Source: Chitinophagaceae bacterium (lineage in GTDB: Bacteria; Bacteroidota; Bacteroidia; Chitinophagales; Chitinophagaceae). Taken from it: a stretch of DNA of 64,000 bases. The position numbers and the translations under genes were made by a program. The stretch covers positions 57,275 through 121,274 of the forward strand of contig CANCSS010000003.1 of the NCBI GenBank assembly GCA_947380905.1. Direction: 5' to 3'. Below the pieces are notes generated by a model. The model searched no databases. It worked only from the letters and a program-made list of their open reading frames with translations, and had not been told where the DNA came from. Shown here one piece after another: positions 1 through 64,000 of this stretch; positions within the stretch are counted from its first letter, which is position 1; each line of letters starts with the position of its first letter.

Positions 1-177
1 GGACACAGAATTAGGGTGGATGTGACTTCTAGTGACTTTCCTCAATTTGATCGAAATCCCAATACTGGAGAAAAATTAGGTCAAAGTGATAAAGTTAGAA
101 TTGCACATCAAACTATTTTTCATGGAGCGGCGCAAGCGAGTTATATCGAACTGCCTGTTGTAAATGGGTTTAACTAA
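1..177 (+). CDS. C-terminal end of S15/CocE-NonD family hydrolase (partial)
   Basis: Frame 1 is open from the first base and stops at TAA, giving 58 residues. It is absent from the ORF track because it has no start. The string GHRIRVDVTSSDFPQFDRN, then an NTGE turn and AAQASYIELPVV, matches the last beta strands of the PepX_C jelly-roll domain of CocE/NonD (X-Pro dipeptidyl-peptidase, S15) hydrolases. Those enzymes are serine hydrolases acting on peptides or acyl esters; the catalytic alpha/beta-hydrolase domain lies outside the window. The next gene starts 28 bases downstream on the same strand, so it may be the upstream member of the amidohydrolase operon. The family call is fairly secure, the substrate unknown. 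Confidence 0.75.
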   Translation, partial: GHRIRVDVTSSDFPQFDRNPNTGEKLGQSDKVRIAHQTIFHGAAQASYIELPVVNGFN

Positions 178-205
178 TTTATTTAATCATTTGTAATTTT
201 TAACC

Positions 206-1492
206 ATGTATTCTAATTGTATTTCTTTTTTTTGTAAGGTTAAAATAGTAGTTATTTTATTTTTAGTAGTACTGGTGCAATTTTCACAAGCCCAATCCTA
301 TGATTTATTGATTAAGGGAGGAATGGTAATCGATCCTAAAAATAAAATCAATAGTGTCAAAGACATTGCCATTAAAAACGGAAAAATTGTTGAAATAGCA
401 AATGCGATAGATAGTGTAAAAGCAATTAAAACAATTAATGCAAGAGGGTTATATGTGAGTCCAGGATTGATTGACATGCATGTACATGCTTTTGCAGGTA
501 GTGGTGATGCGGATGTGTATATTGCGGATGGATTTACGAGTGTTTTTCCTGATGGGTTTACTTTTAGGTCTGGGGTAACTACCATCGTTGATGCAGGTTC
601 TTCGGGTTGGAGAAATTTCAGACAATTTAAAAAACAAATTATCGATCGTTCTCAAACCAGGGTGTTGGCTTTATTGAATATTGTAGGCCTTGGAATGAAA
701 AGCCGATTTGAGGAACAGGACAAGTCGGATATGAATCCCCAACAAGTGGCTTATATGATCAATAAGTTATACCCTCAACTACTTGTTGGTATTAAGTCGG
801 CACATTATTGGGGCGATTTTTCGCAAGTAGACTTAGCAGTGCAAGCAGGAAATTTAGCAAAAGTACCCGTGATGGTTGATTTTGGAGAACATGATCCGCC
901 TAATTCCATCGAAGATTTATTCATGAAGCATTTAAGACCAGGTGATATTTTTACACATACTTTTTCCTATGGTGTAAAAGGAAGAGAGAGTGTGGTAGAT
1001 GAGCAAGCAAAGGTGAAACCTTTTGTTTTTGAAGCGCAAAAAAGAGGCATTGTTTTTGATGTAGGCCATGGCGGTGGTGCATTTTCATTTAGTCAAGCCA
1101 TTCCGTCTTTTCAACAAGGATTTTATCCCAACGTTATTAGTACCGATTTGCATACAGAAAGTATGAATGGAGGAATGAAAAATTTGAACAATGTGATGTC
1201 TAAATTTTTAAACATGGGCATGTCAATGGAAGATGTAATTACTAGAGTTACCTGGAATCCTGCCAAAGTTATTCATAGAGAGGAGCTTGGTAATTTATCC
1301 ATCGGTGCCGAAGCAGACCTAACCATTTTGAGTATTTTATCGGGCCGTTTTGGATTTACAGATGTTCGTAAAACAAAAATCGAAGGCAATCAAAAAATTG
1401 AAACCGAATTAACCTTACGTGCTGGCAAAGTGGTTTGGGATTTAAATGGAATTAGCATGACTGCCTGGGAAGCTGAATCAAAAGCGCATTAA
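206..1492 (+). CDS. secreted amidohydrolase/deacetylase-type metallohydrolase, paralog 1
   Basis: A 428-residue amidohydrolase-superfamily TIM barrel of the dihydroorotase/D-aminoacylase-like branch. An N-terminal hydrophobic stretch ending near SQAQ is a signal peptide, so it should act in the periplasm or beyond. Visible metal-site elements are the HxH pair at about residues 92/94 (DMHVHAF), VGIKSAH, whose lysine is the likely carboxylated ligand, HTFSYG, GHGGG and the late Asp in STDLH. The C-terminus returns to the small beta domain (GAEADLTIL). The gene is followed after 12 bases by a clear paralog. The family includes deacetylases and cyclic-amide hydrolases; the substrate cannot be read from sequence. 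The ATG at 206 is chosen because the signal peptide follows at once. Confidence 0.85.
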   Translation: MYSNCISFFCKVKIVVILFLVVLVQFSQAQSYDLLIKGGMVIDPKNKINSVKDIAIKNGKIVEIANAIDSVKAIKTINARGLYVSPGLIDMHVHAFAGSGDADVYIADGFTSVFPDGFTFRSGVTTIVDAGSSGWRNFRQFKKQIIDRSQTRVLALLNIVGLGMKSRFEEQDKSDMNPQQVAYMINKLYPQLLVGIKSAHYWGDFSQVDLAVQAGNLAKVPVMVDFGEHDPPNSIEDLFMKHLRPGDIFTHTFSYGVKGRESVVDEQAKVKPFVFEAQKRGIVFDVGHGGGAFSFSQAIPSFQQGFYPNVISTDLHTESMNGGMKNLNNVMSKFLNMGMSMEDVITRVTWNPAKVIHREELGNLSIGAEADLTILSILSGRFGFTDVRKTKIEGNQKIETELTLRAGKVVWDLNGISMTAWEAESKAH

Positions 1493-1504
1493 ACAATTAT
1501 TACT

Positions 1505-2767
1505 ATGATTTTTTTCAAAAAACCCCTGCTGCTTTTTTTATTCTTTACTCCTTCATTTTTGTGGTCCCAGCCCTATGACATCTTAATCAAAAATGGGCAT
1601 GTGATTGATGTAAAAAACAACATCAATCAGATCATGGACATTGCTATAGTAAAAGATAAAATAGCACTAGTGGCTCCTACAATTTCAGCAAAGGATGCCG
1701 TGAAAGTAATCAATGCATCTGGGCTATATGTGGTGCCTGGATTAATAGATTTACATTCACATGTTTTTGTGGGCACGGCACCAGATAAATTTGCCGACGG
1801 CGTCAATAGCGTTTCTCCTGATAATTTTACTTTTAAATCGGGCATTACAACTGTGGTAGATGCGGGTACTGCAGGGTACAAAAATTTTGAAAAATTTAAA
1901 ACACAGGTCATTGACAAATCTCAAACCCGTGTATTGTCTTTTTTAAATATTGCAGGATGGGGTATCAGTGGCAATCAACCCAGCCTGCTTTCTAAAAATA
2001 TTAGTTTAGAAGAAGAAAAATTTTTTGAAGAATTGAATGTAGATAGCGCACTAATCATAGCTAATAAATATAAAAATATGATCGTGGGGGTAAAAATTGG
2101 CCACTTTGATGGCAGCAATTGGACGCCATTTGATAGAGCGATTTCACTTGCAGAAAAAATGAATGCCCCTTTATTTGTGGAATGTCATTTGCCTCAATTT
2201 TCGCTCGAAGACCAGTTAAATAAAATGCGACCAGGTGATATCATTACGCATTCTTATGAAAAAGTAGCCGAAAGAATGCCAGTAGTGGATGAGCAAGGAA
2301 AATTAAGACCCTTTGTATTGGCTGCTAAACAAAGAGGCATTCGATTTGATGTTGGACATGGGGGTGCAGGATTTTGGTTTGAGCAAGCCATTCCTGCATT
2401 CAAGCAAGGGTTAATACCCAATTCATTTGGCACCGATTTACATAAATTTAGCGTTAATGCTGGCATGAAATCTATGTTAAATGTGATGTCTAAATTTTAT
2501 ACCATTGGGATGGCTTTTGAAGATATAATAGCTCATGCTACTTGGATACCTGCTCAATCTATACATAGAGAAGATTTAGGAAATTTAAGTGTTGGTTCCG
2601 TAGCTGATATTGCTGTGTTAAGTATTTTAGAAGGTCAATATGGTTTTATAGATGCGGGGGGTAGTAAAATCAACGGACAAAAAAAATTGGAAGCTGAATT
2701 GACCCTGCGCGCAGGTAAGGTAGTTTGGGATTTAAATGGACTTAATGCAACCCTCTATAAGTTTTAA
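1505..2767 (+). CDS. secreted amidohydrolase/deacetylase-type metallohydrolase, paralog 2
   Basis: A 420-residue paralog of the preceding gene, collinear over its length: signal peptide ending near LWSQ, HxH in DLHSHVF, VGVKIGH for the bridging lysine, ITHSYEK, GHGGAGF and STDLHK/GTDLHK-type Asp near the C-terminus. It differs by an insertion of roughly ten residues after the GWGISGN segment and by the loops around the active site, so the pair may have different substrates. Spacing of 12 bases upstream and 20 downstream indicates one transcript. Retention of two intact copies with complete metal sites suggests both are active; this is inference. Confidence 0.85.
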   Translation: MIFFKKPLLLFLFFTPSFLWSQPYDILIKNGHVIDVKNNINQIMDIAIVKDKIALVAPTISAKDAVKVINASGLYVVPGLIDLHSHVFVGTAPDKFADGVNSVSPDNFTFKSGITTVVDAGTAGYKNFEKFKTQVIDKSQTRVLSFLNIAGWGISGNQPSLLSKNISLEEEKFFEELNVDSALIIANKYKNMIVGVKIGHFDGSNWTPFDRAISLAEKMNAPLFVECHLPQFSLEDQLNKMRPGDIITHSYEKVAERMPVVDEQGKLRPFVLAAKQRGIRFDVGHGGAGFWFEQAIPAFKQGLIPNSFGTDLHKFSVNAGMKSMLNVMSKFYTIGMAFEDIIAHATWIPAQSIHREDLGNLSVGSVADIAVLSILEGQYGFIDAGGSKINGQKKLEAELTLRAGKVVWDLNGLNATLYKF

Positions 2768-2787
2768 GAAATATAATAAGATTTACC

Positions 2788-4536
2788 ATGCCAATATCCA
2801 ACTTCTCATCAGCCATCTCAAAGCATATTGCAACATGGGTAGGCTGCTCCTTATTTTTGGCAGCTTGCTCAAGATTGCCCAATAGCGATAAAGACAATGG
2901 GGGCTTAATCTTACCCGACGGATTTGGAGCAGTGGTGGTAGTTGATAGCATTGGGTCTGCAAGACATTTTGCAGTGAATGACAACGGAGATATTTATGTT
3001 AAAAGAAGAACTTACAAAGAGGATGAAGGAAGCTTGGCTTTAAGGGATGTCAATGGAGATGGCAAAGCAGACACCATAAAAAAATTCGGTGGGTATCCTA
3101 GCAAAGGATATGGATCTACCGAAATGAGAATCCACAATGGGTATTTATATTTTAGTACCGATTTAGTATTGTATCGTCAAAAGCTAACCCCCGGGAAATT
3201 AATTCCAGAAGCTGCACCAGAAATTGTTTTAACCGACGATCATGCACATGGATCTCATTGGCATATTACAAAACCAGTTGCTTTTGATAATAAAGGAAAT
3301 ATGTATGTTCCTTTTGGAGCTCCTACAAATGCTTGTCAAGATTTATTCAATAATACCCCAGGAGGAACTGCCGGTGTGCCTGGTCAAGATCCTTGTCCAG
3401 AATTAATTCAACATGGAGGTATTTGGAAATTTGATGCCAATAAAATTGGCCTTACTCAAAAAGATGGTGTGAGATTTGCAACAGGTATTAGAAGTGTTGT
3501 GGGCATTGCTTGGAATGAGGAACAAAATAGTTTGTATTTAGTGCAGCATGGCAGAGACGATTTGCACCTATTATGGCCTGATGAATATACACCATGGAAA
3601 AGTGCCATACTTCCGGCAGAAGAGTTGTTAAAAATAAATGAAGGAGATGATTTTGGTTGGCCTTATAGTTACTACGATCAAACGCAAGGTAAAAATGTGT
3701 TGGCTCCTGAATATGGAGGAGATGGTAAAAAAGATCCTAGAACTAAAGTAGCATTGCCTGCCATGGGTTTCCCGGCGCATTGGGCTCCCAATGATATCTT
3801 ATTTTACAAAGGCAATCAATTTCCTGAACGCTACAAGCATGGTGCATTTATTGCTTTTCATGGATCCACCAATAGAGCACCTTATCCACAAGCGGGTTAT
3901 TTTATTTGTTTTGTCCCATTTGAAAATGGGAAACCAAATGGTCAATGGGAAGTTTTTGCCAATGGATTTGCCAATGCAGACCCTATTGTGAATGTGAGTG
4001 ATGCCAAATACAGACCGATGGGATTGTCTGAAGGTCCGGATGGATCCTTGTATATTATAGAATCTGAAAAGGGAAAGATTTGGCGCATTATGTTTAAGGC
4101 AGATAAGCAACAATATGGAAAAGCCCAACTGAATAAAATGGAGTTGGAAAAAAATAAATCCAATCTAAGAACCCCAGATGAAATCAATGATAATCTATAT
4201 AAAGAAAAAGTGAGGCCAGGTGCGCAAATTTATAATTTTTATTGTAGATCTTGTCATCAAGGAAATGGGAAAGGCGATGAGAATAGATTCCCGCCTCTTG
4301 CAGGATCTGACTGGGTGACAGGAGATACTAAAAGGTTATTAAACGTAATTTTAAATGGCCTTACTGGGCCGCTCACCATGAATGAAAAGTCCTATAATAA
4401 TATCATGCCTAAGCATGACTTTTTAAAAGACGAAGATGTGGTTGAATTGGTTAACTTTATAAGAACGCATTTTGGAAACAATGCAAGTAATATCAATATA
4501 CAGCAAGTGCAAGCTATCAGAAAGGCGCATAAATAA
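2788..4536 (+). CDS. PQQ-dependent sugar dehydrogenase-like beta-propeller fused to cytochrome c (lipoprotein)
   Basis: 582 residues. A lipobox LAAC with Cys at residue 27 marks a lipoprotein. Residues of about 40-450 resemble the soluble aldose sugar dehydrogenase / glucose-sorbosone dehydrogenase propeller (HGRDDLHLLWP, EGDDFGWPYSYYD, GLSEGPDGSLYI). A C-terminal class I cytochrome c follows, with heme motif CRSCH at about 486-490 and a later Met-containing segment. The expected role is oxidation of a sugar or alcohol in the periplasm with electrons passed to the attached heme. PQQ use is a family expectation, not proven here; no pqq synthesis genes are in the window. It lies between amidohydrolase 2 and the L,D-transpeptidase, in the same orientation. 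Confidence 0.85.
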   Translation: MPISNFSSAISKHIATWVGCSLFLAACSRLPNSDKDNGGLILPDGFGAVVVVDSIGSARHFAVNDNGDIYVKRRTYKEDEGSLALRDVNGDGKADTIKKFGGYPSKGYGSTEMRIHNGYLYFSTDLVLYRQKLTPGKLIPEAAPEIVLTDDHAHGSHWHITKPVAFDNKGNMYVPFGAPTNACQDLFNNTPGGTAGVPGQDPCPELIQHGGIWKFDANKIGLTQKDGVRFATGIRSVVGIAWNEEQNSLYLVQHGRDDLHLLWPDEYTPWKSAILPAEELLKINEGDDFGWPYSYYDQTQGKNVLAPEYGGDGKKDPRTKVALPAMGFPAHWAPNDILFYKGNQFPERYKHGAFIAFHGSTNRAPYPQAGYFICFVPFENGKPNGQWEVFANGFANADPIVNVSDAKYRPMGLSEGPDGSLYIIESEKGKIWRIMFKADKQQYGKAQLNKMELEKNKSNLRTPDEINDNLYKEKVRPGAQIYNFYCRSCHQGNGKGDENRFPPLAGSDWVTGDTKRLLNVILNGLTGPLTMNEKSYNNIMPKHDFLKDEDVVELVNFIRTHFGNNASNINIQQVQAIRKAHK

Positions 4537-4549
4537 AATAAATTTTTTA

Positions 4550-5263
4550 ATGAACCTACTTAAACCCATTTTAATTGTAGCAATTACATTTTTAATAGTT
4601 CCTTGTTCTTTTGGCCAACCATGGGACATCAACAAACAAGATGTTTTAAGTATTGTGGAAAAGTATCAGCAAAATTTACAAAGTGTAGATCAACTAGTGG
4701 TCGTTTTAAACAACAATGATACCAGCACTAAGGCAAGGGTAGTGGCTTTGGAAAAAAGAAACAATAAATGGAAAATAAGATTTAACTGGATGCCAGCGAG
4801 TATAGGTAGAAATGGATTTGCCTTGCCTGGCATGAAAGTAGAAGGAGATGGGAAATCACCTACCGGATTATTTTCTTTAGGGCAGTTGTTTAGTTATGAA
4901 AATAAAATTAATACAAGCTTGCCCTTTATTCAAACCAATGAAGAAGATAAATGGATAGACGATACCAATCATGTAGATTACAATACATATGTAAAAGGGG
5001 CCACAACAGCTACTTCCTTTGAGCATTTACATTTATCAAGCATTGATTATAAATATTGTACGGTCATAGAATACAATACCCATCCAGTTGTTAAAGGAAA
5101 GGGAAGTGCCATTTTCTTTCATCTAGCGGATGCAAATTACGCCCCCACCGCGGGTTGTGTAGCCATTCAGGAAGAAGACATGAATAAAATACTTCAATGG
5201 TTACAGCCCAATTTAGGCAAGGCTATATTAATGGGGAACAGCAATAATTTGACTGGAAATTAA
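4550..5263 (+). CDS. L,D-transpeptidase (YkuD-type) family protein
   Basis: 237 residues from the ATG at 4550. The ORF-track start at 4472 lies inside the upstream gene, whereas the 4550 start is followed directly by a signal peptide ending near CSFGQ and leaves a 13-base gap. The catalytic region carries a His in FFHLAD and the nucleophile in TAGCVAI, the variant in which Ala replaces His of the classical SHGC motif; this variant is common in one YkuD subfamily. GDGKSPTGLFSLG is the conserved substrate-site strand. Such enzymes form 3-3 peptidoglycan crosslinks or attach proteins to peptidoglycan. The stop is 2 bases from the stop of the convergent PhyH gene. Confidence 0.85.
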   Translation: MNLLKPILIVAITFLIVPCSFGQPWDINKQDVLSIVEKYQQNLQSVDQLVVVLNNNDTSTKARVVALEKRNNKWKIRFNWMPASIGRNGFALPGMKVEGDGKSPTGLFSLGQLFSYENKINTSLPFIQTNEEDKWIDDTNHVDYNTYVKGATTATSFEHLHLSSIDYKYCTVIEYNTHPVVKGKGSAIFFHLADANYAPTAGCVAIQEEDMNKILQWLQPNLGKAILMGNSNNLTGN

Positions 5264-5265
5264 AC

Positions 5266-6093
5266 CTATTGTTGATATAGAATTGGGTTCAATGGCGTAT
5301 CTACGGTTTCACCAATGATTGCACCTGGGCACCAAGTATCCCAATCTTTTTGTTGGTTTTTATTTTCTGGTGCTTTTAATTTCATGTCCTTATCCATATA
5401 AATTATGGTCATTACTTTGCGCATTTGGTTGGTTTTATTCGGACCCGCTCGGTGGTACAACCATCCTTTATGAAAGCTTACTTCTCCTATATCAAAGGGT
5501 TCTACTACATGCGTAAAACCTTTCTCTTTTAAAGCGTTTTCTAAAAATTGTTGGCTTTCATCACTTATTGCTTTGTCACGACCATCTATTAATTGGTCAC
5601 TGCCTGCACTGTATTCAAGTGGCCCCCATTCTAAGGGCGTATTTTGCAAGGGAATCCATGCGGTAATGGTTTTGTCTGTAGTTAAGGGCCAATAATATTG
5701 ATCGGCATGCCATGGAGTATGCCCACCACTAGGTTCTTTGTATAAAGCTTGGTCATGGTAAAGTCTAACGCCATCTACTTCCATTAATTCGGTTGCTATC
5801 TTGGCCAATTTTTTACCAAATACAATTTCTTTAACTGCTTCAGAATTTTTCCAAATATTCATTATTTGTAAAAAAGCTTTTCCATAAGTATCTCTCTTTT
5901 CCATAGAAAGCACTTGTGTATTAAGGGCATTTACTTCATCGGTAATGACCACATTTAAATAGTCAATTTCTTCTTTATTAAATACCTGTTTAAGTTTAAT
6001 AAAACCATTTTTTTTATAAAAGCTAATATGGCTTTCAGAAAGTAGATAGGATTCATTCATTGACTTTAAAATAGAGGCAGGAATTTGTTGCAT
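5266..6093 (-). CDS. phytanoyl-CoA dioxygenase (PhyH) family protein
   Basis: 275 residues, a cupin-fold Fe(II)/2-oxoglutarate oxygenase of the PhyH family. The HxD iron ligands are in TPWHADQYYWP and the distal His in WLYHRAGPN; the Arg of the 2-oxoglutarate site would be within RKVMTI. No signal peptide, so it is cytoplasmic. Bacterial members hydroxylate varied small molecules (ectoine, alkaloid-type and lipid substrates), so the substrate is open. It is divergent from the sialic acid operon across a 318-base spacer and convergent with the L,D-transpeptidase. Confidence 0.85.
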   Translation of the reverse strand: MQQIPASILKSMNESYLLSESHISFYKKNGFIKLKQVFNKEEIDYLNVVITDEVNALNTQVLSMEKRDTYGKAFLQIMNIWKNSEAVKEIVFGKKLAKIATELMEVDGVRLYHDQALYKEPSGGHTPWHADQYYWPLTTDKTITAWIPLQNTPLEWGPLEYSAGSDQLIDGRDKAISDESQQFLENALKEKGFTHVVEPFDIGEVSFHKGWLYHRAGPNKTNQMRKVMTIIYMDKDMKLKAPENKNQQKDWDTWCPGAIIGETVDTPLNPILYQQ

Positions 6094-6411
6094 GTTCGTT
6101 TATTTAAGCTTAGATAAATTTAATAAAATATATTTTAATTGTATCATTATTAGTTGAAAGATTTATCCATATTGAGTATTGTTGAATGTCTAGGATAGGC
6201 CTCTGGTAGGGATTTCAAGTGACCCACCATTAATTTGGTGGCTTTGTGGCAGTTAATTAGGCAAATTGCCCTTTTTGAGAAGGAAACTTCTATATATCTG
6301 CCTGGTAATTCTAATAATTAATTAATTTAGAATTAAATTTAGATACTATATCATTTCCTACTTTTTTAGTGTTAAAATAGTAGGTATATTTTTAACTGTA
6401 ACATCGAATAA
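6094..6411. other. 318-base divergent spacer between PhyH gene and nan operon
   Basis: No open reading frame. It holds a perfect 6-bp inverted repeat CCACCA/TGGTGG (6224-6241), a short GGCA-AAT-TGCC stem followed by T-rich sequence (about 6260), a small GAAG-GAAA-CTTC stem, and an inverted repeat next to the nanA start listed separately. The segment 6221-6295 therefore looks structured, either a 5' leader or a remnant repeat. I assign no function. Confidence 0.4.
6357..6392 (+). promoter_or_regulatory. candidate operator and promoter of the nan operon
   Basis: An imperfect dyad CCTACTTTTTTA-GTGT-TAAAATAGTAGG (12 pairs, one mismatch) spans 6357-6384. It is followed by TATATTTT (6385-6392), seven of eight bases of the Bacteroidota -7 element TAnnTTTG, with TTTT 19 bases upstream as a weak -33. 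The dyad thus covers the promoter spacer, where a repressor would act. The nanA ATG lies 19 bases further on. Sequence-based inference only. Confidence 0.4.
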
Positions 6412-7338
6412 ATGAATAAAAATTGTATTGAAGGAATGGTGGCGGCTCCTTTTACCCCGCTTCATCAGGATGGGTCTTTAAATTTAACTATTGTTCCAGC
6501 GTATTATAATATGTTAAAAGCGAATGGGGTCAAAGGGGCTTTTATTTGTGGGTCTACTGGAGAGGGTGTTTCATTAACATTCGAAGAAAAAAAACAAGTA
6601 GCCAATGCCTGGGCGGCATTAACGAAAAATGACAAAAATTTCACTTTGATATTATTTATTGGTGGACTTTGCTTACAGGATAGTAAAAATTTAGCCATTT
6701 ATTGCAAAGAAATCCATGTGGATGCGGTAAGTATGACAGCTCCTTTTTATTTCAAACCTGCTAATGTTCAATTACTCGCCGAATGTTGTATTGAAGTGGC
6801 TGCCGTAGTACCCGACTTACCTTTTTATTATTACCATATTCCGGTATTAACAGGAGTAAATTTTCCTATGTATGATTTATTGACCCTAATTGATGATGCC
6901 ATTCCCAATTTTGCAGGGATAAAATATACACATGAAGATTTCATGGACTTTCTTTCTTGTATCAATTTTAAGCAGGGTAAATATGATATGTTGTGGGGCA
7001 GAGACGAAAATATGTTGTCGGCATTGGCATTAGGTTCAAAAGGGTTTGTTGGAAGTACTTTTAATTATGCTGCACCATTGTATCATAATTTGATCCACGC
7101 CTTTCAAAATGGCGATTTAATAGCTGCCAATCAATTCCAGCAACAATCTGTAGACATGATTAAATTGTTGGGTAAACATGGAGGGATGGGAGTAGGGAAA
7201 GCTTATATGAAATTAATGGGATTGGATTGCGGAGATTTTAGACTACCTATTAAAAAAATGTCAAAAGAAACATGGGCATCTTTTAAAAATGATACCGAGC
7301 AAATTAAGTTTAGTAGCTATTCATCCAAATTGGTTTAA
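6412..7338 (+). CDS. nanA: N-acetylneuraminate lyase / DapA-family aldolase
   Basis: 308 residues of the DapA/NanA class I aldolase family. Visible are the glycine-rich GSTGEG phosphate/carboxylate loop near residue 48, the catalytic Tyr in FYYYHIP and the Schiff-base lysine K171 in GIKYTHED. The family includes dihydrodipicolinate synthase, but the neighbours (kelch mutarotase, MFS carrier, sialidase) argue for cleavage of N-acetylneuraminate to N-acetylmannosamine and pyruvate in the cytoplasm. First gene of a four-gene operon, 11 bases from the next. NanE and NanK, needed for the following steps, are not in the window. Confidence 0.85.
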   Translation: MNKNCIEGMVAAPFTPLHQDGSLNLTIVPAYYNMLKANGVKGAFICGSTGEGVSLTFEEKKQVANAWAALTKNDKNFTLILFIGGLCLQDSKNLAIYCKEIHVDAVSMTAPFYFKPANVQLLAECCIEVAAVVPDLPFYYYHIPVLTGVNFPMYDLLTLIDDAIPNFAGIKYTHEDFMDFLSCINFKQGKYDMLWGRDENMLSALALGSKGFVGSTFNYAAPLYHNLIHAFQNGDLIAANQFQQQSVDMIKLLGKHGGMGVGKAYMKLMGLDCGDFRLPIKKMSKETWASFKNDTEQIKFSSYSSKLV

Positions 7339-7349
7339 TCCGAATTCAA

Positions 7350-8510
7350 ATGAAACAATGGCTTACGTATTCTTTTATTTTTATAATCACATTTAACTTT
7401 ACTAGTGCTGCACAAACCAAGCATGTGGTTGCTGTGATTGGAAAGGAAGTGGCAGAATTGCCTTCTTTGAACCAAACAAAATCATTGGGCGTTGCGGGTC
7501 CTGTGGTGGGCATAATTAACGATCAATTGGTGGTGGCGGGCGGATCCAATTTTCCTGATTCTTTGCCATGGATGGGAGGCAAAAAAAAATACTACAATCA
7601 GGTTTTTGTTTTTGAAAAAAAGAACAAACAAATATTTTCAAAGTCAATCTCATTTAATCTACCTAATTCGATTGCTTATGCTGCTAGCTGCAAAAGCTCC
7701 CAAGGAATTGTCTATGCAGGTGGCGAAAATGAAAATGGAATAAGTAATAAAGTATTTTTATTACAATGGGACTCAAGTGTAAATAATTTAATAACAATTC
7801 CATTGCCAGACTTGCCAGCGCCTATTACCAATGCTTCTATGACTTGTATAGATCAAACTTTGTACTTGGTTGGAGGAGAAACTAGTACTACAGCTTCTGA
7901 TGGCTTTTATAGATTAAGATTGAATTACTCCAAGGAAGGCTGGCAAGCAATGCCTCATTTACCCAAAGCTTTATCGCATACAGTTGCAGCTTTCCAATTT
8001 GTTAATCATACAAAAAAACTTTTTGTAATTGGGGGTAGGGCAAAGCAAAAAAATGGCATCAGTAATTTTTCGTCAGCTACTTACTCTTTTGATTTAGAAA
8101 AAAGTAAGTGGACTGCAGAACAGGATTTGCCTTATGCAATTTCTGCAGGCACAGGGATTGCTTTTTTGAACAAGTATATTTTATTATTTGGCGGGGACAA
8201 AGGGGATCAATTTAATAAAGTTGAAAAAGCAATTGCCAATATGAATTTAGAAAGCAATGCAATAAAAAAGAAAGAATGGATGGATACTAAAAATGAATTA
8301 CTTGCTGCTCATCCTGGATTTAGCAATGAAGTTTTATTGTACAATACCCAGGAAAACAAGTGGGAAAGTCAAGGGTATAGCAGTTTTAATACAAGGGTTA
8401 CCACCATGGCGGTACAATGGGGGGATGTTATTGTTCTACCTAGCGGTGAAATAAAAGCAGGCGTTAGGACGCCAAAAATAATAGCTGCAAAAATTATTTC
8501 AAATGAATAA
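7350..8510 (+). CDS. nanM: N-acetylneuraminate epimerase-like kelch protein
   Basis: 386 residues. A signal peptide ends near TSAAQT, then six kelch blades (for example VYAGGENENG, LYLVGGETS, LFVIGGRAK, ILLFGGDKGD). This matches NanM-type sialic acid mutarotases, which convert alpha- to beta-anomer in the periplasm so that released sialic acid is transported faster. The assignment rests on fold plus position between nanA and a transporter. Its last 8 bases overlap the start of the MFS gene, which suggests translational coupling. Confidence 0.75.
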   Translation: MKQWLTYSFIFIITFNFTSAAQTKHVVAVIGKEVAELPSLNQTKSLGVAGPVVGIINDQLVVAGGSNFPDSLPWMGGKKKYYNQVFVFEKKNKQIFSKSISFNLPNSIAYAASCKSSQGIVYAGGENENGISNKVFLLQWDSSVNNLITIPLPDLPAPITNASMTCIDQTLYLVGGETSTTASDGFYRLRLNYSKEGWQAMPHLPKALSHTVAAFQFVNHTKKLFVIGGRAKQKNGISNFSSATYSFDLEKSKWTAEQDLPYAISAGTGIAFLNKYILLFGGDKGDQFNKVEKAIANMNLESNAIKKKEWMDTKNELLAAHPGFSNEVLLYNTQENKWESQGYSSFNTRVTTMAVQWGDVIVLPSGEIKAGVRTPKIIAAKIISNE

Positions 8511-9747
8511 TTCAAAAAAATACCCTTGGATTTTGGTGGGGCTTTTATGGGTCGTAGCCTTATTAAACTACATGGACCGTCAGATGTTGTCAACCATGAA
8601 ACCTGCGATGCAAATTGACATTCATGAATTACAATCTGCAACTAATTTTGGTTATTTAATGGCTATATTTTTATGGATATATGGCATCATGAGTCCCGTA
8701 TCAGGTATGATTGGCGATAAACTTAATAGAAAGTGGTTGATCATTGTAAGTTTATTTATTTGGAGCGCTGTTACATTTACAATGGGATATGCCACTAGCT
8801 TTTCACAATTGTATTGGTTAAGGGCTTTTATGGGTTTTAGTGAAGCTTTGTATATGCCTGCGGGTTTGTCTTTGATCTCAGATTACCATACTACTAAAAC
8901 AAGATCTTTGGCCATTGGGATTCATATGTCTGGAATATATATGGGACAAGCATTGGGCGGGTTTGGAGCCACTTTAGCCACTCAATTTTCATGGCAGCAA
9001 GCTTTTCATGCATTTGGTTTTATTGGTATGGCCTATTCCCTGGTGTTAATTCTATTTTTGAAAGATGAAATAAGAGGCGCTAATAATAAAATTAATGTAA
9101 AAGAAGTAGCCCCTTTATATTCTTTTTCTTCCTTGTTAAAAGGATTAGGTTTATTGTTGTCCAATATTTCATTTTGGATCCTACTTATGTATTTTGCGGT
9201 ACCCAGTTTGCCTGGCTGGGGCGTTAAAAATTGGTTGCCTACTTTATATGCACAAAATTTAGGAATAGAAATGAGCCTTGCAGGACCTATGGCCACCATT
9301 ACCCTTGCAGGAGCTTCCTTGATAGGCGTTTTATTTGGCGGTATATTATCTGATAAGTGGGCGCAGAAAAATTTACGTGGCAGAATATATACCAGTGCCA
9401 TTGGGTTGGCTTTAACCGTACCTGCCTTGTTTTTAATTAGCTATGGTCATTCATTGGGGTCATTAGTGAGTGCTTCTTTTTGTTTTGGTTTTGGGTATGG
9501 CATGTTTGATACCAACAATATGCCTATCTTATGTCAGTTTGTTTCGTCAAAACACAGAGCAACCGCTTATGGTTTGATGAATTTGGTAGGCGTTTTTTCG
9601 GGAGCCATTATTACCAATGTTTTAGGCAAGTCTAATGACAAAGGAAATATGAGTCAAGATTTTTTTTATCTGGCTTTAATAGTGGCAGCGGCTTTGCTCA
9701 TCCAGCTTAGTTTTTTACGCCCCAAAACCATGGACTATATTGATTAA
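8503..9747 (+). CDS. MFS transporter, probable sialic acid importer
   Basis: 414 residues with about 12 hydrophobic segments, the MFS superfamily and closest in style to the anion:cation symporter group. N-terminal NYMDRQMLSTMKP is the typical TM1 motif and GDKLNRKW/SDKWAQKN are the loop 2-3 and 8-9 motifs. Placement between nanM and a secreted sialidase points to uptake of N-acetylneuraminate or a derivative over the inner membrane. It starts inside the end of nanM. Substrate is inferred from context. Confidence 0.75.
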   Translation: MNNSKKYPWILVGLLWVVALLNYMDRQMLSTMKPAMQIDIHELQSATNFGYLMAIFLWIYGIMSPVSGMIGDKLNRKWLIIVSLFIWSAVTFTMGYATSFSQLYWLRAFMGFSEALYMPAGLSLISDYHTTKTRSLAIGIHMSGIYMGQALGGFGATLATQFSWQQAFHAFGFIGMAYSLVLILFLKDEIRGANNKINVKEVAPLYSFSSLLKGLGLLLSNISFWILLMYFAVPSLPGWGVKNWLPTLYAQNLGIEMSLAGPMATITLAGASLIGVLFGGILSDKWAQKNLRGRIYTSAIGLALTVPALFLISYGHSLGSLVSASFCFGFGYGMFDTNNMPILCQFVSSKHRATAYGLMNLVGVFSGAIITNVLGKSNDKGNMSQDFFYLALIVAAALLIQLSFLRPKTMDYID

Positions 9748-9772
9748 AAAATTATTTTATAAATTACATACT

Positions 9773-10951
9773 ATGAAAAAATCAATACTTCTTTTTGTGG
9801 CCCATTTATGGCTCTCTGCTTTTGTGTTTGCGCAGGTGGATAAAGTACCTGTTTTTATTTCAGGTACGGATGGGTATAAAAGTTTTCGTATTCCTGCCAT
9901 TATTAAATTACCCAACGAAGATTTATTGGCTTTTTGTGAAGGCAGAGTGAATTCGTCCAGTGATTTTGGTAATATTGATATTGTAATGAAACGCAGCAGT
10001 GACCAGGGAAAAAGCTGGTCTCCAATAGTAATTTTAGCCAACTACGACTCCTTGCAAGCGGGCAATCCTGCACCAGTAGTAGATTTGACTGATCCTACTT
10101 ATCCACAAGGGAAAATATTTTTATTTTATAATACAGGAAATAATTTTGAAGGGGAAGTTAGAAAAGGTTTAGGTGTGAGAGAGGTATGGTACATTACATC
10201 TACTGACAATGGGTTAACATGGAGTGAAGGAGTAAACATTACGATGCAAACACATCGCCCCAATCAAGCAAAAGTGAATCCTTTGTATCATTTTAAAGAG
10301 GATTGGAGATCTTACGCCAATACACCAGGCCATGCATTACAAATTTCCACTGGGCTGTATCAAGGTAGAATTTATGTGCCAGCCAATCATTCTAGTGGCC
10401 AACCTAAAAATCATTTTGAAGAGTACAATGCTCATGCTTTTTATTCGGACGATCATGGGCAAACATTTAAGTTAAGTGAATCGGTAAATGTGCCTGGCAG
10501 CAATGAGTCTACTGCAGCAGAAATTTCTAATAGTGGTATTTTGTTAAATGCAAGAAATCAACAAGGCGATATCAAGCATAGATTGATTGCTATTAGCCAT
10601 AATGGGGGCGCACTTTGGGATACCACTTATTTTGACAAAAACCTTCCAGATCCAGTTTGCGAAGGAAGCATTTTAAACATTGGCGTTAAAAATAAAAAAC
10701 AAGTACTTGCATTTAGCAATGCAGCAGATGCTAAAAATAGAAACAACTTAACCCTTCGTATTAGTTTTGATGAAGGCATTACTTGGGCTAAAAATATAGT
10801 AGTTGATTGTACTTCAGATCCAAAATCAATGACCAATAATTCGGCTTATTCAGATCTTGTGTTAATGAATAAAAATAATATTGGCATTTTATACGAAAAG
10901 GACGATTATTCAAAAATCGTTTTTACGATTGTCAATTGGGTGAAGCAGTAA
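9773..10951 (+). CDS. exo-alpha-sialidase (GH33), secreted
   Basis: 392 residues from the ATG at 9773; the track start at 9740 is a TTG inside the MFS gene, and the ATG is followed at once by a signal peptide ending FVFAQ. GH33 hallmarks: FRIP with Arg-39 of the arginine triad, five Asp-box-like turns (SSDQGKSW, STDNGLTW, SDDHGQTF, SHNGGALW, SFDEGITW), Glu in NESTAAEI, LNARNQ, and the late Tyr in LYEKDD. It would release terminal sialic acid from glycans in the periplasm or at the cell surface, feeding the genes upstream. Its stop lies 2 bases from the stop of the convergent DUF1501 gene. Confidence 0.9.
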   Translation: MKKSILLFVAHLWLSAFVFAQVDKVPVFISGTDGYKSFRIPAIIKLPNEDLLAFCEGRVNSSSDFGNIDIVMKRSSDQGKSWSPIVILANYDSLQAGNPAPVVDLTDPTYPQGKIFLFYNTGNNFEGEVRKGLGVREVWYITSTDNGLTWSEGVNITMQTHRPNQAKVNPLYHFKEDWRSYANTPGHALQISTGLYQGRIYVPANHSSGQPKNHFEEYNAHAFYSDDHGQTFKLSESVNVPGSNESTAAEISNSGILLNARNQQGDIKHRLIAISHNGGALWDTTYFDKNLPDPVCEGSILNIGVKNKKQVLAFSNAADAKNRNNLTLRISFDEGITWAKNIVVDCTSDPKSMTNNSAYSDLVLMNKNNIGILYEKDDYSKIVFTIVNWVKQ

Positions 10952-10953
10952 TC

Positions 10954-12429
10954 TTAGGCTAAGATATCTTTGACCACATTTCCAGATACATCTGTCAATC
11001 GGAAACGTCTTCCTTGGTATTTGTAAACTAATTTTTCATGATTGAGGCCCATGATATCTAATAGAGTAGCTTGAAAATCATGCACATGAACTGGATTCTT
11101 TATGATATTGTAACTGAATTCATCGGTTGCGCCATAGGTTATTCCTGGTTTCACACCAGCTCCTGCCATCCACATAGTAAAGCAACGAGGATGATGGTCT
11201 CTACCATAATTGTCTTTATCTAATTTGCCTTGAGAGTAAACAGTTCTTCCAAACTCACCTCCCCAAATAACCAAAGTATCTTCCAGCATGCCTCTTCTTT
11301 TTAAGTCCATGATTAATGCGGCCGTGGGTTGATCTGTTTGTTTGCATTGTTGCTTCATGCCTTGTGGCAATGATCCATGATGATCCCAGCCTTGGTGGTA
11401 CAATTGAACAAAGCGAACATCTTTTTCTAATAATTTTCTAGCCAAAATACAATTGGCTGCATAAGTACCTTTGTCTTTGCTTTCTGGGCCATACAATTCA
11501 AATACTTCCTCTGTTTCATTAGAAGTGTCCATTACATCTGGTACAGAGGTTTGCATTCTAAAAGCCAATTCATATTGTGACATTCTTGCTTCTACTTCTG
11601 GATCTCCCCAAACATCATTTTGCAATTCATTTAACTTATTTAAATAATTGAGCATCTCTTTTCGGTCTTTTCCATCGTATCCTTCGGGGTTGTTTAAAAA
11701 TAAAACAGGATCATTGCCCGATCTAAATTGAACCCCTTGGTGTTGCGATGGTAAAAATCCATTGCCCCACAACCTGGCATACAAAGGTTGGTCTCTTGAT
11801 GCATTTTTTGAAACCAATACAATAAAGGAAGGCAAATTTTTATTTTCAGAACCCAATCCATAGCTTAACCATGAACCAATCGATGGGCGACCTGGCAGTT
11901 GATGACCAGTTTGGAAAAAAGTAAGTGCGGGATCGTGATTGATTTGTTCGGTATACATCGATTTGATGATGCACAATTCATCTACTACTTCTGCTGTATA
12001 AGGCAATAAGTCACTTACCCAGGTTTTACTTTTCCCATATTGTTTAAAATTAGCAAAAGAAGGTGCAATAGGAAGTATCGCTTGATTCGCACTCATGCCT
12101 GTGAGTCTTTGTCCGTTTCTTACCGATTCTGGAAGCCCTTGCCCCAACATGGAACTGAGCATGGGTTTGTAATCAAATGTTTCAAATTGTGATGGGCCTC
12201 CACTCATAAATAAGTACAGCACTCGTTTTGCTTTGGGGGCGATGGTGGGCAAGGCTTCTAAAATTTGTTCTTCAAAAGTTTTACTCGAGATGCTGCCACT
12301 TAATAAAGTACCCAATGCCAAAGCGCCTAAACCACCTGCAGTCTTTTTTAAGAAATCCCTTCTTTCTAAACTTTTATTCAATTGCTCGAAATCGGGATGT
12401 TGTATTTTAAAATCTGGTTCGTGTCCCAT
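10954..12429 (-). CDS. DUF1501 family secreted protein
   Basis: 491 residues, last gene of the minus-strand operon. The N-terminus has a twin-arginine-like ERRDFLKKTAGGLGALALG signal, suggesting Tat export. The body is the DUF1501 domain, related to alkaline-phosphatase/sulfatase folds: SGGPSQFETFDYKP, PSIGSWLSYGLG, YHQGWDHHGSLP, WGGEFGRT and GRDHHPRCFTMW are conserved landmarks. No enzymatic activity is established for the family. It is nearly always paired with DUF1553/DUF1549 proteins, as here (5-base gap), where carbohydrate breakdown has been proposed. Confidence 0.88.
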   Translation of the reverse strand: MGHEPDFKIQHPDFEQLNKSLERRDFLKKTAGGLGALALGTLLSGSISSKTFEEQILEALPTIAPKAKRVLYLFMSGGPSQFETFDYKPMLSSMLGQGLPESVRNGQRLTGMSANQAILPIAPSFANFKQYGKSKTWVSDLLPYTAEVVDELCIIKSMYTEQINHDPALTFFQTGHQLPGRPSIGSWLSYGLGSENKNLPSFIVLVSKNASRDQPLYARLWGNGFLPSQHQGVQFRSGNDPVLFLNNPEGYDGKDRKEMLNYLNKLNELQNDVWGDPEVEARMSQYELAFRMQTSVPDVMDTSNETEEVFELYGPESKDKGTYAANCILARKLLEKDVRFVQLYHQGWDHHGSLPQGMKQQCKQTDQPTAALIMDLKRRGMLEDTLVIWGGEFGRTVYSQGKLDKDNYGRDHHPRCFTMWMAGAGVKPGITYGATDEFSYNIIKNPVHVHDFQATLLDIMGLNHEKLVYKYQGRRFRLTDVSGNVVKDILA

Positions 12430-12433
12430 AGTA

Positions 12434-15400
12434 TTATCTTTTTGTTATAGTGGCGTCTGAATTTAAAATGGTACTTGCTACCACCGTATTTGCTGCCACC
12501 AAGGAAGCGTCTAATGTTTTATTTATTTTATAAATCCCCGCATTCAACCAACCTTTAATTTTACTTGGGTTGGATTTGAACTTGTTGTATTCGTTTAGTT
12601 GTAAAGCGGTGAGCAATGCCATTTCTTTTGAGTTGGGAGTGGTTCCTGTTAACTTCCTATAGACATCATTGATGGCAGTTTGAATATTGGTCTGCTTACT
12701 CATTTCTTCCCCCATTATTTTTGCTGCTTCAATAAAAGTTGGGTCATTTAAAGTTACTAAGGCTTGCAAAGGGGTATTGGTGGATTGTCTGCGCACCACA
12801 CAGGAAGCTCTTGAAGGTCCATCAAAATTGGCCAGGGTTGGATTAGGCACTGTTCGTTTAAGTAGGATGTACATGCTTCTTCTGTATATTTCATCGGTAC
12901 TGTCTTGCACATAGTTGGTATTATTAATTTCCCACAATCCTTCTGGCTGGTAAGGGTAAAAACTTTTACCTCCAATTTTTTTATTTAATATACCACAAGC
13001 AGTCAATGCATTGTCCCGAATCATTTCAGAGGTCAATCTATTCACTGGGCCTCTTGCTAGTAATCTATTTTCAGGATCTTTTTCTTTCGCTAGCAAACTT
13101 GCTTTAGAATCCTGTTGATAGGTGGCAGACATGACTATTAACTTATTCATTTTTTTGACATCCCAACCACTTTCTCTAAATTCAATAGCCAGCCAATCCA
13201 ATAAATCTAAATGACTTGGTACTTCTCCTTGATTTCCAAAATTCTCTGCTGTCTTTACAATACCATTACCAAAGAAATTTTGCCATAGATGATTTACGGC
13301 TACTCTTGCCGTTAAAGGGTTGCGATCATCGGTCAGCCATTGTGCTAAACCATATCTATTTTTTGGCAGCTGGCTGGGGAAGGGGAATATTCTCTCTGGG
13401 GTATTGGGAAATACTTCCTTTGATGGGGCGTCGTACTGCCCTCTACTTAATAAAAAGGTTTTCTTTGGCTTAGACATTTCCTGCATCACCATTAATTCTT
13501 TTATGTTTTCAGTGGAATCAGAAAACATTTTTCTATTTGATTGCAGAGCGCTTCGGGCTTCTATAATTTTGGCGTCAATGGCAGATATATAATATTCTTT
13601 TAAAATAGCAATATCCTCTTTGGTCAATTGTTTTGAGGATTTTTGAGTGATTTCATTCCAGTTGGTTTTTTTGGCTAAAATTTTAATCTCAAAAGGGGTT
13701 AAAACTCTATTGTAAACAGCTATGTCATCTATTTTACCATCTTTAAAACCCAACCCTCGGTACCAGGCACCAAATTGTAAAGCGGGCTCGTCTTTATTAA
13801 AAAATACAATGTCCTTGAACAATTGATCCATCTCAATCTCCATGGCGAAAGGAGCACCATCTATAAATAAGTTGAATCCTTTGGCTTCAGAGGAGCCATC
13901 ATAGGTCATGGTAAGTTGAATCCATTGATTTCTTGGTACGTCTGTCACAGCCAATTTGGTAATTGCATTAGAGGGAGCCGTGTGTGCCATGGTCATTTCA
14001 AGTTTGCCATGATTCATGGATAAATTGTATCCTTTGAAATTATACAATCTTTCTGCATTGCTTTTGTGAAAAATCACACCCTCTTTCATTTCTTTTGGGA
14101 TATTTAACCAAACCCCAATCGTAAAAGGATCTGATTTTCTAAACACACCCATCCCTTTTAAATCTAAATAGGCATCCCCATTTAAGACCAGGTGTTGACC
14201 CGTGTTATTTTTTTCAAAAACGGGCTTTTCTTTTTTAGTATCCCAGTCTTGTCTCATGATGGCTTTATTGCTATCAGGCACACTATTATTTAATGAGTCT
14301 TCAAAATTATAATACCCTTGTAAAAAAGCTTTTGGTAAGTTATTGTCTTGGATAGATTTGTATTTTTCTTCCCTTAACCAATTTGTAAAATCATCGGCAG
14401 ACTTATTTATCTTTTCTTGTAATAGTGTTTCTTTTTCTTTGATTCTAGACTTAATATATTGAATGGTTTTTTCTTCGTCTTTGGTTGGCAATAATAAAGT
14501 AGGGGTGGGCATGTCATCGTTCCAAGAGATTTGTCCTGCTTCTTTTACGTTGTTAAAAAAACTATACAGCTGGTAATAATTTTCTTGAGATACTGGATCG
14601 TATTTGTGGTCGTGACATCTTGCACAACCCACTGAAATAGACAAGAACGCTTCCCCAAAGGTATTGGTTCGATCCATTACATATTCGGTTTGAAATTCTG
14701 ATTCAATAATACCCCCTTCCATGTTTTGTGGATGGTTTCTATTAAATGCGGTGGCGATAATCATTTCCTTAGTAGGCGATGGCATCAGATCTCCTGCTAA
14801 TTGATACTGAATAAAATTTTTGTAGGATAAATTTTCATTGAATGAATGAATCACCCAATCACGATACACCGACATATCCCTAGTTCTATCCACTGTATAA
14901 CCATAAGAATCTGCAAAGCGAGCTAGGTCAAGCCACTGTGTAGCCATTTTTTCTCCGTAGTGGGGAGATTTCATTAACCTATCCACTTGTTTTTCATACG
15001 CGTTTGCACTTTTATCATTTATAAATGCATCTAATTCTTCAAGGGTAGGGGGCAAGCCAGTTAAGTCTAAGGAAACGCGTCTTAATAAAATTTCTTTTGC
15101 TGCAGTGGGAGATGGTTGAAGCCCCTCTTGTTGAATTTTACTAAAAACAAAATTATCAATAGGGTTATTTACAGTTAAGTTGTAAATCATAGGAACTGCC
15201 TTTTTTACAGGAGCAGCAAATGCCCAATGAGGCTTGTATACGGCGCCACTTTCTATCCATTTAACAAGTATGGCTTTTTCCTTTGCGCTCAGGCTTAAAT
15301 GTGATGTAGGTTCTGGCATCATAAAATCCGGATCTGTGGAGAGGATGCGGTGAAATAGTTCACTTTTATTTACATCTCCAGGAGAGATAGCCACTTTGCC

Positions 15401-15649
15401 TGGACTTTCTTTAAGTGGTGCATAGGCGGAATCGGCTATATCTAATCTTAGTCCTGCTTTTTGCTTGGTAATATCTGGTCCATGACAAGCATAGCATTTG
15501 TCGGATAAAATGGGTTTTACATGTTCGTTGTAGTCGATGACCGAAGGAAGTTCTTTATAAGCAGCGGCCACATCTGCTGGGAGTTTCGAGCCCGAATTAA
15601 ATGCAAAAAGGAATAAAATAAAACCAAGTATTAAATAGTATTTTTTCAT
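12434..15649 (-). CDS. PSCyt1-DUF1549-LamG-DUF1553 secreted cytochrome-like protein
   Basis: 1071 residues with an N-terminal signal or anchor. Order: Planctomycete-type cytochrome domain with heme motif CYACH at residues 52-56; DUF1549 with a second CARCH motif in SVGCARCHDHKYDP; a concanavalin/LamG-like domain around 460-680 (QWIQLTMTYDGSSE, KIDDIAVYNRVL); DUF1553 in the C-terminal third (NHLWQNFFGNGIV, RRSMYILLKRT). This is the standard architecture of planctomycete-rich proteins found in some Bacteroidota. The LamG fold suggests glycan binding. It overlaps the upstream gene by 4 bases and is followed by DUF1501. Confidence 0.88.
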   Translation of the reverse strand: MKKYYLILGFILFLFAFNSGSKLPADVAAAYKELPSVIDYNEHVKPILSDKCYACHGPDITKQKAGLRLDIADSAYAPLKESPGKVAISPGDVNKSELFHRILSTDPDFMMPEPTSHLSLSAKEKAILVKWIESGAVYKPHWAFAAPVKKAVPMIYNLTVNNPIDNFVFSKIQQEGLQPSPTAAKEILLRRVSLDLTGLPPTLEELDAFINDKSANAYEKQVDRLMKSPHYGEKMATQWLDLARFADSYGYTVDRTRDMSVYRDWVIHSFNENLSYKNFIQYQLAGDLMPSPTKEMIIATAFNRNHPQNMEGGIIESEFQTEYVMDRTNTFGEAFLSISVGCARCHDHKYDPVSQENYYQLYSFFNNVKEAGQISWNDDMPTPTLLLPTKDEEKTIQYIKSRIKEKETLLQEKINKSADDFTNWLREEKYKSIQDNNLPKAFLQGYYNFEDSLNNSVPDSNKAIMRQDWDTKKEKPVFEKNNTGQHLVLNGDAYLDLKGMGVFRKSDPFTIGVWLNIPKEMKEGVIFHKSNAERLYNFKGYNLSMNHGKLEMTMAHTAPSNAITKLAVTDVPRNQWIQLTMTYDGSSEAKGFNLFIDGAPFAMEIEMDQLFKDIVFFNKDEPALQFGAWYRGLGFKDGKIDDIAVYNRVLTPFEIKILAKKTNWNEITQKSSKQLTKEDIAILKEYYISAIDAKIIEARSALQSNRKMFSDSTENIKELMVMQEMSKPKKTFLLSRGQYDAPSKEVFPNTPERIFPFPSQLPKNRYGLAQWLTDDRNPLTARVAVNHLWQNFFGNGIVKTAENFGNQGEVPSHLDLLDWLAIEFRESGWDVKKMNKLIVMSATYQQDSKASLLAKEKDPENRLLARGPVNRLTSEMIRDNALTACGILNKKIGGKSFYPYQPEGLWEINNTNYVQDSTDEIYRRSMYILLKRTVPNPTLANFDGPSRASCVVRRQSTNTPLQALVTLNDPTFIEAAKIMGEEMSKQTNIQTAINDVYRKLTGTTPNSKEMALLTALQLNEYNKFKSNPSKIKGWLNAGIYKINKTLDASLVAANTVVASTILNSDATITKR

Positions 15650-17034
15650 TTTTGTTGAAATTTAAAGTCCCCCATATCAATTTTGACATGGGGCTTTATT
15701 TTTACAAAATTAGCTACTCCCGCTTTGGTTACTTTCGTTTTCCATAAATAAAGTACGGATAAATTTTTAAACAATGCCAATTGTTGTAAACTTTCATCTG
15801 TAATATTGGTTCCATACAAGTTAAGTTGCTCTAATTTAGGTAGTTGTTGAAGATAGGCCATGGACTGGTCTGTAATGGCAGTGTTTTCTAAGTTCAATCG
15901 TGTGATATTTTTAAATCCAGCTATAACTTGAATCTCGTTGTCTTTGATGGGTAGGTTAGATAATTTTAAGACCGTTAATTGAGGTTCAATCATTTTTAAA
16001 TCTACAATGTCTTTGATATTTAAAGGGACAGCATTTACAAAATTTGCCATGATCCAATTGGAGCTTTCTCCCATATTGGTTAATAGAATATTTTTATTTT
16101 TAAAATATTCAAGGGTTTCATTTTTTACAGGACCAGGCATATTGCTGACGGATGTAGTTGGTAAACTTAACTTATTTTCTTTTTTAGGGCTTGCTACACC
16201 AACAGTAGCTGTTTTTAAATCGGGTTGAATATTTTTTATCGTATCTATTTGGTCATCAAAAGAAGCGCCGTTTAAAATCCATTTTTTAATCGTATTTATT
16301 TCTTGCGCTGTTAGTTGATGCTTTCCTTTGGGGGGCATGTGCTTGTCGTCCTCTAAAGGCAAAATTAAATTGGCGTACATTTTACTTTTTAAAGGATTTC
16401 CTGCAAGTAATGCAATGCCATCTTTTCCGCCTTTTTTTATAAAGGATTCACTGTCTAATCGCAATCTACCTTTTTGTTTTAAGGAACCGTGACAGTTGTA
16501 ACAGCGTATTTCAAGTAGGGGTTTGATTTCTTCTTTATAAAAATTGTGTCTAATTATTTTAATGGAGTCTTTGCCGTTAACTACAGTTTGTATTGTATTT
16601 GTAACAGGAGCTTTTTCTTTATTTGCTTGGGTAGTTGTATTATTTTTATCAGAACCTATCAGATAATTTTCGCCATGTGTTAAAGTGGATCCGAAATGCC
16701 CAGTAAAAATTAAAAACACAAACAATAAAGTAGCTAGTATTTTTTTATATTTTTTTAAGAAATAAACAGACCATCCAATGCATGCGGTTGCAATGCCAAT
16801 CCATTGATGTTTTTGTAAAATCAATTCGTCATACGCTCCAGATTGAGCCAAAAGCCATCCTGTGATACAAGCTACTGTCGCACCTATGCTTCCCAATAAT
16901 AAAGCCAATGAAATAACGGAATCAAATTTTGTAGCGTTTTGGCCTTGAAAGAGCATTAAAAAAACGCCTAGTAACAATATGCCAATAGGCATATGTACAA
17001 TAACCGGGTGCAAGTGACCAATAAATTGCATCAT
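15646..17034 (-). CDS. DUF2231 membrane protein with PSCyt1 heme domain and leucine-rich repeats
   Basis: 462 residues, first gene of the operon. Residues 1-120 form about four membrane segments with the DUF2231 signature (HLHPVIVHMPIGILLLGV). A linker leads to a PSCyt1 domain with CYNCH and the RLRLDS strand, and the C-terminal 150 residues are leucine-rich repeats (LTVLKLSNLP, ITRLNLENTA, LEQLNLYGTN, LSVLYLWKTK). It probably anchors the exported DUF1553/DUF1501 partners and carries electrons; that role is inference. A 12-bp inverted repeat sits just upstream. Confidence 0.82.
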   Translation of the reverse strand: MMQFIGHLHPVIVHMPIGILLLGVFLMLFQGQNATKFDSVISLALLLGSIGATVACITGWLLAQSGAYDELILQKHQWIGIATACIGWSVYFLKKYKKILATLLFVFLIFTGHFGSTLTHGENYLIGSDKNNTTTQANKEKAPVTNTIQTVVNGKDSIKIIRHNFYKEEIKPLLEIRCYNCHGSLKQKGRLRLDSESFIKKGGKDGIALLAGNPLKSKMYANLILPLEDDKHMPPKGKHQLTAQEINTIKKWILNGASFDDQIDTIKNIQPDLKTATVGVASPKKENKLSLPTTSVSNMPGPVKNETLEYFKNKNILLTNMGESSNWIMANFVNAVPLNIKDIVDLKMIEPQLTVLKLSNLPIKDNEIQVIAGFKNITRLNLENTAITDQSMAYLQQLPKLEQLNLYGTNITDESLQQLALFKNLSVLYLWKTKVTKAGVANFVKIKPHVKIDMGDFKFQQK

Positions 17035-17049
17035 TATAAAATAGATAGA

Positions 17050-17099
17050 AATTAATAGCTAGCTAGAAGCAAATTAGCTATTAATTGTAGCATTTCAAA
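17050..17099 (-). promoter_or_regulatory. 12-bp inverted repeat over the promoter of the DUF1501/DUF1553 operon
   Basis: AATTAATAGCTA (17050-17061) and TAGCTATTAATT (17075-17086) are perfect complements separated by 13 bases. Reading the minus strand, TTTG (17096-17099) is followed after 19 bases by TAATTTG (17070-17076), a -7 element one base short of TAnnTTTG. The dyad covers that -7 element and lies 16-52 bases upstream of the operon start. No T-run follows, so an operator is more likely than a terminator. Confidence 0.55.
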
Positions 17100-17146
17100 G
17101 TTTTATAATGGGAGCCGTTTTGAGTGTAATTCGACCCTGTAATACA

Positions 17147-17599
17147 CTATACCCCGATTAATTTTTTCCTAAATTTTATATAATCTTGTTTGGCCTTTTT
17201 AACAAAGGTGGCCTCTGATGTGGAATGCATGTAAATATAAGACAACTTAGTTTTATCAATTGGCTTTACCACTACCTGGTTGCGATAGTAGGTTACTGAA
17301 AAATCTATAATCTTAGCCATAATTTCTATGGTACTAATTCCTTTATCTGTTAAAGTATATAAAAATACTTTCTTGTTGGTGGGGTGATTTCTTTTTTCAA
17401 TGAGTCCGTCTGCAGCTAAAGTTTTTAATCTTTCTGCTAAAACTTTAGTAGCGATTCTTTCTTTCATATCATGAAGCTCTCCATAAGTATGTTTGTGACG
17501 GAAAAGCATATGTCTAATAATAAGAAGTGTCCATTTATCGCCAATCACATCGATGCCTGTTGTAATGGGGCAATGGGATCTTAAATTTGAATTGTTCAT
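17147..17599 (-). CDS. HxlR family transcriptional regulator
   Basis: 150 residues from the ATG at 17599 (MNNSNLRSHCPI); the longer ORF start adds 16 residues that precede the normal family N-terminus. The winged-helix core is plain: CPITTGIDVIGDKWTLLIIRHML, then the YGELHDM and IATKVLAERLKTLAADGLI recognition region and a YTLTDKG wing. An early Cys matches the redox/aldehyde-sensing Cys of some HxlR/HypR proteins. It lies directly upstream of, and on the same strand as, the DUF2231-DUF1553-DUF1501 operon, whose promoter carries a 12-bp dyad, making that operon a plausible target. Confidence 0.85.
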   Translation of the reverse strand: MNNSNLRSHCPITTGIDVIGDKWTLLIIRHMLFRHKHTYGELHDMKERIATKVLAERLKTLAADGLIEKRNHPTNKKVFLYTLTDKGISTIEIMAKIIDFSVTYYRNQVVVKPIDKTKLSYIYMHSTSEATFVKKAKQDYIKFRKKLIGV

Positions 17600-17906
17600 G
17601 CTATTGGTTTTAATTTGTAAAACTTGAATGCAAGGTACTATATCCAACTTAAATTTATCTTAATTTTCCTATTTGATTTTGCACAGTTCTTAATAACAAG
17701 TTCCATTTTTTATTTCGTTGAAGCAATGGGAAATTTAAGTGATATTGCTTTAACAAAAGCTGAAGAATGTCATTTATATTTAATTCATTCTTAGTAGGTT
17801 AGTTATACTTAAGAGGCCACTAAGAACTAGTGGCCTCTTGAGGGGTAGAGCTTTATCATAGAATGATTAAACACTATATACTATTGTTCGAATAAATGCT
17901 ACTATC
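17600..17906. other. spacer upstream of the HxlR gene
   Basis: About 300 bases without an ORF. The only clear structure is the perfect hairpin at 17811-17839. The remainder is AT-rich sequence that should hold the HxlR promoter on the minus strand; I could not find a convincing TTTG/TAnnTTTG pair. Confidence 0.4.
17811..17839 (-). terminator. perfect 12-bp hairpin after the duplicated-domain secreted protein gene
   Basis: AAGAGGCCACTA-AGAAC-TAGTGGCCTCTT forms 12 perfect pairs with a 5-base loop, about 70 bases beyond the stop of the 17907-18656 gene. The stem is GC-rich at its centre but no T-run follows on either strand, so it may be a terminator lacking the usual tail, an RNA-stability hairpin or a protein-binding dyad. 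Confidence 0.5.
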
Positions 17907-18656
17907 CTAATTGGTTTTCTTGTGCAATGACATTTTGTTGTACAAAACCTCGCTTCTTTTTACCGTTCTTAAGGATGCTAGTTTTGGTTGATTCGCATTT
18001 GGTGCAGAAGTTTCAGCTCTTGACTCCATCATATCAGCATAAGTATTGTAAAAATAAGCACCACCATAATTCCACATTACATCTTCGCCCATGACATCAA
18101 TTCTTTTACCAAGTAAAAAAGCTAAAATATTATTAGTTTTATCGGCAACATTAATTTTAGTTACTAATTTTTCGTATTCGTCACCGCTGCCCGCATTCAC
18201 TTTAAGATAATTAAAAATGGCAAATTTAGCAGTGGTATCTATCAATGACCAGCCATGTTTATTGGCGATGAGTGCAGTGCCAATTATCTTTCTTGACAAA
18301 CCTACTTTTTCAGTAATGGCTTCTTCGTCTAAGTCGGTATAATTACCAATTCTTTTGATGCCAGATCCTTTATTAAGACTGTCTAATGAATTGTATAAAG
18401 TAACGATCACTAAATCATATTTAGATTCAGGTGTAACATGTCCTACACCCCAAACATCCCAACCCAAAATGGTTCCGTTGTTTAAACGTTTTTGTGCTAA
18501 CACCGACCATTTTTCTTTTAGGTATTGGTCATAGTTGCCACCTGGAGTGGTTCTGATAAAATCCATGGTTGCATATTTCCAAGTAGCAGATTTGCTTTGT
18601 GAAAATGAAACACAGGTAATCATAATACCCATTAATAAGATGGTAATTTTTTTCAT
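17907..18656 (-). CDS. secreted protein of unknown function with internal duplication
   Basis: 249 residues with a signal peptide ending near SFSQS. The mature part looks like two related alpha/beta units of about 100 residues: both halves contain an aromatic strand start (ATWKYATMDFIRTTPGG and AKFAIFNYLKVNAGSG), a DQYLKEKW/DEYEKLVTK helix and a later G-W-D or G-K-R strand. This layout recalls dimeric alpha-beta barrel (NIPSNAP/ABM-like) proteins in tandem. I do not recognise a named family. It is monocistronic, next to the HxlR regulator. Confidence 0.7.
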   Translation of the reverse strand: MKKITILLMGIMITCVSFSQSKSATWKYATMDFIRTTPGGNYDQYLKEKWSVLAQKRLNNGTILGWDVWGVGHVTPESKYDLVIVTLYNSLDSLNKGSGIKRIGNYTDLDEEAITEKVGLSRKIIGTALIANKHGWSLIDTTAKFAIFNYLKVNAGSGDEYEKLVTKINVADKTNNILAFLLGKRIDVMGEDVMWNYGGAYFYNTYADMMESRAETSAPNANQPKLASLRTVKRSEVLYNKMSLHKKTN

Positions 18657-18834
18657 ATTTTTTGGTTTTGTTGAATTATGAATATAATCAAATACTTACA
18701 AAAAGAAAGTAATAATTTCCTTTTTTAAAATAGCAACCGATGGATGGCTTAGCGCTATTCTTTTTTTAAATTTTAAACTACTGATAATCAGTTACTTAAT
18801 TTCTTTGAGCAATACCTTTTCTTATTTATCTTTA

Positions 18835-20169
18835 ATGATAAGCCCTATATCCATGATGACCCTTTTATTGCTTTTGCTTGCTGTATTGTCTTTGGTGTTG
18901 CTGATTACTGTAATTAAGTTACATCCATTTATTTCATTCTTAATTGTTTGTATTGCAACGGGATTGTTGAAAGGCATGCAGGTGGCACCCATAATGAGTT
19001 CTATTCAAAAAGGGTTGGGTGATGTAGTGGGTGCATTGATGATTATACTATGCGTGGGTGCCATGTTAGGCAAGTTGGTGGCTGATAGTGGAGCGGCCAA
19101 TAAAATTGCTTCAGGACTCATTCAACTTTTTGGTACCAAATACATTCAATGGGCATTGGTGCTTACTGCTTTTATTGTTGGTATTCCCCTTTTTTATGGC
19201 GTGGGCTTTGTATTATTGGTTCCCTTGGTAATTACGGTAGCCACACGTTATAATTTACCTGCAGTTTATTTAGGACTGCCTGCATTGGCAGCTTTATCTG
19301 TCACACATGGTTTTTTACCACCCCATCCATCCCCAGTAGCATTGGCGCAACAGTTTAATGCGAATATGGGCATGACTCTTTTTTATGGCGTAATTATTGC
19401 CATTCCTACCATCGTTATTGCTGGTCCCATTTTTTCAGTGACGCTAAAAAAATACACACAAAAACCAATGGCCATTTTTGCGAGCCATACGATAGCAAAT
19501 GAAAAATTACCAGGCATGTTTCCTAGTTTGCTGGCTGCTTTTTTACCTGTCCTGCTCATTGGATTGGATTCAATAGTATCTTCATTGGGCCTACAAAAAA
19601 ATAGTTTTACTTCTTTTACGCATGTGATAGGTGACCCATCTGTGGCCATGCTTATTTCTTTATTAATTTCTATTTATACATTAGGTATTAGACAAAGCAA
19701 AAGTATTCAAGTCATTATGGGGCCGCTGGGTGATTCGGTGAAAGAGATATCTTCTGTTTTATTAATTATTGCAGGAGCCGGGGCTTTGAAACAAATTTTA
19801 TTAGATACTGGAATTAGCACTGAATTGATTAAACCAATTTCTAATTTGCCTTTGCATCCTTTGTTATTGGCTTGGGGCATCGCGGCTATTTTAAGAGTGA
19901 GTATAGGATCCGCAACTGTGGCAGGTTTAACCACTGCAGGCATTGTTGCTCCTTTAATAGCAAGTTCTGGAGTGAACCCTTGTTTAATGGTATTGGCAAC
20001 TGGGGCAGGCAGTTTATTCTTTTCACACGTTAATGATGGCGCATTTTGGATGTTTAAAGAATACTTTAATTTAACTGTTAAAGAAACCATTAAAACTTGG
20101 AGTGCTATGGAAACCATTGTATCAATTTCGGGGTTGATTGGTGTTTTTATTTTAAACTATTTTATTTAA
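18835..20169 (+). CDS. GntP-family permease (gluconate/D-serine type)
   Basis: About 444 residues from the ATG at 18835; the track start at 18805 is a TTG. Twelve or more membrane segments with GntP/DsdX family sequence: HPFISFLIVCIATGLLKGM, HGFLPPHPSPVALAQQF and SATVAGLTTAGIV. The family imports gluconate, D-serine (DsdX) and other hydroxy acids with protons. The downstream D-hydroxyamino-acid enzyme and RidA favour a D-serine-type substrate over gluconate; no gluconate kinase is near. First of four genes spaced 12-18 bases apart. Confidence 0.85.
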   Translation: MISPISMMTLLLLLLAVLSLVLLITVIKLHPFISFLIVCIATGLLKGMQVAPIMSSIQKGLGDVVGALMIILCVGAMLGKLVADSGAANKIASGLIQLFGTKYIQWALVLTAFIVGIPLFYGVGFVLLVPLVITVATRYNLPAVYLGLPALAALSVTHGFLPPHPSPVALAQQFNANMGMTLFYGVIIAIPTIVIAGPIFSVTLKKYTQKPMAIFASHTIANEKLPGMFPSLLAAFLPVLLIGLDSIVSSLGLQKNSFTSFTHVIGDPSVAMLISLLISIYTLGIRQSKSIQVIMGPLGDSVKEISSVLLIIAGAGALKQILLDTGISTELIKPISNLPLHPLLLAWGIAAILRVSIGSATVAGLTTAGIVAPLIASSGVNPCLMVLATGAGSLFFSHVNDGAFWMFKEYFNLTVKETIKTWSAMETIVSISGLIGVFILNYFI

Positions 20170-20185
20170 CTAAAACAATAATGAT

Positions 20186-20650
20186 ATGAGTACGCCAGAA
20201 GAAAATTTTGCAAAATTAGGATTGAGCTTACCTCCTGCACCAAAGCCCTTAGGTGTTTACAAGCCTTTGCTTATCGATGGCAAACACTGTTTGGTATCTG
20301 GACATGGACCTGTAAAAGACAAAGGGGAACTTATTATTGGTAGAGTAGGTGTTGATTTAACCATGGACGAAGGGAAGTTGGCTGCACAACAAGTAGGACT
20401 TGCAATTTTAGCTACCATCAAAGCAAATCTTGGTTCGCTTGATAAAATTAAAAGAGTCATAAAAGTATTGGGGATGGTGGGTTGTGATAGCGATTTTGAA
20501 AAGCATCCCTATGTTATTAATGGGTGCAGTGAATTGTTTGCTGCAATATGGGGTACTGATAATGGCGTAGGGGTAAGAAGCGCTGTAGGCATGGGGTCGC
20601 TTCCTGGAAATATTCCTGTAGAAATTGAAGCCATGTTCGAACTTTATTAA
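20186..20650 (+). CDS. RidA family protein
   Basis: 154 residues, YjgF/YER057c/UK114 family of the longer subgroup (E. coli RidA is about 128). The fold landmarks KHCLVSGHGPVKD, AAQQVGLAILATIKANLG and VRSAVGMGSLPGNIPVEIEAMFEL are present; the Arg in GVRSAVG corresponds to the substrate-carboxylate arginine. RidA hydrolyses reactive enamine/imine intermediates such as 2-aminoacrylate released by PLP-dependent dehydratases. Its position between a GntP-type permease and a PLP enzyme fits that role. Confidence 0.88.
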   Translation: MSTPEENFAKLGLSLPPAPKPLGVYKPLLIDGKHCLVSGHGPVKDKGELIIGRVGVDLTMDEGKLAAQQVGLAILATIKANLGSLDKIKRVIKVLGMVGCDSDFEKHPYVINGCSELFAAIWGTDNGVGVRSAVGMGSLPGNIPVEIEAMFELY

Positions 20651-20668
20651 CCACTTAATTTTTCTGTT

Positions 20669-21772
20669 ATGCAATGGTATGAAATCAATTCAATAGATAA
20701 AGTAGATTCTCCCTCCTTGGTATTGTATGCTTCTCGTATTAAAGAAAATATCAATAGTTTGATTAAGATGGTAGATGGCAAGGTGGACCAATTAAGGCCC
20801 CATGTTAAAACCAATAAAATTGCAGAAGTATGCAAGCTGATGATGGACAAAGGCATTCGTCATTACAAATGTGCTACCATTGCCGAAGCGGAGATGTTGG
20901 GAGTTCTTAAAACACCAGATGTTTTAATTGCGCATCAATTGATGGGTCCAAAACTAGATCGACTCATTCAGCTTGTTGCTAGCTTCCCTGAAACAAAATT
21001 TTCTTGTTTGGTCGATAACCTGTCTACTGCTCAAGCTGTTTCCAACATATTTGGAGAGCAGGGTTGGACAGGGCGCGTTTACTTGGATGTCAATATTGGC
21101 ATGAATCGCTCAGGCATTGTTACTGAAAAAGCCTTGGCATTATTTGAGCTGGTGGTTTCCTTGCCTCATCTTACCATTCTTGGTTTGCATTGTTATGATG
21201 GGCATATTAGAGAAACTGATATTGCTAAAAGAAATAGTCAGGCAGATGAAGTATTCGAAAATGCAGTTACGCTTAGAAAAAAAATAGAAGCCATTGGTGG
21301 CGCTCCTCTTGAAGTTATTTTAGCGGGTTCTTGTTCTTTTTCTTCCCATCTTAAAAGAAAGAACATTCAGATTAGCCCAGGTACTTTTGTTTTTTGGGAT
21401 TGGGGTTATAAAAATCTTTTTCCAGATTTGCCATTTGAATTTGCAGCCTTGGTAGTGACTAGAATTATTTCCATTATTGATGAACATACCGTTTGTACCG
21501 ATCTAGGACATAAAGCAGTGGCTGCTGAAAATCCAATGCCTAGAGTTCATTTTTTAAATGCACCCCTTGCAGAACCCGTTGGGCAAAGCGAAGAACACTT
21601 GGTGGTAAAAGTGCAAGACAGTGCTAAGTATAAAGTAGGAGATGTTTGGTATGGAGTGCCTGTACATATTTGTCCTACAGTTGCTTTGTATGATTCGGCT
21701 TTAGTAGTGGAGAACAATATGGTAGTAGACGCTTGGGAGGTAATTGCAAGAAAAAGAAAAATAACTATTTAA
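20669..21772 (+). CDS. D-threonine aldolase / D-serine dehydratase (DSD1)-type PLP enzyme
   Basis: 367 residues of the alanine-racemase-fold, fold-type III PLP family. LRPHVKTNK holds the PLP lysine near residue 45; LDVNIGMNRSGI and HCYDGHIR are barrel strands; the C-terminal HICPT contains the His-x-Cys pair that binds the divalent metal in DSD1 and D-threonine aldolases. Expected reactions are D-serine to pyruvate and ammonia, or D-threonine to glycine and acetaldehyde; sequence alone does not decide. RidA next door favours the dehydratase route, which makes 2-aminoacrylate. Confidence 0.85.
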   Translation: MQWYEINSIDKVDSPSLVLYASRIKENINSLIKMVDGKVDQLRPHVKTNKIAEVCKLMMDKGIRHYKCATIAEAEMLGVLKTPDVLIAHQLMGPKLDRLIQLVASFPETKFSCLVDNLSTAQAVSNIFGEQGWTGRVYLDVNIGMNRSGIVTEKALALFELVVSLPHLTILGLHCYDGHIRETDIAKRNSQADEVFENAVTLRKKIEAIGGAPLEVILAGSCSFSSHLKRKNIQISPGTFVFWDWGYKNLFPDLPFEFAALVVTRIISIIDEHTVCTDLGHKAVAAENPMPRVHFLNAPLAEPVGQSEEHLVVKVQDSAKYKVGDVWYGVPVHICPTVALYDSALVVENNMVVDAWEVIARKRKITI

Positions 21773-21784
21773 TAGGATTTAATT

Positions 21785-22858
21785 ATGTTCACAATTGATG
21801 CTCATTTAGATTTGGCTATGAACGCTATGGAATGGAACCGGGATGTAAGAAAAACGGTTGCACAAATTAGATTATTAGAGCAAGGCATGGAAGATAAGCC
21901 CGACAGAGGAAATGGTACGGTGGCTTTGCCTGAACTTAGAAAAGGAAATATAGGTTTGGTGGTGGCTACACAAATAGCTCGTGTAGAAACTCCCGGCACG
22001 GGTATTAAAGGTTGGGACACCGCCGAGCAAGCTTGGGCGCAAACACAAGGTCAATTGCAATGGTATAAAGTCATGGAAGAAGCGGGTGAAATGATTCAAA
22101 TTAAAAATAGTTTGGAATTAGAAGCCCATCTTTCTTTATGGAATTCAAATGATGTGCCCAACGAAAAAAAACCTGTGGGTTTTATTCTTAGTTTAGAAGG
22201 AGCCGATTCTATAGTGAACCTAGATTATTTACATCGTGCCCATGCTTATGGATTGCGTGCCTTGGGCCCAGCTCATTATGGACCTGGGCGATATGCCAAT
22301 GGAACCAATGCTACTGGAAAATTAAATAGCCAAGGGAAGGCTTTGTTAAAAGAAATGGAATCATTGCATATGATTTTAGATGTTACCCATTTATGTGATG
22401 ATGCTTTTTGGGAAGCCATTGAAATGTATCATGGCCCAATTTGGGCGAGTCATCATAATTGTAGAGCCTTAGTGGATCACAATAGACAACTGAGTGATGA
22501 TATGATTAAAGTGCTCCTTCAAAAAAAAGCAGTGATTGGCGGCGCTTTGGATGCATGGATGATGGTGCCAAATTGGGAGCGAGGTATTTCAACTCCGATG
22601 GGTATGAATTGCAATCTTGAAAAAATGATAGATCATATGGATCATATTTGTCAGTTAGCAGGAAACACCAATCATATTGGTATTGGCACCGATTTGGATG
22701 GCGCTTTTGGTAAGGAGCAATGCCCGTATGATTTAAATACAATTGATGATTTACAGATGCTGCCCAACTTGCTTAAGAAAAGAGGCTATACACAAGAGGA
22801 TTGTGAAAAAATCATGCAAGGCAATTGGTTGCGCTTTTTAAGAGACGCCTGGAAATAA
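21785..22858 (+). CDS. membrane dipeptidase-family (M19) peptidase
   Basis: 357 residues, renal-dipeptidase (M19) metallopeptidase. Zinc-site elements: DAHLDLAMNA near the N-terminus (HxD), the bridging Glu in LSLEGADS, DVTHLCDDAFW, SHHNCRALVDHNRQ, and the late Asp in GIGTDLDGAFG. Bacterial M19 enzymes often hydrolyse dipeptides with a C-terminal D-residue. No signal peptide, so it is cytoplasmic. As the last gene of the operon it could supply free D-amino acids to the PLP enzyme. Convergent with the DUF2147 gene, 15 bases away. Confidence 0.87.
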   Translation: MFTIDAHLDLAMNAMEWNRDVRKTVAQIRLLEQGMEDKPDRGNGTVALPELRKGNIGLVVATQIARVETPGTGIKGWDTAEQAWAQTQGQLQWYKVMEEAGEMIQIKNSLELEAHLSLWNSNDVPNEKKPVGFILSLEGADSIVNLDYLHRAHAYGLRALGPAHYGPGRYANGTNATGKLNSQGKALLKEMESLHMILDVTHLCDDAFWEAIEMYHGPIWASHHNCRALVDHNRQLSDDMIKVLLQKKAVIGGALDAWMMVPNWERGISTPMGMNCNLEKMIDHMDHICQLAGNTNHIGIGTDLDGAFGKEQCPYDLNTIDDLQMLPNLLKKRGYTQEDCEKIMQGNWLRFLRDAWK

Positions 22859-22873
22859 TACCTCCTCAATTAT

Positions 22874-23284
22874 TTATTTTTGGACTCTTGTGAATTTTTC
22901 TGTTCTGCCTAACAAAGAGAATCCGATATAGCCTCTTACATTCATTGTTTGTTTGTCATCACTAAGCCACATTTTACTGCTATAGGTGGAGCCTCCCTCT
23001 GGGTCGTAAATTTTTCCATTTATCCATTGTGGATTTTCCCAAGTAAAATCGGAAAGCATAATCAATCCTTTTACGTCTCTATTTCTTAAAGCTTCCTCTT
23101 TATTGTAAATATCCTTTCTCTCTGTTTTTACCCATATAAGTTTTCCAAATAATTTATTGTCCTGAACATAAGTTTCCACAATACCCTTTTTGCTTGGAGA
23201 CAGCCATTTACCTATAAAATCCTTTTGAGCAAATAGTACTTGATTAAGTGTTAATAATAAGAGTAAAGAAAATATTTTTTTCAC
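22874..23284 (-). CDS. DUF2147 domain secreted protein
   Basis: 136 residues with a signal peptide ending near VLFAQ. The mature part matches DUF2147: GKWLSPSKKGIVETYVQDN, LFGKLIWVK, a DVKGLIMLSDFTWE central strand, GGSTYSSKMWLS and a final RGYIGFSLLGRTEKFTRV. The domain is a small beta-rich, calycin-like fold in periplasmic or outer-membrane proteins; function unknown. Single gene on the minus strand. Confidence 0.85.
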   Translation of the reverse strand: MKKIFSLLLLLTLNQVLFAQKDFIGKWLSPSKKGIVETYVQDNKLFGKLIWVKTERKDIYNKEEALRNRDVKGLIMLSDFTWENPQWINGKIYDPEGGSTYSSKMWLSDDKQTMNVRGYIGFSLLGRTEKFTRVQK

Positions 23285-23400
23285 TGTTAATGCGGTTTTT
23301 AATTTATTATAATGAATAATTTGTGGACTAAGTTAAGCTAATATTTAAATAAATTGTACTCGGGTATTTTGAATTTTTGTAACTTGTTGTAAAGAAACTT

Positions 23401-23931
23401 ATGGCATTGATTTTTTCAACCGATAGACTTTTGATAAGTCATCTAGAAGCTGCTCATTTTGAGGATTTTCTTAAAATGAATCAAGACGAAGAAATCATGA
23501 AATATTATCCAAATTTGCTTTCGAAACAAGAAACCATTGACTTTTTTGACAGGGTCAACAATCATTTTAAGCAACATGGGTTTAGTTTTTATGCTGTAAG
23601 TTTAAAATCTACACAGCAATTTATTGGATGTACCGGGTTTATGGTTCCTACATTTGAAGCCTACTTTACCCCTTGTGTTGAAATAGGATGGAGGTTTCAA
23701 AAGGAATATTGGGGAAAAGGCTATGCAACGGAAGGTGCGAATGCTTGTTTGAAATATGGCAAAGAGCAATTAAAGTTTAAAGAGGTAGTTTCAATGACTT
23801 CCGTTCAAAATAAAAAGTCCGAAGCTGTTATGCAAAAAATAGGTATGCAAAAGCAAGGAAATTTTTTGCATCCAAAATTAGATCAAGCGCATTGGTTGTC
23901 GGAACATGTGTTGTATTCAATTGAACTCTGA
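23401..23931 (+). CDS. GNAT family N-acetyltransferase (RimJ/RimL type)
   Basis: 176 residues. N-terminal STDRLLISHLEAAHF, central EIGWRFQKEYWGKGYATEGANACLKYG with the acetyl-CoA pyrophosphate loop (Q/R-x-x-G-x-G/A form), and C-terminal SVQNKKSEAVMQKIGM identify the Acetyltransf_3 (RimJ/RimL) subgroup. Targets range from ribosomal protein N-termini to small molecules and cannot be told here. Single gene, divergent from DUF2147. Confidence 0.88.
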   Translation: MALIFSTDRLLISHLEAAHFEDFLKMNQDEEIMKYYPNLLSKQETIDFFDRVNNHFKQHGFSFYAVSLKSTQQFIGCTGFMVPTFEAYFTPCVEIGWRFQKEYWGKGYATEGANACLKYGKEQLKFKEVVSMTSVQNKKSEAVMQKIGMQKQGNFLHPKLDQAHWLSEHVLYSIEL

Positions 23932-24036
23932 ATATTTACCAATTGCTCATCTAATCACAATTAGGGTTAGAAAATTTTCTAAACTATATAATACAATTTC
24001 TCGCTTTTATTTGGTTTTAAATGTATATTTTTATTG

Positions 24037-25992
24037 ATGCCTAAGCAAGTTTTGCTTTTATTAATTTTATTACATTCTTTGATGGCGTTTAGCTATCCTA
24101 TTCCAAAAAATCTACAAACCAAAATTGACCAAATGGGTTTGCATGGAGTGGATATGGTAGCAAGCAAGAAAAATGTCCTTTTACTCATTTCTTTTTGTGA
24201 CACGAGCACTAACAATTTAGTATTGCCCAATTTTTATTTTGAAAATTTATTGGCATTACAATATAATTTCGTACAAAAAAATAATTTACAGGAGTATCAA
24301 TTAAAGCTGGCCTATCCACTGGCTTCTATTTACCATGATCAATCAAAGTTTGAAAAAGAATTGCCCATACTAGTTTATTTGTATAAGAACTTATCCAAAT
24401 TTGAAGAGCTTACCCAAAAATATATTTTGGTAAATCTAGAACAAGTTTATAGAAGCGAAAATGAAATTGGCAAAGCCATAGAGGTGAGAAAAGAAAGACT
24501 AAGAAAAGGGTATGTTAAAACGATTTGGGAATTGTACAGAGATTGTGATATGTTCAATGATGCATTGTATGATTTTAGAATAAACCAGCCCTTGCCTAAG
24601 AAAAATGACATTTTTATCTTAAACTATTATTCTTATTATGGCGATTTATTTTTCGAAGCCAATGAAATTGATAGTGCCATCAAATATTACAAAATTGGAT
24701 TGGACAATGCAAATACAATCTTAGCTCATTTACCTTCTTCGCAGCCTGTTGAAATGATAGAAGTCACCTATTGGAGGGGTGATTTTACGGGTAGTTTGGG
24801 AAAATGCAATATGGCCAAAGGGTATTATGGTAAAGCCATTCAGCCACTTTTATTTGCTTTGGCATCCAATAAGAACAGTCCAGAAAATAAAACATATATC
24901 TGGCTTTTGCTTTCTGAATCTTATTTGGAAATCAATAATATTGGCAAATCTAAAGTTTATTACGATAGTGCAAAAAATGATATGATTGGCAAAACCAATA
25001 AACGTGACATGGTCCAATTGTTAAAATTGTCAACTAAATATTATAATAAAATTAATAAAAATGATTCCGCATTGTATTTTAGTCAAAAATATATTAGTTA
25101 TATTACTACAAAGCATGCAAATGTTCAAAAAAATCAATTGTTGCTTAATATTGGAAAATTAGAATTAAAGAAAAATAGAGATGATTTAGAGGCATCTAAA
25201 TCTTCCCTATTGTTATCAACCAAAACTGCTAAATATCAAGAGGATAATTTATTGTTTTCTTTTTTCCTTCTTTTCACAACAATCATAATTGGAATATTAT
25301 TGTATCAAAATAATGTAGCTAAAACAAAAAGCAATACGATTATTCAACAAGAAGTTTTACGCAATGATACCTTATTGAAAGAACTGCATCATCGTGTTAA
25401 AAATAACTTACAATCCATGTATAGCTTGTTAAACATGCAGAAAAGAAGAAATGTAAATGAAACCACGCTTAACATTCTCACATCGGTTCAAAATAGAATC
25501 CAAACTATGGCCTTGGTGCATCAGAATTTATATACTACTGATAATTTTGAATTTGTTGAGGTTAAATCTTATATCTATAGTTTGGTAAATCATTTAAAAA
25601 CTATTTATCAATTTGATGACACTATTATAAATGTAGAATTTGACATTCCTACTGATCTAAAGTTGCCTATTGAGCAGATTATTTCACTTGGTTTAATTAT
25701 CAATGAAGTGGTTTCAAATTCTTTCAAATATGCTTTTAAGAATCAACCCAATGGGTCTTTGATAGTAAAAGTTACAGAGTTAAATAATAAGGTACAAGTG
25801 GAGGTAAAAGACAATGGAGTTGGGATTGCTAAAGATCAAATAAATGAAGATCAGTTGGGTATGAAATTAATTAGATTAATGAGCGAACAACTTAAAGCAG
25901 AACATACTTTTAGTGGCCATTCAGGAGTGACACATTGTTTCAAATTTAAAACAATGAACATTTCATCTAAAACTACATCGGACTCTTTGTAA
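24037..25992 (+). CDS. orphan TPR-containing sensor histidine kinase (HisKA_2)
   Basis: 651 residues from the ATG at 24037 (the track's first Met is a TTG). Signal peptide ending near AFSYP; a periplasmic region of about 370 residues with TPR-like helix pairs (AIKYYKIGLDNA, SKVYYDSAKND); one membrane segment at about 403-425 (FSFFLLFTTIIIGILLY); then the HisKA_2 dimerisation box LKELHHRVKNNLQSM with phospho-acceptor His-451 or 452; and an HATPase domain with N-box INEVVSNSFKYAF and G-boxes DNGVGI and GMKLIRL. No response regulator is adjacent. The architecture is common in Bacteroidota. Confidence 0.88.
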   Translation: MPKQVLLLLILLHSLMAFSYPIPKNLQTKIDQMGLHGVDMVASKKNVLLLISFCDTSTNNLVLPNFYFENLLALQYNFVQKNNLQEYQLKLAYPLASIYHDQSKFEKELPILVYLYKNLSKFEELTQKYILVNLEQVYRSENEIGKAIEVRKERLRKGYVKTIWELYRDCDMFNDALYDFRINQPLPKKNDIFILNYYSYYGDLFFEANEIDSAIKYYKIGLDNANTILAHLPSSQPVEMIEVTYWRGDFTGSLGKCNMAKGYYGKAIQPLLFALASNKNSPENKTYIWLLLSESYLEINNIGKSKVYYDSAKNDMIGKTNKRDMVQLLKLSTKYYNKINKNDSALYFSQKYISYITTKHANVQKNQLLLNIGKLELKKNRDDLEASKSSLLLSTKTAKYQEDNLLFSFFLLFTTIIIGILLYQNNVAKTKSNTIIQQEVLRNDTLLKELHHRVKNNLQSMYSLLNMQKRRNVNETTLNILTSVQNRIQTMALVHQNLYTTDNFEFVEVKSYIYSLVNHLKTIYQFDDTIINVEFDIPTDLKLPIEQIISLGLIINEVVSNSFKYAFKNQPNGSLIVKVTELNNKVQVEVKDNGVGIAKDQINEDQLGMKLIRLMSEQLKAEHTFSGHSGVTHCFKFKTMNISSKTTSDSL

Positions 25993-26001
25993 ATCTAAAT
26001 T

Positions 26002-27594
26002 TTACCAATCTAATCCAGGTTGTGTAATTTTAAAATTTTCTTTTTCTTTTGCTTTGTCTACCATTACTTTTACATCATTTAAAAGTTGTTTGGCATCGTA
26101 AACAACTCCATCTTTAATGGTGTATTTTATGCCTCCAATTCTGGTAGTAGTTCCATCCTGGGTTAAATGAATCGCGCCAGTACCATATAATACTTGTAAG
26201 TTTTTTAATGGATTGGCATCAATAATAACAATGTCAGCTAATTTGCCTATTTCAACCGATCCTAAATCTTTTTCCATTCCTAAGGCCTGTGCTGCATTTA
26301 AAGTGGCTGAACGAATTACTTCTAATGGATGAAATCCTGCCTCTCTTAACAATTCCAATTCTCTAATATATCCAAATCCATAGGTTTGATAAATAAAGCC
26401 ATTGTCTGATCCTGCTGTTACACGACCTCCTCTATTTTTATATTCATTGATAAATGCCATCCATAATTTGTAATTGTTTTTCCATTCTACTTCTTGTTCT
26501 GTTCCCCAATCAAACCAATAAGAGCCATGTGAGTTTCTACTAGGGGAATAAAATTTCCAAAGAGAGGGTAAAGTGTATTTTTCATGCCATTCTGCTCTTC
26601 TTGCTCTTTGTAAATCACGGTTGGCCTCGTAAATATTGAAAGTAGGATCTAAAGTAAAATCTAGCGCAATAAGTTCATTCATTACTTTATTCCATTTTTC
26701 AGAATAGGGCGTTGCCGCTTGCTTCCATAACTTACCTGCATTTTCAAACCTACTTTGTTCATTGGTATAATTGTAATCCAATGGGAAATCTTGTACCGTT
26801 TTATTTTCAAATAAAGCCTCAGGCAATCCATACCAATGCTCCATACTGGTCATGCCAGCTCTCGCAGAATTTAATACATTCCATCTGGCTACATCTGTTT
26901 GTGCATGATGTGAACAGGATCTTAAACCTAGTCTTTTATTTTCTCTGATAGCGGCGTCCATCACTTCGGGAGAAGCGCCAAAGAATTTAATTCCATCAGC
27001 ACCATTTTTTGCATTTTCATTCACCCAATCTTTGGCATCCTGAGCGGTAACGATTGGTTTTTTACTTCCTTGCCCAAATGCGGTGTATGCATATATCCGC
27101 GGTGCTACGATTTTGTTTTCTGCACTTCTCTTCTTTTCACTTAAAACCCAATTTAACCCATTGCCTGCCATTACTTCACGAACGGTGGTTATACCATGTG
27201 CCATCCATAATTTATATACGTATTCTGCTGGAGTGCCTTGTTCGACCCCGCCAATATGTGTATGCATATCAATCAAACCTGGCATGGCAAACATGCCATT
27301 GGCTTCTATTTCTTTTCCATTTTTTGCAAGTACTGGCCTGCGTTCTGGTTTGATGGGATTGCCTTCATTGGCTACGGTTACTATCTTAACAATTCTATTG
27401 TTTTCAATGACAATATCAACGGGTCCTATGGCAGGCGCTCCAGTTCCATTGATTAAGGTAACACCTCTAATAATTAATTGCGTGTATGGTCCACCTCCTT
27501 CATTGCGATCAGGTGCTGGTGTAATTTGTGCTTGTACTGTTTGTAAGAACAAAGAGAACAAGGCAATTTGAAGGGAACGAATAAGTAGTTTCAT
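26002..27594 (-). CDS. secreted amidohydrolase (imidazolonepropionase-like)
   Basis: 530 residues with a signal peptide ending near TVQAQ. Amidohydrolase-superfamily features: AMPGLIDMHTHIGG (HxH), GADGIKFFGA for the carboxylated or metal-near lysine, RSCSHHAQTD, SMEHWYG, and TAGSDNGF with the catalytic Asp. The C-terminal EIGKLADIVIIDANPL closes the small beta domain. It belongs to the broad imidazolonepropionase/prolidase-like secreted group; substrate unknown. It is not a close paralog of the two amidohydrolases at the start of the window. Confidence 0.85.
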   Translation of the reverse strand: MKLLIRSLQIALFSLFLQTVQAQITPAPDRNEGGGPYTQLIIRGVTLINGTGAPAIGPVDIVIENNRIVKIVTVANEGNPIKPERRPVLAKNGKEIEANGMFAMPGLIDMHTHIGGVEQGTPAEYVYKLWMAHGITTVREVMAGNGLNWVLSEKKRSAENKIVAPRIYAYTAFGQGSKKPIVTAQDAKDWVNENAKNGADGIKFFGASPEVMDAAIRENKRLGLRSCSHHAQTDVARWNVLNSARAGMTSMEHWYGLPEALFENKTVQDFPLDYNYTNEQSRFENAGKLWKQAATPYSEKWNKVMNELIALDFTLDPTFNIYEANRDLQRARRAEWHEKYTLPSLWKFYSPSRNSHGSYWFDWGTEQEVEWKNNYKLWMAFINEYKNRGGRVTAGSDNGFIYQTYGFGYIRELELLREAGFHPLEVIRSATLNAAQALGMEKDLGSVEIGKLADIVIIDANPLKNLQVLYGTGAIHLTQDGTTTRIGGIKYTIKDGVVYDAKQLLNDVKVMVDKAKEKENFKITQPGLDW

Positions 27595-27659
27595 ACTATT
27601 TTATTTAGTACCTAAACTTACGTATTTTTTAAATCTAAAAGGAATAAATAACTACTAAA

Positions 27660-28019
27660 TTATATCACTTCTCCCTCTATAATTAATTCTGTTACTGCCT
27701 TTTCTCCTGCATACTTTACAGTAACACGTTTTTTAAATACACCAATGGAAGGGGCGGTATAAGTAACTTTGATATTTCCTTTTTGACCCTTTAAAACTGG
27801 GTTCTGATTGTATTCTGGTTGTGTACAGCCACATTCTGCATTGGCGAATTCTATGACAGCGGGTTTAACACCTACATTTTCAAAATTAAAAACGACCGAC
27901 TTATGAATGCCTTTTTTTATTTTGCCAAAATTATAAGTTGTTTTATCAAAGTGGATGGTAGCTTGCGACCAACTTGTGGCTGTAATAAATAGACAAAGAA
28001 TTAGCGTTTGTATTTTCAT
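27660..28019 (-). CDS. DUF1573 domain protein (short)
   Basis: 119 residues with a signal peptide ending TSWSQ. One DUF1573 (Ig-like, ASPM-SPD-2-Hydin related) domain: THE segment TTYNFGKIKKGIHKSVVFNFENVG, then NAECGCTQPEYN and a strand pair ending KRVTVKYAGEKAV. The CGCT motif is characteristic of Bacteroidota members. Role unknown; probably periplasmic. Second gene of a two-gene operon with a paralog 12 bases upstream. Confidence 0.85.
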   Translation of the reverse strand: MKIQTLILCLFITATSWSQATIHFDKTTYNFGKIKKGIHKSVVFNFENVGVKPAVIEFANAECGCTQPEYNQNPVLKGQKGNIKVTYTAPSIGVFKKRVTVKYAGEKAVTELIIEGEVI

Positions 28020-28031
28020 TGTAATTATTTT

Positions 28032-28475
28032 TTATTGCTTGTTTGTTTTTGTAATATTTATTACTGGACCTGTGTTGGTATTGTTGGTAATTGCTACGCC
28101 TTCTCCAGAAAATTTAGTTTGCTTTTTTAGCCCACCGGAAAATTCCAAGTCGGTATACCTGCTAAATACCCCCATGGCACTTCCATTAAAAGTAATTTGC
28201 ACTTCTGCGATTTGCCCGGGCGCCATTTTTTGATTGGCTTTGAAATTTGGGGTAGTACAACCACAGCCTGGACGTGCTGTGATTAAGGTAACCGTATCCT
28301 TGCTGATGTTGGTAATTTCTATGGTATAGGTGGCTGGTTTCCCAAAGTTTATTTTGCCAAAATCGTATTGGTCGTTTTTAAACTTAAGTACTTCTTCTAC
28401 TTTCACTTGGGCATGGGATTGCTTAAAAGCCAAGCTCAAAGCTAAAAGGGCTGTCAAAAAGGTGAAGTTTTTCAT
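28032..28475 (-). CDS. DUF1573 domain protein
   Basis: 147 residues, signal peptide ending near SHAQV. Paralog of the following gene, with FKNDQYDFGKINFGKPATYTIE, GCGCTTPNFK and FNGSAMGVFSRYTDLEFSGG. A C-terminal tail of about 20 residues rich in Asn/Thr is absent from the partner. The Ig-like fold suggests protein binding or structural use in the cell envelope; no defined function. Confidence 0.85.
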   Translation of the reverse strand: MKNFTFLTALLALSLAFKQSHAQVKVEEVLKFKNDQYDFGKINFGKPATYTIEITNISKDTVTLITARPGCGCTTPNFKANQKMAPGQIAEVQITFNGSAMGVFSRYTDLEFSGGLKKQTKFSGEGVAITNNTNTGPVINITKTNKQ

Positions 28476-28572
28476 AGATAAAAGATGTCTACGAAATTAT
28501 TGAAAAATTGGTAATTAGGTGATTTTAGTTCTTTCTGTACTTTTTATGAATTTTGACCCCTATTTTTGTCAA

Positions 28573-30951
28573 ATGGAATCCACCCTAGACGCTGTATCTA
28601 CCCAAGACATGCTCTCCTTTGATGCATTTCGAAACTCTGTTATTGCAGACTATCGAATGGCTTTAATGAGTAGAGAAGTGAGCTTGTTGGGCCGTAGGGA
28701 AGTTTTAACAGGGAAAGCCAAGTTTGGCATTTTTGGAGATGGTAAGGAAGTAGCTCAAGTGGCCCTCGCTAAATTTTTTCAAAAAGGTGATTTTAGAAGT
28801 GGTTATTACAGAGACCAAACTTTTATGTTTGCTATAGGCGTGTCCACCATTGAAGAATATTTTTCTCAATTGTATTCTGATGTGCACAATGACCCTTTTA
28901 GTGGTGGTAAAAATATGAATGCCCACTTTGCCACTGAATTTGTAGATAAAAAAGGAGCATGGAGTGAGCTGGTTAATAATTATAATATTTCTGCAGACAT
29001 TGCGCCCACTGCAGGTCAAATGGTGCGCGGCTTAGGATTGGCTTTTGCTTCTAATTGTTTTAGAAGTTCAAAACACAAAGAGCATTTTTCTAATTTAAGC
29101 AACAATGGGAATGAAGTTTGTTTTTGTACTATTGGTGATGCCAGTACCTCTGAAGGTCATTTTTGGGAAGTCGTGAATGCCGCTGGTTTAATGCAAGTGC
29201 CCTTGGCTATTTTTGTCTATGATGACGGTTATGGCATTTCAGTACCAACAAGTTTGCAAACAACAAAAGGTTCTATCTCGGAAGCATTGAAAGGATTAGA
29301 AATAGAGCAGGGGACTAACGGGATTAAAATTTATACAGTCAAAGGCTGGGACTATGCCGCCTTGTGTGAAACTTTTGAAGAAGGTATTTCATATACAAGG
29401 GATAACCATACGCCCGTTTTATTTCACATTCAAGAAATGACGCAACCGCAAGGACATTCTACCAGTGGAAGTCATGAAAGATATAAAACCTCCGAAAGAT
29501 TACAATGGGAAAGAGATTGGGATTGTAATAAAAAAATGCGCGAGTGGCTGCTGTTAAATGATTTGGCGACCGAAGATATTTTACAGACCCTAGAAACCGA
29601 AGTAAAAAAAGAGGTACGATTGTTGAAATTGGCTGCTTGGGAAAAATACATTGCACCTATCAAAGAAAAAATTAATCAAGGAGCAACATTGGTACAACAA
29701 GGCTTGCAGGAGACAGATCTAAAAATAGCGGCAGAATTAATTCATGAGTTGGTGCATAGCAGAGAGCCATTGAAAAGAGATATATTTAGAGCATTTAATT
29801 TGGTGCTTGAAAAAATGATTCATCATCCCAACAAAAAAGCGATTCGTCAATTTTTAGATGACTATTATCAACAGGAAGCTCCTTTTTACAGCAAGAATTT
29901 ATACAACGAAGGACCTTTAAGTACTTTGAATGTTTCAGTGGTAGATCCTATTTATCCTGCAGATGCAGCAATGCTTAATGGGTATGAAATATTGAATCAA
30001 TATTTTGATGCCTTGTTTGAGCAAAACCCTGCTGTATATGCTTTTGGGGAAGATTTAGGAAAAATAGGGGATGTCAATCAAGGGTTTGCAGGCTTACAAC
30101 TAAAGCACGGATCGGATCGCATTTTTGATACTGGAATTAGAGAGCAATCCATTATTGGACAAGCACACGGAATGGCGATGAGAGGGTTACGTCCTATTGC
30201 AGAAATTCAATACTTGGATTATTTATTGTATGGTTTACAAACTTTAAGTGATGACATTTCTACTTTGCATTATCGCAGCAATGGATTGCAAAGTAGTCCG
30301 GTTATTATTAGAACCAGAGGGCATCGTTTGGAGGGTATTTTTCATAGCGGCTCGCCTATGGGAGTTATTGTAAATGCATTAAGAGGCATGTTTGTTTGTG
30401 TTCCAAGAAATATGGTGCAGGCAGTTGGTATGTACAATACTTTATTGCGAGGAAATGATCCAGCTTTATTAATTGAATGCTTGAATGGTTATCGATTAAA
30501 GGAAACCATGCCATCTAATATTACCGAATTCACAGTTCCTTTAGGCAAGCCTGAAATTTTAAAAGAAGGAAAGGACATTACCGTTGTTTCTTATGGATCC
30601 ACTTTAAGAATTATTGAAGATGCCGCTGTTCGTTTGATGGACATGGACATTGATTGTGAAATTATGGATGTGCAAACTTTATTGCCATTTGATATCAATC
30701 ATCAAATTCTCGCTTCGCTTAAAAAAACCAATCGTATTATTTTTATTGATGAAGATGTGCCAGGCGGCGCAAGTGCTTATATGTACCAACAAGTTATAGA
30801 AGGGCAAGGAGGGTATCGTTGGTTGGATGTTGCAGCGCGTACTTTGAGTGCAAAAGCACATCGCCCTGCTTTTGCAAGCGATGGTGATTATTTTTCAAAA
30901 CCCAATACAGAGGAAATTATCAAAGTTATCTGTGAGATGATGGCGGAGTAA
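28573..30951 (+). CDS. 2-oxoacid dehydrogenase E1, fused alpha and beta subunits
   Basis: About 792 residues from the ATG at 28573 (MESTLDAV); an ATG at 28546 is also possible and the track's GTG at 28519 is unlikely. The N-terminal half is E1-alpha with the ThDP-binding GDASTSEGHFWEVVN segment and YDDGYGIS. The C-terminal half, from about residue 455, is E1-beta (AFGEDLGKIGDVNQGF, FDTGIREQSIIGQAHGMA, FIDEDVPGGASAYM). Fusion of the two subunits is usual in this lineage. It is the ThDP-dependent decarboxylase of a pyruvate- or branched-chain-type complex; no E2 or E3 gene is adjacent, so the substrate is not settled. Confidence 0.88.
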   Translation: MESTLDAVSTQDMLSFDAFRNSVIADYRMALMSREVSLLGRREVLTGKAKFGIFGDGKEVAQVALAKFFQKGDFRSGYYRDQTFMFAIGVSTIEEYFSQLYSDVHNDPFSGGKNMNAHFATEFVDKKGAWSELVNNYNISADIAPTAGQMVRGLGLAFASNCFRSSKHKEHFSNLSNNGNEVCFCTIGDASTSEGHFWEVVNAAGLMQVPLAIFVYDDGYGISVPTSLQTTKGSISEALKGLEIEQGTNGIKIYTVKGWDYAALCETFEEGISYTRDNHTPVLFHIQEMTQPQGHSTSGSHERYKTSERLQWERDWDCNKKMREWLLLNDLATEDILQTLETEVKKEVRLLKLAAWEKYIAPIKEKINQGATLVQQGLQETDLKIAAELIHELVHSREPLKRDIFRAFNLVLEKMIHHPNKKAIRQFLDDYYQQEAPFYSKNLYNEGPLSTLNVSVVDPIYPADAAMLNGYEILNQYFDALFEQNPAVYAFGEDLGKIGDVNQGFAGLQLKHGSDRIFDTGIREQSIIGQAHGMAMRGLRPIAEIQYLDYLLYGLQTLSDDISTLHYRSNGLQSSPVIIRTRGHRLEGIFHSGSPMGVIVNALRGMFVCVPRNMVQAVGMYNTLLRGNDPALLIECLNGYRLKETMPSNITEFTVPLGKPEILKEGKDITVVSYGSTLRIIEDAAVRLMDMDIDCEIMDVQTLLPFDINHQILASLKKTNRIIFIDEDVPGGASAYMYQQVIEGQGGYRWLDVAARTLSAKAHRPAFASDGDYFSKPNTEEIIKVICEMMAE

Positions 30952-30967
30952 TTTTCTAAAGTCTTTC

Positions 30968-31690
30968 CTACCCCATATTGTGAAATACTTTGTTCACGTC
31001 TTCGTCCTCTTCCAATCTTTCAATTAATTTACTGATATCCTCTGCTTGTTCATCTGTAACAGGAACTGTGGTAGTAGGTATCCACTCTAGTTCGGCACTG
31101 ATAGGGTGTAAATCTTTATCTTCCAATGCTTTTTGTAAATTTCCAAAATCGGTAAAAGCACAGCGTAATACGATAATAGTATTTCCATTGTCGTCGTTGC
31201 TTTCTCCTAATTCATCTAAGCCGTGGTCAATTAAATCTAATTCTAAGTCGTCCATGTTTAAACCTTCTGGCTTTAATTTAAATACGCCCATTTTTTTAAA
31301 CTGAAAGCTTACACTACCCGAATTGCCTAAAGTACCTTGCCCTTTATTGAAATGACTTTTTACATTGGCTACCGTTCTTACATGGTTGTCTGTAGCGGTT
31401 TCTACTAATAAAGCCACACCATGTGGGGCATAACCTTCATACAATATTTCTTCATAGTTGCTGGTGTCTTTGCCCATGGCCCTTTTAATAGCTGCTTCTA
31501 CCCGGTCCTTTGGCATGCCTACGCTTCTGGCATTTTGGTAGCACCTTCTTAAAGCAGGATTGTCATCAGGATTTGGACCACTTGCTTTTACTGCAATTAC
31601 AATTTCTTTACCTATGCGGGTAAATTGCTTGGCCATACGATCAAATCTTTTGAACATCGTGGCTTTTCTTACTTCAAATATTCTTCCCAT
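30968..31690 (-). CDS. YebC/PmpR family protein
   Basis: 240 residues, full length. N-terminal [13 protein letters not shown] (the usual family start is MAGHSKW), then [12 protein letters not shown]-type and [14 protein letters not shown] segments, [13 protein letters not shown] and a domain ending [11 protein letters not shown]. YebC proteins act in translation, relieving ribosome stalling at proline stretches, and some were described as DNA-binding regulators. Single gene, separated from the upstream APC permease by a terminator. Confidence 0.92.
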
Positions 31691-31722
31691 GCTTATAAAT
31701 ATTAAGGTCTGTAAAAGTACGC

Positions 31723-31757
31723 AAAAAAAAATAGTCCCGATTTCTCAGGACTATTTT
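31723..31757 (-). terminator. intrinsic terminator after the APC permease
   Basis: On the minus strand AAAATAGTCC-(10 bases)-GGACTATTTT forms a perfect 10-bp stem and is followed by more T residues (plus strand gcAAAAAAAA). It lies 18 bases beyond the permease stop and separates it from yebC. Confidence 0.8.
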
Positions 31758-31775
31758 AATATGCAATAGTTGATA

Positions 31776-33269
31776 TTACTTATTCAAATTACTATGTTTA
31801 CGACCGTATACAAAGTATACTACCAATCCTAAAGCCATCCATGCAAAAGCTACTTTTAATGTTTGTGCATCTAAGGCAAATATCATTGCTAAGCAAATAA
31901 TAGCCCCTAAAATAGGTACCAATGGAACTAATGGAGTTTTAAATGGTCTTTCCATATTTGGAGATTTGCGTCTTAAAATCCAAATACCAGCACTAACTAG
32001 TACGAAAGCGAACAAGGTTCCAAATGAGGTTAAATCACCTGCTACATTGCCTGGTACAAATGCTGCAAATCCACCAACAAAAACAAACAAAATCCAGTTG
32101 GATTTGTAAGGAGTTCTATACTTAGGATGTAATTCAGAGAATACTTTAGGTAATAATCCGTCATTGGCCATAGAATAGAATACACGAGATTGTCCCATCA
32201 ACATCACTAATATTACCGAACTAAATCCTGCTAAAATAGCAACGGTTACAGCGGTTGCCAACCAACCATAGCCTGTCATGTAAGTAGATATAGCATAAGC
32301 AACAGAAGCCTCACGTCCTTTTAATGGATCTACAAAATCTTTCCAATTCGCAACGCCAGTTAAAACGTGTCCGAATAAAATATAAAGAATCGTACACACA
32401 ACCAAGGAGCCTAATATACCAATAGGCATATCTCTTTTTGGATTTTTTGCTTCCTGTGCTGCTGTAGATACCGCATCAAAACCAATGAAGGCAAAGAATA
32501 CAATAGCTGCACCACCTAAAACACCACCCCATCCATGTTTAAAGGCACCAGAGTAATCGGCGATGACTTTTCCAGAAGCGTCAATCAATGGCGGCTGTGT
32601 TGCTGGAATAAAATAAGGAGTATGATTTTCTGGTCTAATAAATTGCCAGCCTAAGATGATAAATAAAATCACAATGGCTACTTTAATAAATACGATGATG
32701 GCATTTACAATGGCTGACTCTTGCGTTCCTTTAATTAATAATAAGGTTAACAATAATAAAATGACCAATGCAGGTGCATTCATAATGCCATGGTGTAATA
32801 CGCCAGCTGCATCCGTGACACTTTCAAAAGGGGAATGGCTCCATTCATAAGGGATGCCTCCTCCCAGCAGCTTATTTAAATATTCACTCCAAGCAATGGA
32901 GACAGTAGCTGCGCCCAATGCATATTCCATAATTAAAGCCCATCCAATAATCCAGGCAACGGTTTCTCCCATGGTTACATAAGAATAAGCATAAGCACTT
33001 CCTGAAATAGGAATCATAGCTGCAAACTCAGCATAACACAATCCTGCAAATGCACAACCAATGGCTGCTACAATAAAAGATAAAGTGACTGCTGGTCCGG
33101 CTGCTTGCCCTGCTGCTGCAGCAGTTCTAACAAATAAGCCTGCCCCAATTATGGCTCCTACACCCAAAGCCACCAAATTTCCTGCACCCAAAGTGCGTTT
33201 TAATCCTTTGCCCCCATCATCGGCTTGGGCCAACATGGCAGTCAAATCCTTTTTTCTAAATAAACTCAT
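31776..33269 (-). CDS. APC superfamily amino acid permease (CAT-like)
   Basis: 497 residues, about 12-14 membrane segments. The first membrane helix GAIIGAGLFVRTAAAAGQAAG is the unwound substrate-binding TM1 of the APC fold; FFAFIGFDAVSTAAQEAKNPKRDMP is the TM6-loop signature of cationic amino acid transporter-like permeases. Substrate is an amino acid, not further defined. Divergent from gltP over a 187-base spacer with a small GGACC/GGTCC stem in its 5' leader. Confidence 0.87.
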   Translation of the reverse strand: MSLFRKKDLTAMLAQADDGGKGLKRTLGAGNLVALGVGAIIGAGLFVRTAAAAGQAAGPAVTLSFIVAAIGCAFAGLCYAEFAAMIPISGSAYAYSYVTMGETVAWIIGWALIMEYALGAATVSIAWSEYLNKLLGGGIPYEWSHSPFESVTDAAGVLHHGIMNAPALVILLLLTLLLIKGTQESAIVNAIIVFIKVAIVILFIILGWQFIRPENHTPYFIPATQPPLIDASGKVIADYSGAFKHGWGGVLGGAAIVFFAFIGFDAVSTAAQEAKNPKRDMPIGILGSLVVCTILYILFGHVLTGVANWKDFVDPLKGREASVAYAISTYMTGYGWLATAVTVAILAGFSSVILVMLMGQSRVFYSMANDGLLPKVFSELHPKYRTPYKSNWILFVFVGGFAAFVPGNVAGDLTSFGTLFAFVLVSAGIWILRRKSPNMERPFKTPLVPLVPILGAIICLAMIFALDAQTLKVAFAWMALGLVVYFVYGRKHSNLNK

Positions 33270-33456
33270 AATGATTTTTTTCAGTTAAAAATTAATACAC
33301 TTTAAAAGGGACCTTCTTGGGGTCCTGTAACTTTTACTATCTAGGTTGAAAAATAGCTCTTTTTTGGCAAAAAATCACCCCTTTTGCTTAAATATAGCTG
33401 CTTTTTTAGGCGTATTTTTTTCACAGTTAAGTCTTATATTGCGTTTATAACCGCCT

Positions 33457-34704
33457 ATGAAAAAAGCCAATAATTTGACTTTGTATATTGTAGTTGCCAT
33501 GATTGCAGGTGCTGTTTTGGGCTATTTTATACATGAGCATTACGAACCCGCAGCTATCGAAGTTTTCTCGAAAAATATTAAGCTGCTAACAACCATTTTT
33601 TTAAGATTGATTCAAATGGTTATTGCGCCATTGGTTTTTACCACTTTGGTAGTAGGCATTTCAAAATTAGGCGATCTTAAAACCGTAGGTCGGGTAGGTG
33701 GAAAAGCCATGCTTTGGTTTGTGAGCGCTTCTTTAATTAGTTTACTTATTGGTATGGTATTAGTGAATATTCTTAAACCAGGAGAAGGCATTGCTTTAAC
33801 AAATGTCGATGTAACGGGTGCCAGTGACTTGGTGGGTAAAACACAAGCATTTAGTTTGCCAGGTTTTATTGATCATGTTTTTCCTAAAAGCATGTTTGAA
33901 GCCTTGGCCAACAATGAAATTTTACAAATTGTCATCTTTAGCGTTTTCTTTGGAGTAGCCGCTGCGGCCATGGGTCAAAAAACAAAAGGTTTGATGTTGG
34001 CTTTTGAAAATGGCGCACATATCATTTTAAAAATGGTGGGGTATGTAATGAACTTTGCTCCCATCGGAGTATTTGGAGCCATTGCTTCGGTAATAGCTAC
34101 CAAGGGCTTATCCATTTTTATTTTTTACGGAAAATACTTGTTGTATTTTTTAATAGGTATTGGGGTGTTGTGGATCTTTTTAATTACGATAGGTTTTATC
34201 ATATTAAAAAAGAGAATGCCTTCTTTGTTAAGGGTCATTACCAATCCATTGGTGATTGCTTTTAGTACCACCAGTAGTGAGGCTGTGTTTCCTAAATTAA
34301 CAGAGGAGTTGGAACGTTTTGGTTGTAAGGATAAGATTGTATCCTTCCTATTGCCATTGGGTTATTCTTTTAATTTAGATGGTAGTATGATGTACATGAC
34401 ATTTGCTAGTATGGCCATTGCGCAAGCGTATGGCATACATTTAGATATAGGAACACAATTAACCATGTTATTGGTATTGATGTTAACGAGCAAAGGAATT
34501 GCTGGTGTACCTAGGGCTTCTTTGGTAGTGGTCACAGCTACTTGTGCCATGTTTCATATTCCACCCGAAGGCATTGCTTTAATTTTACCGATTGATCATT
34601 TCTGCGATATGTTTCGTTCCGCTACCAATGTTTTGGGCAATAGCTTGGCCACTACCGTGGTAAGTAAATGGGAGGGAGCTTTAGAATTACCTACCCAAGA
34701 ATAA
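33457..34704 (+). CDS. dicarboxylate/amino acid:cation symporter (DAACS)
   Basis: 415 residues. Family signatures: FLRLIQMVIAPLVFTTLVVGI near residue 50, AFSTTSSEAVFPKLTEE (HP1 serine-rich hairpin), GYSFNLDGSMMYM (the NMDGT-type motif of TM7) and HFCDMFRSATNVLGNSLATTVV (TM8, with Asp and Arg/Asn residues for substrate). It imports glutamate, aspartate or C4-dicarboxylates with H+ or Na+. First gene of gltP-dedA-MFS-GT9. Confidence 0.9.
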   Translation: MKKANNLTLYIVVAMIAGAVLGYFIHEHYEPAAIEVFSKNIKLLTTIFLRLIQMVIAPLVFTTLVVGISKLGDLKTVGRVGGKAMLWFVSASLISLLIGMVLVNILKPGEGIALTNVDVTGASDLVGKTQAFSLPGFIDHVFPKSMFEALANNEILQIVIFSVFFGVAAAAMGQKTKGLMLAFENGAHIILKMVGYVMNFAPIGVFGAIASVIATKGLSIFIFYGKYLLYFLIGIGVLWIFLITIGFIILKKRMPSLLRVITNPLVIAFSTTSSEAVFPKLTEELERFGCKDKIVSFLLPLGYSFNLDGSMMYMTFASMAIAQAYGIHLDIGTQLTMLLVLMLTSKGIAGVPRASLVVVTATCAMFHIPPEGIALILPIDHFCDMFRSATNVLGNSLATTVVSKWEGALELPTQE

Positions 34705-34715
34705 TTATAAAAAGT

Positions 34716-35387
34716 ATGTTTTATTTGTTAGATGCATTTCATTGGAGTCAATTATTACAACCTCAATATTATATTGAAAATGGAGGTCTGTGGTTGTTGT
34801 TGTTTGTAGTATTTGCAGAAACTGGATTGTTTTTTGGATTTTTTTTACCTGGTGACAGTTTGCTTTTTGTAGCAGGCATTTATAGTGCGCCTTTGGCCGC
34901 TCAAATTTTTGTAAGCGAAAATGAATGGGTTAACTTATTGGTTATATTCTCTTTTATTTCTATAGCTGGCATCTTGGGCAATGGAGTGGGTTATCGCATT
35001 GGGAAAAAAGTAGGTCCCGCTATGTATGATTGGAAAGAGAATTTCTTTTTTAAGAAAAAGTATTTAGTGCAGGCACATGATTTTTACGAAAAGCATGGCG
35101 GGCGTGCCATCGTAATTGCTAGGTTTATTCCTATTGTACGCACTTTTGCACCAATTGTAGCCGGGATTGTTAAGATGGATAAAAACAAATTTGTTTACAA
35201 TAATTTTGTGGGCAGTATTATTTGGGTAGCTACCATGCTTTGTGCAGGTCATTTTTTACAATCTTATATTTTAACTCATTTTCAATTTGATTTAAAAAAG
35301 CATTTGGAAGTAATTGTATTGGGCATTGTATTTTTTACTACTGCACCAGTGATTGTCCAAGTTTTAAAACATAAATCTATTAAATAA
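34716..35387 (+). CDS. DedA family membrane protein
   Basis: 223 residues from the ATG at 34716; the longer track start lies inside gltP. DedA/VTT domain with ETGLFFGFFLPGDSLLFVAG, the GNGVGYRIGKKVG loop and RFIPIVRTFAPIVAG, whose two arginines are essential in E. coli homologs. DedA proteins take part in membrane lipid (undecaprenyl-phosphate or phosphatidylethanolamine) recycling and proton-motive-force homeostasis. 11 bases after gltP and 22 before the MFS gene. Confidence 0.9.
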   Translation: MFYLLDAFHWSQLLQPQYYIENGGLWLLLFVVFAETGLFFGFFLPGDSLLFVAGIYSAPLAAQIFVSENEWVNLLVIFSFISIAGILGNGVGYRIGKKVGPAMYDWKENFFFKKKYLVQAHDFYEKHGGRAIVIARFIPIVRTFAPIVAGIVKMDKNKFVYNNFVGSIIWVATMLCAGHFLQSYILTHFQFDLKKHLEVIVLGIVFFTTAPVIVQVLKHKSIK

Positions 35388-35409
35388 CTAATTTTTTATT
35401 GAAAAGCGT

Positions 35410-36660
35410 ATGACCACAAATAAACAAATAGGACTTCTTTCTTTACCAGTTTTTGTAGCTGCCTTGGGTTATTTTGTTGACGTATATGATTTGCTGTTAT
35501 TTACTATTGTAAGACAACCTAGTGTCATGAGTTTAGGTTCGACGGTCGAAACCATTATAGTAGACAGCGCGCATATTATCAATTGGCAAATGTCGGGTTT
35601 GTTAATAGGAGGAATTTTATGGGGTGTGTTGGGGGATAAGAAAGGAAGATTAAAAGTTTTGTTTGGGTCCATTATCCTTTATTCCGTAGCTAACTTTTTA
35701 ACTTCCTTTGTTCATACAGTAGATCAATATGCGTATTGTAGATTTATAGGAGGTATAGGTTTGGCAGGAGAATTAGGAGCAGGCATTACATTGGTTTCAG
35801 AAATGTTGCCTAAAAATAAAAGAGGAATTGGCACCTCCCTAGTGGCAGGCATTGGTTTGTTTGGAGCGGTATTCGCTTACTTTACTTTTAAATTTACTGC
35901 AGACTGGAGATTGTGTTATCAAATTGGTGGTGTGCTTGGATTTTTCTTATTAATTCTTCGTGTTAAAGTAGCAGAGTCCTTTATGTTTGAAGCTACAAAA
36001 GCGGCCAATATTTCTAAGGGAAATTTTTTAATGTTTTTTAGTTCTTATAAACGTTTTTCAAAATACATCAAGGCTATTTTAATAGGATTGCCTACTTGGT
36101 TTGTGATTGGAGTGATGGTAAATTATAGTAATAAATTTGCTGCGGGGTTGTACGGTGTTAATTTAATTGATTCGGGCAAGTCGGTGATGTTTGCTTACAT
36201 TGGAATTGCCTTGGGCGATTTATTGATTGGATATGTGAGTCAATATTTCAAAAGCAGAAAAAAAGCGCTTTTGGTTTTCTACTCATTGAGTATCATTGGG
36301 ATGGTTTTATTTTTTAGTAGTGTCAATGACAATGATGACAGAATGTACATGATATGTGGCTTGCTTGGTTTTAGTACCGGCTATTGGGCTATTTTTAATA
36401 CCATGGCAGCGGAACAATTTGGCACCAATTTGAGAGCTACAGCAGCTACTACCATTCCTAATATGGTAAGGGGCGCATTGCCTTTAATTAACTTTTTATT
36501 CCTTGATATATTACAAAAGAAATTAGGCTGGAGCATTGTTCAGAGCGGCATTTTTACAGGGGCAACCGTGATGCTGATTACTTTGATCGCTTTTGTATTT
36601 ACAGAGGAGACTTACCACAAGGATTTGGATTATTTAGAATACGACCAGCCACTTCCATAG
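35410..36660 (+). CDS. MFS transporter
   Basis: 416 residues, 12 hydrophobic segments. Motif-A-like GVLGDKKGRLKVLF after TM2, GGIGLAGELGAGITLVSEMLP in TM4 and NMVRGALPLINFLF in the second half place it near the sugar-phosphate/metabolite:H+ symporter group. Substrate unknown. Its operon mates give no direct hint. Confidence 0.82.
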   Translation: MTTNKQIGLLSLPVFVAALGYFVDVYDLLLFTIVRQPSVMSLGSTVETIIVDSAHIINWQMSGLLIGGILWGVLGDKKGRLKVLFGSIILYSVANFLTSFVHTVDQYAYCRFIGGIGLAGELGAGITLVSEMLPKNKRGIGTSLVAGIGLFGAVFAYFTFKFTADWRLCYQIGGVLGFFLLILRVKVAESFMFEATKAANISKGNFLMFFSSYKRFSKYIKAILIGLPTWFVIGVMVNYSNKFAAGLYGVNLIDSGKSVMFAYIGIALGDLLIGYVSQYFKSRKKALLVFYSLSIIGMVLFFSSVNDNDDRMYMICGLLGFSTGYWAIFNTMAAEQFGTNLRATAATTIPNMVRGALPLINFLFLDILQKKLGWSIVQSGIFTGATVMLITLIAFVFTEETYHKDLDYLEYDQPLP

Positions 36661-36670
36661 TCTATTAAGT

Positions 36671-37666
36671 ATGCGTTTATTATTTATACGTTTTTCTTCT
36701 ATTGGTGATATTGTACTTACCACCCCGGCGATTCGTTGTGCCAAACAACAAATACCTGGAGTAGAGATACATTTTCTAACCAAATTAGCGATGAGGGATT
36801 TAGTGGATTCAAATCCATGCATCGATCATTTTCATTATTTAGACAAGGACATCAACAAGACTATTGCTGCTTTAAAAAAAATACAATTCGATTATGTGAT
36901 TGATTTACATCACAATATAAGATCTTGGAAGATAAAAAAAGCATTGGGTGTAAAAGCATTCAGTTATCAAAAATTAAGTATTAGAAAATTACTTTTGGCA
37001 AAATTGCATATTAATCTATTGCCAGATACCCATGTTTGTGACAGGTATTTGGACACTTTAAAATATTTCAATGTAACCAATGATGGGAAGGGTTTAGATT
37101 ATTTTTTTCCAGCCAAGAATACTTTTACTGCAGCAAATTTACCTACCAGTCATCAAGCTGGTTTTATTGCTTTTGTGATTGGGGCTTCTTATTATAATAA
37201 AAAAATGCCTGTAGATAAATGGATCCGCTTGGCACAGCAAATAAAAATGCCCATCGTTCTTGTAGGGGGCAAAGAAGATATGGTAGATGCCAATCTAATG
37301 GCGCAAGCTAATGCCAGTAGTATTTACAATGCTTGCGGTAAATACAGTATTCAAGAATCGGCCAATATCTTACAAATGGCCAAACTGGTCGTGTCGCATG
37401 ATACGGGATTCTTGCATGTGGCTGCTGCTTTAAAAAAACCAACCATTACAATTTGGGGAGCAACCAGTCCTGCTTTACAATTTGAAGCCTATTATCCAAG
37501 TCAAACTACAACACCTCATTATAATGCGATAGTCCCTTATTTACCTTGCCAACCCTGTACCAAACAAGGTGATCAGCATTGTCCACAAGGGCATTTTGCT
37601 TGCATGCAAAATCAAGATATCCATCTCATCGCTAATAAAGTAAAGGAATACCTGCTCATTCAATAG
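36671..37666 (+). CDS. glycosyltransferase family 9 (heptosyltransferase-like)
   Basis: 331 residues, GT-B fold. N-terminal RFSSIGDIVLTTPAIRC is the classic start of ADP-heptose:LPS heptosyltransferases, and HDTGFLHVAAALKKPTITIWGATSP is the donor-binding C-terminal motif. A Cys-rich PCQPCTKQGDQHCPQGHFAC stretch, common in this subgroup, lies near the C-terminus. Likely role is adding a heptose or related sugar to lipopolysaccharide core. Last gene before a strong terminator. Confidence 0.88.
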   Translation: MRLLFIRFSSIGDIVLTTPAIRCAKQQIPGVEIHFLTKLAMRDLVDSNPCIDHFHYLDKDINKTIAALKKIQFDYVIDLHHNIRSWKIKKALGVKAFSYQKLSIRKLLLAKLHINLLPDTHVCDRYLDTLKYFNVTNDGKGLDYFFPAKNTFTAANLPTSHQAGFIAFVIGASYYNKKMPVDKWIRLAQQIKMPIVLVGGKEDMVDANLMAQANASSIYNACGKYSIQESANILQMAKLVVSHDTGFLHVAAALKKPTITIWGATSPALQFEAYYPSQTTTPHYNAIVPYLPCQPCTKQGDQHCPQGHFACMQNQDIHLIANKVKEYLLIQ

Positions 37667-37680
37667 CTGTCAAAGAAAAA

Positions 37681-37715
37681 GCCTTCTTTCGAAGATGCAT
37701 CGAAAGAAGGCTTTT
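37681..37715. terminator. strong bidirectional intrinsic terminator
   Basis: GCCTTCTTTCGA-agatgca-TCGAAAGAAGGC is a perfect 12-bp stem flanked by AAAAA on the left and TTTT on the right. It sits between the convergent GT9 gene and mdh and can stop transcription from both sides. Confidence 0.9.
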
Positions 37716-37746
37716 GTATATAAAGCTTTAGCTTATTTTGATAGTA

Positions 37747-38676
37747 TTACAATGTTTTTAAAACATCGTTCATATTTCTTACTGCATCTGCACTTTTGTT
37801 AAAAGCAGCTTGCTCATCGGCAGACAAATCCATTTCTACAATTTTTTCCCAGCCATTTTTCCCAATCACTACAGGTACACCTAAGCAAATGTCCTTTTGG
37901 CCATATTCTCCATTCAGGCTTACACAACAAGTAAATAATTTTTTCTCATCTCTTACGATACTTTCTACCAATGCAGCTCCTGCAGCTCCTGGTGCATACC
38001 AAGCAGAAGTGCCTAATAATTTAGTTAAAGTGGCACCTCCCACCATGGTGTCATTGATAATTTTTTCTTGTTGTGCAGCATCTAAGAATTTTGTAACAGG
38101 AATGCTATTCCAAGTAGCATGCTTTATTAATGGAATCATCGTGGTATCACCATGGCCACCAACTACCAATGCATTTAAATCGGAAGGGCTACAATTTAAG
38201 GTAGTGCTTAATTGATACTTGAAACGAGCGCTGTCTAAAGTTCCGCCCATACCTATAATTTTATTTTTTGCCAATCCAGTAGATTGCAATGCCAAATAAG
38301 TCATCGTATCCATAGGGTTGCTAATAACAATGATAATTGCATTGGGAGAAAACTTTAAAATATTTTCACATACCCCTTTTACAATTCCTGCATTGGTACC
38401 TATTAATTCTTCTCGGGTCATACCTGGTTTGCGAGGTAAGCCAGAAGTAATCACCACCACATCAGAGTTGGCAGTTTTAGAGTAATCATTGGTGCTTCCG
38501 CTGATTCTTGTATCAAAACCAAGTAATGCGGCTGTTTGCATCATGTCCTGTGCTTTGCCTTCTGCAAATCCTTCTTTGATGTCTAACAAAACCAATTCTT
38601 GTGCTAATTCTTTGCGGGCAATATTGTCTGCACATGTTGCGCCTACTGCTCCTGCACCAACTACGGTAACTTTCAT
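37747..38676 (-). CDS. mdh: malate dehydrogenase
   Basis: 309 residues, LDH/MDH family. VVGAGAVGATCADNIA is the Rossmann NAD loop, LDIKEG has the Asp selecting NAD, GLPRKPGMTREEL contains the substrate-loop arginines (the second Arg position is typical of malate specificity), SNPMDTM follows and VVGGHGDTTMIP has the catalytic His. It interconverts malate and oxaloacetate in the citric acid cycle. It has its own promoter. Confidence 0.93.
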   Translation of the reverse strand: MKVTVVGAGAVGATCADNIARKELAQELVLLDIKEGFAEGKAQDMMQTAALLGFDTRISGSTNDYSKTANSDVVVITSGLPRKPGMTREELIGTNAGIVKGVCENILKFSPNAIIIVISNPMDTMTYLALQSTGLAKNKIIGMGGTLDSARFKYQLSTTLNCSPSDLNALVVGGHGDTTMIPLIKHATWNSIPVTKFLDAAQQEKIINDTMVGGATLTKLLGTSAWYAPGAAGAALVESIVRDEKKLFTCCVSLNGEYGQKDICLGVPVVIGKNGWEKIVEMDLSADEQAAFNKSADAVRNMNDVLKTL

Positions 38677-38716
38677 ATAATGTTATTTTTAATGTATTGA
38701 ACTATTTTTTCCGGGG

Positions 38717-38724
38717 CAAAGTTA
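38717..38724 (-). promoter_or_regulatory. -7 element of the mdh promoter
   Basis: TAACTTTG on the minus strand, a full match to TAnnTTTG, about 41 bases from the mdh ATG. No good TTTG lies 19-21 bases upstream, so only the -7 half is supported. Confidence 0.5.
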
Positions 38725-38725
38725 A

Positions 38726-39229
38726 CTAATTGCTTTCTATTATTTTAGCCAATTCAAAAACATCTGCGCCTTGTTCATAAACTTTTAATAAACTGCCTTT
38801 TAGGTACAAGGCCATAAAGGGGGTCATTCTAGGTCTAAAAAACGTAGGAATACTATAGCTTGGGTCACGGCCAATCACCATATTAGGTTGGTTGACGATA
38901 TTGTACTTAACAGCAAACTTCTTAATGGACTCCATATCGCGATAGCTGTCCCAAATAAACAATACGTTTTTAAACTTCTCGGGGTACTTATTAATTTCAG
39001 CAGCTTCTTTTTCACAATGCGGGCAGTCTGGGCTAAATATAATAATACAGGTGAACTTGTATTTAGGCAGTTGTTTATTGGTAATTTCTTTTCCATCGAT
39101 TCCTGTAATTGAAAAAGCAGGTATTTTATTGTCTTTTAAATAAGGGGCATTGGGATCTACGGTTGGGGATTGTGCTTGAATTTGAGCGATAAAAAATACG
39201 CCCAAGACTAAAGTTAAAAAATACTTCAT
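38726..39229 (-). CDS. thioredoxin-like (TlpA/redoxin) secreted protein
   Basis: 167 residues; signal peptide ending near IAQIQAQ. Thioredoxin fold with the redox pair CPHC in FSPDCPHCEKEA and the cis-Pro region SIPTFFRP. TlpA-type proteins reduce disulfides or deliver electrons in the periplasm, often for cytochrome c maturation. Last member of the atpG-scpB-lysA-mlaF run; 11 bases after the ATPase gene. Confidence 0.85.
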   Translation of the reverse strand: MKYFLTLVLGVFFIAQIQAQSPTVDPNAPYLKDNKIPAFSITGIDGKEITNKQLPKYKFTCIIIFSPDCPHCEKEAAEINKYPEKFKNVLFIWDSYRDMESIKKFAVKYNIVNQPNMVIGRDPSYSIPTFFRPRMTPFMALYLKGSLLKVYEQGADVFELAKIIESN

Positions 39230-39240
39230 ATTGGTTTTAT

Positions 39241-40020
39241 TTATTTCGATTGTTTATTTTGTTCTAGCATGCGCATCGATTTTGCATCTTGCAAAAAATC
39301 TGAAGCAAAAATAAAATTATTTAATAGCTTGTTTTGGCTATAAATAATATCTTGGTTAGATCCTTCCCACTCTTTCTTTCCTTGGTTTAAATAAATGATG
39401 TAGTTGCCAATTTCCATGACACTATTCATGTCGTGGGTGACAACAATGGTGGTAATGTTAAATTCGACTGTTAATTCGTGAATGAGTTTATCGATGACCA
39501 TAGAAGTTTGAGGATCCAAGCCTGAATTGGGCTCATCGCAAAATAAATATTTTGGCTGCATCACCAAAGCCCTAGCCAATCCTACTCTTTTTTTCATACC
39601 GCCACTTAGTTCGGCAGGGAATTTTGCATTGACGCCTTCTAATTGAACACGAGCCAATATCTCATTTACTTTTAATTTCTTTTCTGCTAAAGTTAATTCA
39701 GAAAACATATCCAGCGGGAATCGAACATTTTCTTCTACTGTCATAGAATCAAATAGGGCATTTCCTTGAAACAACATACCTAAGTTTTGTCTTAAATCTT
39801 TTCGCTCTTCTTTATTCATACTTGAAAAAGCGATATTGTCAAAGAGAATTTCCCCTTTATCGGCTTTTAGTAAATCCACTATACATTTTACTAAAACCGT
39901 TTTACCACTTCCACTCGTTCCAATAATTAAATTACAAATACCTGGTTTAAATTGAGCGCTGATGTCATCAATGATAACACGATCACCGAATTTTTTACTG
40001 ATATGTTGTATTTCAATCAT
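39241..40020 (-). CDS. ABC transporter ATP-binding protein, MlaF type
   Basis: 259 residues. Walker A GTSGSGKTVLVKC, Q-loop LFQGNALFDSMTVEENV, signature LSGGMKKRVGLARAL and Walker B YLFCDEPNSGLDP. The Q-loop and LSGGMKKR match MlaF/Ttg2A ATPases of lipid-trafficking ABC systems. The likely permease partner (MlaE type) is at 50685-51422 on the other strand, about 11 kb away; no MlaD (MCE) gene is in the window. Confidence 0.88.
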   Translation of the reverse strand: MIEIQHISKKFGDRVIIDDISAQFKPGICNLIIGTSGSGKTVLVKCIVDLLKADKGEILFDNIAFSSMNKEERKDLRQNLGMLFQGNALFDSMTVEENVRFPLDMFSELTLAEKKLKVNEILARVQLEGVNAKFPAELSGGMKKRVGLARALVMQPKYLFCDEPNSGLDPQTSMVIDKLIHELTVEFNITTIVVTHDMNSVMEIGNYIIYLNQGKKEWEGSNQDIIYSQNKLLNNFIFASDFLQDAKSMRMLEQNKQSK

Positions 40021-40022
40021 AA

Positions 40023-41240
40023 CTATTTATTTAATGGCATTTGCAAGGCCAATAAATCTTCAAAAGTATCTGTCCTGCTAATTAATCGGTGTGCGCCATT
40101 TTCAAACAACACTTGCGCAGGTTTAAATCTTGCATTGTAGTTGCTTGACATTTCGTATCCATAAGCGCCTGCATTATAAAATACCAAAAAATCACCTTCT
40201 TCAATAGTTGGAATGGGTCTGTCCCAAGCAAAAGTATCTGTCTCGCATATATTACCAACGACAGCATAGTTTTTTAATGCTTTATGAGGAGCAGTTAAAT
40301 TATCAATATGATGGTAAGCGTCATAAAACATGGGTCTAATTAAATGGTTTAATCCAGTATTGATGCCTGCAAAAGATATCTCACCAGATTGTTTCAGCAC
40401 ATTTACTTTGGTGATGAAAAAGCCAGCTTCACTTACTAAATATTTTCCTGGCTCAAACCAAGCGGTTAAGTTTCTACCCACTTTAGCAGACAAATTAGCC
40501 ATGATTTTATTTACTTCTGCACCCAATAAAGCAATATCCGTACCTTTTTCATTGGGTTGATAAGGTACTTTAAAACCACCCCCAAAATCTAAAATATTTA
40601 CAGAAGGAAAATGAGGCAATAAGTTTTCAAATACCACGGCCGATTGTAAAAACACAGCTACATCTTTAATTTCACTTCCAGTATGAATGTGTAAAGTGGC
40701 GATATTAATTTTGTATTTTTCTTGTAAAGCTTTTAGTTCCTCAATTTGTTTGGCAGGTATACCGAATTTACTCTTATCATGTCCTGTTGAAATTTTTAAA
40801 TTTCCACCAGCCATGATATCAGGCCTAATTCTCACACCCACAGGATATCTATTGCCAAAAGCCATTCCAAACTTTTCTACATTGGATAAGCTATCAATGT
40901 TTACATGTACTCCTAAGCTAACTGCCTCTTTTATTTCTTCAAAATCCACGCTATTGCTTGTATATAAAATATTGGAAGGATCAAATCCAACATGCATGGC
41001 CAGCTTTACTTCATTGATGGAACTGCAATCGATATTGCAACCCGATTTTTTTATTACTTCTAAAACATGAATATTAGTGAGTGCTTTACATGCATAAAAA
41101 AAACAAACCGATTTGTTGGCAAAATGAGTCAACAAGTTTTGATATTGAGCTTCCATTTTTTCGGCATGGTACACATACAAAGGAGTGCCATAAGTTTGGG
41201 CAGCTTCTTTTAATTGATCGTAGGATAAACTTGCATTCAT
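40023..41240 (-). CDS. lysA: diaminopimelate decarboxylase
   Basis: 405 residues from the ATG at 41240; the longer track start is a TTG. Fold-type III PLP enzyme with the lysine in FYACKALTN, HIHTGSEI, GGGFKVPY, EPGKYLV and ICETDTFAWDRP (catalytic Cys near the C-terminus). It makes L-lysine from meso-diaminopimelate. It lies 2 bases before the MlaF-type ATPase gene in the atpG operon. Confidence 0.93.
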   Translation of the reverse strand: MNASLSYDQLKEAAQTYGTPLYVYHAEKMEAQYQNLLTHFANKSVCFFYACKALTNIHVLEVIKKSGCNIDCSSINEVKLAMHVGFDPSNILYTSNSVDFEEIKEAVSLGVHVNIDSLSNVEKFGMAFGNRYPVGVRIRPDIMAGGNLKISTGHDKSKFGIPAKQIEELKALQEKYKINIATLHIHTGSEIKDVAVFLQSAVVFENLLPHFPSVNILDFGGGFKVPYQPNEKGTDIALLGAEVNKIMANLSAKVGRNLTAWFEPGKYLVSEAGFFITKVNVLKQSGEISFAGINTGLNHLIRPMFYDAYHHIDNLTAPHKALKNYAVVGNICETDTFAWDRPIPTIEEGDFLVFYNAGAYGYEMSSNYNARFKPAQVLFENGAHRLISRTDTFEDLLALQMPLNK

Positions 41241-41305
41241 TGCACGAAGATACAATCAGATCGCATGTCACGATAGTAAAGCGGAGCAATAATTTAGGGA
41301 ATTAT

Positions 41306-41971
41306 TTAAGCTGGATCCTCAGTTGGCGCATTAGGTGTCTCGTCTTGCGCTTCTTCGGTTTGCTCTAAAACACTGTTGTCGGTGAAATCCTCAGGTTTAA
41401 TCACGGTGGCTTCTACCAATTGGTCGGCCAACACCTCTCTTATTTTTGGTAAATCATCGGTTGAATTGATTCCGAAATAGTCCATGAAGTTTTTAGAGGT
41501 AGAATAAACCAAGGGTTTGCCTGGTAAATGCTCGTTTCTGCCACTGATGGTAATTAACTCCTTTTCTAATAATTTCTGAATAGAATAATCGCTGTTTACC
41601 CCTCGGATGGCTTCTACTTCTCCTTTGGTAATAGGTTGTTTGTAGGCGATAATGGCTAAAGATTCCAAAGCTGCATTCGACAATCGCTTTAAAAATTTAT
41701 CACCATTTAATTGGGCAATGGTTTTATGAAAATCGGGCTTTGTTAAAAACTGCCAACCGCCGCCACTTTGCTTTAATTCAAAAGGATAAAATTCTGTACT
41801 GTACTTTTCTTGGATTCCGTTTAAAGCACTTTCTACTTGATCCAAACTAATGCGTTCTTCTAAAAATCCAAATGCATTATTAATGAGTTCGGTAATGTCA
41901 TTTGCATTCAATGCTTTTTCACTAGCAAAGATGAGCGCTTCAATATGAGGAATAATTTGACTGATTTCCAT
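41306..41971 (-). CDS. scpB: segregation and condensation protein B
   Basis: 221 residues. Winged-helix ScpB with IEALIFASEKAL, ALESLAIIAYKQPITKGEVEAIRGVNSD and the GRNEHLPGKPLVYSTS wing. The last 25 residues are an acidic tail. ScpB joins ScpA and SMC in chromosome condensation; scpA is not in the window. 12 bases from atpG. Confidence 0.93.
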   Translation of the reverse strand: MEISQIIPHIEALIFASEKALNANDITELINNAFGFLEERISLDQVESALNGIQEKYSTEFYPFELKQSGGGWQFLTKPDFHKTIAQLNGDKFLKRLSNAALESLAIIAYKQPITKGEVEAIRGVNSDYSIQKLLEKELITISGRNEHLPGKPLVYSTSKNFMDYFGINSTDDLPKIREVLADQLVEATVIKPEDFTDNSVLEQTEEAQDETPNAPTEDPA

Positions 41972-41983
41972 AAGGGTAGGGTC

Positions 41984-42853
41984 TTAACCGTTTAACGCTG
42001 CTGCACCACTTACAATTTCTGTAAGTTCAGTAGTGATGGCTGCTTGACGTGCACGGTTGTATGATAATTTCAATGATTTTAATAATTCGTTTGCGTTTTC
42101 ACTTGCTTTATCCATCGCAGTCATTCTAGCGCCATGCTCACTGGCATTGGCATCTAGCACGGCTTTGAACAATTGCGTGTTTAATATTTTTGGCATCAAC
42201 TCTGCCACCAATACTTCTTTGTGTGGCTCAAAAATAAAATCTGTTTTTTTCTGATTCGCCTTTTTTGCAATTTTAGGAATGGGTAAAAATGGCTCAGCAG
42301 TAGGCAATTGCGTTGCAGCATTTTTAAACTCACTATAAATAACTTCTATCGCATCAAATTCTTTATTGGCAAATGCATTCATTGCTGCTTTTGCTGCTGT
42401 TTGTACATTTTCAAATTTTAAGTTTAAGAAAATGTCTTTGTAATCGGCGTTGGTTTTGTAACCAGACTTGGATAAACTCTCAAATCCTTTCTTGCCTATA
42501 TTCCAAATCGTAATATTTTTATTCGCATATTTTTCAGCAATGGTGGTCTTCGCTAATTTTACCAAATTGGCATTGTAACCACCGCACAATCCTCTATCAG
42601 AGGTGATCACAATTAACAACACATTGTTCACTGGACGAGTTTCTGCCAAAGCCAAATTCATATCGCCGTCCAAGCTGCCAATAATATTGCTCAGCATATC
42701 TTGAAGTTTGCGAGTATAAGGCCTCATTTGTGTAATAGCGTCTTGAGCACGGCGTAATTTTGCAGCACTAACCATTTTCATGGCCTTGGTAAGTTGCTGT
42801 GTACTTTGGGTACTTTTAATCCTATTTCTTACTTCGTTTAATTGACCTGCCAT
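41984..42853 (-). CDS. atpG: ATP synthase F1 gamma subunit
   Basis: 289 residues. N-terminal MAGQLNEVRNRIKSTQSTQQ and TKAMKMVSAAKLRRAQ, central ITSDRGLCGGYNANLVK, and C-terminal ASEHGARMTAMDKASENANEL form the conserved rotor coiled coil. It is separated from all other atp genes and has a clear promoter of its own, leading the operon atpG-scpB-lysA-mlaF-thioredoxin. Confidence 0.95.
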   Translation of the reverse strand: MAGQLNEVRNRIKSTQSTQQLTKAMKMVSAAKLRRAQDAITQMRPYTRKLQDMLSNIIGSLDGDMNLALAETRPVNNVLLIVITSDRGLCGGYNANLVKLAKTTIAEKYANKNITIWNIGKKGFESLSKSGYKTNADYKDIFLNLKFENVQTAAKAAMNAFANKEFDAIEVIYSEFKNAATQLPTAEPFLPIPKIAKKANQKKTDFIFEPHKEVLVAELMPKILNTQLFKAVLDANASEHGARMTAMDKASENANELLKSLKLSYNRARQAAITTELTEIVSGAAALNG

Positions 42854-42917
42854 AGCATTTATTAGTTTCTAAAGTTCAAGTGGGAGCCTGTTAAAATCGG
42901 ATGGATCCAAAGGCGAG

Positions 42918-42949
42918 CAAAGGTATCATTTTTTCGTCCATTTTTCAAT
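42918..42949 (-). promoter_or_regulatory. atpG promoter
   Basis: On the minus strand ATTG (42946-42949), a 20-base spacer and TACCTTTG (42918-42925), a full match to TAnnTTTG. Expected start of transcription is near 42911, giving a leader of about 58 bases. Confidence 0.7.
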
Positions 42950-43017
42950 TTTAAGGCTATTCAAGTTAATTTTTATATTGGATTGCCCATAAAACCTTCA
43001 AACTCACCCCAATTACT

Positions 43018-43025
43018 TAACTTTG
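43018..43025 (+). promoter_or_regulatory. -7 element of the secA promoter
   Basis: TAACTTTG, a full match to TAnnTTTG, 47 bases upstream of the secA ATG. The -33 box is not obvious at the expected distance. Confidence 0.55.
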
Positions 43026-43071
43026 GCACGCCTATTGAGTATAGGTTTAAACACAATTATCAAGCAGGAAT

Positions 43072-46000
43072 ATGTTGCAAATTATAAGTAAACTATTTGG
43101 AGGTTCGAAAAGTGAGAAAGATGTCAAGAAAATTGAACATTTGGTGCCCGTTATCAATGGGCACTTTGAAGGCTATAAATTGCTGAGCAATGACCAATTA
43201 AGAGCTAAAACCGATGAGTTTAAGGCTCGAATTAAAGCCTATTTGACAGAAACTGACACCCTTATTGCCGAAGAACAAGTAAAGGCGGAAGCACTTCCCT
43301 TGAGTGACTTTTTGGGTAGAGATACCATTTATGAGCACATCGATACGCTTAAAAAACAAAGAGATCAAGCGGTAGAGAAAATTTTATGGGACATTTTGCC
43401 AGAGGCTTTTGCCGTGGTAAAAGAGACAGCTCGTAGGTTTACGGAGGAAGAAGAATTGATAGCTACGGCTACTTTGTTAGACCGAGATTTATCTGTTAAA
43501 AAAGAATACATCCAAATCAAGGCAGACCAATCGGTGTTCCAAACCACTTGGAAGGCGGCAGGCACCCCCATTACCTGGAACATGGTGCATTATGATGTAC
43601 AGTTATTGGGCGGTATCGTTTTGCATCAAGGAAAAATTGCGGAGATGTCTACCGGAGAAGGTAAAACCTTGGTATCCACTTTGCCTGCTTATTTAAATGC
43701 TTTGGCAGAAGAAGGTGTGCATATTGTAACCGTGAATGATTATTTAGCAAAAAGAGACAGTGAATGGAATGGAACTATATTTGAGTGGTTGGGTATTACA
43801 GTAGATTGTATTGATAAGCATCAACCCAATTCAGAAGAACGCCGTGATGCCTATCGTGCAGGCATTACCTATGGTACCAATAATGAATTCGGATTTGATT
43901 ATTTAAGAGACAATATGGTGCATACACCAGAAGAGATGGTGCAACGCAAACATCATTACGCCATGGTGGATGAAGTGGATAGTGTTTTGATTGATGATGC
44001 GCGTACACCTTTAATTATTTCTGGTCCCATTGGACATCAAACTGGAGAGCAACAGTTTTTTGAATTGAAACCAAGAATTGAAAAGTTGGTGGAGATGCAA
44101 AAGAAAACAGTGAACCAATTTTTGATTGAAGCAAAAAAGAAAATTGCAGAAGGCAATGACGATCCAAAAGATGGCGGAAAGGCTTTGTATACTGCGTTTA
44201 GAGGCTTGCCTAAGAATAGTGCCATTATTAAATACCTAAGTGAGCCAGGCATAAGAGTGAAATTGCAAAAAGCAGAAAATCATTATTTGGCCGATCAGCA
44301 AAGAGAAATGCATCACGTCGATACCGATTTGTTTTTCCACATTGATGAAAAAAATAATTCTGTAGAATTAACGGATAAAGGCTTGCATTTAATTACCAAG
44401 CAAGGAGAAGATCCTAATTTCTTTTTGCTTCCTGATATTAGCGTGGCATTAAATTCCATTGATCAAAATACAAATTTAAAAGCCGAAGAAAAACTGCAAC
44501 AAAAAGAAGTGATCATTACGGACTATAGTATCAAGGCCGATCGCATTCATACCGTGAATCAGTTGTTAAAAGCATATACTTTATTTGACAATGATGTAGA
44601 GTATGTAGTAATCGATGGGCAAGTAAAAATAGTAGATGAACAAACAGGTCGTATCATGGAAGGTCGTCGTTATTCGGACGGATTACACCAAGCCATTGAA
44701 GCCAAAGAAAATGTAAAGATTGAAGCTGCAACGCAAACTTATGCGACCATTACATTGCAGAACTTTTTTAGAATGTACCATAAGTTGGCAGGTATGACAG
44801 GTACGGCAGAAACAGAAGCGTCAGAGTTTTGGAGTATTTATAAATTAGATGTGGTTTCTATTCCAACCAATATTCCAGCCATCAGAACCGATGAGCAAGA
44901 TTTAGTATATAAAACCAAGCGTGAAAAGTTAGGAGCTGTCATTGAAGCCATTGTTGAATTAAGAGAAAAAGGCCGACCTGTTTTATGTGGTACTACTTCG
45001 GTGGAAGTAAGTGAATTGTTAAGTAGAATGTTGCGTCAGCAAAATATTCCACACAATGTATTAAACGCAAAACAGCATGCACGTGAAGCGCAGGTGGTGG
45101 CCGAAGCGGGTTTAACGGGTGCAGTAACCATTGCTACCAATATGGCGGGTCGTGGTACCGATATTAAATTAAGTCCTGAAGTAAAAGCCGCAGGTGGTTT
45201 AGCGATATTGGGAACGGAGCGTCATGAATCTCGTCGTGTAGACAGACAATTGCGTGGTCGTGCTGGAAGACAAGGAGACCCAGGGTCATCTCAATTTTTT
45301 ATCTCCTTGGAAGATGATTTAATGCGCATGTTTGGAAGTGAGCGTATTGCCAAAGTGATGGACTTTGCAGGATACAAAGAAGGAGAAGTGATTCAGCACA
45401 GTATGATTACCAAATCTATAGAGCGTGCACAGAAAAAAGTGGAAGAAAATAACTTTGGAATCAGAAAACGTTTGTTGGAATACGATGACGTAATGAATAA
45501 GCAAAGAACAGTGATTTATAAAAAAAGAAATCATGCTTTGTTTGGAGAAAGATTGGCATTAGATTTAGACAATGCTTTTTATCAAGTGATGGAAGGGTTG
45601 GTGATGTCTCATAAAACGAGTGGCGATTACGAAGCCATGAAATTGGCTTTAATTGTGCATTCAGGTTTTGATACCAAAGTAACTGCCGAACAATTTAAAT
45701 CAACCAATGAAACTCAATTGGTAGAAATGATTTATCAGGAAGCCATTGCGCATTATGAATACAAGCGAAATGAGATGATGCAACACAGTCTTCCTGTGTT
45801 TAAAAATATCAGAAAAGATCAGGGCAAGCATATTGAAAATGTAATTGTGCCTGTTGGAGATGGAAAAGTAGTTCACAATGTACTAGTGAACTTAGATAAA
45901 AATGTAAGTACTAATGGTTCAACTTTAGTAGCACAAGCTGAAAAATCAATTTCATTAAGTTTTATTGATGATGCATGGAAAGAACATCTTCGTGCCATGG

Positions 46001-46365
46001 ACGATTTAAAGCAATCGGTACAAACGGCCACCTATGAACAAAAAGATCCTTTGGTAATTTATAAAATGGAGGCATTTGAATTGTTTAGAAGAATGGATTT
46101 AGAAATCAATCATAAATTGGTTCAATTTTTATGTCATGCACATTTGCCTTTTGAAGAAGCAGTCAAAGAAGGGCGTCAACAAAAAACAGATTTAAGTAAG
46201 TTAAGTGCCAATCGTACCGATGACGGTGGCGAACAAGCTTACCATGATCCAAGTGCAGTAAAACAAGCGCCCGTGCAAGTGGGTCCCAAAACAGGACGCA
46301 ACGATCCTTGCCCTTGCGGAAGTGGCAAAAAATACAAAGCCTGTCATGGAAAAGATGCCGCTTAA
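43072..46365 (+). CDS. secA: protein translocase ATPase SecA
   Basis: 1097 residues, longer than E. coli SecA (901) because of insertions usual in Bacteroidota. Walker A [81 protein letters not shown] and the C-terminal zinc motif [14 protein letters not shown]. It drives Sec-dependent export. The 3' end overlaps the deoC start. Confidence 0.96.
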   Translation: [1097 protein letters not shown]

Positions 46366-47032
46366 TAAATACATCGATCATACCATTTTAAAACCTACAT
46401 GTTTAGTTTCGGACATAGAAAAATTATGCGCCGAGGCCAAGCAGTATGATTTTGCAGCCGTATGTGTGCCACCCAATTTTGTAAAATTGGCCAAAGAAAA
46501 AATAGCAGGAACCACTGTTAAAGTAGCAACGGTAATTGGATTCCCTTTTGGCTATGCTGCCACTGAAGCAAAAATTGCAGAAATTATTTTAGCCATGGTG
46601 GATGGTGCGGATGAATTGGATGTAGTAGCTAATATTTCGGCGATAAAAAATGGTGATTGGTTGGCGATAGCAGATGAAATTAATCATATACTACCCATCA
46701 TCAGGTCCAAAGGGAAAGTAGTAAAAATAATTATAGAGTCGGGGGTATTAACCGATGAGGAAATTATAAAGTGTTGTGATATTTATGGAATAGCCGGCAT
46801 TGATTATTTAAAAACATCAACCGGATATGCCGAAAAAGGAGCCAGTGTGGAAGCGGTTGCTTTATTTAGAAAATATTTACCTACTCAGGTGCAAATAAAA
46901 GCATCAGGAGGCATCCGAGATTATGCCACTGCTAAATTGATGATAGACGCAGGAGCTACGCGCATTGGATGTAGCGCAGGGGTAGCCATTGTATCTGGTG
47001 CCATCACGGATAATGTAAAAAGTAATTATTAA
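46355..47032 (+). CDS. deoC: deoxyribose-phosphate aldolase
   Basis: About 225 residues from the ATG at 46355 (MPLNKYIDHTILKPT); an ATG at 46346 is possible and the track's GTG at 46322 less so. All starts overlap the end of secA. Class I aldolase with DELDVVANI, the Schiff-base lysine in DYLKTSTGY and a second lysine in IKASGGIRDYATA. It cleaves deoxyribose-5-phosphate to glyceraldehyde-3-phosphate and acetaldehyde. Confidence 0.93.
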   Translation: MPLNKYIDHTILKPTCLVSDIEKLCAEAKQYDFAAVCVPPNFVKLAKEKIAGTTVKVATVIGFPFGYAATEAKIAEIILAMVDGADELDVVANISAIKNGDWLAIADEINHILPIIRSKGKVVKIIIESGVLTDEEIIKCCDIYGIAGIDYLKTSTGYAEKGASVEAVALFRKYLPTQVQIKASGGIRDYATAKLMIDAGATRIGCSAGVAIVSGAITDNVKSNY

Positions 47033-47045
47033 CTTTACTATTATC

Positions 47046-48227
47046 ATGTTATTAGAAAAAATAAAATCATTGGCCAAGCAGCATCAAGCTGAAAACGTTT
47101 CAATACGCAGGCACTTGCATGCGCATCCAGAGTTAAGTTACCAAGAATTTGAAACCAGTAAATATGTGCAAGCGCAATTAACGGCCATTGGAATTCCATT
47201 TACAGTCATTGCCACGACTGGTGTCTTAGGTATCATTGAAGGAAAAAATCCAAGTAAAAGAATTGTTGCCCTAAGAGCAGATATGGATGCACTTCCTATT
47301 ATCGAGGAAAATAAAATTGATTATATATCTACCAAGGAAGGTGTGATGCATGCTTGCGGTCACGATGTGCATACGACCATTTTATTAGGGGCTGCTAAAA
47401 TATTATGGAGTTTGCGTGGAGAATTTGAAGGAACGATAAAATTATTATTTCAACCAGGGGAAGAAAAAAATCCGGGTGGAGCAAGTTATATGATTCGCGA
47501 CGGTGCGCTTGCAAATCCAGTACCACAAGGCATTATAGGGTTACACGTGCATCCAGGATTGAATCTTGGCAAATTAAGTTTTAGAAAAGGACGGGTGATG
47601 GCAAGTGCGGATGAATTGTATGTTTCCATTAAAGGTCCAGGTGGACATGCTGCCACACCGCATGATACGGTAGACACCGTTGTAGTAGCTGCCCAATTGA
47701 TTACGAGTTTGCAAACCATTATTTCTCGCAATCGCAATCCGCAAAATCCATCTGTATTGTCTATCTGTTCTATACACGGTGGCAATACCACGAATGTGAT
47801 TCCAAGTGAAGTAAAATTAATGGGCACTTTTAGAGCCATGGATGAACAGTGGCGTTTTAAAGCACATGAATTAATGATGCAGCAAGCAAAAGGATTGGCT
47901 TTGGCTACTGGTGCTGAAATAGATTTTAGAGTAGACGTTGGTTATCCAACCGTAGACAACGAACCTGTTATAACAGAAGCTGCTTGGAAATTAGCAGATG
48001 CCTATATCGGTGCCACCAATGTAGAGGAAACAGAAAAGCGCATGGGGGCCGAAGATTTTGGTTATTATTCTCAAGTGATCCCAGGCTGTTTTTTTAGACT
48101 AGGCGTTCGCAACGAAGCCAAAGGCATTATACACAATGTACATACCCCACACTTTAATATAGATGAAGCAGCCATTGAAAATGGGGTAGGAATGATGGCT
48201 TGGTTAGGGGTGCAATTATTTGCATAA
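47046..48227 (+). CDS. M20 family amidohydrolase (N-acyl-amino acid type)
   Basis: 393 residues. Metal ligands in HACGHDVHTT, QPGEEKNPGGA (catalytic Glu), GLHVHP and a final HTPHFNIDE; dimerisation domain VSIKGPGGHAATPHDTVD. Family members remove acyl groups from amino acids (hippurate, indoleacetyl-amino acids, N-acetyl-diaminopimelate). No signal peptide. 13 bases after deoC. Substrate not settled. Confidence 0.88.
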   Translation: MLLEKIKSLAKQHQAENVSIRRHLHAHPELSYQEFETSKYVQAQLTAIGIPFTVIATTGVLGIIEGKNPSKRIVALRADMDALPIIEENKIDYISTKEGVMHACGHDVHTTILLGAAKILWSLRGEFEGTIKLLFQPGEEKNPGGASYMIRDGALANPVPQGIIGLHVHPGLNLGKLSFRKGRVMASADELYVSIKGPGGHAATPHDTVDTVVVAAQLITSLQTIISRNRNPQNPSVLSICSIHGGNTTNVIPSEVKLMGTFRAMDEQWRFKAHELMMQQAKGLALATGAEIDFRVDVGYPTVDNEPVITEAAWKLADAYIGATNVEETEKRMGAEDFGYYSQVIPGCFFRLGVRNEAKGIIHNVHTPHFNIDEAAIENGVGMMAWLGVQLFA

Positions 48228-48281
48228 AGCATTATATTTCAGCTAAATACAGCTCAATAAACTCATTTTGGATATATTCAG

Positions 48282-48289
48282 TAGCTTTG
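48282..48289 (+). promoter_or_regulatory. -7 element upstream of maeB
   Basis: TAGCTTTG, a full TAnnTTTG match, 38 bases before the maeB ATG. No convincing TTTG at 19-21 bases upstream. Confidence 0.45.
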
Positions 48290-48327
48290 TCTAACTCGAA
48301 AACTAACAATCGTTATAAATTTATTAC

Positions 48328-50670
48328 ATGTCTAATAAAGAAAACCTAAGAAAAGAGCAGGCTTTAGAATACCATGCCAGTGGCAGGCCAGGTAAAATTG
48401 AAGTAGTTCCTACCAAAGAAGCCAAGACGCAAAAAGATTTATCATTGGCCTATAGCCCAGGGGTGGCTATCCCTTGTACCGAGATTAAAAACAATCCAGC
48501 AGATGTATTTAAGTATACCGCGAAAGGGAATTTAGTGGGAGTGATTACGAATGGAACTGCCGTTTTAGGTTTAGGTAATATTGGTCCATTGGCAAGCAAG
48601 CCTGTGATGGAAGGGAAGGCAGTACTTTTTAAAATTTTTGCAGACATTGATGTTTTTGATATTGAAATCAACGAAACTGATCCAGATAAATTTGTAGAAA
48701 TTGTAAAATCTTTAGAACCCACATTTGGAGGTATTAATTTAGAAGACATTAAAGCCCCAGAATGTTTTTACATCGAGAAAAAGTTAAAGGAGTCCATGTC
48801 TATACCTGTGATGCACGATGACCAGCATGGTACTGCAATTATAAGTAGCGCAGCTCTTTTGAATGCATTAGAATTACAAAAGAAAAAAATTGATAAAGTT
48901 AAGTTCGTTGTTAGTGGTGCAGGTGCTGCTGCGATGGCTTGTATTAAATTGTACGTGGCCTTGGGTGCTAGATATGAAAATTTTATTTTGTTTGATAAAG
49001 ATGGTGTGTTGCATACTGGAAGAACCGATTTAGGAGAAGATAGAAAACCATTTGCGATAAAGTCGGATAGCATGACCTTGTTGCAAGCATTTAAAACTGC
49101 CGATGTATTTTTAGGATTGAGTGTAGGGAATATTATTTCTGCAGACATGATTTTATCGATGCCAAAAAATCCAATTGTTTTTGCTTTGGCGAATCCCGAT
49201 CCTGAAATAGATTATGATGCAGCAACTGCGGTTAGAAAAGATATTATTATGGCAACTGGGAGATCCGATTATCCTAACCAAGTAAACAATGTATTGGGCT
49301 TCCCTTATATTTTTAGAGGGGCCTTAGATGTTCGCGCAAAATCTATCAACGAAGCTATGAAATTGGCTGCTGTAAACGCTTTGGCTGAACTGGCCAAATC
49401 GGCGGTGCCTGATTTAGTGAACATGGCTTACAATCAACAAAATTTATGTTTTGGACCTGAGTATATAATTCCAAAACCTTTAGATCCGAGATTGTTAAGC
49501 ACTTTGGCGCCAGCCGTAGCTAAAGCTGCGGTAGCATCAGGTGTTGCGCAACAAACCATCTCTAATTGGGAGGAATATGAATTACAATTAAATAAAAGAT
49601 TGGGATTAGACAATCAGTTAATGCGTTTAATTAGCAACAAAGCAAGACGTGATCCAAAGCGATTGGTATTCTCTGATGCAGAAAATATTAAAATTTTAAA
49701 AGCGGCAAGCATTGTGTATGACGACGGCATTGCCTATCCAATTTTATTAGGCAATGAGGCAAGAATAAAAAATATTGCAGCTGCCAATAATATAGACATT
49801 AGCGATTTGCCAATTATCGATGTACGAAGCGATGAGATGGAAGCGAAGCGTGAATTTTTTGGATCGGTATTGTTTCAAAAAAGACAACGTAAAGGGATTA
49901 ATAAATATGAGAGCTTAAAATTAATGCGTACGCAAAATTATTTTGGTGCTATGATGGTAGAGACTGGAGAAGCCGATGCAATGTTATCTGGTTTAACGCG
50001 TAATTATGCCGATGGTATTAAACCAGCCTTGCATATTATAGGAACAGAAGAAGGCGTGAAGAAAATTGCAGGTATGTATTTGTTGCTTACCAAAAAAGGA
50101 CCCTTATTTTTAGCAGATACCACCATCAATATCAATCCTACTGCCGAAGAGTTGGCTGACATTGCTTTATTGGTTGCGAAGGAAGTACGTAATTTTAATT
50201 TAGAGCCAAGAATTGCCATGTTGAGTTATTCAAATTTTGGAAGCAGCGATACGCCGGAAGCTAGAATGATGGCAGAAGCTACCAGAATCATCAAGCAACG
50301 CAATCCGTCCTTAATTGTAGACGGAGAAATGCAAGGGATGATGGCTTTCAATAAAGAAATATTAAGAGACAATTATCCTTTTAGCGATTTGGTCAATGCC
50401 GATGTGAATGTATTGATATTCCCGAATTTAACTGCAGGAAATATTGCTTATCATTTATTAAAAGAAATCGGAGGCGTTGATATTATTGGTCCGATTTTAT
50501 TAGGATTGAAAAAGCCTGTCAATGTATTACAGCTAGGTTCTGGAGTAAGAAATATTATCAATATGGCTACGGTGGCAGTGGTAGATGCACAATTAAAGAC
50601 TAGGGTAGACACCGATACCGAAGTGCAAAGAGTAAGTTGGTGGAATCGAATGAAAAAGAGAAAGAAATAG
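48328..50670 (+). CDS. maeB: NADP-dependent malic enzyme with phosphotransacetylase-like domain
   Basis: 780 residues: malic N-terminal domain with [10 protein letters not shown] and [24 protein letters not shown](P)-binding domain with [16 protein letters not shown], then from about residue 430 a phosphotransacetylase-like domain ([34 protein letters not shown]). This is the MaeB architecture; the C-terminal domain is regulatory and usually not catalytic. It converts malate to pyruvate, CO2 and NADPH. It leads maeB-mlaE-MBL. Confidence 0.94.
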
Positions 50671-50684
50671 GCTAATTTTGTGGT

Positions 50685-51422
50685 ATGAATATTTTCACCC
50701 ATTTTGGGAACTACCTTTTAATGTTAAAAGGAATGTTTACTTCGGCCGAAAACAAAAAAATGTTTTGGAAGGAGTACATTAAGCAATGTGTGGACATTGG
50801 TTTTGGCTCTTTACCCATTGTGGTCATTATCTCTTTTTTTCTGGGTGCAGTTATTACAGTACAAACAGCAGCACAATTTGTAAACCCCTTAATTCCTATT
50901 ACTACCGTAGGTATTGTAGTACGCGATAGTATGTTGCTTGAATTTGCTCCTTCTTTTTTAAGTATTGTTTTAGCCGGTGTGGTAGGCAGTAAAATTGCAA
51001 GTGAATTAGGCAATATGCGCATCAGCGAGCAAATAGACGCATTGGAAATTATGGGCATCAATACTAAGAACTATTTAATCTTACCTAAAATATTAGCTTG
51101 TTTTACGATTGTACCTTTACTCGTTGGAATATCTGCTGTCATTGGTGTTTGGGGTGGTTATTTAGTGGGTGGATTAACCGGGTCGGTAGCTCCTGAAGTT
51201 TTTATTATGGGTATTAGAAAAGGCTTTGATGCGAATTATGGTATGATTGCATTTTACAAATCGTTTATTTTCTCATTTATCATCAGCACGGTGCCTTGTT
51301 ATTTTGGCTACTATGTAAAAGGGGGCGCTTTAGAAATTGGTAAAGCAGGAACACAAGCAGTAGTTGTAAGTTGTATCCTTATCTTAATTGCAGACTATTT
51401 AGTGGCTGCCATCGCAATTTAA
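50685..51422 (+). CDS. ABC transporter permease, MlaE type
   Basis: 245 residues, 5-6 membrane segments. MlaE signatures: GFGSLPIVVIISFFLGAV, REFAPSFLSIVLAGVVGSKIASELGNMRISEQIDALEIMGI (here beginning LEFAP) and PKILACFTIVPLL. Works with an MlaF-type ATPase in intermembrane lipid transport; the only candidate here is at 39241-40020. 14 bases after maeB. Confidence 0.9.
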   Translation: MNIFTHFGNYLLMLKGMFTSAENKKMFWKEYIKQCVDIGFGSLPIVVIISFFLGAVITVQTAAQFVNPLIPITTVGIVVRDSMLLEFAPSFLSIVLAGVVGSKIASELGNMRISEQIDALEIMGINTKNYLILPKILACFTIVPLLVGISAVIGVWGGYLVGGLTGSVAPEVFIMGIRKGFDANYGMIAFYKSFIFSFIISTVPCYFGYYVKGGALEIGKAGTQAVVVSCILILIADYLVAAIAI

Positions 51423-51450
51423 ACTAACTTTAGTATACTAAAATTATCAA

Positions 51451-52854
51451 ATGAAAATAAGTTTTCATGGTGCTGCACGTACTGTTACAGGGTCTAAACA
51501 TTTGGTTCAATTAAATAACGGAGAAAATTTTTTATTGGACTGTGGTTTGTTTCAAGGAATGGGAAGAGACACCGATTCTTTGAATGCTACATTTGGTTTT
51601 GATGCTACTAAAGTAAATTATGTGATTCTTTCGCATGCGCATATTGATCATTCGGGGTTGCTTCCAAAATTAGCCAAGGAAGGTTTTACAGGAAATATTT
51701 ATTGTACGCCAGGTACCAAAGCCCTTGTTGAAATTTTATTGGAAGATTCTGCGATGATACAAAGAGATGATGCTAAGTATGGCAACAAACGCAGAGCCAA
51801 GCAGGGCTTGCCTCCTATTGAACCCTTGTATGACATGGACGATGTAAATATTGTATTACCATTATTAAAGGCAGTGGAATATGATGTGCTTACTAAAATT
51901 TCTGATTCCGTTGAATTGTTGTATACCGATGCAGGGCATATTATAGGTAGTGCTGCTGTAAGTTTAAAAATTAAAGAAGCAGGCACTACCCAAACCCTTA
52001 CTTTTAGTGGAGATGTGGGGAGGTATCGAGATATGATATTGCGTTCGCCTGCTAAGTTTCCAGCGGCAGATACTATTATTATTGAAAGCACCTATGGTGA
52101 TAAATTACACGACTTAATACATACGACGCCTGATGATATATTAAAGTGGATTGAAAAAACTTGTGTGGAACAAAAAGGAAATTTAATCATACCTGCTTTT
52201 AGTGTAGGTCGTACCCAAGAAATATTGTTTGAACTCAATCAGTTGTCCTTGGAAAAGAGATTGCCACATATTCCTGTGTATGTAGATAGTCCATTGAGTA
52301 TTGAAGCCACCGATGTGGTAAAAATGTTCCCGAAGTATTTTAATAAAAAAATTCAAAAAATATTAGAGGTAGATGATGATCCATTTGATTTTGAGGGCTT
52401 GCGTTATATTAAATCGGTAGAAGAAAGCAAAGCCTTGAATGAGGACTTGCATCCGAAAGTAATTATATCTGCTTCTGGCATGGCCGATGCAGGAAGGGTA
52501 AAGCACCATATTAAAAACAATATTAGCAATCCAAAAAATACGATTTTATTAGTAGGCTATTGTGAGCCGCATTCTTTAGGTGGAAGATTAATGAATGGCG
52601 CTAAGGTTGTAAAAATATATAGCGAAGAATACCAGGTAATTGCTACAGTAGGTTCTATCAGAAGCATGAGTGCGCATGCCGATTACGAGGATTTGATGCA
52701 ATTTCTAGGCTGTCAAAATCCTGAATTAGTAAAACAAATATTTGTAGTGCATGGAGAGGCCGAAGTGCAGGATCATTTTGCAGAAAGATTGCGTAAGAAA
52801 GGGTTTAAAGAAGTAGTTGTTCCTGAAATGCACGAGACCGTTACCATTTTATAA
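51451..52854 (+). CDS. MBL-fold beta-CASP hydrolase (RNA-processing type)
   Basis: 467 residues. Metallo-beta-lactamase motif HAHIDHSGLL, further ligands in DAGHIIGSAA and FSGDVGRY; beta-CASP domain with PAFSVGRTQEILFEL, SPLSIEATDV, ISASGMADAGRVKHHIKNN; C-terminal zinc-dependent RNA-specificity part with SMSAHADYEDL and VVHGEAE. Related to CPSF73/RNase-J-like ribonucleases, so an RNase is likely, though the exact RNA substrate is unknown. Confidence 0.9.
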   Translation: MKISFHGAARTVTGSKHLVQLNNGENFLLDCGLFQGMGRDTDSLNATFGFDATKVNYVILSHAHIDHSGLLPKLAKEGFTGNIYCTPGTKALVEILLEDSAMIQRDDAKYGNKRRAKQGLPPIEPLYDMDDVNIVLPLLKAVEYDVLTKISDSVELLYTDAGHIIGSAAVSLKIKEAGTTQTLTFSGDVGRYRDMILRSPAKFPAADTIIIESTYGDKLHDLIHTTPDDILKWIEKTCVEQKGNLIIPAFSVGRTQEILFELNQLSLEKRLPHIPVYVDSPLSIEATDVVKMFPKYFNKKIQKILEVDDDPFDFEGLRYIKSVEESKALNEDLHPKVIISASGMADAGRVKHHIKNNISNPKNTILLVGYCEPHSLGGRLMNGAKVVKIYSEEYQVIATVGSIRSMSAHADYEDLMQFLGCQNPELVKQIFVVHGEAEVQDHFAERLRKKGFKEVVVPEMHETVTIL

Positions 52855-52939
52855 GAATAGATTTAGCCTAATATCATAAGGTAATGTTTAATGCAGTCTC
52901 TTTTATATTGAATGAAAATAATAGCCTTTTAACTCTAGA

Positions 52940-53692
52940 TTAGAACAGCGTTTGTGATGTGAATATTTTATAATCTACTTTTTCGCAAGGGGTAGTGCTT
53001 TGTTGAAAATTCTTTGCAACCGTATGCGCTTTCATTTTACTGTCTTCTAATTGATGTTTGGCTAATTCAAGTATTTGGGCATCATTTAAATTTTCATTTA
53101 GCCAGCTATTGGCTAAATTCTCATTTAAAATAGTAGGCATTCTCTTTTTTACATTGTGAATCTTACTCATTAACTCATTGGCTTCGGTGGTGATGATACC
53201 AAAACTATGTTTTACTTCATTTGTATTTTGATTGGTCCAAGTATTCCAAACCCCAGCGATATAAAATAGGGGTAGATTGTTGATAGCAATACAATGAGGA
53301 TATTTTTCTTTTTCAATTTGCTGCCATTCAAAAAAATGAGAGGCCAATACTAAGCAACGATGGGTATGAATGGTGGACTGTGCTACTTTGTTAGTGAGAA
53401 GGGTTTCGGCTTTAATATTTAGGGTTGTATATTTTTTTCTTGATTCTATTAATTCTTTTTCATTTCGCACCCAATTCGGAATCAATTCCCAATGCATTAA
53501 TCCAGGTCTTAGGATGCTATTATATGTGTTATCAGGTCCTTTTTTTTCTTGGGTCTCCTTAAAAATAACTGGCCAATGGTCATAGGCAAAACCAGATTGA
53601 ACTGGAATGTCAATAGCATCTAAATCCAATACAGCATTCCCTATTTTAATAGTTTGCTTTTTAGTAATTTTAATGCCAATGACGTAGCACAT
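52940..53692 (-). CDS. SOS response-associated peptidase (YedK/HMCES family)
   Basis: 250 residues. Catalytic Cys-2 directly after the start Met (MCYVIG), NIKAET with the conserved Asn/Glu stretch, LMHWELIPNW, HRCLVLASHFFEWQ (active-site Glu) and KKRMPTILNE. The family forms a thiazolidine crosslink with abasic sites in single-stranded DNA, protecting them. The start must be exact because Cys-2 becomes the N-terminus. No SOS box was identified. Confidence 0.9.
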   Translation of the reverse strand: MCYVIGIKITKKQTIKIGNAVLDLDAIDIPVQSGFAYDHWPVIFKETQEKKGPDNTYNSILRPGLMHWELIPNWVRNEKELIESRKKYTTLNIKAETLLTNKVAQSTIHTHRCLVLASHFFEWQQIEKEKYPHCIAINNLPLFYIAGVWNTWTNQNTNEVKHSFGIITTEANELMSKIHNVKKRMPTILNENLANSWLNENLNDAQILELAKHQLEDSKMKAHTVAKNFQQSTTPCEKVDYKIFTSQTLF

Positions 53693-53792
53693 AGTGTTAG
53701 TTTATAATCTACCCTGTAATTTAAGAATTTAAATATAAAAATTTTGCCCCAATTCCTTTTTTAACTTATTTTCAATTTAAATACACAATAAT

Positions 53793-54632
53793 ATGTTACA
53801 TTCAATAGGTACTTGTTTGTGGTTGGATGGAAAAGCAAGAGAAGCGGCTCATTTTTATAAAGATGTTTTTGGCGATGTAGCCATTGTTTCTGAAAACCCG
53901 ATGGCGGTGGTGTACAACATATATGGTCGCCGTTTTATGAATTTAAATGGCGGTCCAGGCTACCCAATTAATCCATCCATTTCGTTTTTTATTAGTGTTG
54001 ATAGCGAGGCAGAGATGGATGCCATATGGGAGAGGCTAAATGTTGATGGTAAAATATTAATGCCTCTAAATAAATATCCTTGGAGTGAAAAATATGGATG
54101 GTGTGCCGATAGGTATGGAGTGAATTGGCAATTAATGTTAGGACATAAGAGCTTAACTAAGGTGATGCCTAGTTTATTGTTTACAGGTAATCAAAATGGA
54201 AATGCAAGACAAGCCATTGAATATTATTCAAGTTTATTCACTAATTCAAACACCGTTCAAATAGATACTTATCAAAAAGGGGAGCCTGATACAGAAGGAA
54301 ATATTAAATATGCGCAGTTTGAATTGGATAACCTTTCATTTGGAGCGATGGATAGTTCGGCCCCACATCAGTTTAGTTTTAATGAAGGTGTTTCTTTTAT
54401 AATTACAGTAGATACTCAAGAAGAGATAGATAATTATTGGAATTATTTAGTGAAAGAGGGAGCCCCTGGAAGATGCGGATGGTTAAAAGATAAATTCGGA
54501 GTGAGTTGGCAAATTGTTCCAACTATACTTGGAAAACTAATGACCAATCCAGTAACAGCGCCCAAAGCCACTTATGCATTTTTACAAATGTCTAAATTTA
54601 TCATCGCCGATTTAGAGAAGGCGGTGGAATAA
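53793..54632 (+). CDS. two-domain VOC (PhnB-like) protein
   Basis: 279 residues with two tandem glyoxalase/VOC domains of PhnB/3-demethylubiquinone-methyltransferase type: CLWLDGKAREAAHFYKDVFG in the first, LLFTGNQNGNARQAIEYYSSLF in the second, each ending in DRYGVNWQL or DKFGVSWQIV. The metal site appears only partly conserved. Function unknown; such proteins are often mis-annotated as methyltransferases. Confidence 0.85.
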   Translation: MLHSIGTCLWLDGKAREAAHFYKDVFGDVAIVSENPMAVVYNIYGRRFMNLNGGPGYPINPSISFFISVDSEAEMDAIWERLNVDGKILMPLNKYPWSEKYGWCADRYGVNWQLMLGHKSLTKVMPSLLFTGNQNGNARQAIEYYSSLFTNSNTVQIDTYQKGEPDTEGNIKYAQFELDNLSFGAMDSSAPHQFSFNEGVSFIITVDTQEEIDNYWNYLVKEGAPGRCGWLKDKFGVSWQIVPTILGKLMTNPVTAPKATYAFLQMSKFIIADLEKAVE

Positions 54633-54697
54633 ATCTTATTACTTATCTAGGAAATGAATATTTAATTCAAGCTTGGCGTTAAATCCAATTAATAAAC

Positions 54698-54726
54698 TCA
54701 GTTGTCAAGGAATACTTGATAACTGA
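54698..54726. terminator. 12-bp hairpin between the convergent VOC and higA genes
   Basis: TCAGTTGTCAAG-GAATA-CTTGATAACTGA pairs over 12 bases with one G-T wobble. It is 20 bases past the higA stop (minus strand) and 66 past the VOC stop. T-runs are weak on both sides, so it could serve as a bidirectional terminator or a stability hairpin. Confidence 0.5.
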
Positions 54727-54746
54727 AACAACTTGGTAATGATTTC

Positions 54747-55040
54747 TTAATTCGGCGAATATCTTTTAATAAGCTTTAGGTCAGACCCTTTTAGCAATAG
54801 TTCTTCTTCAATGTCAAAATCGTTTTGAAGGCCCAGCCAGAAATTGGGGCTATTGCCAAAATATTTTGAAAGCCTCAGGGCAGTATCTGCAGTAATACTT
54901 CTATTACCTTTTAATATTTCAGAAATTCTAGTTTGTGGAATAAGGGTTGCTTTACAAAGCTTATAAGCTGTAACATTTAAAGGTATTAGAAACTCTTCCC
55001 TTAGTATATCTCCTGGATGAATATTTTTTAATTTTTTCAT
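54747..55040 (-). CDS. higA: HigA-family antitoxin (XRE helix-turn-helix)
   Basis: 97 residues. Starts with the HigA-type KNIHPGDILREEFLIPLNVTAY, then the helix-turn-helix KATLIPQTRISEILKGNRSI and ADTALRLSKYFGNSPNFWLGLQNDFD. It neutralises the toxin encoded 9 bases upstream and probably represses the operon through the dyad at the promoter. Toxin-first order is typical of higBA. Confidence 0.92.
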   Translation of the reverse strand: MKKLKNIHPGDILREEFLIPLNVTAYKLCKATLIPQTRISEILKGNRSITADTALRLSKYFGNSPNFWLGLQNDFDIEEELLLKGSDLKLIKRYSPN

Positions 55041-55049
55041 AATGTCTTT

Positions 55050-55331
55050 TTAATGATAATCAATGATTTCAACTTCTTCAGCATTATCATTACTCCAGAT
55101 AAAGATTATTCTCCATCTATTATTTATTCTTATTGAGTAATATCCTGACAAATAACCTTTCAATTTCTCTAAGTGGTTAGATGGTGGTATTGATAAGTCT
55201 ACTAAATTCTCTGATCTATGTAGCATTCTCAATTTTCTTCTTGCTATTTCTTGAATGGCTATTGGCAATTTCATTGACATTTCGCCATTCCAAATCTTTA
55301 GGGTTGCTTTGTTTCCAAAACTAAGTATCAT
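55050..55331 (-). CDS. higB: HigB-type toxin (RelE/ParE superfamily)
   Basis: 93 residues. ILSFGNKATLKIWNG at the N-terminus, then IQEIARRKLRMLHRSENLVDL, PPSNHLEKLKGYLSGYYSIRINNRWRIIF and EVEIIDYH at the end: the HigB/RelE plasmid-maintenance toxin family, a ribosome-dependent mRNA endonuclease. The conserved basic/aromatic residues (Arg in INNRWRI, Tyr-His end) are intact, so it looks functional. Confidence 0.92.
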   Translation of the reverse strand: MILSFGNKATLKIWNGEMSMKLPIAIQEIARRKLRMLHRSENLVDLSIPPSNHLEKLKGYLSGYYSIRINNRWRIIFIWSNDNAEEVEIIDYH

Positions 55332-55368
55332 ACTAACGTTTTACGATACTTACGCCAAAGGTAAGTAT
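55324..55368 (-). promoter_or_regulatory. higBA promoter with two operator-like palindromes
   Basis: ATACTTAC-GCCAAAG-GTAAGTAT (55346-55368) is a perfect 8-bp dyad. On the minus strand its centre plus one arm contain TACCTTTG (55356-55363), a full -7 element, so bound repressor would mask the promoter. A second palindrome AGTAT-C-ATACT (55324-55334) overlaps the higB start codon and shares the AGTAT/ATACT core. Autoregulation by HigA is the expected use. Confidence 0.65.
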
Positions 55369-55419
55369 TTTATTTAAACTGCATAATACTTCTTAATTTT
55401 TAAGGAATTGTTTCGGGAA

Positions 55420-55565
55420 ATACGCTCAAGACGCTTGGGATTGCCGGCTCATTTCATTCGCCGTCATCCCAGAATGGGCTCCTTACCCAAAGCCTTTCAA
55501 AAGCAAACGAAGTTTGCTTTTGGCTTTTTTAACGCTCCCCAACTTTCGAAAGCGAGCTTTCGTCG
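55420..55565. repeat. hairpin-rich spacer between higBA and tRNA-Glu
   Basis: No believable gene; the 63-residue track ORF here is Arg-rich and has no family features. The stretch has successive stems: CTCAAG-ACG-CTTGGG (55425-55439), CCC-AGAAT-GGG (55468-55478), a long AAAGCC...AAAAGCAAAC-GAA-GTTTGCTTTT-GGCTTT with following T-run (55489-55530) and CGAAAGC-GA-GCTTTCG (55547-55562). It is either a dispersed intergenic palindromic element or a small structured RNA ending at the T-run. Base composition is richer in GC than the neighbouring spacers. Confidence 0.45.
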
Positions 55566-55576
55566 TTGTGTCGCAT

Positions 55577-55607
55577 TAAAAAAGCCTATCACTTTGTGAT
55601 AGGCTTT
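55577..55607 (-). terminator. terminator of the tRNA-Glu transcript
   Basis: On the minus strand AAAGCCTATCAC-AAA-GTGATAGGCTTT is a perfect 12-bp stem followed by T residues, starting 2 bases after the tRNA 3' end. Confidence 0.85.
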
Positions 55608-55608
55608 G

Positions 55609-55680
55609 TAGAGCGTACGGGATTCGAACCCGTATTACCTCCGTGAAAGGGAGGTGACCTAACCCTTAGTCGAACGCTCC
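55609..55680 (-). tRNA. tRNA-Glu (anticodon TTC)
   Basis: On the minus strand GGAGCGT pairs with ACGCTCT (G-T at the first position) as the acceptor stem; CCTCC-CTTTCAC-GGAGG is the anticodon arm with TTC; GGGTTCGAATCCC-type T-arm is present. About 72 bases with discriminator A and no encoded CCA. It decodes GAA/GAG. Confidence 0.93.
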
Positions 55681-55704
55681 AGGTTCACTATGTTATTAGG
55701 GTCG

Positions 55705-55736
55705 CAAAAATAGGTCGCAAACCCTTTACTGCCAAA
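55705..55736 (-). promoter_or_regulatory. tRNA-Glu promoter
   Basis: On the minus strand TTTG (55733-55736), exactly 20 bases, then TATTTTTG (55705-55712): a complete match to the Bacteroidota primary-sigma consensus. Initiation is expected near 55698, about 18 bases before the tRNA. A 9-base word GGTCGCAAA occurs twice (plus strand) across the -7 region. Confidence 0.75.
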
Positions 55737-55906
55737 AGTTTTTACCTTTTTTAGTGAATATCAATGTGGTAGCGGGTCTTTAAAATCCCCCATTTAAAAT
55801 CCTGTTCTGGCGTTTATGGACCTCAAATACGACCACTTGTTTGTATAAAACCTTGATTTTGTTGATTTCTTCTTATTTATTTAAAGCTTATTTTTTAAAA
55901 AGATGG

Positions 55907-55914
55907 TACCTTTG
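55907..55914 (+). promoter_or_regulatory. -7 element of the gap promoter
   Basis: TACCTTTG, full TAnnTTTG match, 32 bases before the gap ATG. The -33 region is AT-rich without a clear TTTG. Confidence 0.55.
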
Positions 55915-55945
55915 CGTCTCCTATTGAAAAATAAAAATTTATAAA

Positions 55946-56956
55946 ATGAGTTCAGTTAAAGTTGCAATCAATGGTTTTGGACGTATCGGCAGATTGGTTT
56001 TTCGTCAAATTTACAACATGGAAGGTATCGAAGTAGTGGCTATCAATGACCTAACTTCTCCTGCAGTATTGGCACACTTATTAAAATATGATAGTGCACA
56101 GGGCCGCTTTAATGCAGAAGTTAAATCAACAGAAGATGCTGTAGTAGTGAATGGTCATGCCGTTAAAATATATGCTCAACGTGATCCTGCTCAGATTCCT
56201 TGGGGAGCGCACAATGTAGATGTAGTAATTGAATCAACTGGATTTTTTACAGATAAAGAAAAAGCGGAATTGCACATTAAAGCAGGTGCCAAGAGAGTAG
56301 TTATTTCTGCTCCAGCAACAGGCGATATGAAAACAGTGGTATTTAACACCAATCACGAAATTTTAGATGGTACTGAAACAGTTATTTCTGGTGCTTCTTG
56401 TACTACCAACTGTTTAGCTCCTATGGCTAAAGTTTTAGAAGATAAATTCGGAATTGTAACAGGTTTAATGTTAACAGTACATGCTTATACAAACGATCAA
56501 AACACTTTAGACGGACCTCATCCAAAAGGTGATTTACGTCGTGCTCGTGCAGCAGCAGGAAATATTGTCCCTAACAGTACTGGTGCTGCAAAAGCAATTG
56601 GTTTAGTATTGCCTTCTTTAAAAGGTAAATTAGATGGATCTGCTCAACGTGTTCCAACTATCACAGGTTCTTTAACAGAATTAACAACCATCTTATCAAA
56701 AAAAGTAACTGTAGAAGAAGTTAACGCAGCGATGAAAGCAGCAGCGAATGAATCTTTCGGTTATACCGAAGATGAAATTGTTAGCTCTGATGTTATTGGA
56801 ATTTCTTATGGTTCTTTGTTTGATGCAACGCAAACTAAAGTGATGACACAAGGCGATGTTCAAATGGTTAAAACAGTAAGCTGGTATGACAATGAAATGA
56901 GCTATGTAAGTCAATTGGTTCGTACGGTTAAGTATTTCGCAAGTAAAATAAAATAA
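55946..56956 (+). CDS. gap: glyceraldehyde-3-phosphate dehydrogenase
   Basis: 336 residues. NAD loop [13 protein letters not shown], active-site [13 protein letters not shown] with Cys-152, the His in [10 protein letters not shown], and C-terminal [14 protein letters not shown]. Codon use and promoter fit a highly expressed glycolytic gene. It converts glyceraldehyde-3-phosphate to 1,3-bisphosphoglycerate; pgk, the next step, follows after a terminator. Confidence 0.96.
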
Positions 56957-56971
56957 GATCTTTTTATATAC

Positions 56972-56998
56972 AATGCCTTCCCTCGGGAGGGCATTTTT
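56972..56998 (+). terminator. intrinsic terminator after gap
   Basis: AATGCCTTCC-CTCG-GGAGGGCATT (one T-G wobble) followed by TTT. Lies 15 bases past the gap stop and before pgk; some read-through to pgk is likely since no pgk promoter is evident. Confidence 0.75.
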
Positions 56999-57027
56999 AA
57001 TTGGTTGATAAAAGAAATAAAAAAAGT

Positions 57028-58224
57028 ATGAGTTCATTTAAAGATTTTTCATTCGCGGGTAAAAAGGCATTGATTCGTGTTGATTTTAATGTGCCATTAA
57101 ACGATGCCTTTGAAATTACAGATGACAACCGCATGCGTGCGACCATTCCTACGATTACAAAAATTTTAAAAGAGGGTGGAAGCGTTATTTTAATGAGCCA
57201 TTTAGGACGTCCAAAAGAGGGGCCTACCGAAAAGTATTCTTTAAAGCATATTGTTAAACACTTGTCTGAATTATTAGGCGGTGTAAATGTTCAGTTTGCT
57301 AATGATTGTATAGGAGCAGAAGCGATAGATAAAGCAGCAGCATTACAACCAGGTCAAGTATTGTTATTAGAAAATTTGCGTTTTTATAAAGAAGAAGAAA
57401 AAGGAGAGGTCGCTTTTGCTGAGAAATTATCAAAGTTAGGAGATGTTTATGTGAATGATGCTTTTGGAACAGCGCATCGCGCGCATGCTTCTACTGCAGT
57501 GATCGCGCAATTCTTCTCTAAAGAAAATAGAACTTTTGGATTTGTGATGGAAGGAGAAGTAGTAAGTGCAGAAAAAGTAATGCACGCTGCACAAAAACCT
57601 TTTACTGCGATTATTGGTGGCGCAAAAGTGTCGGATAAAATTTTAATTATTGAAAATTTATTAGATCGTGCTACTGATATTATTATTGGCGGTGGAATGG
57701 CTTATACTTTCTTCAAAGCACAAGGTGGAAAAATAGGAAAATCTATTCATGAAGACGATCGTATGCCATTGGCTTTAGAAATTTTAGCCAAAGCAAAAGC
57801 GAAGGGAGTAAACATTCACTTGCCTATAGACAATGTAATAGCAGATGATTTTAGCAATACAGCCAACACGCAAACTTGTGCAAGCGGGGAAATTCCTGAT
57901 GGATGGGAGGGCCTGGATGTGGGTGAGCAATCGCGTGCACTTTTTGCTAAAGTAATTTTAGCTAGTAAAACTATATTATGGAATGGGCCTATGGGTGTCT
58001 TTGAAATGGAAAACTTTCAGGCTGGAACCAAAGCCATTGCGGTAGCAGTGGCCGAAGCTACTCAACATGGCGCTTTTAGTTTGGTGGGGGGTGGCGACAG
58101 CGTGTCAGCTGTGAATCAATTTGGCTTTAATGATAAGGTTAGTTACGTGAGCACCGGTGGTGGGGCCATGTTGGAATATTTCGAAGGCAAAATACTCCCA
58201 GGAATAGCAGCTATTAAGGGTTAA
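57028..58224 (+). CDS. pgk: phosphoglycerate kinase
   Basis: 398 residues from the ATG at 57028 (MSSFKDFSF); the track start is a TTG inside the spacer. [66 protein letters not shown] and GGGDSVSAV are the family landmarks. It makes ATP from 1,3-bisphosphoglycerate. Confidence 0.96.
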
Positions 58225-58271
58225 GCGGCTAATTAGCTTCCCATTAAACACAAGAACTTGTTAATTTATTG

Positions 58272-58298
58272 CCCTCAGCCTAGCTGGGGGTATTTTTT
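58272..58298 (+). terminator. intrinsic terminator after pgk
   Basis: CCCTCAGC-CTA-GCTGGGGG (one T-G pair) followed by TATTTTTT. Lies about 48 bases past the pgk stop. Confidence 0.8.
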
Positions 58299-58368
58299 GT
58301 CATGTTATTCCGTCATACACAAAGTTTGGCATCCGCTTTGCATTATCTTTAGAAACAAATACAAAACT

Positions 58369-58959
58369 ATGTTACGCAAAAATTTAGGCTTATTCATTTT
58401 TTTAGGTGTCATTGTCATTTTATTCGGAATGGGATGCAGTGGTTACAATGGATTGGTGAACCAAGATGAGAATGTAAAACAATCTTGGAACAATGTTCAA
58501 AGTGATTACCAGCGTCGTGCCGATTTGATTCCTAATTTAGTTGCTTCAGTGAAAGGGGAAGCTAATTTTGAAAAAACTACTTTAGAGAATGTGATTGCCG
58601 CTCGTGCAAGTGCTACTCAAATGAAAGTAGATGCTAAAGATTTAACACCAGAAAAATTACAACAATTCCAAGCAAATCAAGGACAGTTGTCTCAAGCTTT
58701 GGGTCGTTTGATGGTGGTATCTGAAAATTATCCTAATCTTAAATCGAATGAAGCATTCCGAGGATTGCAAGCGCAATTAGAAGGAACTGAAAACAGAATA
58801 AAAGTGTCTAGAAATGATTTTAATGCTGCTGTAGCAGAATACAATAAGCAAGCAAGATCTTTCCCTATCAATTTATTGGCAGGTGCTTTTGGATTTAAAA
58901 CTAAAGATGGCTTTAAGGCAGATGAAGGAGCTTCTAAAGCACCAGAAGTAAAATTCTAA
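58369..58959 (+). CDS. lemA: LemA family protein
   Basis: 196 residues from the ATG at 58369; the track start at 58258 would run through the pgk terminator. N-terminal membrane segment ending in GCSGYN (a weak lipobox), then the LemA coiled helices: VKQSWNNVQSDYQRRADLIPNLV, ARASATQMK and FRGLQAQLEGTENRIKVSRNDFN. Function of LemA is unknown; it is usually linked to TPM-domain proteins, as here. 22 bases before the next gene. Confidence 0.92.
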   Translation: MLRKNLGLFIFLGVIVILFGMGCSGYNGLVNQDENVKQSWNNVQSDYQRRADLIPNLVASVKGEANFEKTTLENVIAARASATQMKVDAKDLTPEKLQQFQANQGQLSQALGRLMVVSENYPNLKSNEAFRGLQAQLEGTENRIKVSRNDFNAAVAEYNKQARSFPINLLAGAFGFKTKDGFKADEGASKAPEVKF

Positions 58960-58981
58960 ACCTACCTAATTCATAAAATAC

Positions 58982-59455
58982 ATGTGGAATCCACTTTCCC
59001 TATTTAAATTGCATGCAGATAAATTATTGAGTGCCTCGGACAAGCAATTGCTTGTCCAGGCGATTCAAGCTGCAGAAAAAAATACCAGTGGAGAAATTCG
59101 CGTGTATATAGAAAGTCGTATTCCAAAAAAAATGGATGCACTTCAAAGAGCAGCTGAAAAATTTGCAAAACATAAAATGGATACTACCCATGAAAAAAAT
59201 GGGGTATTAGTTTATGTAGCTGTAAAAGATAAGAAGCTGGCTATTTATGGAGATCAAGGCATTCATGAAAAAGTAGGTGATGCATTTTGGAATGCACAAG
59301 TACAAGACATGATTTCGCATTTTAAAAATACCAATTATGTACAAGGCATGGTGCAAGTGATAGAAAGCATTGGTAAAGCTTTGTCGAGTCACTTTCCTTA
59401 TGATCGAGTTACCGATGACAATGAATTATCTGACGAAATCATGATAGGAAAATAA
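58982..59455 (+). CDS. TPM domain protein, cytoplasmic-type
   Basis: 157 residues without a signal peptide. TPM_phosphatase domain: IQAAEKNTSGEIRVYIESRIP, KNGVLVYVAVKDKKLAIYGDQGIHEKVGD and MVQVIESIGKALSSHFP. TPM domains are found with LemA and in photosystem-repair and membrane quality-control proteins; phosphatase activity is reported for plant members only. 7 bases before the longer TPM gene. Confidence 0.88.
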   Translation: MWNPLSLFKLHADKLLSASDKQLLVQAIQAAEKNTSGEIRVYIESRIPKKMDALQRAAEKFAKHKMDTTHEKNGVLVYVAVKDKKLAIYGDQGIHEKVGDAFWNAQVQDMISHFKNTNYVQGMVQVIESIGKALSSHFPYDRVTDDNELSDEIMIGK

Positions 59456-59462
59456 TTACACA

Positions 59463-60245
59463 ATGAAAATTATCAAAATATTTCTTTTCCTATTTATTGG
59501 ATTTATCGGTTTCTTTTCTTCCAATACACTGCATGCGCAAAATGTATTGGCCAAGCCAAGCAATCCAACTTTGGTGACAGATGTGGCTGGAATACTTAGC
59601 CCTGAAGAAAAGCAAGTATTGGAACGCAAATTAGTGGCTATTGATGATTCAAGCTCGAATCAAATTGCCGTAGTGATACTCCCAACTTTAGATGGCAATC
59701 CAATTGAAGAATATGCCACTAAGCTTTTTAGACAATGGGGTATTGGCAATAAGAAAACCAATAATGGAATTTTACTTTTAATAGCTGTTCAAGATAAAAA
59801 AATTAGAATTGAAGTGGGTTATGGATTGGAAGGCGCGATTCCAGACATCACATCTATTAATATCATTGACAACGATTTAAAACCTGCTTTTAGGCAGCAA
59901 GCTTATTATGCAGGTATTGATAAAGCTACCGATGACATTGCAAAAGCTGCAGTAGGAGAATATAAGGTGAGGAGAGAAAAACAAACCAAGACCAAGGGAA
60001 GTAATGTGATTTTATTTTTATTCATCGTTTTTATCATTGTTTCCATCTTAGGTAGAAAAGGTGGGGGAGGTTCTAGCATTGGGGGGGGCGGATTTAGTGA
60101 TATTGCCACAGGCATGTTATTAGGCTCTTTACTTGGTGGTGGTGGAAGATCCGAGGGTGGCTGGGGTGGCGGAGACAGCGGTGGGGGCTTCGGTGGTTTT
60201 GGCGGCGGAAGCTCTGGTGGCGGTGGTGCTAGTGGTGGTTGGTAG
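59463..60245 (+). CDS. TPM domain membrane protein with Gly-rich tail (YgcG-like)
   Basis: 260 residues: signal peptide ending HAQNV, TPM domain (VTDVAGILSPEEKQVLERKL, QWGIGNKKTNNGILLLIAVQDKKIRIEVGYGLEGAIPD), a membrane segment near 175-195 and a C-terminal tail of about 60 residues that is mostly Gly and Ser (GGGGSSIGGGGFSD). This is the usual YgcG layout. Last gene of lemA-TPM-TPM, followed by a strong terminator. Confidence 0.9.
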   Translation: MKIIKIFLFLFIGFIGFFSSNTLHAQNVLAKPSNPTLVTDVAGILSPEEKQVLERKLVAIDDSSSNQIAVVILPTLDGNPIEEYATKLFRQWGIGNKKTNNGILLLIAVQDKKIRIEVGYGLEGAIPDITSINIIDNDLKPAFRQQAYYAGIDKATDDIAKAAVGEYKVRREKQTKTKGSNVILFLFIVFIIVSILGRKGGGGSSIGGGGFSDIATGMLLGSLLGGGGRSEGGWGGGDSGGGFGGFGGGSSGGGGASGGW

Positions 60246-60277
60246 GTTCTTTAATGATCTTTTTCTAATGATATTTA

Positions 60278-60307
60278 AAAAGGCCCCCGAGCACTCGGGG
60301 GCCTTTT
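60278..60307. terminator. strong bidirectional intrinsic terminator
   Basis: AAAAAGGCCCCCGA-GCAC-TCGGGGGCCTTTTT is a perfect GC-rich stem flanked by A and T runs, between the convergent TPM gene and M1 aminopeptidase gene. Confidence 0.92.
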
Positions 60308-60335
60308 TGTGGTAATTGTCTTTTAGTATGAAAAA

Positions 60336-62828
60336 TTAATCTTTCAAGGATACTTTAGGCAATTGACTTGAAATAATATCCACTAAATTCTGTTGCCCAC
60401 TTTTCTTTTTAGCTTTTAAAATTTCGCCTAAAATTTTTGCATTAAAATACGGATCTGATTGAAGGCGATAGGTCTGAGGTATAGATTCTCTAAATGCAAC
60501 AATCAAATCGATGCCACGTTTGAATTTGGTTTCATCATTGGTCTTGATTAGTAACTGACCAAAAGCTGCTGTCATATAAAATTTTTCACTAGACTGTGCA
60601 TTAAATGCTTCGAACTTATCTGCTATAAAATCAAAAACAGATTCATCTCCATATTTGGTAAGTATTTCAGTAACCGCGCTATTCAATCTTTTTTTAATAA
60701 TTGTTTTTGAAAAGGCAGTGGCCAATTGTTTAGAAGCTACGGAATCAATTTCGTCAAGTGACTCTAATGCAGCACCAGCCACAGTATAAGAAGAGTCGTT
60801 GGTCCATGATTTGAATTGATCTTTGTATTTTTCTTTGTGCAGTGCGCCCAATGCTTTGATGGCTTCTTCTCTCACAACAGACGAAGGATCTTTGCTTGCC
60901 AACTGAAGAATCAATTTTTCACTGGTCTCATTCATGCTGGCTGGGTTTAAACTATGAATGGCTTTGGCGCGTAAAACGTAAAAAGTATCTTTCAAAGCAT
61001 CCAAAAGAAGCTGTTGAGCTGCGCTATTTTTTATGTTTTGAATGGCTTCATTAGTGGCTTCATATCTATCCATAAAATTACGAGCGTGGTAGTATTGGTA
61101 TATAAATTGACTCAAGGGTTTATTCTCGTTTTTCTCCCATAATAAAATTTTATCATTGTCTACATTCACATTGTCTGGTGCAACGGCCGCAGGAAAATAA
61201 AAGCTATCTACTTTATTTTTTGTCCAAACCTCATAATGATTTCTTACGCCGCCCACATAAACATCAATCCCAACTGGTAATTCAAACAATTTATTTTGTA
61301 CTTGTGTTTGGGTTAATTTTACCATTATTTGTTTAGAATCAGCATTGTACTTTTGAGTAATTTGAATATAAGGATGACCATTTCCAAAGTACCATTGATT
61401 AAAAAACCAATTTAAATCCTTGCCAGTCACAGCTTCAAAGGCCAATTTCAATTTAATGGCCGATCCGTTAGAGAATTTATTATCGGTTAAATATTTATTT
61501 AGTGATTTGTAAAAAGCTTCATCTCCTACAAAATGGCGAAGCATATGTAAGATGCGTCCTCCTTTTTGATAACTAACTAAGTCAAACACATCTTCTCTTT
61601 CATTATAAAAAAAGCGTACTAGGTCTTTCTCTGCATCTGTTGGACTACTCAAGTAATTTTTAAGGCCAGTATAGTTTTCATAATCTCCAGCATCTCTACC
61701 CTTGCTATTTTCTAACCAAATAGTTTGACTGTAATCGGCAAAGCTTTCGTTAACGGTGATATTGCTCCAACTTTCGGCAGTCACTAAATCGCCAAACCAT
61801 TGATGAAATAATTCATGAGCGATGGTGCCTTCCCAGCCATTGCCATCCACCAATTCACGCGCATCCTGTTGCACTGCATCGCCATGGAGGGTGCAGGTAG
61901 TATTTTCCATAGCGCCACTCACATAATTGCGCCCACTTATTTGTGCATATTTAGCCCATGGATAAGGAACGCCTAATAGTTTTTCATACAGGGCAATCAT
62001 TTGGGGTGTTTTACCATAAATTTTATGCGCTTCTTTTTCAAATTCTTTTTCTATGTAATAACTTACTTCTTTGCCTTTGTAATTGTCTTTTACTACTGCA
62101 TAATCGCCTACTCCAATAAAAAATAAATAAGGAGCATGTGGCAAATCCATTTTCCACACATCTAATCGAGTCCCATTTTTATTGTCAACTTGTTTTACCA
62201 ACAAGCCATTGGAAAGAGATACAAATTTGTTAGGCACATTTAATTGAAATTCTTGCGTACATCTTTGATTGGGCTTGTCAATGATGGGAATCCAAACCGA
62301 AGTCCCTTCTGTCTCACCTTGGGTCCAAATTTGGGTAGGCTTATTTTTTTCTGCTCCCAGTGGGTTTATAAAATACAATCCTTTGGCATCTGTAATAGCA
62401 GCGCTACCCTTGGTTTTATAATCATTGGGTTTCGCAGTATATTTTATGTAAACCGTATAATTTTCTTTTGTCTGGTAGGTTTTGTCTAAATCTATTTTGA
62501 GTAATAATCCATCGTAAGAATATTTCAAATTCTTTTTACTTTCTTTGAAAGCCATAGCCACAGTATGTATATCCATACCTTTGGCATCTAATGTAAGTTG
62601 ATTGGTGGCGTAAAAATGAGGATGTAATTCAAGCCAAACTTCTCCGTTTAATTGAGATTTTGTGTAATCAAAGTTGGCTACTAATTTAGTATGCACTAAG
62701 TCGTTTTCTTTTTCAGGAAAGCTGCGGTAAACTTTTTTCCAACTGGTATCTTCAGCTACTGCTTCTTGCGCATTGGCCATCCAAGCGAAATTTGAAATCA
62801 AAATGGTCAATAGGAATATTTTTTTCAT
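60336..62828 (-). CDS. M1 family metallo-aminopeptidase, secreted
   Basis: 830 residues with a signal peptide ending MANAQ. N-terminal beta domain, GAMENTT exopeptidase motif, zinc site HELFHQWFGD plus the downstream Glu in NESFADY, then a C-terminal helical region with HEAT-like repeats (SSVVREEAIKALGAL). It removes N-terminal residues from peptides in the periplasm or outside. Single gene. Confidence 0.93.
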   Translation of the reverse strand: MKKIFLLTILISNFAWMANAQEAVAEDTSWKKVYRSFPEKENDLVHTKLVANFDYTKSQLNGEVWLELHPHFYATNQLTLDAKGMDIHTVAMAFKESKKNLKYSYDGLLLKIDLDKTYQTKENYTVYIKYTAKPNDYKTKGSAAITDAKGLYFINPLGAEKNKPTQIWTQGETEGTSVWIPIIDKPNQRCTQEFQLNVPNKFVSLSNGLLVKQVDNKNGTRLDVWKMDLPHAPYLFFIGVGDYAVVKDNYKGKEVSYYIEKEFEKEAHKIYGKTPQMIALYEKLLGVPYPWAKYAQISGRNYVSGAMENTTCTLHGDAVQQDARELVDGNGWEGTIAHELFHQWFGDLVTAESWSNITVNESFADYSQTIWLENSKGRDAGDYENYTGLKNYLSSPTDAEKDLVRFFYNEREDVFDLVSYQKGGRILHMLRHFVGDEAFYKSLNKYLTDNKFSNGSAIKLKLAFEAVTGKDLNWFFNQWYFGNGHPYIQITQKYNADSKQIMVKLTQTQVQNKLFELPVGIDVYVGGVRNHYEVWTKNKVDSFYFPAAVAPDNVNVDNDKILLWEKNENKPLSQFIYQYYHARNFMDRYEATNEAIQNIKNSAAQQLLLDALKDTFYVLRAKAIHSLNPASMNETSEKLILQLASKDPSSVVREEAIKALGALHKEKYKDQFKSWTNDSSYTVAGAALESLDEIDSVASKQLATAFSKTIIKKRLNSAVTEILTKYGDESVFDFIADKFEAFNAQSSEKFYMTAAFGQLLIKTNDETKFKRGIDLIVAFRESIPQTYRLQSDPYFNAKILGEILKAKKKSGQQNLVDIISSQLPKVSLKD

Positions 62829-62956
62829 AATAACTTTTTAATAAAACGATAAGGGAAGAAATAAAGTTACAAAGATTATTAAAATGAAACGGCCATGAGG
62901 CTATTAAAAAGGAGGCTATCCAAAAAATAAGTAGCTTAGTGCCTTAATTAGTAAGG

Positions 62957-63706
62957 ATGGCAAGGTATTTTATTGAAGTAAGTTATGACGGGACTTTGTA
63001 TGGCGGATTTCAAATACAAAGCAATTGTGAAACCATACAAGGGGAAGTAGAAAAAGTTTTTGAAACCTTTTTTAGAACTGCCATTCCTTTAACAGGCGCT
63101 TCCAGAACAGATGCAGGCGTACACGCTTTGCAAAACTTTTTTCATTTTGATACCGACTTAAAAATAGAGCAAAAGCAGTTGTATAATTTTAATGCGATGT
63201 TGCCAAGTAGTATTGCTATTAAAAATATGTATGCTGTTCCAGCCGAAGCCCACGCTCGCTTTGATGCAATTTCAAGATCTTATATTTACAATTTACATAT
63301 CCAAAAAAATCCATTTTTAGATGGGCGTTCTTGGTATTATCCTTTCCCGGTAGATAGGGCGTTGATGCAAATCGCCACCGATTCCTTGTTGACCTACACC
63401 AATTTTGAAAGCTTTTCTAAGAAAAATACGCAGGTAAACACCTTTGAATGCGCCATTTCAAAGGCTTCTTGGGAGGATACGGCGGATGGATTTTCGTTCC
63501 ATATCAGCTCCAATCGGTTTTTAAGGGGGATGATTCGAGGATTGGTAGGCACTTTGTTACAGGTAGGTCGAGGACAAATAAGCTTGGAAAAATGGCATGA
63601 AATTGTTTTAGCCAAGAATGAACAATGGGTCGATTTCTCCACCCCCGCCCATGGATTGTATTTATCTGCTATAAATTACCCCGATTATTTAAAAAAAGTG
63701 GGTTAG
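62957..63706 (+). CDS. truA: tRNA pseudouridine synthase A
   Basis: 249 residues. Catalytic Asp in GASRTDAGVHAL; VSYDGTLYGGFQIQ at the N-terminus; FLRGMIRGLVGTLLQVGRG near the C-terminus. Modifies U38-40 in the tRNA anticodon arm. Preceded by a 128-base AT-rich spacer without a clear promoter. Confidence 0.94.
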   Translation: MARYFIEVSYDGTLYGGFQIQSNCETIQGEVEKVFETFFRTAIPLTGASRTDAGVHALQNFFHFDTDLKIEQKQLYNFNAMLPSSIAIKNMYAVPAEAHARFDAISRSYIYNLHIQKNPFLDGRSWYYPFPVDRALMQIATDSLLTYTNFESFSKKNTQVNTFECAISKASWEDTADGFSFHISSNRFLRGMIRGLVGTLLQVGRGQISLEKWHEIVLAKNEQWVDFSTPAHGLYLSAINYPDYLKKVG

Positions 63707-63708
63707 CC

Positions 63709-63732
63709 AAAAGCCAATACTAGTATGGCTTT
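63709..63732 (+). terminator. candidate terminator after truA
   Basis: AAAGCC-(palindromic ATACTAGTAT core)-GGCTTT forms a 6-bp outer stem with an inner self-complementary core, 3 bases past the truA stop. Only three T residues follow, so it is weak. Confidence 0.45.
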
Positions 63733-63786
63733 CGGTACATAATTCACAGGTTTTGAACGTTTTGAACGGAAAAACATTCAAAATAT

Positions 63787-63828
63787 TAGCCAATATATTT
63801 GGCTAGTAGCTGTGACTCCTTATCTTTG
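63787..63828 (+). promoter_or_regulatory. tandem promoter P1 with overlapping dyad
   Basis: TTTG (63798-63801), 19 bases, TATCTTTG (63821-63828): full consensus. TAGCCAA-TATAT-TTGGCTA (63787-63805) is a perfect 7-bp dyad whose right arm contains the -33 box. A boxA-like GTTCTCTGA follows at 63864-63872. Confidence 0.75.
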
Positions 63829-63918
63829 CCGCCCGCTAGCGATAAAAGGTCGCGAATCGGATTGTTCTCTGAGGCAGTTTTTCAGCAAAATAAAGTCCAA
63901 AAAACTTTAAAATACTTT

Positions 63919-63958
63919 CACCAATAATTGGTGGAACTAAATAACAGCTGTATCTTTG
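63919..63958 (+). promoter_or_regulatory. tandem promoter P2 with overlapping dyad
   Basis: ATTG (63927-63930), 20 bases, TATCTTTG (63951-63958). CACCAAT-A-ATTGGTG (63919-63933) is a perfect 7-bp dyad over the -33 box. Bases after the -7 (GCCGTCCC) repeat those after P1 (GCCGCCC). A boxA-like GTTCTTCGA lies at 63983-63991. Likely the leader of a stable-RNA operon beyond the window. Confidence 0.72.
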
Positions 63959-64000
63959 CCGTCCCTCTTTAAAAAAAGAGTAGTTCTTCGAAATTATGTG

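Follow-up and report, generated by a model that had tools for sequence, protein, structure and literature searches.

Tandem promoter cassettes with boxA-like words in the probable rRNA operon leader of a Chitinophagaceae bacterium

The DNA analysed here, a stretch of 64 kb referred to as the window, comes from a Chitinophagaceae bacterium. Its right end most probably represents the 5' part of an rRNA (rrn) operon leader, cut by the end of the contig, in which tandem housekeeping promoters are each followed by a nut-like antitermination site and would be under growth-rate or stringent control via a C-rich discriminator. This judgement applies to the reading as a whole, and it is based on the sequence of the window and on comparison with relatives.

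Contig C3 (121274 bp) physically ends at position 64000 of the window, and the genome is a 1.97-Mb draft, 82% complete, consisting of metagenome-derived contigs. A 16S gene was not found in this assembly, and the operon was therefore placed by synteny. The gene truA, encoding tRNA pseudouridine synthase A (62957..63706, + strand; an open reading frame with a match to PF01416), lies upstream of the rrn operon in relatives as a conserved neighbour. Among the loci collected by TruA protein or leader DNA, about 50 have a 16S start downstream, and Rfam confirmed 16S in 11 of the 20 loci checked. The named relatives retrieved with TruA are Chitinophagaceae, several of them labelled Sediminibacterium. 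Within the same genus, 16S starts ~550 nt past the truA stop and is present in every locus whose contig reaches far enough; the gap between the two genes lacks a protein-coding gene and is occupied by three promoter units, designated P1, P2 and P3. An earlier note on this DNA had proposed that an rRNA operon, rather than a protein-coding gene, lay just outside the window, and this is borne out by synteny, as 16S is what follows in relatives. Between truA and P1 we also observed, right after the truA stop, a terminator-like near-palindrome (AAAAGCCAATACTAGTATGGCTTTCGG, 63708-63733) that also holds CCAATA and is poorly kept in relatives, and, at 63751-63784, two copies of a direct repeat, TTTTGAACG, with an A-rich stretch. 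TTGAACG followed by A-tracts, upstream of P1, recurs in most of the genus and could be a UP-like element.

Two of the three units lie within the window, both on the + strand. In P1, the -33 box TTTG (TTTGG; 63798..63801), conserved in 31 of 31 same-genus sequences, stands 19 bp before the -7 box TATCTTTG (63821..63828), which fits the Bacteroidota consensus TAnnTTTG (PMC7366714) and is also conserved in the genus. These boxes are followed by a conserved C-rich discriminator/start region, CCGCCCG (63829..63835), of a kind also present at tRNA and ribosomal-protein promoters, then by a 5' RNA hairpin predicted by folding (outer CCG...CGG, inner stem GCGAU/GUCGC; 63833..63860) and by the boxA-like word GTTCTCTGA (63864..63872), recognized by genus alignment and boxA scoring. 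The corresponding parts of P2 are the -33 box ATTG (ATTGG, in several relatives TTTGG; 63927..63930), located 20 bp before the -7 box, a -7 box that again reads TATCTTTG (63951..63958; seen in the sequence and in the genus alignment), the C-rich region CCGTCCC (63959..63965; genus alignment), a predicted hairpin CUCUUU-AAAA-AAAGAG (63965..63980) and the boxA-like word GTTCTTCGA (63983..63991), identified in the same manner as that of P1. From the -7 box of P1 to that of P2 the distance is exactly 130 bp. The earlier note had described two repeated units with shared parts; its coordinates and motifs check out and both promoter units are real, but relatives have three. P3 falls past the contig end of the window. 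In each of the 21 complete leaders from the genus, it is located ~184 nt before 16S and reads TTTG-N20-TACCTTTGCACCCC.

Counted from TTTG, the spacing is N19 in P1 and N20 in P2 and P3, and the -7 box words of the units are TATCTTTG and TACCTTTG. P1, P2 and P3 align in all 21 complete leaders, while the sequence between the units drifts. Both boxes fit, at the expected spacing, the Bacteroidota housekeeping promoter of the sigma-ABfr type (TTTG at -33, TAnnTTTG at -7; PMC7366714). Relative to this consensus, the units are extended by TTTGG, by the Y and C in TAYCTTTGC and by a C-rich block, CNNYCC, that is absent from the consensus as quoted (PMC7366714). In the alignment of relatives, the agreement of the units in promoter, discriminator and boxA parts far exceeds what chance would give. 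A further -7-like word, TATATTTG (63794-63801), overlaps the P1 -33 box; it is conserved in the genus and has no obvious -33 partner.

The unit can be summarized as -33 TTTG(G), N19-20, TAYCTTTG, C-rich CNNYCC, a 5' hairpin and a boxA-like GTTCTTTGA. Leaders of Chitinophagaceae contain 1-5 such units, usually 3-4 (four in 15 of 25), with a period of typically 103-130 bp, and leaders drawn from the class Bacteroidia also contain 1-5 (two in 15 of 28). A C-rich start was among the criteria by which units outside the genus were chosen, so that the discriminator composition of those units is to some extent circular; within the genus, plain alignment places the C-rich block in all three promoters. 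In one locus, L116, two adjacent cassettes of 107 bp (at -355 and -248 relative to 16S) are identical at 103 of 106 positions, which shows that the whole cassette of promoter, hairpin and boxA-like word was duplicated recently.

With respect to the boxA-like words, 55% of units match GTTCTTTGA at 8 or more of 9 positions, against 1.5% in shuffles, and 77% match at 7 or more, against 11%. The counts are based on a 9-position match score, which supersedes a regular expression that also caught other words such as CCTCTTTAA. The word of P3, GATCTTTGA, does not vary within the genus and nearly matches the consensus. Together with the fact that cassettes do duplicate, as in L116, this might suggest that P3, next to 16S, is the only promoter of consequence, P1 and P2 being duplicates that are weak or in decay. 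We find this quite improbable, as every one of the 21 complete same-genus leaders retains the three units, together with the boxA-like words of P1 and P2, in spite of the drift between units. Our preferred reading is that each promoter is followed by a nut-like antitermination site, which NusB, encoded in this genome, would bind. GTTCTT words were also seen past the promoters of tRNA operon leaders (L217 on G000:C32, L224 on G000:C50, and L208), for example CATCCCAAAATTTGGGATAGTTCTTTCA and, for tRNA-Gly, TAAAAATAGTTCTTGAACAA, a hint that tRNA transcripts, too, may carry signals for antitermination.

A hairpin is predicted after the -7 box, with its 5' arm starting in the C-rich block. When single sequences were folded and compared with shuffles, the mean z was -1.17 for 173 units and -0.31 for upstream control segments, and only 30% of the units were individually significant at 0.05. 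Covariation in the P3 stem rests on one compensatory C-G/G-C double change, and the paired arms of P1 and P2 look co-varied by eye. With RNAalifold on MAFFT alignments, neither P1 nor P2 yielded a consensus stem, probably because the stems had slipped out of register in the sequence alignment. Taking into account that stems most often start 3-5 nt past TTTG, inside the C-run, we considered whether the conserved C-run serves mainly as the 5' side of a hairpin, with a role in RNA stability or processing, and not as a control discriminator. This is unlikely in our view. CNNYCC is also present at promoters of ribosomal-protein and tRNA genes where a following hairpin is not evident, such as that of rpmB (TACCTTTGCCGTCC-GTAAAAAATT), and the several protein-gene sites of this kind imply that the block is more than a stem arm.

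A discriminator role is consistent with the distribution of the block in the genome. The feature common to all units is C-N-N-Y-C-C just downstream of the -7 box. The pattern TANNTTTGCNNYCC has 38 matches in this genome, compared with 8 for the reversed pattern, and 49 compared with 8 in the relative G034. By our own reading, ~25 of the 38 sites, and 25 of 30 inspected in G034, lie in front of genes for stable RNAs or translation, or of genes closely linked to these. At rrn, the sites are P1-P3. At tRNA genes, they precede those for His, Glu, Phe, Arg, Ser-Pro, Leu, Lys, Gln, Met, Gly, Asn, Asp and Val. Pfam-confirmed protein genes with such a site encode the ribosomal proteins S10, S12, S20, S21, L13, L19, L21, L28, L34 and L35, as well as IF-1, GroES, trigger factor, SRP54 (Ffh), NusB, RNA polymerase beta (rpoB) and a class II (D/K/N) tRNA synthetase. 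Within the window, the only intergenic TANNTTTG sites with a C-rich block are P1, P2 and the tRNA-Glu promoter TATTTTTGCGACCC (55699-55712, - strand), upstream of the tRNA-Glu gene (55608-55680, - strand). A G+C-rich discriminator, as expected of a stringently controlled class, is common to stable-RNA and ribosomal-protein promoters here. In E. coli, G+C-rich discriminators mark promoters sensitive to DksA/ppGpp (PMC7822876), and by analogy growth-rate or stringent control may act through the C-rich discriminator in this organism, whose genome encodes a DksA/TraR-type zinc-finger match. At locus L201 of G034, a nusB-family gene lies behind a CNNYCC promoter, TAGCTTTGCACCCC; a feedback link from the antitermination factor to rRNA control is possible. 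A standalone CarD was rejected as an rRNA-promoter regulator, as the sole PF02559 match sits in an open frame of 1132 aa, which from its length looks like the repair protein Mfd.

The earlier note had suggested, from a dyad placed precisely on the -33 box of both promoters, a common regulator (growth-rate or stringent control) or a shared structural role. Perfect 7-bp dyads do overlie both boxes: TAGCCAA (63787-63793) and TTGGCTA (63799-63805) with a loop of 5 at P1 (63787..63805), and CACCAAT (63919-63925) and ATTGGTG (63927-63933) with a loop of 1 at P2 (63919..63933), the latter being equivalent to CACCAA-N3-TTGGTG with a loop of 3. Such dyads, with loops of 0-6, number 68 in the 64-kb window, or ~1 per kb, and the occurrence of two in an intergenic stretch of 294 bp has a p value of 0.056 (dinucleotide shuffles). 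By themselves, the dyads are only marginally unusual. The perfect P1 dyad is present in 0 of 30 other same-genus sequences, most relatives reading GTATACAATATATTTGG, and what is kept in the genus is CAA-N5-TTG (p = 0.007). The P2 dyad is partly kept within the genus, with a mean of 5.7 of 7 matches against 4.1 for a column-permuted null (p < 0.001; 31 same-genus sequences), and L050 has a perfect dyad with different letters, CTACCAA/TTGGTAG. That the dyad exceeds permuted left arms, and that a different perfect pair occurs in L050, make some constraint in P2 likely. On the other hand, the dyad decays within the genus in L010, L012, L051 and L045, and by-eye inspection of leaders outside the genus revealed no evident P2 dyad, the bases to the left of TTTGG being mostly GAATAAAA-like. 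In P3, no dyad was detected in same-genus sequences (p = 0.22).

The conservation in P2, the CAA-N5-TTG of P1 and the presence of CCAATAAACTTGG in the -33 region of a fMet-tRNA-like promoter of this genome would agree with the dyads serving as operators, bound at P1 and P2 by a dimeric regulator in competition with RNA polymerase. However, the right arm is in any case forced to TTTGG as the -33 box, the P1 dyad is perfect in this genome only, P3 has none, and loops of 5 and 3 would be hard for one rigid dimer to accommodate. A single shared operator is therefore unlikely, and we regard the operator reading as very improbable. No dyad of constant spacing is common to the three promoters, and a shared dyad operator was rejected as the common element; the P2 dyad may still play a minor part. 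Shared growth control of the promoters, as such, is plausible. The promoter mentioned above precedes a fMet-tRNA-like sequence (G000:C28:7884-7923; L156, L183), has a CCGTCC block in addition to CCAATAAACTTGG, and is the nearest echo of the P1 dyad arrangement in the genome.

Returning to tandem promoters with a nut-like site each, we propose that three housekeeping-sigma promoters drive the rrn operon, with predicted transcription starts at P1, P2 and P3. Each promoter would open a cassette of -33 and -7 boxes, a C-rich discriminator/start region, an RNA 5' hairpin and a boxA-like word, on which NusB-S10 would load and render the polymerase antiterminating. With one nut-like site per promoter, any polymerase would meet at least one, whichever promoter it had used. 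The tandem promoters may raise polymerase loading on an operon that is seemingly single-copy; G034, a relative with a 100%-complete genome, has one 16S, which is weak evidence for a single copy because rRNA repeats collapse in assemblies. The C-rich discriminator plausibly leads to a short-lived open complex that is open to control by ppGpp/DksA or by the initiating NTP, as judged by analogy with E. coli (PMC7822876). Being common to the promoters of tRNA and translation genes, it is a likely handle for growth-rate or stringent control.

Tandem rrn promoters are already known in E. coli and mycobacteria, as is the -33/-7 code of Bacteroidota. The E. coli rrn promoters P1 and P2 are roughly 120 bp apart and share one nut-like site (a boxB-boxA-boxC leader). 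The leader described here resembles that arrangement in its tandem promoters and in the order of predicted hairpin and boxA-like word, and differs from it in having three promoters with one predicted site each instead of two with a common site. It also shares a G+C-rich discriminator with E. coli rrnBP1 (PMC7822876). In mycobacteria, with their low-copy rrn, the multi-promoter leader of rrnA (HMPR) has two to five tandem promoters, which are 103 bp apart in M. kumamotonense (PMC10218544). Common to both systems are a seemingly low-copy operon, tandem promoters past a conserved gene and a conserved leader motif bearing boxA (PMC10218544), whereas here a predicted hairpin and a boxA-like word accompany each promoter, the promoters are of the Bacteroidota -33/-7 type and the neighbour is truA rather than murA. 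A literature search returned no account of tandem rrn promoter-hairpin-boxA cassettes or of a C-rich discriminator class in Bacteroidota; it missed most subscription papers and is weak evidence of novelty.

More broadly, rrn operons of Bacteroidota may evolve by tandem duplication of cassettes, placing antitermination sites in series, and CNNYCC may define a growth-control class of promoters in the phylum covering rRNA, tRNA, ribosomal proteins, IF-1, rpoB and nusB. We advance this wider proposal tentatively, leaning slightly against it. The control of ribosome synthesis in Bacteroidota is poorly known next to that in E. coli, and the promoter code is unusual. A mark that singles out, by sequence alone, the promoters of rRNA, tRNA and translation genes opens growth-rate and stringent control in a major phylum to direct testing. 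The cassette design, in which each promoter has its own antitermination site and the pair is repeated in tandem, suggests how strong and processive transcription could be sustained on a low-copy rrn operon, and how the number of promoters might evolve instead of the number of operons.
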